DNA from: Desulfobacterales bacterium
GTDB taxonomy: Bacteria > Desulfobacterota > Desulfobacteria > Desulfobacterales > C00003060
DNA: 34,070 bases
Reading direction: 5' to 3'
Assembly (NCBI GenBank): GCA_013375395.1
Contig: JABXJW010000013.1
Location: 1-34,070 of the forward strand
The translations under genes and the position numbers were made by a program. The notes beneath the pieces are model-generated. The model was not told the DNA's origin. It saw nothing but the letters and a program-made list of their open reading frames with translations, and did not search any database. Every line of letters starts with the position of its first letter. Position 1 is the first letter of the stretch. Positions 1-34,070 of the stretch are shown one piece after another.

Positions 1-70
1 ATTGCTCATTTCTGAATTGGAAACTTACGCTAGTGCCAATTGTCTAAAGATTCATTTATGGATGGGCACT
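1..70 (+). mobile_element. MITE-like element, copy 1 (cut by window edge)
   Basis: The first 70 bases match the right-hand part of a roughly 190-bp repeat found complete at 13094-13281 (inverted) and 15973-16162 (same orientation). The end at 70 carries the inverted-repeat type GGATGGGCACT and is followed by AACT (71-74), the reverse complement of the AGTT flanking the equivalent end of the 13 kb copy. No transposase is encoded. The left end lies outside the window. It sits about 35 bp past the 3' end of the antiporter operon. Confidence 0.8.
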
Positions 71-105
71 AACTAACGGACCAACAGGTGAAAAACCGCT
101 TCTGT

Positions 106-1875
106 TCATGTCACAGAGACGAACAGGACAAAAAGTGAAAACAAAAAGACAAGGCTTATGAATACCGGTGTCCCCACGGGCATCAGAGTGGCCGCCTCAG
201 GCCTTGTTTCCTTCCTGAAACTCTCTATGGCGAGGCGGTCCCTGCCCCTTGCCCTCATATAAACTGCGATTAGAGAGGTAATCGGCATCTTGCTTAATTC
301 GCCCAATCGTGCCGGAATCGCACGAGCAAAAACGCGCTCAGAAATTTCATTGAGCCCGTTTAAACCACTGTCCATGATGTAGTAAAAGAGCCGTCCCCCC
401 TTCCGATAGAACCAATCAACCTCAAGATGAATAGCTCTCATTTCCGCCGGATAATAGCCGGAGAGTATGAGAAGATAGAAGGCCAGGGCGCTGAATAGCA
501 CTAACTGCAATTGGCCCGCCACATGACTTAATGTGTACGGCACATAATCGACTGGATGTGGCAAAATGCTGTAAAGGTATCCGGGAAACACCCCAATGAA
601 GACACACAAAAAGGCAGCAATCCCCATGGCAAGAAGCATGTTGACGGGTGGCTCTTTTGCCCCGATGCCCGAATCTCGGCCAAAAAACGTGAAGAAAGCA
701 ACCTTAAGTCCGGCATGTAAGAATGCACCAGCGGAAGCCAACTCTAAGGCGAGCCATATGATCGGCAGCTTTTCGTGGGCAGAGGCGCTGATGATCATTG
801 ATTTGCTTATAAAACCACAAGACAGAGGAAAGGCTGAGATTGATGCCCCCCCTATCATACAGAACAAACAGGTCAGCGGCATGGTCTTGTACAGCCCACC
901 GAGCTCCGTGCATCTTATCCTCCCTGTCATGTGAAGAACAGAACCTGCGGCCATGAAAAGAAGGGCCGTATATAGGATACAACAGAAAGCATGGGAAATA
1001 GTCCCATTTATAGCTAATGCCGTACCAATGCCGATGCCGATCATCATGAAACCGCCCTGGTTGATGATGCTGTAACTGAGCACCCGCCTTATATCATTCT
1101 CAAGGATGGCATAAAGAATTGGGAACACGGCCATGAAAGCTCCCACCCATATCAGAAGCTCGGCGCCAGGGAATGTTCTTGCCATAAGATATACAGCGCT
1201 CTTTGTGGTAAGGGCGCTCAAAAAGACAGCGCCTGTGACGGTTGCTTCCGGATAGGCGTCCTGGAGCCACGGATGAAGGGGGGGGATGGCAGCGTTTAAG
1301 GCAATACCAATGAATATGAACCAGGAAGCTGTCCCGCTCAACCCTATATATGCAAACTCTGTGGTTCCGGAATTCTGTATATAGATGATAATGCCTGCCA
1401 GCAGCGAGAGTCCTCCGAATACGTGAACCAAAATGTATCTGAACGCCGCAGCCTGTGATGCCTTTGTCCTGCGGGCCAGGACAAGGAATGTGGAGGCTAT
1501 GGCCATCAGTTCCCAAAAGATATAAACAGAGATAAGATCTCCGGCAAAAGTGACGCCAAGGGCGCTTCCTGCATAAACCAGCGCTGAAACATGTTGAAGA
1601 TCATCCTCTACTCTCAGTGCGAACAGAACCCCTATAAACGATATTATCGTGAATATATATCCAAAGACCATGCTGAGCCTATCAACCCTGCCGAAGATGA
1701 GGTCGTAGTCCAGGATCTGGACAATCCAGTATTTTCCTTCGGGCATTTTGAGAAGGCTTATGAACGCAATAACGGGCAGGAGCAACATGTATGCGGATTT
1801 TATCCTTCCCTTGATAAAGGGGATAAAAAACGCTCCGATAACAAATATTGCCGCCGGGGGAAGCAAGTTAGTCAT
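106..1875 (-). CDS. NuoL/MrpA-D-like proton-conducting antiporter subunit
   Basis: A 589-residue polytopic inner-membrane protein of the proton-conducting membrane transporter family (NuoL/M/N, MrpA/D). Channel residues of the family are visible: the transmembrane glutamate in FWELMA (E122), the lysine in ALTTKSAVY (K225), the PPLHPWLQDAYPEA motif just before it, and a later lysine in HAGLKVAFF. There are about 14 hydrophobic segments, then a cytoplasmic stretch around residues 480-560 and a final C-terminal helix. It overlaps the upstream 80-residue gene by 8 bp and is last in the operon. By family it translocates H+ or exchanges Na+/H+. The ion and any partner complex cannot be read from sequence. 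No hydrophilic Nuo or hydrogenase subunits are nearby, so it is more likely Mrp-like than part of complex I. Confidence 0.88.
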   Translation of the reverse strand: MTNLLPPAAIFVIGAFFIPFIKGRIKSAYMLLLPVIAFISLLKMPEGKYWIVQILDYDLIFGRVDRLSMVFGYIFTIISFIGVLFALRVEDDLQHVSALVYAGSALGVTFAGDLISVYIFWELMAIASTFLVLARRTKASQAAAFRYILVHVFGGLSLLAGIIIYIQNSGTTEFAYIGLSGTASWFIFIGIALNAAIPPLHPWLQDAYPEATVTGAVFLSALTTKSAVYLMARTFPGAELLIWVGAFMAVFPILYAILENDIRRVLSYSIINQGGFMMIGIGIGTALAINGTISHAFCCILYTALLFMAAGSVLHMTGRIRCTELGGLYKTMPLTCLFCMIGGASISAFPLSCGFISKSMIISASAHEKLPIIWLALELASAGAFLHAGLKVAFFTFFGRDSGIGAKEPPVNMLLAMGIAAFLCVFIGVFPGYLYSILPHPVDYVPYTLSHVAGQLQLVLFSALAFYLLILSGYYPAEMRAIHLEVDWFYRKGGRLFYYIMDSGLNGLNEISERVFARAIPARLGELSKMPITSLIAVYMRARGRDRLAIESFRKETRPEAATLMPVGTPVFISLVFLFSLFVLFVSVT

Positions 1876-2110
1876 AATAGTCTTCGTCTCTCTTAATGAA
1901 TATGCGCAGTACTTTTGCTATGAAAATAAGGAGGACACATGACACAAATCCGTAGGCCGCGAAAAATTCGGTAGCGCCTTCCCATGGAAACTCAGCGTGC
2001 TTATGGATAAAAACGTCGATTATAAGGAGCACTGCAAGGGATATATAAAAGAAGATAAGCAACTTTTTTACGTTTTCCGGTTTGTCGAAAACCTTCAGTT
2101 CTCTTTTCAT
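1868..2110 (-). CDS. Small two-helix membrane protein of the antiporter operon
   Basis: An 80-residue protein with a charged N-terminus (MKRELKVFDKPENVKK), a first hydrophobic helix at about 17-33, a linker, a second helix at about 49-68, and an acidic tail (DEDYYD). The 3' end overlaps the following NuoL-like gene by 8 bp, which suggests translational coupling. I do not recognise a named family. Size and position resemble the small accessory membrane subunits (MrpF/G/C-like) of multisubunit cation/proton antiporters, but no sequence motif proves this. It is probably a structural subunit of the same membrane complex. Confidence 0.75.
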   Translation of the reverse strand: MKRELKVFDKPENVKKLLIFFYISLAVLLIIDVFIHKHAEFPWEGATEFFAAYGFVSCVLLIFIAKVLRIFIKRDEDYYD

Positions 2111-2133
2111 TCAAACCCGCTCCTTCTGCTTGT

Positions 2134-2256
2134 TTACAAAAAAGGTTTAAGAAAAACGAAGCCGAGATATAAAACAGCTACAATAACTACTATATGAAAA
2201 ACTCTCCGGTATCCCGGCACGGGCTCAAGGGATAAAATCATTTTCTCTTCATCCAT
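2134..2256 (-). CDS. 40-residue single-helix membrane protein
   Basis: A short ORF between the NuoN-like gene and the 80-residue gene. It begins MDEEKMILSLEPVPGYRR and continues into one hydrophobic helix ending FVFLKPFL. A good ribosome binding site (GGGAGG) lies 8-10 bases before the ATG and overlaps the stop codon region of the upstream gene. Without this gene there would be a 150-bp hole in an otherwise closely packed operon. The acidic N-terminus followed by Arg-Arg and a single helix suggests a small subunit with its N-terminus in the cytoplasm. No family is recognised. Confidence 0.65.
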   Translation of the reverse strand: MDEEKMILSLEPVPGYRRVFHIVVIVAVLYLGFVFLKPFL

Positions 2257-2260
2257 TGAT

Positions 2261-3742
2261 CTAGCCTCCCAGCATGCCCTGGACCGCCATGTCGGCTAAT
2301 TCAAAAAAGGGCTGAGGATAAAAAAACAAGACAATCGAACCAGCCGCAGTCAACGCAAGTGGGCTCACACACCATACCGGGGCCTCTTGCATCTTATTAT
2401 CAAACATGGCTTCTTGTGCCGTGCAGAAAAAGGCATTGTAGACAATGGGCAAAAAATATGCGGCATTTAGCAGGGAGCTTCCGAGCAGGACATACAACAT
2501 AATCACCTGATCGGCCTCGATAGTACCCAACACAAGATTCCATTTGCTTATGAAACCACCAGTGGGAGGAAGCCCGATCACACTCAATGAGCCGATAAAA
2601 AAGGCGATCATTGTGATCGGCATCCTTTTTCCTATGCCGACCATTTCGCTGATGTTCTTTTTGCCTGTGGCCACAAAAATGGCGCCGGCACAAAAAAAGA
2701 GCGTAATCTTGCCAAAGGCGTGCATAGCAATATGGGTCATGCCGCCGATCATCCCCTTTGGGGAAAGAAGCGCTACCCCAAGCACAATGTAGGAGAGCTG
2801 GCCGATGGTCGAAAAGGCAAGCCGTCGTTTCAGGCCGTCCTGGGAAAGGGCAATTAGTGAAGCCGCTATTGTGGTAAAGGCGGCAAGATAGCAGACCACG
2901 GTGCCAAGATGAAGCGACAGCAACAGGTCTGTCCCAAAGACTCCGGTTATTACGCGAAGGACGCTGAAGGCGCCGACCTTGACAACGGCCACCGCATGCA
3001 ACAGGGCGCTGACCGGCGTGGGGGCCACCATGGCTGCCGGCAGCCATGAATGAAGGGGCATGATCGCCACCTTGGCAAACCCAAGTACGAGCATGACCAA
3101 AAGGAGCGCCAGCAAGGCATTGGATCCGGTTCCGGCCAAAAAGCCCTGCTTTGCAAACTCAAGCGTTCCGGCCAGGTTGTAAGATATGAGCATCGCCGGA
3201 AGCACAAAGCCTATAGATGTGCCCACAATATAGAGGAGGTACTTGCGCCCAGAGGTGCGCGCCTCAGGGTCCTGGTGGTGCGTAACCAACGGGTAGGTAG
3301 CAAACGAGAGCATCTCGTAAAACAGATAAAGGGTCAGAAGGTTGGCTGAAAAGGCCACCCCGATGGTCGCTGAAAGGGCCAGTGCAAAGAAGCAAAAGTA
3401 CCTGGTCTGGCTGTGCTCCTTTAGCCCTCGCATGTAGCCGATAGAATAGGCGGATGTGACAATCCACAGGGAAGAAGATACAAGGGCAAAGAGCAGTCCC
3501 AGGCTGTCTACCCTGAATGCGATTCCCACGCCCGGCAGCACATCTATCAGGTTGTAGACTATCTCTTTTTTCGCCAGAACCGCCGGTATCATGGAAGCAA
3601 CAATAACAAATTTTATAATGCCGGCCAGAAAGGTCCACGACTCCCTCAGATTCGCTCTATTGCTTGAGGCAATAATTAGAAACGTGGAAAAAAGAGAGAC
3701 ACAAACGGCCAAGACGGGCTTGACAGAGGTGATAGTTTCCAT
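2261..3742 (-). CDS. NuoN/MrpD-like proton-conducting antiporter subunit
   Basis: A 493-residue polytopic protein of the proton-conducting membrane transporter family, the standard length for MrpD/MnhD. Family residues are visible: the helix glutamate in LFYEMLSF (E143), the lysine in GFAKVAIMPLHSWLP (K224), and the lysine in HAVAVVKVGAF (K255) after APTPVSALLHA. About 14 transmembrane helices are expected. It follows the receiver gene after 8 bp and precedes the 40-residue gene, so all five genes are probably one transcript. By family it carries out H+ (or Na+/H+) translocation in the inner membrane. Unusually, only D-type large subunits are present here; no MrpB, C, E, F or G homologue is seen in the window. 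Confidence 0.9.
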   Translation of the reverse strand: METITSVKPVLAVCVSLFSTFLIIASSNRANLRESWTFLAGIIKFVIVASMIPAVLAKKEIVYNLIDVLPGVGIAFRVDSLGLLFALVSSSLWIVTSAYSIGYMRGLKEHSQTRYFCFFALALSATIGVAFSANLLTLYLFYEMLSFATYPLVTHHQDPEARTSGRKYLLYIVGTSIGFVLPAMLISYNLAGTLEFAKQGFLAGTGSNALLALLLVMLVLGFAKVAIMPLHSWLPAAMVAPTPVSALLHAVAVVKVGAFSVLRVITGVFGTDLLLSLHLGTVVCYLAAFTTIAASLIALSQDGLKRRLAFSTIGQLSYIVLGVALLSPKGMIGGMTHIAMHAFGKITLFFCAGAIFVATGKKNISEMVGIGKRMPITMIAFFIGSLSVIGLPPTGGFISKWNLVLGTIEADQVIMLYVLLGSSLLNAAYFLPIVYNAFFCTAQEAMFDNKMQEAPVWCVSPLALTAAGSIVLFFYPQPFFELADMAVQGMLGG

Positions 3743-3750
3743 ATTCTAAC

Positions 3751-4113
3751 TCATATTCCCATGGCTGATTGCACCATCTGCCGTACTTCCTGTTCGCTAA
3801 CCGGCTTGTGCAGGCAGCCGAAAGCACCCAGGGCCATGGCTTCTTTGATCTCTTTTTTCTTGTTGGTGCCGGGCAGATAGATTACTTGCCAGGCAGTTGC
3901 CTCATTCAAGACCGTCTGCAAGTCCATGAAGCGCGGCTGCGAACAGATGCACGCATCCACAACGACTACACCTGGCTCAGTACCCCCAAAATCCCCCACA
4001 AAGTCCGTGCAGTTTTCGTAAAGCCTAAGCTCATAGCCGAAATGCTTTGAGGTCCTTCTCATTAGTTTCTCAAGGCCCCTGTCCTGCGTGATCAGGGCCA
4101 AGCCGTTGTGCAT
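3751..4113 (-). CDS. Stand-alone receiver-domain (CheY-like) protein
   Basis: A 120-residue protein with the layout of a response-regulator receiver and no output domain. VVVVDA holds the candidate phospho-acceptor D53, YLPGTN is at the switch-residue strand, and LHKP holds the conserved lysine K103. The N-terminal acidic pair is reduced to one aspartate (ITQD, D11), so phosphorylation chemistry may be altered. It is the first gene of the antiporter operon, 8 bp before the NuoN-like gene, which suggests it controls or senses the state of the transporter. This link is inferred from position only. No histidine kinase is visible next to it; the PAS/sigma-54 activator lies upstream on the same strand. 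Confidence 0.75.
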   Translation of the reverse strand: MHNGLALITQDRGLEKLMRRTSKHFGYELRLYENCTDFVGDFGGTEPGVVVVDACICSQPRFMDLQTVLNEATAWQVIYLPGTNKKKEIKEAMALGAFGCLHKPVSEQEVRQMVQSAMGI

Positions 4114-4533
4114 TTTTCCCTCACCCTAACCCGGACAAGCCGGATAAGCTGAAAGCTTATGGCAAGAATTCGATCTTTGGCTTTCAGCTTCTCTTGCTTT
4201 CAGGTTTGAGCCTTCAGCTTTCATATCCATAACTTTAGGCGCTTTTCAGTGATACACTCAACACAGTCAAGTTGCGTGCCAAAAGGGAGAAACGAGCTTT
4301 AAAGGAGGGGTCGGATCAAATAACCTGTTTAATTCGTTGGCAAATATTGTGTTGTGCGGCAGGCGGCCACTAGGAAAGGAATTGACAAACCACAAAAAAC
4401 TGTTCAATATCCGACCCAAAAGAGGGTTCGGCAGACTAATTTCGATGCCGCTTCAACATGTTAAATCTTGTCCAAAATACGACCAGCGGTGGAAAGGATT
4501 GTTCAAAATACGACACATGGCTGGCGCCCGCAC
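4114..4533. other. Repeat-rich intergenic region upstream of the receiver gene
   Basis: 420 bp with no credible gene. 4144-4160 is a perfect small hairpin (ATAAGCT, loop gaa, AGCTTAT). From there to about 4225 the sequence is a degenerate series of CTTTCAGCTT-like units. GGGTCGGAT (4308-4316) and ATCCGACCC (4409-4417) form a 9-bp inverted repeat 92 bp apart. A weak sigma-54-like sequence on the minus strand, TGGCAC-N5-TTGAC (4281 down to 4265), lacks the -12 GC, so I do not call it a promoter. This region probably holds the operon's promoter and leader. Confidence 0.5.
4468..4514. repeat. Pair of 16-bp direct repeats
   Basis: The unit TTGTYCAAAATACGAC occurs at 4468-4483 and again at 4499-4514, a period of 31 bp, just past the 3' end of the activator gene. 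Paired short direct repeats of this kind are typical of transposase-binding ends of some insertion sequences (for example IS21-family ends). No transposase is present, so this may be a remnant. That reading is inference. Confidence 0.5.
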
Positions 4534-7158
4534 CTACGGCCGGATATTGTGCTTATTAAGCTTGCTATAAAGGGTTCCCCGGCTTATGTCCAACAGGCGG
4601 GCAGCTCTATGTTTGTTCCAATCGCACTCGCGCATTGCGCTAACTATGAGGCTCCTTTCGTTTCTTGCCAGGCTGAACTCCTTTGGATCATCCATTGCGC
4701 TGCGGATCCTGGCGGGAAGCACATCAACGCCAATGCGGCTGTCGGATGTCAGGACCAAGCATCTGGCCACGGTGTTTTGAAGCTCCCTCACATTGCCCGG
4801 CCAATCATAGTCCATCATCAGTTTCAAGGCCTCGGTGTCGAATCCGGTAATTTCTTTGCCTTCGATAAGGCAGTAAGTTCTCAGGAAATGATCGGCAAGC
4901 AATGGCACATCCGTGATGCGTTCCCGTAACGGAGGCAGTTTTAGTTGGATAACGTTCAGGCGATAATAGAAATCTTCCCGCAGGCGGCCTGCTTTCATTT
5001 CCTTTTCAATGTCTTTATTGGTAGCGGCAACAACCCTGACATTGACCTCGACAGGACGCTCGCCTCCCACACGTTCGAAACTCTTGTCCTGCAAAAACCG
5101 CAGCAGAAGCACCTGGGTTTCAAGGGGCAAATCAGCCACCTCATCCAGGAAAAGAATCCCACCCTGCGCCCTTTCCAGGCGCCCCAGCCTGCGGCTTGTA
5201 GCCCCGGTAAAAGCACCTTTTTCATGCCCGAAGATCTCCGAGTGAACCAAGGTCGGAACAAACGAAGAGCAGTGGGCGGCGATGAAAGGGGCATCCTTGT
5301 ATTTGCCCGCCCGGTGAACCGCTCTGGCCACGAGCTCCTTGCCCGTACCGCTTTCTCCCGTGACAAGAACGGTGCTCGCGGAGTCGGCAACAGCCTGGAT
5401 CATACGGTAGACTTCCTGCATTGGTCGGCTTTGGCCGACAATCCCCATGAACTTATCCGGTCCGGCCAGTTGCTCTCTGAACGCCTCCTCCCTGGCCTCT
5501 TTGGAGATCTGATAACGGATCACTCCGGAAATTTGCCTGATCAGGGTTTCAACAAAAATCAGATCGCCCTCCACGTGCATATCCACAGAAGGCGAACCCA
5601 GCATGAAAAGGCCAAGGCATCCGTCGTCCAATTCAATAGGTACGGCCATCCAGGTGCGAAAGCCGGCCGCAAGCGCCCGGATAATCGCCGGGCAATCGAC
5701 CTTTTCTCTTCCGGAGCAGGCCGGCCCGGCTTTCTCCTTAGCCAAGAACTCCAAAAGGGCATGGTCTAGTTTCAGGTCCACGATCTTTCTTTCGGCTCGA
5801 TCATAGCAGGTCTCTCTGACTTGCCCCCTCTCAGGCCTGGGAAAATAGAAACCGTCTCGGTCCGGGGTCAGCAGGAAAATCATTACATCGAATTCGGGGT
5901 AGAAATCTTCCATGATATCCTGGAGGACCTGTCCCATTCCGTTCAGGTTATCCTCCTTGGTAAGTCGCAACAGAACACCGTTAATGGCTTCAAGTTCATT
6001 ATGCCTCTTTTTCAACCCCTTTTCAGCCTGCTTCTGTTCGGTGATGTCCCTGGCAATCTGAATAAGGCGGATGATCCGACCGGATTCGTCTTTCATGGGT
6101 ACGCCGTAGCAATCCCAATAGGTCTCCGCCTGTCTGCCTGCAACCTTAAGTTCATGCATCACGGCATGTTCAATTTGTCCCGTTTCCAGCGTCCTTAGGC
6201 TCGGACATCCTTCACACGGCGCTTTTCTGCCAAGGAAAAGTTCGTAACAGAATCGGCCTGCTACCTCCTCGGGAGTTATGTTGAGCCCTGTGGTCGTCGT
6301 CTTGTTCGCCCAAATTATTCTCATGTCTTTGTCAACATAACGAATCATGTCGATCGAGGCATCAAGAATCGCCCGCTTCTGTGCCTCGCTCTCCCGCAGG
6401 GCTTCCTTTGCCTGCCTGCGTCGAGTAATGTCCTTTGCATACTCGATGATGCCCACCACACGACCAGCGGGATTCTTGAGTGGAAAGGCGGAAAGATCTA
6501 TCCAGCGTGTCGGATTATCTTCCGAAGCATAAGGGACGATCTCGCTGTGCGCCTCCCCTGTTGCCAGCGCCGGAATCGACGGGCACCCAGGACATGGAGA
6601 CCCCCTTTTCCGGTAAACAGCGTAGCATTTCTTGCCGACCAGCGGCATTTTGGCGGCGAACATCTTCTCCATCCATGGATTAACCAGGATAATATTGAGG
6701 TCGCAATCCAAAACAGCGATCCCGTCCTGTATGGCGTCGAACACGGTCTTTAGGAAACGCTCCTTCTCGCGAACCACCCCCTCTGCGCGCTTGCGCTCGG
6801 CAATCCTTTGTTCTTCAAGATGAAAAATGTCCCAGAAGAGACGGGCGGCCACATGGTCCATCAACCGGACGTGATCCGGTTTGGTTCGAAAGATTTCGTT
6901 AGCTACTGCATCACGGCCCGTCAGTTCGATAATGAGGTTCAGCCTCTCAAGCTTATACAGATCACGATAGTCTTCGGTCGTAAAAATCCCTTTTTCCCGG
7001 CCATAGCAGTAGCCCACAGCATTAGGATTGGTATCGGCCACCCCGATGAGTTTCATGCGAAGCTGGCTGAGCCTTTCGGCAAATATCATATCCATGATCG
7101 CCTTGCACCCTGGACCGCCACCAACAATGGCTACGTTTAAGACCTTAGGCTGTCGCAT
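4534..7158 (-). CDS. Sigma-54-dependent activator with Rossmann-like, PAS, PAS, GAF, AAA+ and Fis-HTH domains
   Basis: An 874-residue enhancer-binding protein. Residues 8-110 look like a nucleotide-binding Rossmann fold (VAIVGGGPGCKAIM, then VADTNPNA). PAS1 covers about 135-245 and PAS2 about 262-372. Each carries a CxxCP motif at the same place (CPGCP 189-193, CEGCP 315-319). A GAF-like domain follows (about 390-545), then the AAA+ core: Walker A GESGTGKE (601-608), GAFTGA (648-653) for sigma-54 contact, Walker B LFLDEV, the PLRER motif and WPGNVRELQ. A Fis-type helix-turn-helix ends the protein. The start has an AAGGGGG ribosome site. It activates RNA polymerase-sigma-54 by ATP hydrolysis; the ligand is unknown. 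The cysteine pairs could bind metal or sense redox. It stands alone between repeat-rich gaps. Confidence 0.93.
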   Translation of the reverse strand: MRQPKVLNVAIVGGGPGCKAIMDMIFAERLSQLRMKLIGVADTNPNAVGYCYGREKGIFTTEDYRDLYKLERLNLIIELTGRDAVANEIFRTKPDHVRLMDHVAARLFWDIFHLEEQRIAERKRAEGVVREKERFLKTVFDAIQDGIAVLDCDLNIILVNPWMEKMFAAKMPLVGKKCYAVYRKRGSPCPGCPSIPALATGEAHSEIVPYASEDNPTRWIDLSAFPLKNPAGRVVGIIEYAKDITRRRQAKEALRESEAQKRAILDASIDMIRYVDKDMRIIWANKTTTTGLNITPEEVAGRFCYELFLGRKAPCEGCPSLRTLETGQIEHAVMHELKVAGRQAETYWDCYGVPMKDESGRIIRLIQIARDITEQKQAEKGLKKRHNELEAINGVLLRLTKEDNLNGMGQVLQDIMEDFYPEFDVMIFLLTPDRDGFYFPRPERGQVRETCYDRAERKIVDLKLDHALLEFLAKEKAGPACSGREKVDCPAIIRALAAGFRTWMAVPIELDDGCLGLFMLGSPSVDMHVEGDLIFVETLIRQISGVIRYQISKEAREEAFREQLAGPDKFMGIVGQSRPMQEVYRMIQAVADSASTVLVTGESGTGKELVARAVHRAGKYKDAPFIAAHCSSFVPTLVHSEIFGHEKGAFTGATSRRLGRLERAQGGILFLDEVADLPLETQVLLLRFLQDKSFERVGGERPVEVNVRVVAATNKDIEKEMKAGRLREDFYYRLNVIQLKLPPLRERITDVPLLADHFLRTYCLIEGKEITGFDTEALKLMMDYDWPGNVRELQNTVARCLVLTSDSRIGVDVLPARIRSAMDDPKEFSLARNERSLIVSAMRECDWNKHRAARLLDISRGTLYSKLNKHNIRP

Positions 7159-7205
7159 TGTTTGCCCCCTTTGTCGGTAAGTTACAGATTAAAGGCTGTG
7201 AGCCC

Positions 7206-7237
7206 GAAATTGTACACAGGCGGGTAAGAAATTGTAC
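7206..7237. repeat. Pair of 10-bp direct repeats upstream of the activator gene
   Basis: GAAATTGTAC is found at 7206-7215 and 7228-7237, 22 bp apart, about 50 bp before the activator start. The layout resembles the repeated ends of some insertion sequences and matches in style, though not in sequence, the pair at 4468-4514 on the other side of the gene. It could equally be an operator for a regulator of the activator gene. Confidence 0.4.
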
Positions 7238-7365
7238 GCCGGTGGCCGGGGGCTTGTCAAGCCGGCTCGGTCAGCCTTGCTGTTTCTGTGGAGGCGAGGG
7301 GGGTGAGACGTTCTTGCCAAAGGCTTTTCCACATGGTTGTGGCACGATAGGGCTTGAAATTCTTG

Positions 7366-7374
7366 TGATATAAT
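7366..7374 (+). promoter_or_regulatory. Candidate extended -10 promoter of the tolC-ftsEX operon
   Basis: TGATATAAT is a perfect extended -10 element (TG-N-TATAAT). No good -35 box stands 17 bp upstream, which is normal for extended -10 promoters. Transcription would begin near 7381 and run through the hairpin at 7406-7451 into the tolC-like gene. It is the only strong -10-like sequence seen in the 7159-7563 gap. Confidence 0.4.
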
Positions 7375-7398
7375 ATTAAACAATAGGTTCTAGCGAAC

Positions 7399-7451
7399 AA
7401 AAAAACCTCCGCCGAACCGGAAGAAGCCCAATCAAACCTGTTCAGCGGAGG
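7399..7451 (-). terminator. Orphan intrinsic terminator on the minus strand
   Basis: CCTCCGCCGAAC (7406-7417) pairs with GTTCAGCGGAGG (7440-7451), a 12-bp stem with one G-T pair, and seven A bases lie at 7399-7405. Read on the minus strand this is a GC-rich stem followed by seven T, the form of a Rho-independent terminator. No minus-strand gene lies upstream to use it (the next gene is on the plus strand), so it may be debris of a lost mobile gene, or may block antisense transcription. On the plus strand it would be a leader hairpin without a T-run. Confidence 0.5.
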
Positions 7452-7563
7452 CCCTTTGAGCAAGGAAAACCGTGGTCGGCACTCCTTGAACTCATGTTTT
7501 CATATACCAACATTTGAAAAGTCGGTCAATGGGGAACTTGACGAACAGTGCAACAACAAGCAT

Positions 7564-8925
7564 ATGCAATTACAATTGCAATTCCACTGCCCTTCAACAA
7601 AATATAGCTGCTTTGTGAAGATACTCTTTGTCGTTTTTGTTTTTACCTTGGTGGGACGGCCTTGGGTCTGCCTTGCCCAAAGGCCTTCCAACGTCTTTAC
7701 CATAAGATCGAGTATCGCTTATGCCCTGAGGCACAGCACGCAGGTGCTTGCCTCAAAACAAGAGGTTGTTGCTGCCAGGGCAAACAAGAAAAAGCTGATC
7801 TCGGAGTTTCTTCCCAAATTGAGCGCCAACTACATGTACAAGCGCTTGGACGAAGAGAGGGTTTCCGGAACGCCACCGACTGTCATCAGCCCTGAAAATT
7901 TTTATCAGTTTTCAGCAACCCTCCATCAGCCTATATTTTCGGGCTTTTCCAGCTTGACGCAGTACAAAATCTCCAGCCTTGGCCATGATGTCGCAAGGCT
8001 CCTCGAACGGCAATCGCGCCAGGGTCTTATCTTGGGGGTCAAAAAGGCCTGTTTTGAGCTGCTTCAGACGGAAAAGCTGGAAAAGGTTGCCCACCAGGCC
8101 GTGACACAATTGAAGGCCCATGCGAAGGTAGCCAAAAACTTCTATGAGGTCGGCATGATACCCAGAAACGATCTCCTAAAGGCAGAGGTGGAGTTGGCAA
8201 ATGCAAGGCAAGATCTTGTAGTGGCAGAAAATAATGTTCAACTGGCAATGTCCCGCTTCAACACCCTTGTCAAGCGGCCAATAGATGCTCCGGTATCTGT
8301 AGAAGATGTCATGGCCTATGAGCCTTTCACTCGGGCTTATGAAGAATGCGTCGAAATCGCCATGAGGCAAAGGGTCGAGATGAGAATTGCCGACCTGGAG
8401 GTTGAAATGGCGGAAAAAGAAGTCAGATTGACCAGAAAGGATTACTATCCGTCGATAGACCTTCGGGCAAACTACTACAAGAAAGGCGACAGCCCGAAAC
8501 TGGAAGGGGGAGCCGGCATACCAGACAGCGAAGAATGGGATGTTGTGGCCACCGCTTCATGGGATCTTTGGGAGTGGGGCAAGACCCACTACGGAGTCAA
8601 GGAAAAACTGAGTCGCCTGGCACAAGCCAGGCTCAACAGGACAGAAATTGCGGACAATATCCGCCAGCAGATCAAAGATGCATTTCTCGGGGTGAAAGAA
8701 GCTGAAAACAACATTCTCGCCGTGCGAAAGGCTGTGGAACAGGCCAAGGAAAACTTCAGGATGAGTGAGGAACGTTACAAGGAGCAGGTAGCGACATCCA
8801 CAGAGGTATTGGACGCCCAAACCCTTTTGACCAAGACACAGACCAATCATTTCAACGCACTGAGTGCGTTCAATATATCAAAGGCCGAGCTTGACTGGGC
8901 CATGGGAGTCGAGGTTGCGGAGTGA
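7564..8925 (+). CDS. TolC-family outer-membrane efflux protein
   Basis: 453 residues from the ATG at 7564. I prefer this start because it gives a signal peptide (hydrophobic core KILFVVFVFTLVG, cleavage near CLAQ); the upstream in-frame extension from 7456 is not hydrophobic and crosses the leader. The rest has the two long coiled-coil repeats of TolC proteins, with the strand motifs FLPKLSANYMY and YYPSIDLRANYYKK marking the two beta-barrel halves, and family phrases such as FYEVGMIPRNDLLKAEVELANARQDL. It forms a trimeric channel across the outer membrane and periplasm. It stops 7 bp before ftsE, so it is likely co-transcribed with the division genes, while no MacA/HlyD-type adaptor is present. 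The ribosome site is weak. Confidence 0.85.
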   Translation: MQLQLQFHCPSTKYSCFVKILFVVFVFTLVGRPWVCLAQRPSNVFTIRSSIAYALRHSTQVLASKQEVVAARANKKKLISEFLPKLSANYMYKRLDEERVSGTPPTVISPENFYQFSATLHQPIFSGFSSLTQYKISSLGHDVARLLERQSRQGLILGVKKACFELLQTEKLEKVAHQAVTQLKAHAKVAKNFYEVGMIPRNDLLKAEVELANARQDLVVAENNVQLAMSRFNTLVKRPIDAPVSVEDVMAYEPFTRAYEECVEIAMRQRVEMRIADLEVEMAEKEVRLTRKDYYPSIDLRANYYKKGDSPKLEGGAGIPDSEEWDVVATASWDLWEWGKTHYGVKEKLSRLAQARLNRTEIADNIRQQIKDAFLGVKEAENNILAVRKAVEQAKENFRMSEERYKEQVATSTEVLDAQTLLTKTQTNHFNALSAFNISKAELDWAMGVEVAE

Positions 8926-8932
8926 GGTAGTC

Positions 8933-9622
8933 ATGCTCGATGATGCCGGACCAGATCCTGTTGTCCAGATGTATCACGTATACAAACGATATGGGTCTCA
9001 AGATGCACTCCATGACATTAATCTCATTGTTTCAAAAAACGACTTCCTTTTTATTGCCGGTCCGAGCGGCGCAGGCAAGACCTCGCTGCTGCGCCTCATT
9101 TTCATGGGGGAAGAGGTCTCCAGGGGCCAGATATTGATCAATGGGATCAATCTCCAGCGAGTCCGTCGGACAAAGCTCCCGTTGTTAAGGCGAAACATAG
9201 GGGTCGTTTTCCAGGACTTCAGGCTCATCAACAGCTATACGGTCTATGAAAACATTGCGTTGGTCATTGAAGCAGCGGGCCGGCAGAGGCGCTACATTCA
9301 AAAAAAGGTGCGCCAAGTGCTGCGAATGGTGGGCCTGGAGGATCGCATTTATACCTTTCCCCCAAAGCTGTCGGGTGGAGAGCAACAGCGTGTGGCCCTT
9401 GCCAGGGCTGCAGTGGGCGATCCATTGATCCTTCTGGCAGACGAGCCAACCGGCAACCTGGACACAGACTGTGCCGACATGGTATTTGACCTGTTAAAGC
9501 AACTTCACTTGCGCGGTTCCACCATAATCGTGGCCACCCATGACAGGCGGCTGTTTGAAAAGGCGCAAGGTCGCATCGTGCTTTTAAACAATGGGCGCAT
9601 AGAAGGAGAGATCAGGTCGTGA
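8933..9622 (+). CDS. ftsE: Cell-division ATP-binding protein FtsE
   Basis: A 229-residue ABC ATPase from the ATG at 8933, which follows a GGAG-like site; an open upstream extension only overlaps the previous gene. It has Walker A GPSGAGKT (43-50), the Q-loop in VVFQDFRL, the signature LSGGEQQR, Walker [14 protein letters not shown] and the H-loop ATHD. Length and the FQDFRL segment fit FtsE rather than LolD, and the next gene is ftsX. FtsE pairs with FtsX at the inner face of the septum and uses ATP binding and hydrolysis to drive periplasmic peptidoglycan hydrolase activation. Confidence 0.93.
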
Positions 9623-10515
9623 ACCTGACCATACTGTCGTCCGTCTTCCGCAGGGCCCTGCGAAACATCTCTGCCAGCCCGTATCTGCACATGGCGGCTA
9701 CCGGCACCATAGCCTTCTCTATTTTGATCATCGGGGCTTTCGCAATGCTTTACATGAATATAAACGATTTGATAGGATCGTGGCAGCAAAACATAAGGGT
9801 CGTGGCATATCTGACAGACAAGGTTCCAAAGGCCAGCATCGAGCCCCTTCGGCAGAACATAGCCGGGCTTTACGGTGTCAAGCGAGTCCGCTTTGTCTCC
9901 AAGGATCAGGCCATGGCGCGCTTGCGAAGCCAGTTGAAACACCGCCAGTCGTTGTTGGATGGATTGAGCGAAAACCCCCTGCCCGCAGCCTTTGAAATTC
10001 AGTTGATCCGGGCATGGCAAAGCTGGGGGCGTATCGACCCCTTGACCGAGCAGATCAAGGCGTTTCCTGAAATCAGTGATGTCGAATACGGTGAAGCGTG
10101 GTTGCACCGATTTTCAGCCTTCATAAGTTTTTTCAGGCTCGCCGCCTTAATCATAGGAGGGCTTGTCTTTGCGACCGCCGTCTTTGTATGTACCAATACT
10201 ATAAGGCTTGCCATTTATGCAAAACGCGCCGAACTCGAGATCATGAGGCTGGTTGGTGCAACCGACTTCTTTATCAGCACCCCTTTCTATATACAGAATC
10301 TTCTCGAAGGCCTATTGGGAGGCCTAATTGCCATCGGGCTGCTGTTCGCTTCGTACAAGCTTTTCGTTGCCAATGTCCAAGCGCCCGGAGTCTTCATGGG
10401 GCCTTTTCAGGGTCGTTTTCTCTCGCTGCCGGGGACCGGTGCTTTGCTTGCGGCAGGGATGTTAATGGGATGGTGCGGTTCCTTTCTCTCTTTAAAGCAA
10501 TTTCTAAAACCTTGA
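9619..10515 (+). CDS. ftsX: Cell-division permease-like protein FtsX
   Basis: 298 residues, GTG start, overlapping the ftsE stop by 4 bp (GTGA), a strong sign of translational coupling. Topology is that of FtsX: an N-terminal cytoplasmic tail, one helix at about 30-52, a periplasmic loop of about 115 residues (53-170, containing VSKDQAMARL and NPLPAAFEI), then three helices near the C-terminus. The large loop is where EnvC-type activators dock in characterised systems. The family motif LVGATDFFISTPFYIQ follows the second helix. It is a structural partner of FtsE rather than a classical transporter. Confidence 0.93.
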   Translation: MNLTILSSVFRRALRNISASPYLHMAATGTIAFSILIIGAFAMLYMNINDLIGSWQQNIRVVAYLTDKVPKASIEPLRQNIAGLYGVKRVRFVSKDQAMARLRSQLKHRQSLLDGLSENPLPAAFEIQLIRAWQSWGRIDPLTEQIKAFPEISDVEYGEAWLHRFSAFISFFRLAALIIGGLVFATAVFVCTNTIRLAIYAKRAELEIMRLVGATDFFISTPFYIQNLLEGLLGGLIAIGLLFASYKLFVANVQAPGVFMGPFQGRFLSLPGTGALLAAGMLMGWCGSFLSLKQFLKP

Positions 10516-11681
10516 GTCTCTCTTTGGTTGCCATCTTTCTCGCTGCTCACGTTCTGGCCGCCGATACCCTGCCGGGCCAACTCCAGCAGAGGATCAAAAG
10601 GGATCGGGCCAAGATGAAAACCGTGCAGAAAGAGATTTCTCGAGGCAAGCAGCGTGTTCACAAGCTTAAGGCCGAGGAGGCCACGGTCGTGGGAGGTTTT
10701 GAGCGGTTGAACCTTCAGTTGAACCGATCACGGAAACGACAAAGAGAGATTTTGTCTGAGATCGAGCAGATCCGTGCAAGGGTAGACACCTTAGGCTGCA
10801 ACCGCGAAGGGATAGCCCAAGAGATTCGGCGGCTGGAAACCTATGCTGCGGGGCGTCTGGTGGCTTATTACAAACTCGGGGGATTGGGAGTAGCGCCAAT
10901 CCTTTTTTCCGCTGAATCCTTTTTCGACCTGTGGCAAAGAAGAGATACCTTGGAACGCATCCTGGCAGATGACGCCAGGGTCTGGGATAATCTCCAAAAT
11001 CAAATGGAGCGCCTTGATAGGGTGTCCGAAATGTTGGCGGACGAGGAGCTGAAGCAAAAGCGCCTCTTGGCGAGCCTCAAGAAAGAAGAGCGCGCTATAG
11101 CCAAAAAAAGAACCCAGCGGGCCTGGCTGTTGACACAAATTCGTAACCAGAAGGATCTGGCCCTTGCCTCCGTAGCATCCCTGAAAAAGGCCGCCAAAGA
11201 ATTAGATGAAGCCATTCGGTCACTTGAACGCAAACCTAGGCCTCCTTCAGACCGCGCTGCACCAAAACCTGGCGTGTTTCTTGCACTTAAAGGTACTCTC
11301 TCTATGCCGGTGTCGGGTGACCTTGTCGGACTCTTTGGGCCTTATGTCAGCGAAAAACATTATAATATCAAAAACTTTAGAAAAGGAGTTAATTTCAGGG
11401 CCAACCTCGGCACCCCTGTGCGGGCTGTTTGCAACGGACAAGTGATTTATGCTGACTGGTTCACTGGTTATGGCAATATTATTATCATCGACCATGGTGG
11501 GCATTATTACACACTGTCGGCACAGCTTGAACAGCTTTTTAAGAAACCAGGCGACACGGTGCGAGACCGTGAGGTTATCGGCACAGCAGGAGATACCGGT
11601 ACGGTGAACGGCCGGGGCCTCTATTTTGAGATTCGGCACTACGGGAAACCCCTTGATCCCGTACAGTGGTTTAAGAAATAG
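10470..11681 (+). CDS. envC: EnvC-like murein hydrolase activator with degenerate LytM domain
   Basis: 403 residues from ATG 10470, which overlaps the ftsX 3' end by 46 bp; this start gives a signal peptide ending AAHVLAAD. The long in-frame extension to 10098 is only the shadow of ftsX. Residues 25-150 and 175-255 are coiled coil, as in EnvC, and the C-terminus (about 275-403) is an M23/LytM fold. The zinc ligands are lost: the HxGxD motif is RKGVNF, the later HL is QL (TLSAQL), and LHFE is LYFE. So it should not cut peptidoglycan itself. As in E. coli EnvC, it probably activates amidases under control of FtsEX. Confidence 0.88.
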   Translation: MVRFLSLFKAISKTLSLSLVAIFLAAHVLAADTLPGQLQQRIKRDRAKMKTVQKEISRGKQRVHKLKAEEATVVGGFERLNLQLNRSRKRQREILSEIEQIRARVDTLGCNREGIAQEIRRLETYAAGRLVAYYKLGGLGVAPILFSAESFFDLWQRRDTLERILADDARVWDNLQNQMERLDRVSEMLADEELKQKRLLASLKKEERAIAKKRTQRAWLLTQIRNQKDLALASVASLKKAAKELDEAIRSLERKPRPPSDRAAPKPGVFLALKGTLSMPVSGDLVGLFGPYVSEKHYNIKNFRKGVNFRANLGTPVRAVCNGQVIYADWFTGYGNIIIIDHGGHYYTLSAQLEQLFKKPGDTVRDREVIGTAGDTGTVNGRGLYFEIRHYGKPLDPVQWFKK

Positions 11682-11714
11682 AAAGCCGTTCCGGTGAATC
11701 CATTTATAAATAGC

Positions 11715-11721
11715 AAGGAGG
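11715..11721 (+). promoter_or_regulatory. Ribosome binding site that decides the ctpA start
   Basis: AAGGAGG lies 4 bases before ATG 11726 and only 1 base before an in-frame TTG at 11723, so the ATG is the likely start. Confidence 0.7.
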
Positions 11722-11725
11722 ATTG

Positions 11726-13084
11726 ATGACGCTTTTGCTAAGACGGTATAGGGGTATTGTTGGTGTAATCCTTTGTCTTTCTGTTTTCCTGTGGCTTGGA
11801 CCAGGCGTCACGCACGAACATCCGTTTGCAGGAACAGACAACACCTATGAAGAGCTAAGGATGTTTAGTGATGTTCTTGATATTATAGAAAAAAACTATG
11901 TGGATCACGTGGATTCGAAAAAGCTGGTTCATGGCGCCATCCAGGGTATGCTCAAGTCTCTTGATCCTCACTCCTCTTTTCTGTCACCAGAGGTTTTCAA
12001 GGAACTTCAGATAGACACCAGGGGTGAATTCAGCGGCATTGGCATCGTTATAACTATGCAAAACGACATGGTCACGGTCATCTCTCCTATTGAGGGCTCC
12101 CCCGCCCACAAAGCCGGCATCAAACCTGGAGACCAGATCGTAAAGGTTGACGGCGAAGAAACCAAGGACCTGAAACTATGGGAAGCTGTCAAGAAGATGC
12201 GCGGAAAAAAGGGGACCAAGGTACTGATTACGGTCAGACGAAAAGGTTTGGCCGAGCTTAAGGATTTTCCCATTATTCGAGACGTTATTCCTTTGGAGAG
12301 TGTACGCTCTTTTGTACTCAAACCCGGCTATGGCTATCTTCGGATTACCAACTTCAGGGACCGGACACTCACCGACACAAAGAAAGCTCTGAAAAAACTC
12401 GATTCGTCGGAAACACCTCTAAAGGGTCTAATCTTGGATCTTCGGGACAATCCCGGAGGCCTTCTTGACCAAGCAATTAAGGTTGCAGACATATTTCTGG
12501 ACAAGGGGTCTATTGTCTCCATCAAGGGCAGATCGTCGGCCCACTGCAAAACATTCTCGGCCCACCGCGATGAGACGAAACATCACTATCCTATCGTCCT
12601 CCTGATCAATGAGGGCAGTGCCAGTGCATCAGAGATTGTAGCCGGCGCCTTACAGGATCATGGACGTGCACTGGTTATGGGCGTCACATCTTTTGGAAAA
12701 GGATCGGTTCAGGCTGTTGAGCCTTTGCGAGACGGCTCCGGGTTGAAACTTACAATAGCTCGTTATTACACCCCAAAGGGACACACAATACAGGCAAAAG
12801 GAATTATACCGGATGTAGTCGTCCAAGAAAGATTGGTGTCCGAAACCGAGACGCGACCGGAACGTCATGTAAAGGAAAAGGACCTTAAAAATCATATTTC
12901 GGCAAAACCAAAAGAAAAAACATCCAAAGATCTAAGAGAGGAGATAAATAAGATACGGGGTGTTAAGGTGCCTGGCCGAGAGCTGTCCGAAGTGGCTAAG
13001 GTTCTCCTAACCAATGATAACCAAGTTCGAAGGGCCCTTGAAACCTTGATGGGTTGGCAAATATTCTCAAAAATGGCTCGCTAA
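11726..13084 (+). CDS. ctpA: S41-family C-terminal processing peptidase
   Basis: 452 residues. An N-terminal signal or anchor helix (about 11-28) is followed by the CTP N-terminal segment (DPHSSFLSPEVF), a PDZ domain (about 100-175, EFSGIGIVI to VDGEETKDL) and the S41 protease core. The catalytic pair is visible: Ser300 in GSASASEI and Lys325 in SFGKGSVQ, 25 residues apart as in characterised CtpA enzymes. The C-terminal 80 residues are basic and lysine-rich. It cleaves envelope proteins at their C-termini in the periplasm. It follows the EnvC-like gene after 44 bp, and in several bacteria Ctp proteases limit peptidoglycan hydrolases, so a role in controlling cell-wall enzymes is plausible. 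Confidence 0.92.
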   Translation: MTLLLRRYRGIVGVILCLSVFLWLGPGVTHEHPFAGTDNTYEELRMFSDVLDIIEKNYVDHVDSKKLVHGAIQGMLKSLDPHSSFLSPEVFKELQIDTRGEFSGIGIVITMQNDMVTVISPIEGSPAHKAGIKPGDQIVKVDGEETKDLKLWEAVKKMRGKKGTKVLITVRRKGLAELKDFPIIRDVIPLESVRSFVLKPGYGYLRITNFRDRTLTDTKKALKKLDSSETPLKGLILDLRDNPGGLLDQAIKVADIFLDKGSIVSIKGRSSAHCKTFSAHRDETKHHYPIVLLINEGSASASEIVAGALQDHGRALVMGVTSFGKGSVQAVEPLRDGSGLKLTIARYYTPKGHTIQAKGIIPDVVVQERLVSETETRPERHVKEKDLKNHISAKPKEKTSKDLREEINKIRGVKVPGRELSEVAKVLLTNDNQVRRALETLMGWQIFSKMAR

Positions 13085-13093
13085 CCTCTAGTT

Positions 13094-13281
13094 AGTGCCC
13101 ATCCATAAATGAATTTTTAGACAATTGGCACCAGCGTAAGTTTCCAATTCAGAAATGAGCAATTTTTCGCAAGGTCAAGGAACTCAAGGGATTGCGCGGA
13201 GGCGTACATTGGTACGTCGCACAAGCAATCCCGCAGATTGACGCCGAGATTGCGGAAAAGGGCCATTTCTGGATGGAAACT
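13094..13281 (-). mobile_element. MITE-like element, copy 2, with 4-bp target duplication
   Basis: 188 bp. The ends are inverted repeats of each other with differences (AGTGCCCATCCATAAATG at the left, CATTTCTGGATGGAAACT at the right). AGTT flanks both sides (13090-13093, 13282-13285), the form of a target-site duplication. An internal hairpin runs from GGGATTGC (13188) to GCAATCCC (13232). It is inverted relative to copies 1 and 3. It has no transposase and interrupts the spacer between ctpA and the yibQ-type gene. Confidence 0.82.
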
Positions 13282-13299
13282 AGTTATGACGGAAGACAA

Positions 13300-14505
13300 A
13301 TGACCACCATAAAGAAACGGGCCAGGGTTAAAAAGAAATTTCATTCCTCTCAAGAAAAACTGCCCATATATTTGACTGTTGCGATTGTTGGCCTTTCTAT
13401 CTTTGCGGCGGTATCTGGATACGGATTGTATCGTTTTTTGGGTTCCCACCGGGCTTGCCAGATACCAATCTTTGAGTCAGTTCTTTCCCAAGGCACGGAG
13501 GCCAGTGTCAAACAGATCGACAGGCGCATCTATGATGCGCTGCTGGCCCTAAATATCCATGCCGGTGAAGTAGTATTTAGGTCGGTGGAAACCAGAAGGG
13601 ACAAAGAAGAGGTCTGGACCTTTTCAGAAATGGAAATCCATCTGTCAAGAACCGTGCCGCAAGGGATTGTTGAGTCGGCCTTTTACAAACAATTCTCAGC
13701 TCTTGTTCCAACCACGTCACTTAAATTCTACTTAAGCCCAAACAAAGAGACAATTATTAGCTGTTCAGTGAATGGCCGCCAGACCCACAGCCTCATCTTT
13801 GTGACCGCGCGTGAAAAGAAGCCTGTAGTATCTCCGCCTGACGTGCTGCCTATGGTTGCTATCATTATTGACGACCTTGGCTACGATGAAAAGATGGCCT
13901 CAAAATTCTTGGAACTTGATGCGGGGTTATCTTTTTCAGTTCTCCCCCACAGCCCGTTTCAAAAGAGTATCGCCGCTGCCATTCACCGCAGCGGTCGAGA
14001 TGTCCTTCTTCACCTGCCAATGGAGCCCCTGGAGTATCCTGATGTGGACCCAGGAGAAGGCACTTTGTTGTGTTCTATGTATCCAGACGAGCTTTTGGCT
14101 CAACTAAAAAAAAACTTGGGTTCAGTCCCTTTGGTGGTTGGGGTCAACAACCATATGGGGTCGAGGTTTACCCAAGATTCGGCAAAGATGCGACAGGTAT
14201 TTACCATGCTGAAGATGCGCAACCTGTTTTTCATAGACAGCTTTACAAACCCAGGATCTCATTGCGCCAAAGCAGCTAAACTATTGCAAGTAAAATTTGC
14301 CCGCCGCGACGTTTTCCTGGACCACGCCCAAGATCCTCATTCCATTAGACTGCAGATCAAACGCCTTTTAACCGTTGCAAAGAAAAAGGGTTGGGCTATT
14401 GGGATCGGGCACCCATATCGGGTTACATTAGAGGTGTTGAGAGAGGAACTACCAAATATTGAGCAAGAAGTTAATATTGTTAGGGTCTCACAGCTTGTGA
14501 GTTAG
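13300..14505 (+). CDS. Divergent polysaccharide deacetylase (YibQ/DUF610 family)
   Basis: 401 residues from ATG 13300. In-frame sequence upstream to 13192 is translated MITE, so I reject it. A basic N-terminus and one helix (about 22-42) anchor a periplasmic region. The family domain (about 180-400) has VAIIIDDLGYD with the aspartate pair, LLHLPMEPL, NNHMGSRFT, FFIDSFT and AIGIGHPY, which line the metal site of polysaccharide deacetylase folds. It probably deacetylates a surface or wall glycan. It is commonly found after envC and ctp genes, and this order holds here. Its native spacer has been replaced by the MITE, leaving only 14 bp between the element's AGTT and the start codon; the ribosome site (GGAAGA) is weak. 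Confidence 0.88.
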   Translation: MTTIKKRARVKKKFHSSQEKLPIYLTVAIVGLSIFAAVSGYGLYRFLGSHRACQIPIFESVLSQGTEASVKQIDRRIYDALLALNIHAGEVVFRSVETRRDKEEVWTFSEMEIHLSRTVPQGIVESAFYKQFSALVPTTSLKFYLSPNKETIISCSVNGRQTHSLIFVTAREKKPVVSPPDVLPMVAIIIDDLGYDEKMASKFLELDAGLSFSVLPHSPFQKSIAAAIHRSGRDVLLHLPMEPLEYPDVDPGEGTLLCSMYPDELLAQLKKNLGSVPLVVGVNNHMGSRFTQDSAKMRQVFTMLKMRNLFFIDSFTNPGSHCAKAAKLLQVKFARRDVFLDHAQDPHSIRLQIKRLLTVAKKKGWAIGIGHPYRVTLEVLREELPNIEQEVNIVRVSQLVS

Positions 14506-14560
14506 CGATCTTGTGAGCCGGCTTGAACACCAAGGCTCTTAACGGGTTTGACTCTGTTTT

Positions 14561-15670
14561 TTAGGGTGTCTCAAGGCCTGCCTTTTGTACGATGGCATCG
14601 ATCAACTGTGTGTAAGAAGAGCAGAAGGCTTCCACTCCTTGTTGTTGGATTTCATCACAGATCTTGTCTAAATTTATTCCCAAGACAGCCAGTTGATCCA
14701 AATGCTCTTTTTCTTTGTCAAGATTGTCTTCAATGGTCAACCGTGGCGTACCATGATCAATAAATGCCTCCAGTGTATCGTGTGGCAAGGTATTGATGGT
14801 ATCCTTTCCGATCAATTCGCCAACATATTTTACATCGCTGTAAGCGGGATTCTTCGTGCTTGTGCTTCCCCAAAGCACCCTTTGAATCTGAGCACCTTTA
14901 GATGTTAACCCGTCAATGGCGTCACCGTAGAACAAATCCTTGAATCTTTGGTAGATCATTTTTGCATTTGCCACTGCAATTTTTCCTTTTAGCTTATCAG
15001 TGTTAAGATCTTCAAGTAGCCCATCAACCGATGTGTCCACCCTGCTGATAAATACGCTTGCTACCGAACAAACGTTATTCAACGGGTTTCCATCGCCGAG
15101 CCTGTCTTGAAGCCCACCGATGTAGGCCAAGGCGCTCTCCTCATAGTGCCTTAAGGAAAAAAGTAGTGTCGCATTGACATTGATACCTTCACGGGTTAGG
15201 ACCCTGATAGCCTCTAGTCCCTCTTTGGTCCCAGGCACCTTGATCATCAGGTTCGGCCTTGCAACCTCTTTTTGTATTCTCCTTGCATTTTCAATCGTCT
15301 TTGTTGCATCGTGTGCGTATTCAGGAAGCACCTCAAGGCTTACATAACCATCCCGTCCTTTGGTCTCTTTGTAAGTATCGTACAACAAATCAGCAGCAGA
15401 TTGCACATCTTCCACACTGATCATATCATAGATATTTTCTGCCGACTTTCCTTTATTGGTAATCTCTTGTATGGAAACATCATATACGGAAGATCCATCA
15501 ACTGCCTTTTCAAATATGCTTGGATTGGAAGTCACGCCCTTTATACCCATGGAAAACAGCTTTTTCAGATCTCCGTTAAGGATCAATCGCCTATCTATGT
15601 TGTCATACCAAGGGCTCTGTCCTAATGCATCAAGCGCTGTTAGGTTGTTTGTATGCATGCCGATCTCCAT
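14561..15670 (-). CDS. tal: Transaldolase
   Basis: 369 residues, the length of the longer bacterial transaldolase type (about 370). The Schiff-base lysine is K144 in LMIKVPGT, and the family motifs GVTSNPSIF, NVNATLLFS and RVLWGSTSTKNP are present. It transfers a dihydroxyacetone unit between sugar phosphates in the non-oxidative pentose phosphate pathway. It is convergent with the yibQ-type gene (55 bp apart) and not obviously part of an operon. The start may be M1 (15670) or M5, since both precede a conserved-looking region. Confidence 0.93.
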   Translation of the reverse strand: MEIGMHTNNLTALDALGQSPWYDNIDRRLILNGDLKKLFSMGIKGVTSNPSIFEKAVDGSSVYDVSIQEITNKGKSAENIYDMISVEDVQSAADLLYDTYKETKGRDGYVSLEVLPEYAHDATKTIENARRIQKEVARPNLMIKVPGTKEGLEAIRVLTREGINVNATLLFSLRHYEESALAYIGGLQDRLGDGNPLNNVCSVASVFISRVDTSVDGLLEDLNTDKLKGKIAVANAKMIYQRFKDLFYGDAIDGLTSKGAQIQRVLWGSTSTKNPAYSDVKYVGELIGKDTINTLPHDTLEAFIDHGTPRLTIEDNLDKEKEHLDQLAVLGINLDKICDEIQQQGVEAFCSSYTQLIDAIVQKAGLETP

Positions 15671-15877
15671 TCTTTATTGTATTAATTCAAGCCGTTACCA
15701 TAAAGACAGACAGCCCACAGTCTCTTTGCTCGGCCAGGTCATTTATCCAATACCTGCCCGCCATTGCCATGTGTGCCTGCATTGTCACTACCTGGCGTGC
15801 ATGGCGCTGGCACGCGGGTGCCAGCGTTGAAGCTGTCTGCTGTACCAGCCATTGGCAGACGGGTGGCGGGCATAGAC
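15671..15877. other. Intergenic palindromic element
   Basis: No gene is credible here. CGCTGGCAC (15805-15813) and GTGCCAGCG (15818-15826) form a perfect 9-bp hairpin. Outside it, TGCCCGCCA near 15755 pairs with TGGCGGGCA near 15864-15873, so about 120 bp folds back on itself. No T-run follows on either strand, so it is not a simple terminator. It touches the 91-bp repeat that follows. Confidence 0.5.
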
Positions 15878-15968
15878 GCAATCTCCTGAAAACAAAGAGA
15901 TTGCTTCGTTGTTCGTTCCTCACTCTTCGCAATGACAGCTCGCAATTAAGGGTTTTCATTCAGATACT
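15878..15968 (-). repeat. 91-bp dispersed repeat (R2), copy a
   Basis: The reverse complement matches 30724-30814 over its full 91 bp with about seven differences by eye. It begins AGTATCTGAATGAAAACC at the 15968 end and ends in a hairpin of GCAATCTC and GAGATTGC. AGCT (15969-15972) follows and is shared with MITE copy 3. Confidence 0.8.
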
Positions 15969-15972
15969 AGCT

Positions 15973-16162
15973 AGTTTCCATCCAGAAACGGCCCTTTTCT
16001 CCGCCTCAGGCGGATCAATCTGCGGGATTGCTTGTGCGACGTACCAATGTACGCCTCCGCGCAATCCCTTGAGTTCCTTGACATTGCGAAAAATTGCTCA
16101 TTTCTGAATTGGAAACTTACGCTAGTGCCAATTGTCTAAAGGGCCATTTCTGGATGGAAACT
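15973..16162 (+). mobile_element. MITE-like element, copy 3, with 4-bp target duplication
   Basis: 190 bp with near-perfect terminal inverted repeats (AGTTTCCATCCAGAAACGG and its counterpart CCATTTCTGGATGGAAACT). AGCT flanks both sides (15969-15972, 16163-16166). The core is nearly identical to copy 2, except a small replaced segment near 15993-16010 that contains the palindrome CCGCCTCAGGCGG. All open frames across it are repeat sequence, not genes. Confidence 0.85.
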
Positions 16163-16337
16163 AGCTAGTAATCCTACATATATAATAAGGAATTAACAGT
16201 CAAGGGCTCAACGGAAGTTTAAAATGTGTTATTTTTAAACCAACTAAATTTGTTTTATTCTCTTAATTTTGCTATTGTTTAATAAATACCTTTCCTTTTG
16301 GAAAAACAATCCCGTTTACTACAAATAAGGCTATATT

Positions 16338-17621
16338 ATGACACAACTGGAACAGGCACGCAAAGGCGTCACTACAGAGAAGATGCAGTATGTCGCCAAA
16401 AAAGAAAACATTGATTCAGACGTACTTCGCCAAAAAATTGCACGAGGCACTGTGGTTATACCTTTAAATATAAATCATACAAACATCAGTCCTGTGGGAA
16501 TCGGCGAGGGTCTCAGTATAAAGGTCAATGCTAATATTGGAACCTCACGTGATCACGTTGATATAGAAGAAGAAATTTCAAAACTTCAAGCTGCCATAGA
16601 AGCCAAAGCTGACACTGTTATGGATTTAAGCACGGGTGGAGACGTTACAAAGATACGCAGGGCTGTTCTAAATAATTCCACAGTACCTGTTGGAACCGTT
16701 CCAATATATCAGGCAGCTACAGAAGCGGTCAGTAACTCCGGCGGAATAATCCATCTAACACCGGATCTGCTTTTTTCCGTAGTGGAAGATCAGGCAAAAG
16801 ATGGTGTCGATTTTATGACTATCCACTGTGGCGTAACACTAAGTGCCCTTGAACGGCTCCGCCTGCAAGGTAGAATCACAGATATTGTGAGCAGAGGTGG
16901 TGCTTTTCTTGCCACATGGATGCTATATAATAATATGGAAAATCCATTTTACCAATATTTTGACAGACTTGTTTCTATTGCAAAAAAATACGACATCACA
17001 CTGAGCCTTGGCGACGGGTTGCGGCCTGGATCGCTTTCCGATGCAACGGACCGCGCCCAAATACAGGAGCTCTTGACACTTGGAGAGTTGACCAAGAGGG
17101 CTTGGAATGCCGGAGTTCAGGTTATGATAGAAGGTCCTGGTCACATGCCTCTCGATCATGTTGAGGCAAATGTCGTTTTGCAAAAACAGCTATGCAAAGG
17201 CGCCCCATTCTACGTGTTGGGACCGTTGGTAACAGACATAGCAACCGGTTATGACCATATTGCATGTGCAATTGGTGGTGCTGTTGCCGGTATGGCAGGA
17301 GCGGATTTTCTGTGTTATGTAACCCCTGCAGAACATCTTAAGCTTCCATCCATAGAGGATGTAAAAGAGGGTGTTATTGCAAGCAGAATAGCAGCACATG
17401 CGGCCGACATTGCAAAGGGACACCATGACGCTATACAGTGGGACATAGAAATGTCAAAAGCCAGAAAGGCATTGGATTGGAATAAACAAATATCGCTTTC
17501 TATAGCCCCTTCGAAGGCTCAGGCATATCGTGCAGACAGTAAACCGAGTTCTAATCAGGTATGTACTATGTGCGGGGAATTTTGCGCTATAAAGATTGTT
17601 CGTGATTATTTTAAGTCTTAA
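16338..17621 (+). CDS. thiC: ThiC-family radical SAM enzyme (phosphomethylpyrimidine synthase)
   Basis: 427 residues, the short form of ThiC. It has the family motifs KVNANIGTS, MDLSTGGD, SLGDGLRPGS, MIEGPGHMPL, FYVLGPLVTDIA and a C-terminal cluster motif CTMCGEFC, which is where the SAM-binding [4Fe-4S] cluster sits. ThiC turns aminoimidazole ribotide into the pyrimidine of thiamine. The paralogue BzaF makes 5-hydroxybenzimidazole for cobamides from the same substrate and is similar in length, so it is an alternative. No cobamide genes adjoin it. I see no TPP riboswitch (no CTGAGA...ACCTGA core) in the 170-bp leader, which is unusual for thiC. The gene is more AT-rich than the division operon. 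Confidence 0.85.
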   Translation: MTQLEQARKGVTTEKMQYVAKKENIDSDVLRQKIARGTVVIPLNINHTNISPVGIGEGLSIKVNANIGTSRDHVDIEEEISKLQAAIEAKADTVMDLSTGGDVTKIRRAVLNNSTVPVGTVPIYQAATEAVSNSGGIIHLTPDLLFSVVEDQAKDGVDFMTIHCGVTLSALERLRLQGRITDIVSRGGAFLATWMLYNNMENPFYQYFDRLVSIAKKYDITLSLGDGLRPGSLSDATDRAQIQELLTLGELTKRAWNAGVQVMIEGPGHMPLDHVEANVVLQKQLCKGAPFYVLGPLVTDIATGYDHIACAIGGAVAGMAGADFLCYVTPAEHLKLPSIEDVKEGVIASRIAAHAADIAKGHHDAIQWDIEMSKARKALDWNKQISLSIAPSKAQAYRADSKPSSNQVCTMCGEFCAIKIVRDYFKS

Positions 17622-17978
17622 CAGTTTCTTTGGAAATCATGCCCCTTTTTCATCTGGCAACAGACACTTTCAAAAATTGTTTTTTTTCTTTTAATAACCG
17701 CTAACTTTTTACAGTCTAATTTATTAATATTATTATTCTTTTAAAACATTCTACTTGCCTGACCATATATCATGTTTGTGTTGATATTATTTCAATAATC
17801 CATTAGATTATCAGGTAATAGTATTTTTTGGTTACAATAGATCACATTTTTTTTATTTATAAACACTTTTGAAACAATATTTCTTTTTCTATTTCAATAG
17901 GTTATTCGTTTTTTAATAAAGTAAACAGGTTCTATTATTACTATTTTTTAAAAGAAATAATAATAAAAGGAGTATCAT
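17622..17978. other. Very AT-rich gap before dnaN
   Basis: 357 bp of strongly AT-rich sequence with long T and A runs and no gene. It should contain the dnaN promoter. I looked for DnaA boxes (TTATNCACA) and found only a near match, TTATAAACA (about 17861), so evidence for an origin is poor despite the composition and the dnaN-gyrB context. An AAAAGGAG ribosome site for dnaN ends the region. Confidence 0.5.
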
Positions 17979-21498
<3,520 letters not shown>

Positions 21499-21504
21499 GT
21501 ATAG

Positions 21505-22245
21505 GTGCCTGGAAAAAAGATGAATCTGGTTTCCATAGGGGCTCGCGATCTACCAGATGCGTGGTTTCAATGCGTGTATGAGATTGTGGATAAGGGCCAT
21601 AAGTATGTGATCGATTACGGCAGCTATGCCGGACAGAAACGCCTTGAGTTCGACTACGTGACGGTGCACATCAAGTATCCAGGTGTCCGACCCCTGATTC
21701 CAGACATTCCAGCCTCACTTGGTATACCAAACCCGGTAGCCGAAGGGTATGTGGAAGAATATCTACCCTACTTGATGACCCCAAAAAAAGAGCCTAATGA
21801 AGACTACACTTACGGAGAACGTCTTGCAGGATGGTCGTATATTAGCCCGGCCGCCGGAGAAGGCGGCCCTACAACAGGAAAAGTTGAAAGGAGAGTGGTC
21901 AACCAGATTGAGGAGATCATCAAGATGTACAAAACAAAGGGGTATGGTACGAATCAAGCAGCCATGACCGTTTCGGTTCCATCCGATATTCTACTCGGCG
22001 ACCCACCGTGCTTGCGCCATATCGATACACGTATCTGCCACGGAAAACTCCATTTTGTGGTCTATTTCAGATCGTGGGATTTGTGGAATGGATTTCCGGC
22101 CAACCTTGGCGGTCTTCAGCTTTTGAAGGAATACATGGCCGGAGAGATTGGTGTGGAAGACGGTGAGATGATCGCAGCCAGCAAGGGCCTACACCTGTAT
22201 GATTATGTATGGGAACTGGCCCAACTCCGCACCATGCGCACCTGA
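21505..22245 (+). CDS. Thymidylate synthase-like protein (archaeal-type ThyA fold)
   Basis: 246 residues from GTG 21505; ATG 21520 (M6) is an alternative. The C-terminal half matches the ThyA active site pattern: catalytic Cys169 in DPPC, then FRSWDLWNGFPANLGG corresponding to QRSxDxxxGxPFN, and GLHLYDY corresponding to the dUMP-binding HxY. The N-terminal half differs from bacterial ThyA, and the short length resembles the methanogen-type enzymes. It should methylate dUMP to dTMP with a folate donor, or act on a related pyrimidine nucleotide. It is 6 bp after gyrB and likely in the same transcript. No thyX is seen in the window. Confidence 0.75.
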   Translation: MPGKKMNLVSIGARDLPDAWFQCVYEIVDKGHKYVIDYGSYAGQKRLEFDYVTVHIKYPGVRPLIPDIPASLGIPNPVAEGYVEEYLPYLMTPKKEPNEDYTYGERLAGWSYISPAAGEGGPTTGKVERRVVNQIEEIIKMYKTKGYGTNQAAMTVSVPSDILLGDPPCLRHIDTRICHGKLHFVVYFRSWDLWNGFPANLGGLQLLKEYMAGEIGVEDGEMIAASKGLHLYDYVWELAQLRTMRT

Positions 22246-22281
22246 GAAACTGACTCCACTCCGCAATTATTCCATGAAATT

Positions 22282-22536
22282 TCAAATAATCAGGCGCACC
22301 TGCTTTCCACCCCGGACAACCTTGGTTCCAACAGAGGTTGCGCAGAAGCCGCACAAGTATTCGTACTTGTCACCTTCGGGCAGGACCAGGAGCAGCCGCT
22401 TTCGCACGGGTACGGAACAACCGCATTTTGGGCAGTAAAGCTCGGTGGCGTCGAATCCCTTGAAAGTCTCAGCCTTGGCCGGCCGTGGCGAAGGCGTGAA
22501 CCGCTGATTTACCAAAAAATTGTGATCCATGGACAT
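22282..22536 (-). CDS. Small zinc-ribbon protein
   Basis: 84 residues with two cysteine pairs, CPKCG (about 34-38) and CGFC (about 62-65), separated by about 25 residues, the form of a rubredoxin-like zinc ribbon. The region between holds RKRLLLVLPEGDKYEY. Soluble, no signal peptide. It probably binds one zinc ion. The function is unknown; RNA, DNA or protein contact are all possible. It is convergent with the thymidylate synthase-like gene, 36 bp apart. Confidence 0.75.
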   Translation of the reverse strand: MSMDHNFLVNQRFTPSPRPAKAETFKGFDATELYCPKCGCSVPVRKRLLLVLPEGDKYEYLCGFCATSVGTKVVRGGKQVRLII

Positions 22537-22640
22537 AGCCTTGTTTGATCGGGTGATTAACTTGAATTATTAAAACTAATAGTTACTTGCTGTAAAGTTG
22601 TCAAGCAATAGGTATTGGCCGGGAAGTTGTCGAGGCTTTT

Positions 22641-22685
22641 GTCCAACCGAATGAATAAGGATGCAGCGCAACGCAGAAGTTGGAC
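22641..22685 (+). repeat. Stem-loop upstream of the flavoredoxin gene
   Basis: GTCCAAC (22641-22647) pairs with GTTGGAC (22679-22685), followed by five T. It has terminator form on the plus strand, but the 7-bp stem has a 31-base loop and no plus-strand gene ends just before it. It may be a leader structure or a dispersed repeat. Nearby, AGTTGTCAAG and AGTTGTCGAG repeat about 24 bp apart (about 22605-22638). Confidence 0.35.
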
Positions 22686-22731
22686 TTTTTACGAAGCCGT
22701 CATAGTTGATTAAAACCATAGGAGGCCGGTT

Positions 22732-23298
22732 ATGAAAAAATCAATAGGGGCAAGAACCATAGTTTTTCCTACCCCGGTTTTTGTTGTTGGCACTTATGAC
22801 AAGGCTGGAAAGCCAAATGTGATGACTGCTGCCTGGGCAGGCATCTGCTGCTCCAGTCCTCCGTGTGTTGCGGTCTCTCTCAGGAAGGCCACTTATACCT
22901 ATGGCAACATTATGGAGCACAAGGCTTTTACCATCAGCATTCCTTCAGAGACTCATGTTAAAGAGGCAGATTATTTCGGCATTGCCTCGGGGAGAAAGGC
23001 AGACAAGTTTTCCGCCACCGGACTTACGCCTGTTAAGAGTGATTTGGTGGATGCGCCTTATGTCAAGGAATTTCCTCTTGTCCTGGAGTGCAAGGTTCTC
23101 CATACTCTTGAGATAGGATTGCACACCCAATTTGTCGGTGAGATCTTGGATGTAAAAGCCGATGAAGCCGTACTTGGGGAAAAAAGGCTTCCTGACATAG
23201 AAAAAGTAAAACCGATTGTGTTTGCGCCGGAGGTTCGCGGCTACTACGGAGTTGGTGATTATCTCGGCAGAGCTTTTTCAATAGGGAAAAAGCTCTGA
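22732..23298 (+). CDS. Flavin reductase-like FMN protein (flavoredoxin)
   Basis: 188 residues of the flavin reductase-like family that includes flavoredoxin of sulfate reducers. Family segments are [22 protein letters not shown], which opens the FMN-binding split barrel, then [18 protein letters not shown] and [20 protein letters not shown]. Cysteines in CCSSPPC lie by the FMN site. It binds FMN and shuttles electrons in the cytoplasm. AGGAGG stands 7 bases before the ATG. The gene is monocistronic, with a flanking hairpin upstream. Confidence 0.9.
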
Positions 23299-23471
23299 AA
23301 TCCATTTATCTTGAGCTTCAACCCATCTTTTGTTTTTCTATGCTGAAGACTGTCGGGTATCAAGATTTTCTTAATCACATAACAAATCGAGAAAAAGGGC
23401 ACAGAAGTTCAAAGCGCGAAAGTTGAGATTCTGTCTCGTGGATTACGTGGCAGGCGTGTTGCCCCCCAGCG

Positions 23472-24632
23472 CTAAAATCCGACGGTAATCTGAAAAGTAA
23501 AAATGTCCCTGTCAGTTAGCGTGCCGCCATCCTGGTCAAGGTGCATGTAGTCTGCGGTTATCTTGGCGTTGTGTCCCTTGAGATAGTAGTTAAAGCCGCC
23601 GCTTAGGAAGCTGGTTGAATCCTTTTTATCAACATCCAATGTCTCATAACGGACATATGGTTGCAGCCGACCGGCGCCGATTGAGCCGGGCAGGAGATAT
23701 CCCGCGTTGACATACCAGTTTTTCGCATCGTCGCCGGCTTTCAGGGTGGTGTAGCTCGCCGGCTGATCCTGAGTGCAATTGTCGATATCGATATAGGCGG
23801 CTTCTAGTGTAACAGCGCCCCCTCCTACCGGATGGTCAAAGAAGACGTCCGCAGTCCGGACCTTGTTATCCCGGCCGTCAACGCCGTTCAAGGTGAGATT
23901 TCTTTGGCTGTCCGTGCCGAAGCCAATGCTCAAGACTCTTTTCTTCCCAAGGTAAGTCCCCTTGTTGAACCAACCCTTCTCAGGTTCAAGCAAACTCAGT
24001 GCTATCCTGCCGACGAACCTGAGGTTGTCTTCAGGGTTGTCGGCGCCCTCAACTCCTTCTGAAACCATAAAACGATATTGGAGGAGCCCGTCCATGGGGT
24101 TGCCCCATATGGTCAGGCTATCGTCACGGCCTACCTTCTGGGCATAAAAGATGCCGCCGCGCGAGCCCCCCTGCAAGAAGGGGAGATCGGCTGTCAACAG
24201 GCACTTTGTCGAGGTTGTGCCATAGTTTCTGGTCAGCGGCACATACATGCGGCCCATTTGAATCTTCAGTGCCTCGTGCAACTTCAAGGTAATCCACAGA
24301 TCTCGCCAGGCAACGCCTGTGCCCAACCCAAACTCAGGCTTGTCCAACCCCTCTTGGCCGACCTTGTCCGAAGCAATGTGGGTGAAAAAGCCGATCTGGT
24401 CTGTTACCTGACCTTTCAGATACAGATATGCCCTGCGTAAGATGAAATCGTTCAAATCTTCGGCGCCCTTGCCGTCTTCAACATGCTGAAACCAAGTCTG
24501 CATCCAGATGCCGACCCCTCCTTTTGTTTGTTCATCAATTTTCATCTTGATTCCCGCCCAAGAAGGACTCGCCAATCCGCAAACACACAAGAACACAATC
24601 ATCACTTTGGCCGATACTGCTAATTTCTTCAT
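23472..24632 (-). CDS. Outer-membrane porin of the phosphate/selenite-specific (OprO/P) type
   Basis: 386 residues from the second in-frame ATG at 24632. An ATG at 24638 touches the AGGAGGA ribosome site, which gives a normal 6-base spacing only to 24632. The signal peptide (KKLAVSAKVMIVFLCVCGLASPSWA) starts here. The body alternates polar and hydrophobic residues in beta strands: FILRRAYLYLKGQVTDQIGF near the N-terminus, and LQPYVRYETLD and FNYYLKGHNAKITADY near the C-terminus. The last residue is Phe (ITVGF), the outer-membrane assembly signal. The fold should be a trimeric barrel for small solutes or anions; the substrate cannot be read. Confidence 0.87.
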   Translation of the reverse strand: MKKLAVSAKVMIVFLCVCGLASPSWAGIKMKIDEQTKGGVGIWMQTWFQHVEDGKGAEDLNDFILRRAYLYLKGQVTDQIGFFTHIASDKVGQEGLDKPEFGLGTGVAWRDLWITLKLHEALKIQMGRMYVPLTRNYGTTSTKCLLTADLPFLQGGSRGGIFYAQKVGRDDSLTIWGNPMDGLLQYRFMVSEGVEGADNPEDNLRFVGRIALSLLEPEKGWFNKGTYLGKKRVLSIGFGTDSQRNLTLNGVDGRDNKVRTADVFFDHPVGGGAVTLEAAYIDIDNCTQDQPASYTTLKAGDDAKNWYVNAGYLLPGSIGAGRLQPYVRYETLDVDKKDSTSFLSGGFNYYLKGHNAKITADYMHLDQDGGTLTDRDIFTFQITVGF

Positions 24633-24699
24633 GCTCATTCCTCCTCCTGCCCGTAGTTACTAATAGGAACATATAATGGCTTGCATCCTCTGGGCGTGG

Positions 24700-24729
24700 A
24701 TTCTTTGCCGATGTTCACATAAATGTCAA
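24700..24729 (-). promoter_or_regulatory. Candidate sigma-70 promoter of the porin gene
   Basis: On the minus strand TTGACA (24729-24724) is followed after 18 bp by AAGAAT (24705-24700), 4 of 6 to the -10 consensus. Transcription would start about 60 bases before the porin start codon. Confidence 0.35.
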
Positions 24730-25063
24730 ATAGGTAATATAGAGAAAACTGGCTATCTGTTATTGAAAAAGTCAATCACTGGTTCGCTGTAATAAGGGGC
24801 AGAGTGGTGCCGGCGTATTGGCCTGCCTGTTTTTCAGCATGCAGGTCGGTTCATGTTATGAAACGCAGGCCATGGGGCATCATATGCCATTTTTGTTTAT
24901 CTCTCGGCGGCCGCAACGCAGTGGTAGCTACGGCGTTGAAACTGTTGGCAAAAAGTTTCAAGCTATGATATGAATTTTTAAATTGGTGTAATTTTGACCT
25001 GATCCGGGCCCGTTATCGGCAAGAATGAACAACAAATCGATGCATTATCTTATGAAGGGCAAC
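24730..25063. other. Divergent intergenic region between porin and AMIN genes
   Basis: About 330 bp with no gene. TTGAAACT (24936-24943) and AGTTTCAA (24954-24961) form an 8-bp inverted repeat. It overlaps a possible plus-strand promoter, TTGGCA (24945-24950), 18 bp, TATGAA (24969-24974), so it could be an operator, or a short cruciform. Nothing else stands out. Confidence 0.35.
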
Positions 25064-25906
25064 ATGAAAGCCAAGCTGAGGCTGGTTGCTTCCGTGCTTC
25101 TGTTTTTGCTTTGGGTTGGGCCGGCCGAAGCTGCCGAATTAAGATATATTAGAATCGGCAAACACAATACATTTACAAGGCTCGTATTTGAATTCCACCA
25201 GGCTGTTCGCTTCAAGGAACCTGCAATCAAGGATAAGGGAAGATTTTCCGTGGTTTTTCTTGATACTACCACGCCATTGCCACGGCAGATATCGTGTAAG
25301 TCAACCAAACGAATCGATTCCATTGAACTTGTTCCAAAAGAATCCAATTTGACCGTAAACATTTCTGTGCTCTTTCCGTATTTCAGGATCAAGTCTTTTG
25401 CTCTTTCCGGCCCCGAACGCGTTGTTCTGGACGTATACCGTAGTGACGCGCCACCCAGGGATGTCGTATCTCGGGAATCCGTCGACAAGAAGCCCCGAGA
25501 AAAGATTCAGGGGAAGCCTGCGGCCAAGAAGCCGGCTGCGAGCCCGAAAAAGCCCTCCGCGAAACAGGCCGTCAAGGATTCGGAAGAAGCTGCCAAGGCT
25601 GCTGAAGCTGCAAAAGCTGCCAGGATTTCGGATAAGGCACCTGAGAAAGACGCTAAAGACCAAGCGCAAAAAATTCCCAGGTACATTCCAAAAAGAGCAC
25701 TTGTCAAACCGGAAGAATCAAAAACTCAAGCAGTCCAAAAGAAAAATGGAGCGGCTCTGCTGAAAGATAAATTGATGACCTTTTTTTCCGAGTATGACGA
25801 CTTGCACCTGTACCTAATGGCTATATTCATTGCTCTTTCAGTTATTATTATCCTGTTATTGGTCCTTATCCTCATCCTGTTTCGGAGAAGCCGCTTCTCT
25901 GATTAA
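25064..25906 (+). CDS. AMIN-domain envelope protein with C-terminal membrane anchor
   Basis: 280 residues from ATG 25064, chosen for AAGGG at 5 bases and a clean signal peptide (MKAKLRLVASVLLFLLWV, cleavage near AEAAE). An open extension begins at 25025. Residues about 25-125 are an AMIN-like domain (LRYIRIGKHNTFTRLVFEF, then RVVLDVYR), which in amidases and secretins targets proteins to the peptidoglycan or septum. Residues about 130-225 are a Lys/Ala/Pro-rich linker. A hydrophobic helix (about 245-275) ends in RRSRFSD. It is probably a periplasmic protein anchored by its C-terminus. No enzymatic domain is present. A small ORF and a ParA-type ATPase follow. Confidence 0.72.
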   Translation: MKAKLRLVASVLLFLLWVGPAEAAELRYIRIGKHNTFTRLVFEFHQAVRFKEPAIKDKGRFSVVFLDTTTPLPRQISCKSTKRIDSIELVPKESNLTVNISVLFPYFRIKSFALSGPERVVLDVYRSDAPPRDVVSRESVDKKPREKIQGKPAAKKPAASPKKPSAKQAVKDSEEAAKAAEAAKAARISDKAPEKDAKDQAQKIPRYIPKRALVKPEESKTQAVQKKNGAALLKDKLMTFFSEYDDLHLYLMAIFIALSVIIILLLVLILILFRRSRFSD

Positions 25907-25972
25907 GAGCATCCTGGTACGACGGCTCAAGGCCGACAAAAAATAAGCTGATGTAGATGCGAAGGTTAAAAG

Positions 25973-26143
25973 ATGAGTTCAAGAAATATGATCAAGCTTG
26001 ATCGCCGGGGCACAATGGCTAACGAAACTATTACAGAATCTGACGGACTTTCAGACGAGGAAAGAGAAGACATCGAAAAACTGATAGAATCGATTAAGAG
26101 CGGAAAACCGTTTAGCCGGGAACGAACCCCCAATGTTGCATAA
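25973..26143 (+). CDS. Possible 56-residue hypothetical protein
   Basis: ATG 25973 to TAA 26143. The product is charged (MSSRNMIKLDRRGTMANE, then LSDEEREDIEKLIESIKSGK) and would form one acidic helix. GAAGG precedes the start as a weak ribosome site. It lies between the AMIN and ParA-type genes, which would otherwise be separated by over 300 bp. No family is recognised. Reading-frame bias is moderate, so this is uncertain. Confidence 0.4.
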   Translation: MSSRNMIKLDRRGTMANETITESDGLSDEEREDIEKLIESIKSGKPFSRERTPNVA

Positions 26144-26232
26144 ACAACACGGCGGGCTTCATGATTATGAGGATTAACAAACGGGCAATGCTCCCTTCCT
26201 GATTGTTCTGTGATTCAGCCGCAGAGTTTGAA

Positions 26233-27183
26233 GTGAAAGAAAAACTGGAAGCCAAAGAAAAATCGACCCCTAAAGTATGGGCCGTAGGCGGAGGAAAGGG
26301 TGGTGTCGGCAAAAGCATCATAAGCACACTCCTGGCCCTTGGGTTGGCCCGAATGGGCAAGCGGACCATCCTTTTCGATGCCGATTTAGGCGGGGCGAAT
26401 CTGCATATTCTCATTGGGATAAAGAGCCCTCCTCGCACCCTGAATGATTTCATTACCAGGAAATATAAATCGTTAGAAGATACTTGCATCGACTCGGACG
26501 TGGAAAATCTTCGTCTCATCAGCGGGGCTAGCGAGATCCTTTCAATGGCAAACCCGAAGTTCGCCCAAAAGATGAAGATCATACAGAACGTCGACACCCT
26601 GGACGCCGACAATGTTGTGCTCGATCTTGGAGCCGGAGCCTCTTTTAACACACTCGACTTTTTTCTTGCCGCCGACCGGAAAATTGCTGTTCTGGCTCCT
26701 CAGGCAACATCGATTCAGAGCGCCTATGCATTTGTTCGAAATGCGGTTTACCGCAGGCTAAGCCAGCTTTCCAGCAGTAGCTCGTCGCTGCAAGAGCTTG
26801 TTCAAGGGGCCATGAATCCAAAGAACGAGATGAATGTGCGAACAATCAAAGACCTTTTTGGTGTCATCCAAGAATCGTTCGACAAAGAAACGGTGGAATC
26901 CCTGCACGAAGGGATTGGAAAAATTCGGCCGGCAATGATCACAAACATGGTCAAGGACGCTAGAGATAAAGACATGGGTGGCATCATAAAAACGGTTGCC
27001 GAGAAGTATTTGCTCATACAGGCGGCTGATTTGGGCGGAGTAGTTTACGACCAGCAGATAGAAGCAATGGTTTCCAGAATGGTTCCATTGACCCAATTGG
27101 ATCAATCGAGTGAGGCTTATGCGGCTGTTTATGAAGTCGCGTCAAGGCTGTTAAGAGAAAGTAATTGGAATGATGGTGAGTAA
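26233..27183 (+). CDS. MinD/ParA-family ATPase (FlhG-like)
   Basis: 316 residues from GTG 26233; a TTG at 26203 would extend it but has no ribosome site. The deviant Walker A GGKGGVGKS (about 19-27), the switch region FDADLGGANLH and DNVVLDLGAG (where ParA proteins have DTP-like motifs) place it in the MinD/ParA/FlhG group. About 60 residues around RLSQLSSSSSSLQEL to SFDKETVESL are a family insert. These proteins bind ATP, dimerise, and position cell structures on membrane or nucleoid. There is no minC, minE, parB or flagellar gene nearby, so the cargo is unknown. Confidence 0.8.
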   Translation: MKEKLEAKEKSTPKVWAVGGGKGGVGKSIISTLLALGLARMGKRTILFDADLGGANLHILIGIKSPPRTLNDFITRKYKSLEDTCIDSDVENLRLISGASEILSMANPKFAQKMKIIQNVDTLDADNVVLDLGAGASFNTLDFFLAADRKIAVLAPQATSIQSAYAFVRNAVYRRLSQLSSSSSSLQELVQGAMNPKNEMNVRTIKDLFGVIQESFDKETVESLHEGIGKIRPAMITNMVKDARDKDMGGIIKTVAEKYLLIQAADLGGVVYDQQIEAMVSRMVPLTQLDQSSEAYAAVYEVASRLLRESNWNDGE

Positions 27184-27241
27184 GGAGCTATATAATCAAT
27201 AGTTGTAGAAATCCCGAGACGTCAACTTATTGGAGTATGAC

Positions 27242-28069
27242 ATGAATACATCTATTCAAAGAACCGGGATTGAGGCATACCTTACGGGCATTTTGGAGCG
27301 CAGTGAAAAATTGTCCTATTATGCCCGCGCCAAAGGATGGGGCTTTGTGATGACATGGGCGCACAGGATCGCCGGGCTCATCCTGGTCCTCTATATGTTT
27401 TTTCATATTTACACCCTCTCGGCCCTTTATGAGCCTGCGGTGTTTGCCTCAAAGATGAAGTTTGTCGACAATTTTGTCTTCGGCTTTCTTGAATGGGCAT
27501 TAGCTGTTCCGGTCATATTCCACGCATTGAACGGCGCCCGCTTGATCTGCTACGAAGCTTTTCGCATCAGGCATGATGCGCTCATGATTCGCTGGGTGTT
27601 TTTTCTAGGCGCCGTCTACGTGCTGACACTTGCCCATCTTATGTTTATGGGCAATCAACAGGTGTCTGCGGGTCTTTTCTGGCTCATGGTTGCAATAGCA
27701 AGCACAATTGCGAGCAGCATCGTATACAAGAAACTCCGGCACACGCAGAACCGCTTGCTGTGGAGACTCCAGAGGGTGTCGGGGGCTTTCCTTCTTCCCA
27801 TGGTCTCAGGCCATATGTTTTTCATGCACTTGAATTTTCAGGCTGGACACGATGTTGATACGATCACGGCCAGGATGTCGGGCATGGGCATCAAGATTGT
27901 CGATTTCGTGTTTGTCATATTGGTCTTTTTTCATGCCGGATTCGGCCTGTATACCATTATAGGCGACTGGGTGGAAGACAGACGCTTAAGGGCCGGGCTT
28001 TCAGTGGTGGCGAGCTTTGTAATGGCGGTCTTTGCTTACGCCGGGGTTAGGATTATTTTTAGCATGTAG
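27242..28069 (+). CDS. sdhC: Succinate dehydrogenase/fumarate reductase cytochrome b subunit (class B)
   Basis: 275 residues from ATG 27242, which has GGAG at the right distance; the TTG at 27230 is not needed. It is a single polytopic subunit with about five to six helices. Histidines suited to bind two haems are spread over it: H41 (WAHRIAG), H55 (FFHIYT), H94 (FHALNGAR), H191 and H196 (SGHMFFMH) and H231 (FFHAGFG). The two halves look like repeats of each other. This matches the di-haem class B type (Wolinella FrdC, Bacillus SdhC) that works with menaquinone. Order sdhC-sdhA-sdhB is usual for that class. Confidence 0.88.
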   Translation: MNTSIQRTGIEAYLTGILERSEKLSYYARAKGWGFVMTWAHRIAGLILVLYMFFHIYTLSALYEPAVFASKMKFVDNFVFGFLEWALAVPVIFHALNGARLICYEAFRIRHDALMIRWVFFLGAVYVLTLAHLMFMGNQQVSAGLFWLMVAIASTIASSIVYKKLRHTQNRLLWRLQRVSGAFLLPMVSGHMFFMHLNFQAGHDVDTITARMSGMGIKIVDFVFVILVFFHAGFGLYTIIGDWVEDRRLRAGLSVVASFVMAVFAYAGVRIIFSM

Positions 28070-28075
28070 AGGAGT

Positions 28076-29887
28076 ATGATGAACGTGGCAAAGAAACTCA
28101 AGATAGATACCGTACTGAGGCCGGAAGTCCTGGTGATCGGGGCAGGGGGGGCCGGCCTAAGATGCGCTGCGCAAATATGTGAGTGCCGTCCCGGCACAAG
28201 TATCATCGCTGTAACTAAGGTGTATAGCCCTCAGAAGTCCCATACCTCTGCGGCCCAGGGCGGCATGGCCGCAGTCGACTCGAAAGACCCTGTCGACAAG
28301 ATTGTCTACCACATGTTCGACACCTGGAAGGGTTCGGACTGCTCTGCAGATCAGAATATCATCAAGAAAGTTTGCGAGTCGGGCTGGGAGCAGATTGTTT
28401 GGCTGGAAAGACACGGCATGCATTTTAGTCGCACCGAAGAAGGCCGCATTGCAAAAAGGCCCTTTGGCGGCCACATGCTCAATTTTGGCCGGGTCAAAGC
28501 GTTTCGGGCATGCTACGAAGCAGACCGCACCGGCAAGGGAATCATGGATACCGTCTGGGGCGAGTCATTGAAACACGGGGTAGTGTTCCTTAATCAAAGT
28601 GTGGCAACAGAGTTGATCTTCAAGAATGGTCGGTGCATAGGGGCCGTTGTTTTTGTGGAGCAGAGCGGAAAATTTGTGGCCGTGCTGGCCAAAGCGACCA
28701 TAATGGCTACTGGTGGCAAAGCCCGCATGTACCAGGTGACCTCGAACTGTCGACAGAACACGGGTGACGGCCTGGCCATGATCTTGCAGGCGGGGCTTCC
28801 GGTCATGGATTTGGACGCAGTCCAGTTCCACCCCACGGGGATTGTGGGCCCCGGTATACTTGCCAGTGAAGCGCTGCGTGGTGAAGGCGGCATCCTGCGG
28901 AACGAGGACGGCGAGCGCTTCATGGAACGATATGCGCCCACGGCAAAGGATCTTGCCCCCAGGGACCTTGTTTCTCGGTGCATCATGACCGAAATACGCG
29001 AAGGCAGGGGATGCGTCCACCCGGATCACAAGCTTCCGCATGTCTGGCTGGATCTCAGGCATATCCCTGAGCATATACACAAAACCAGGATTCAGGAAGT
29101 CTCCGGTTTCTTTCGCAGGTTTGTCGGCACAGATCCGCAAAAAGAGCTTTGTCCGGTAACCCCAACGGCCCACTATCAAATGGGGGGGGCGCCGACCAAC
29201 GAATTTGGCGAAGTCCAAGACGACGCCCGGCAAATCGTTCCAGGGCTATATGCTTGCGGGGAATTTGCGGCAGCCAGCCTTCACGGCTACAATCGCCTGG
29301 GTACAAACTCGCTGCTAGAGTTGATCACCATGGGCAAGGTGGTTGGAGACAGTGTGGCGGCTTATATTGAAGACACCAAGGATCCCAGCGCGATCCCTGA
29401 AGATGCAGGTGGACGTGTTTTTGCTCAGTTTGCCGCCTATCTTGAAGCTCAGGGCAAGGAATGTTACGCAGAGATTCGCGATGCCCTTCGCGTGGTCATG
29501 ATGGAAAAGGTCGGCGTATTCCGAAATGAAAAGGGCCTTACAGAGGCTATCGAGGAACTAAAGGAGCTCAAGGACAGGGCCGGGCGCATGAAATTGTCCA
29601 GCAAATCACTTGTCATGAACCAGGAACTTATGCAGTTCTGGGAGCTGGATAATCTTCTGGACATTTCCATGGTCATTGCCCGCTGCGCACTTGCCAGGAA
29701 GGAGTCGAGAGGCGCCCATTATCGTGAGGACTATCCGGAAAGAAGCCCTGAGTTTCAACATCATACCCTCGCCTGCATGACGGAGTACGGCAAGGTGGAA
29801 CTCGGCAAGCGCCCCATCGACATGAGTATCTACAAAGCCAAAGGAAAGCACCACAAAAAATTCGGCATTATTGAAAGGAAGTATTGA
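28076..29887 (+). CDS. sdhA: Succinate dehydrogenase/fumarate reductase flavoprotein
   Basis: 603 residues. It has the FAD site VLVIGAGGAGLRCA, the covalent-FAD histidine in SHTSAAQGGMAA, HPTG at the dicarboxylate site, PRDLVSRCI for the catalytic arginine region and HYQMGGAPTN. It oxidises succinate or reduces fumarate on the cytoplasmic side. A tandem ATG gives starts at 28076 or 28079; GAGGAG precedes both. It is 6 bp after sdhC and 26 bp before sdhB. The direction of reaction in vivo cannot be told from sequence. Confidence 0.95.
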   Translation: MMNVAKKLKIDTVLRPEVLVIGAGGAGLRCAAQICECRPGTSIIAVTKVYSPQKSHTSAAQGGMAAVDSKDPVDKIVYHMFDTWKGSDCSADQNIIKKVCESGWEQIVWLERHGMHFSRTEEGRIAKRPFGGHMLNFGRVKAFRACYEADRTGKGIMDTVWGESLKHGVVFLNQSVATELIFKNGRCIGAVVFVEQSGKFVAVLAKATIMATGGKARMYQVTSNCRQNTGDGLAMILQAGLPVMDLDAVQFHPTGIVGPGILASEALRGEGGILRNEDGERFMERYAPTAKDLAPRDLVSRCIMTEIREGRGCVHPDHKLPHVWLDLRHIPEHIHKTRIQEVSGFFRRFVGTDPQKELCPVTPTAHYQMGGAPTNEFGEVQDDARQIVPGLYACGEFAAASLHGYNRLGTNSLLELITMGKVVGDSVAAYIEDTKDPSAIPEDAGGRVFAQFAAYLEAQGKECYAEIRDALRVVMMEKVGVFRNEKGLTEAIEELKELKDRAGRMKLSSKSLVMNQELMQFWELDNLLDISMVIARCALARKESRGAHYREDYPERSPEFQHHTLACMTEYGKVELGKRPIDMSIYKAKGKHHKKFGIIERKY

Positions 29888-29913
29888 TTTAGTCCATATT
29901 TGGAGGAGACTAA

Positions 29914-30645
29914 ATGCCGCAAGAATATGATTTAACATTAAAGATTAGCCGTTATGACCCTGATACCAGACGATCCTGGATTCAGGATTACCATTTGAAA
30001 GCCGGCCGCATTCTGCGCTTTGTTGACCTGTTTAGAAAGATCAACGACGAGCAGGACCCGACACTGGCATGGAGGTCCTCCTGCGAGCACGGCCAGTGCG
30101 GCACATGCGGCATGAAGATCAACGGCAAGCCCCTGCTGACATGTGAACTGCTCGTGGAGCGGGCCGTTGGACTGTTCAAGACTCACACCTTCAATGTGGA
30201 ACCCCTGACGGCAGCCCGGGTCATACGCGATCTTGCCGTAGACCTGGAAAATGCCTATGAGCGGGTCCACTTTGTGAAACCCTATATTATTGCACGTGCT
30301 GCCACGCATCCTGACGGAGACGAATACCGAATTTCACCCCGTACATTGGATGCCTATGTTGAGGCCACCAGATGCATTAATTGCTTTTGCTGCGCCACTG
30401 CGTGCGTGACTCAAAGAAACTACCTGGGGCCGAATGCAGTGCTTGCCAATATTGTCCGTCTTATGGACCCGCGAGAAACCGCAAAGGAGAAAAGACTGGA
30501 TATTCTCTATGGCGAGCAGGGGATCCCCCGGTGCCGCACAGCCCGGGCGTGCAGCTTTGTTTGTCCGAAGGAGATCGATATCGCCCATTTCATCGCCCTG
30601 GCCAAGGAAGGGGCATTCAGACCAGAGCCTTCTTCCACTCGTTAA
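29914..30645 (+). CDS. sdhB: Succinate dehydrogenase/fumarate reductase iron-sulfur subunit
   Basis: 243 residues. Cysteines for the 2Fe-2S cluster are in SSCEHGQCGTCG and the later LLTC. The second motif CINCFCCATAC and the third CRTARACSFVCP supply the 4Fe-4S and 3Fe-4S clusters. It relays electrons between the FAD of SdhA and the haems and quinone of SdhC. TTGGAGGAG gives a good ribosome site. It is last in the operon; a 91-bp repeat and an LptC-like remnant follow. Confidence 0.95.
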   Translation: MPQEYDLTLKISRYDPDTRRSWIQDYHLKAGRILRFVDLFRKINDEQDPTLAWRSSCEHGQCGTCGMKINGKPLLTCELLVERAVGLFKTHTFNVEPLTAARVIRDLAVDLENAYERVHFVKPYIIARAATHPDGDEYRISPRTLDAYVEATRCINCFCCATACVTQRNYLGPNAVLANIVRLMDPRETAKEKRLDILYGEQGIPRCRTARACSFVCPKEIDIAHFIALAKEGAFRPEPSSTR

Positions 30646-30723
30646 TTATATGTCCCAGAATTTCTGCAATTTACTGAAAATGCAATTTTTTTGAAGTAAG
30701 CACCACTTTTTGGCTTTGTAGTT

Positions 30724-30814
30724 AGTGTCTGAACGAAAACCTTTAATTGCGAGCTGTGATTGCGAGGAGTGAGGAACGAACGACGACGCAATCTCTTTGT
30801 TTTCAGGAGATTGC
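30724..30814 (+). repeat. 91-bp dispersed repeat (R2), copy b
   Basis: Full-length match to 15878-15968 (inverted). It starts AGTGTCTGAACGAAAACC, is preceded by AGTT (30720-30723), and ends with the hairpin GCAATCTC/GAGATTGC. ATTGCG and CGCAAT make another stem inside. It lies where the upstream part of the next gene should be. Confidence 0.8.
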
Positions 30815-30830
30815 TGAAGTATGACCCTAA

Positions 30831-31580
30831 AATCCTTGCCTTCAAAAAGGGTGTCAAAACAAATATCCAAGGCCCCGTCATGAGATCCGCGGTCTTCACT
30901 TTCATGGCACCCATGAAGGCAAAAGAACCATCTCGATTAAGGTCGACAGGTTCGCCGTTGAAAAGAAGAAGCTTGGTTACTTCAGAATCGGCCTGATGAA
31001 TGAGGCCAGGCTCACAAATGCGGTCATTGATATTTACGGCAAAAAAAGACACACTACTGACCGGTCGCAGCCCGACAACCGTCGGCTCCGGGTCATGACA
31101 TTTGATCACATCTTTTCCAGGGAAGCCTTGCCCGCATTTCCCGTAAAGCGGATTTCTTCCATCGTTATCGAGCCTGTCCTCGTAAAACTCCATGATCAAC
31201 GATCTGTTCTCACCGAGATCTCGGCAGCCTCTGCAACGATTCGTTTGAAAAAACGCGATATTCTTTTTAAGGAGAATGTGCGGGTAGCATCCGGGTCCAG
31301 GATTCTGACAACCGATCGGTTAAGCCTGTCTCCTGAAAATGCCGTCATGAAGACAGATAAATTTGTTCTGAGGACGCCGGAAAAGCAATTCAAAGGAGAG
31401 CGCCTGACCAACGGATATATATCTGACGTTCAGGGGCCTATAAAAGAGGTCAACAGCCGCCGCTGGAAAGGGTTAAAGATAGCTTTGGCGCGGTCATTGG
31501 CCGCGCGCCCCCGGGTTTGTTTCAAGTTGTTTTCCTCGATCCTCTTCACCGCCCGATTGCGCCGGGTAAATTCTGCTTGA
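30831..31580 (+). pseudogene. LptC-like protein gene, 5' end missing
   Basis: An open frame from 30831 to 31580 encodes recognisable family sequence from about 30879 (HEIRGLHFHGTHEGKRT) onward: KKKLGYFRIGL, RLTNAVIDIYG, then ASATIRLKKRDILF and RTPEKQFKGERL. These resemble LptC/LptA-like beta-jellyroll proteins of lipopolysaccharide export. There is no start codon or membrane anchor at the N-terminus: stop codons stand in frame at 30822 and 30828, next to the R2 repeat. An ATG at 30996 would give 194 residues without an anchor. The last 40 residues after VQGPIKEV look out of family and overlap the opposite gene. I infer truncation, perhaps with a frameshift. Confidence 0.5.
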
Positions 31581-31860
31581 AGGTGCTATTGAACCAGTAT
31601 GCCGATCTATCTCCCGAGGCCATTGATCCTTTGAGTTCAAGACTTGCTATGGCCAACTGCAAGGTATGATCATCCAATTCAAAATCGCTCCAACCCAACG
31701 AATGTAATTTCCTGTTTACTTCCGGCAGCTCCATGTGAGGAGTATGCGAAATGATATTGGCCAAGTCCCTCATGAAGCCGGGGATCGCGATTCCTTCAAT
31801 CCCTTTCTTTTCCAGGCGCCTTATTAAAATTTCTGTGATTTGGTCCAGCTTTTGTCCCAT
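31546..31860 (-). CDS. Conserved hypothetical protein
   Basis: 104 residues (MGQKLDQITEILIRRLEKKG...), soluble and mostly helical, with a central HTPHMELPEVNRKLHSLGW segment. AAGGAGGG stands 6 bases before the ATG, so translation is well supported. I do not recognise a function. It lies downstream of the STAS-like gene on the same strand, 40 bp apart, and overlaps the LptC-like remnant on the other strand by 35 bp. Confidence 0.7.
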   Translation of the reverse strand: MGQKLDQITEILIRRLEKKGIEGIAIPGFMRDLANIISHTPHMELPEVNRKLHSLGWSDFELDDHTLQLAIASLELKGSMASGDRSAYWFNSTFKQNLPGAIGR

Positions 31861-31900
31861 TCTTTACCCTCCTTACTCCGGCATAGCCTTTTTTGCAATC

Positions 31901-32215
31901 TCATGCCATTATGAGGTTCAGACGAGCTTGTTCCGACCGTGGGTCGGGGGCTATTTCGGCGGCATTTGAACCTGTGAATATGAGGCGAATGCGCCGGTTT
32001 TTCAGGCAGTTGAGGTAATTATGAAACATATCCCTACCAAAAGGATGAATATTCTTGAGGCAACCGGTGTGGACGAAGACCTTGCCGGCAGCCTCGCAGT
32101 TGTTCTTCAAGGCATCGACCAACTCGAATGCAGAGCTGCCGTCAAAGTCGCCCATTAGTTTCAGGTGCAGATTATCACTGTTTCGATGGACAAGAATCTT
32201 GAAATTAGCCGCCAT
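31901..32215 (-). CDS. STAS-like small protein
   Basis: 104 residues from ATG 32215, with AGGAG just upstream; the longer open frame to 32317 is a shadow of the receiver gene. The pattern HLKLMGDFDGSSAFELVDAL, then VFVHTGCLKNIHPFGRDMF and RIRLIFTG, resembles a STAS (anti-sigma factor antagonist) fold. The usual phosphorylated serine of SpoIIAA-type proteins is not evident at the loop. It overlaps the receiver gene by 11 bp, which suggests coupling. It may relay signals by protein contact. Confidence 0.6.
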   Translation of the reverse strand: MAANFKILVHRNSDNLHLKLMGDFDGSSAFELVDALKNNCEAAGKVFVHTGCLKNIHPFGRDMFHNYLNCLKNRRIRLIFTGSNAAEIAPDPRSEQARLNLIMA

Positions 32216-32672
32216 GATGATTCCTTCTCCTTTCCTCCCTGATCTGGCTATTTGGGAATAGAGTACTTGCAAGAACGGGCCGCCGCCCTTGCCTTGGCTC
32301 AAGTTCCAATCTGTCAAGGCAAGTGGCCACCCGTTGCCACAGTTGATCCAGCTTGAATGGCTTCAGCATGTAGTCATAAGCACCAAGTCGGAGGGCATCG
32401 GTGGCTAAGATCGTGTCGCAATTGCCCGTTATTATCATGACCACGGCATCAGGATTCAGCTCTTTGGCCTTCTTCAGGACAGCGATGCCGTCTGTCTGGG
32501 GCATGTGCAGGTCGGTGATGACCAGATCAAAATAGTTGCCTCTCAATGTCTCAATGGCGGCCTCGCCGCTTGACGCTGCCGTGACCAGATAGCCCTTAAG
32601 CTCAAGGGCCGAGGCAATCATTTTGAGAAATTCATCATCGTCATCCACCAATAGTATCTCGTAGATTCTCAT
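32205..32672 (-). CDS. Stand-alone response-regulator receiver protein
   Basis: 155 residues. The receiver domain is complete: acidic D10-D12, phospho-acceptor D54 (LVITDLHMP), T82 (IITGN) and K104 (LKPF). A basic tail of about 35 residues (RQGRRP to EERRRNHHGG) has no recognisable output domain. GAGGAG precedes the ATG. It is second of two tandem receivers, 12 bp after the first, and overlaps the STAS-like gene. Confidence 0.88.
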   Translation of the reverse strand: MRIYEILLVDDDDEFLKMIASALELKGYLVTAASSGEAAIETLRGNYFDLVITDLHMPQTDGIAVLKKAKELNPDAVVMIITGNCDTILATDALRLGAYDYMLKPFKLDQLWQRVATCLDRLELEPRQGRRPVLASTLFPNSQIREERRRNHHGG

Positions 32673-32684
32673 TGTGTTGCCTCC

Positions 32685-33110
32685 TCAGGAAACGGCGTGG
32701 GCCAACCCGACTTCGGAGAAATGGAACTTTTCCTCCACAGTCCCGTGCAGTGCCGATTTCTGTCGGAAAAGATCCGCTATCTTGCATTTGAGCTCGCCAA
32801 GATCAATGCTCTTAATAACGTAGGCGTCTGCTTGAGCCAGGCGAGGGTCGTCTACAAAGCTGTCATAGGCCGTAAGGATAACAACCGGCAGACGGGGATC
32901 TTGCCTCTTTATGTCGCGCAACACTTCCCATCCCTCAGGTCCGTCCAGATACAGATCGAGAAGCACCAGATCGGGTCGTGAAGACCTGATGTACCCTCTG
33001 ACCGATTCGGCATCGCCTACGCTCGAAACACGGTACCCTTCACAGATCAGTTCTTCCGAAAGGAGTTCTCGAACGCACGGCTGGTCATCCACAATCAGAA
33101 TTTTCTTCAT
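32685..33110 (-). CDS. Stand-alone response-regulator receiver protein
   Basis: 141 residues. D8-D9, D52 (LVLLDLYLD), T80 (VILTAYD) and K100 (YVIKS) mark a complete receiver. The short tail ends in VGLAHAVS, with no output domain. Its ATG overlaps the stop of the upstream 53-residue gene (ATGA). The GGAG-like site lies inside that gene. It probably accepts phosphate from a kinase outside this window. Confidence 0.88.
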   Translation of the reverse strand: MKKILIVDDQPCVRELLSEELICEGYRVSSVGDAESVRGYIRSSRPDLVLLDLYLDGPEGWEVLRDIKRQDPRLPVVILTAYDSFVDDPRLAQADAYVIKSIDLGELKCKIADLFRQKSALHGTVEEKFHFSEVGLAHAVS

Positions 33111-33268
33111 AGCGCCCTCCCTGAAGTGGGATCGGCTGGAGCATCTTCAATGGTCTCGGCTCCAGTGGAAACAGTACTGATCTTGCACCCGGCAAAGAGC
33201 ATATTGAGCAATTCAACCAAATGGTTATCAGGCTCCGGCCGGCCGGTTAGAATCACTATTCTGTCCAC
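33107..33268 (-). CDS. 53-residue protein at the head of the receiver operon
   Basis: GTG start at 33268, with AGGAGG 7 bases before it; the TGA stop overlaps the receiver ATG. The product (MDRIVILTGRPEPDNHLVEL, then NMLFAGCKISTVSTG) looks like the first beta-alpha-beta unit of a flavodoxin-like or receiver fold, too short to be a whole domain. No phospho-acceptor is present. Ribosome site and stop-start overlap support it as a real gene. It could be a partner of the receiver. Confidence 0.6.
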   Translation of the reverse strand: MDRIVILTGRPEPDNHLVELLNMLFAGCKISTVSTGAETIEDAPADPTSGRAL

Positions 33269-33353
33269 AACGTATCCTCCTCTTTCTCATTTGAATTGCG
33301 AGGCTTCGGCCATAAATAACAGTTTCAGCCCTGTTTACGCGGGCCAACCTTTC

Positions 33354-33545
33354 TCAATTATTCGGGTCGTCTTGTGACTCTTCCAGGCAGTAAGGCCGCC
33401 AGACGCAGTCAAATTGGTCGCAATAGCGCTCCGGCTGGCGGAAACAATCAAGCTTTCCCTCAGCACGCTGGATGCTTCTGACCAGCTCCGAGACATTCGA
33501 AAGATCCTTTTTCAAACCGAATTGTTTAGCCGTCCTCGCAGATGA
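33354..33545 (-). pseudogene. Truncated SAP-like, cysteine-rich small protein gene
   Basis: Read from 33545 down to the stop at 33354, the frame gives KQFGLKKDLSNVSELVRSIQ, then RAEGKLDCFRQPERYCDQFDC and VWRPYCLEES. This matches my memory of small proteins with a SAP-like helix pair and four cysteines that are common in Desulfobacterota. There is no start codon: a stop lies in frame at 33546-33548, inside a 34-bp direct repeat that begins at 33545. The 5' end appears to have been cut off at the repeat. Confidence 0.5.
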
Positions 33546-33941
33546 TTAGTTCCTTAGTTATGAAATTCGTGTTTTTTCCCGCCCTCCGGCCCGTAGGGCC
33601 TACGCCCCGGAGGGCAAAAATTCTTGGCATGTTATCAAACTGCTTGAACTTAACCGGCGTAGGGCAAAGGGCTAAGAGCTAAGGGCTTTTTGCCGCTTAC
33701 ACTTCGCCCCTCGCCTTATGCCTGATTTTTGGTTCCGGTTTGTCCTGGTTTAGCGTTGTGCTTTCTTCTGTGCAGGCTTACGTTTTACTATCGGTAGTTT
33801 TGTTCGATTTGTCCATAGAGTGAGGGGTTCATTTTTGTGAGGGAAATCCCTATGCAGCAGGAATTGATCCCGGGCGGGGGGAAGGGAGATGAACTATCAG
33901 GGGAATTATTAGTTCCTTAGTTGTGGAATTCGTGTTTTTTC
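33545..33941. repeat. Segment bounded by 34-bp direct repeats
   Basis: 33545-33578 and 33908-33941 share ATTAGTTCCTTAGTT and AATTCGTGTTTTTTC with two differences in between. They are 363 bp apart. The segment between holds no gene. It contains the palindrome at 33581-33615 and a fold GGCAAA...TTTTTGCC around repeated AGGGCTAAG units near 33661-33695. Confidence 0.65.
33581..33615. repeat. 35-bp GC-rich palindrome
   Basis: GCCCTCCGG and CCGGAGGGC flank CGTAGG/CCTACG in one long imperfect hairpin. T bases stand before it and A bases after it on the plus strand, so neither strand has the T-run of an intrinsic terminator. A REP-like palindrome is more likely. Confidence 0.6.
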
Positions 33942-33970
33942 TGGTAGAAAATTTTCACCTTGTTCAACAA

Positions 33971-34069
33971 AAAGTGAGCTAAAGTGCCTAAAATGTCTAA
34001 AGTGAGCTAAAGTTAATGTGCACGCCTTCGGCGTGGTCAGTCTTAAGAACAGGTTGCGCTGAAAGCGCA
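33971..34069. repeat. Short tandem repeats and hairpins at window end
   Basis: 33971-34014 is a degenerate tandem array of 9-10 bp units (AAAGTGAGCT, AAAGTGCCT, AAAATGTCT, AAAGTGAGCT, AAAGTTA). Two small hairpins follow: CACGCC-ttc-GGCGTG (34021-34035) and TGCGCT-gaa-AGCGCA (34055-34069). No gene is seen. Confidence 0.55.
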
Positions 34070-34070
34070 T

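Follow-up and report, generated by a model that had tools for sequence, protein, structure and literature searches.

The window, that is the whole stretch of 34,070 nucleotides analysed here, is one contig (C205) of a source assembly of 4.25 Mb that is 89% complete and divided into 591 contigs. It contains two complete copies of a short repeated element, the first lying directly behind ctpA, together with one end of a third copy at the contig edge, the shared parts being 90-97% alike. The inverted ends of these elements are about 18 bp long, are related to GTTTCCATCCAGAAATGG and occur in two types, with the elements carrying neither an ORF of their own nor a transposase ORF. The initial annotation had recognised both complete copies and the contig-edge end, but its coordinates for each were one base too wide on both sides. 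The revised features are as follows.

1 to 69, plus strand: right part of the third copy, ends GGGCAC, cut at the contig edge
70 to 75, no strand: TAACTA, the remaining flank of the third copy, its partner flank lying off the contig
13089 to 13094, no strand: left target duplication of copy 1, TAGTTA, 6 bp
13095 to 13280, plus strand: MITE copy 1, 186 bp, ends GTGCCCATCCATAAATG and (right) CATTTCTGGATGGAAAC, better-paired hairpin strand plus
13163 to 13259, plus strand: conserved hairpin core of copy 1 (covariance model R1, 27 bits, E 0.00025)
13281 to 13286, no strand: right target duplication of copy 1, TAGTTA, 6 bp
15968 to 15973, no strand: left target duplication of copy 2, TAGCTA, 6 bp
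15974 to 16161, minus strand: MITE copy 2, 188 bp, GTTTCC at both ends, better-paired hairpin strand minus
15974 to 16116, minus strand: hairpin unit of copy 2, 143 bp, GTTTCC...GGAAAC
16162 to 16167, no strand: right target duplication of copy 2, TAGCTA, 6 bp

The description of these repeats as MITEs was borne out, since they are short, lack an ORF of their own and combine terminal inverted repeats with target duplications, many copies and empty orthologous sites of the predicted length. It had been proposed that all copies in the genome be collected; a search of the source genome with copy 2 returned about 40 distinct copies, complete or partial, with the ends and flanks of 23 complete copies being aligned. 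The end motif occurs 146 times in the genome compared to once for a reversed control pattern, and many copies lie at contig edges, as expected for a repeat that breaks assemblies. Two size forms were identified, one of 186-188 bp and one of 260-265 bp carrying a 75-bp insert, both having an outer arm of about 45 bp beyond a hairpin unit of 141-143 bp. Also present in the source genome is a distinct 141-bp element that has GTGTCC as both its ends and is flanked by 6-bp duplications. The 143-bp hairpin unit of copy 2 is the portion with the widest sharing among relatives; in copy 2 itself one arm is altered, and model R1 gave no hit to the unit at E≤1.

Of the 23 complete copies, 15 lie between exact 6-bp direct repeats; when right flanks were shuffled among copies in 5000 permutations, the mean was 1.8 and the highest count 8. 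Among the eight copies lacking it, seven match at 4 or 5 positions and one has an exact 7-bp repeat (1/23). The duplication consensus and preferred target is TANNTA, with the outer base in several copies changed alike on both sides (TAGTTG, TAGTTC, TAGCTT, TAACTT and GAACTA pairs) such that the outermost duplicated base co-varies across the element to an extent reached by none of 2000 permutations. The initial annotation had read the flanking repeats as 4 bp with the element starting AGTTTCC, a reading that fits both window copies (outer bases T and A) and that arose because most targets start with T and finish with A, mimicking the element ends. It is the joint change of the outer bases on both flanks that decides for a duplication of 6, rarely 7, bp and, with complete ISNCY elements showing duplications of 6-7 bp too, the 4-bp reading is refuted. 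The empty sites that had been put forward as a check were found behind ctpA, where three relatives that lack the element (L245, L248 and L251) have 9 nt separating the ctpA stop codon from the next conserved ATG. The window has the same 9-nt spacing after subtraction of the element and one duplication. This agreement is one of spacer length, the sequence being too diverged to check the hexamer, and it supports simple insertion with duplication while on its own not separating 4 from 6 bp.

A full-length element sharing these ends and carrying a transposase had also been proposed as a target for searching, and 1.66-1.71-kb ISNCY_1 insertion sequences (ISs) of this description were found in sister species. 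A pattern search demanding the ends and rejecting the usual MITE interior led to three 1.68-kb elements, 99.6% identical, in a complete genome of the same order, each with one 444-aa ORF. The transposase (L194/L203), scored on one tested ORF among the three, reached 447 bits against NCBIfam NF033593 (ISNCY family transposase; cut-off 325) and also matches Pfam DDE_Tnp_1 and DUF772. Searching 33 genomes with NF033593 yielded further complete elements that share these ends and have 6- or 7-bp duplications of the TANNTA type, and the elements obtained include the following.

L205: 1676 bp, TAGATTA on both sides (7 bp), from the genome with the three 1.68-kb elements
L213: 1671 bp, TAGGTA on both sides
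L214: 1664 bp, TAATTA on both sides
L215: 1705 bp, TAGCTA on both sides
L216: 1671 bp, TAATTA on both sides
L233: 1671 bp, TATTTA on both sides

Of these, L215 comes from the window's own genus (Desulfobacterales MAG CSMAG_1531) and encodes a transposase scoring 451 bits against NF033593 (cut-off 325). It begins with GTTTCCATCCAGAAATGGCC, in which 20 of 20 bases are identical to the MITE end, and finishes with GGATGGACAC. In one complete genome (G090) the six GTGTCCATCCATAAA sites border its six ISNCY copies. The best plasmid relatives, at 45-47% protein identity, are annotated as ISRm17- and ISRle10-like ISNCY elements, with ISRle10 (L265) having GTGCCCGTCCATAAACG ends and a 7-bp TAGTCTA on both sides. 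At the other extreme of size, a 36-bp element (L173) that comprises little beyond the two ends has TATTTA on each side, an indication that nothing more than the ends may be needed.

The partner ISs also account for the two end types. Single ISNCY elements (L215, L267 and L268) pair a GTTTCC end with a GTGTCC or GTGCCC end, and most MITEs likewise carry GTTTCC and GTG(T/C)CC ends. Because both occur on single ISNCY elements, the end types correspond to left and right ISNCY ends, and recombination between lineages of the element, to which they had been attributed, is not needed. Copy 2, with GTTTCC at both ends, differs from all other aligned copies in that its last 24 bp nearly repeat the inverted first 24 bp, suggesting that one end was copied onto the other within the element, across the hairpin.

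From the copies with their ends and duplications, the empty sites of the right length and the ISs of sister species we infer that the repeats are very probably MITEs moved in trans, now or recently, by an ISNCY_1-type DDE transposase. In this model the transposase would bind the ends of about 18 bp (GTTTCCATCCAKAAATGG and GTG(T/C)CCATCCAKAAATG) and insert the element at TANNTA, duplicating 6 (sometimes 7) bp. A hairpin core of about 100 nt, conserved in structure and not in sequence, separates the two ends. In practical terms, this names the probable mobiliser of a repeat that is abundant in Desulfobacterales and breaks assemblies. Mobilisation by another IS family, such as IS1634, which also makes short duplications, or ISNCY_2, is very unlikely; both are present in these genomes, but none of the fetched IS1634 and ISNCY_2 loci was bordered by these ends whereas the ISNCY_1 loci are.

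The initial annotation had expected a transposase elsewhere in the genome; no ISNCY_1 transposase was found in the incomplete source genome, but ISNCY_1 ISs with the same ends and duplications are present in the same genus and order. When a hidden autonomous copy was sought at those contig edges of the source genome that bear ends, all but two proved to be ordinary MITE interiors, the exceptions being IS21-like sequence beside a MITE end and an altered MITE. Orphan ends at five further loci (L049, L180, L187, L191 and L192) had no bordering transposases, and blastn-level searches of plasmid and phage collections turned up nothing related to the MITE. Repeated ISs readily drop out of assemblies such as this one of 591 contigs.

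The window MITEs resemble the ISNCY_1-type ISs, which have ISRle10 and ISRm17 as annotated relatives, in their ends, in their 6-7-bp TA-rich duplications and in occurring in the same genus and genomes. They differ in lacking a transposase gene and in having a hairpin as interior. As no clear sequence beyond the ends is shared between MITE and IS, the MITEs did not arise simply by internal deletion from the observed ISs. The partner ISs probably belong to the ISDol1 group. ISDol1 has been classified as a subfamily of ISNCY (digIS, PMC8147514). The view that no described family has these ends therefore needs qualification, since the ends belong to a described IS group with ISRle10 and ISRm17 as relatives; it stands for the MITE and its hairpin, as literature searches on the hairpin and on ISNCY MITEs of these bacteria returned nothing relevant.

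An almost gap-free alignment is obtained for 142-143-bp elements from many genera, which form a single long hairpin whose middle stem is highly variable in sequence yet remains complementary. Covariation is very strong in this hairpin, which measures roughly 141-145 bp. In an alignment made by sequence only (A1), 94.3% of cells are paired and both sides have changed in 25 of 53 pairs, with covariation of 0.354 compared to 0.158 when shuffled and at most 0.086 with partners slid, the A1 structure being drawn from the fold of one member and so favouring the true register somewhat. The covariance model R1, representing the core without the ends, matched in 93 of 147 genomes of a class sample and in 36 of 198 genomes of a phylum sample. 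Among 54 rows of R1 matches (alignment A3, fitted to R1 and including two rows that are opposite-strand readings of other rows), 32 of 33 pairs change on both sides and covariation rises to 0.698 against 0.193 shuffled and at most 0.128 slid. On one strand G-T pairs outnumber A-C mismatches by 118 to 13 in A1 and by 128 to 27 in A3. The unpaired motifs CAAGG, ACCGSAGG, CGAGGAT and AACGC are more conserved than the stems. Comparison with Rfam 15 gave no match, either for the window at the gathering threshold or for seven related loci at E≤1.

The core was also found away from ISNCY ends. Several R1 matches have closing stems unrelated to these ends, including a single copy lying between a glnB-like gene and nifD (L316). 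Other families carrying the core, all 139-145 bp long, have ends and target duplications of their own, although each count rests on few copies. Exact 4-bp repeats flank six of ten copies with GGGTRTCT ends (permutation mean 0.7) and 4-bp repeats four of six with GGCTGYCT ends, while 3-bp repeats flank five of seven copies with ACTCRA ends and 6-bp repeats all three with GTGCCTGACC ends. Ends of the 4-bp and 3-bp duplication classes include GGGTRTCTTGAAAAAT and ACTCGATCATCAAG, respectively. In DDE transposition the length of the duplication is set by the transposase, so that with the lengths differing the same core appears, as read from duplication lengths and ends, to be carried by at least three transposase systems. 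Its recurrence under unrelated closing stems and with duplications of other lengths marks the core as a module that does not depend on the ISNCY ends. A broader proposal, which we advance tentatively and at somewhat below an even chance, is that a structured module, either RNA or a strand-specific DNA hairpin, is spread across the phylum (Desulfobacterota-type bacteria), travels inside MITEs and has changed its transposase system such that three or more systems, with duplications of 3, 4 and 6 bp and ends that are unrelated, have carried it, the fold and a length of about 141-145 bp being kept while the closing stem was replaced.

Selection on an RNA, selection on a single-stranded DNA hairpin and correction between the arms are each a possible reason for the fold having been kept. 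The first two can be taken together in the proposal that the core is a functional structured RNA or strand-specific ssDNA hairpin that is under selection and has acquired the ends of several transposases, for which the probability falls just short of one half. In keeping with this, covariation in A1 and A3 is well above both the shuffled and the slid controls, G-T far exceeds A-C on one strand, unpaired motifs are more conserved than stems, and the core occurs with other closing stems, in some cases in single-copy settings such as that between nif genes (L316). Against this proposal, no transcript was seen, there is no Rfam match, and the better-paired strand is mostly antisense between co-directional genes (28 to 5; mixed sample, ORFs called mechanically), such that read-through mRNA would usually carry the weaker structure. 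The better-paired strand has no orientation bias in the source genome, and with the mixed sample biased to antisense and the source genome unbiased no firm conclusion is drawn from orientation. A selected RNA on the gene-sense transcript is weakened by both observations.

The alternative is that template switching from arm to arm (quasipalindrome correction) keeps the hairpin, yielding compensatory changes without structural selection, the core then being an old palindromic MITE interior. Copy 2 appears to show such copying over 24 bp and the total length stays near 140-145 bp across end classes, yet template switching alone leaves unexplained the conserved internal loops, the one-strand excess of G-T over A-C and the presence of the same core with unrelated ends, and we regard it as a serious possibility that is nonetheless rather less than evenly likely. 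The G-T excess, like the conservation of the internal loops, argues for something beyond arm correction.

Correia/NEMIS, ERIC, BOX and RUP are likewise small repeats that form hairpins and lie dispersed among genes; the window family is likened to them by description and not by sequence. None of these is known to us to combine a single covarying core with several unrelated kinds of end. A MITE family is ordinarily recognised by its ends and regarded as the remains of a single IS. Here conservation lies in the interior instead of the ends, and one covarying hairpin is found with several end types through much of a phylum. The ISNCY-type MITE family is another case of a known kind of element, and the hairpin under different ends is what is new and the part worth following. 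If confirmed, it would allow the role of a MITE interior to be tested and would be a clear example of a transposase change by a non-coding element.

Two described bacterial MITEs are comparable on the basis of their published descriptions. QMITE2 of Coxiella burnetii is about 190 bp long with 7-9-bp repeats and, like the window family, is a MITE that forms a stable stem-loop and has homologues in further groups (PMC5896051). It belongs to another host group and is not known to swap ends between transposase systems or to have been analysed for covariation. The Chunjie MITEs of Geobacter uraniireducens (178-235 bp, 38 copies) are similar to the window MITEs in size, copy number, inverted and direct repeats and non-disruptive insertion into an operon (review PMC10969869).

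The mechanically called open reading frame downstream of MITE copy 1 (window 13192-14505) has its start within the MITE itself. An ATG at 13286 aligns to the ATG of the relatives and is followed by an early stop, such that the true start of this reading frame is uncertain, and insertion of copy 1 may have supplied it with a new start region.

The window holds a second kind of dispersed repeat, roughly 90 bp long, at two places in inverted orientation (15878-15967 and 30725-30814; 92% alike), with an end GTRTCTGAAYGAAAACC adjoining TAGCTA or TAGTTA and an inner palindrome, GAGATTGC/GCAATCTC. MITE copy 2 directly adjoins this repeat, TAGCTA being common to both, and the repeat may represent one end of a further element of this type. 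Elsewhere in this genome (G000; locus L109 on contig C413) a MITE end is followed about 35 bp on by sequence like the end of an IS21-type element.

Adjacency was also seen among the ISNCY elements, with two ISNCY_1 elements arranged head to tail 1677 bp apart in the complete genome G090 (C1:2207811-2209502) and likewise adjacent ISNCY elements with TAGCTA between them at loci L235, L267 and L268.

The hairpin core occurs in other arrangements, with three to four tandem cores on the same strand at a spacing of about 145-180 bp in genome G029 (loci L382 and L383). In genome G038 (locus L316), a glnB-like gene and nifD flank a single-copy core whose closing stem is unrelated to insertion sequence ends.
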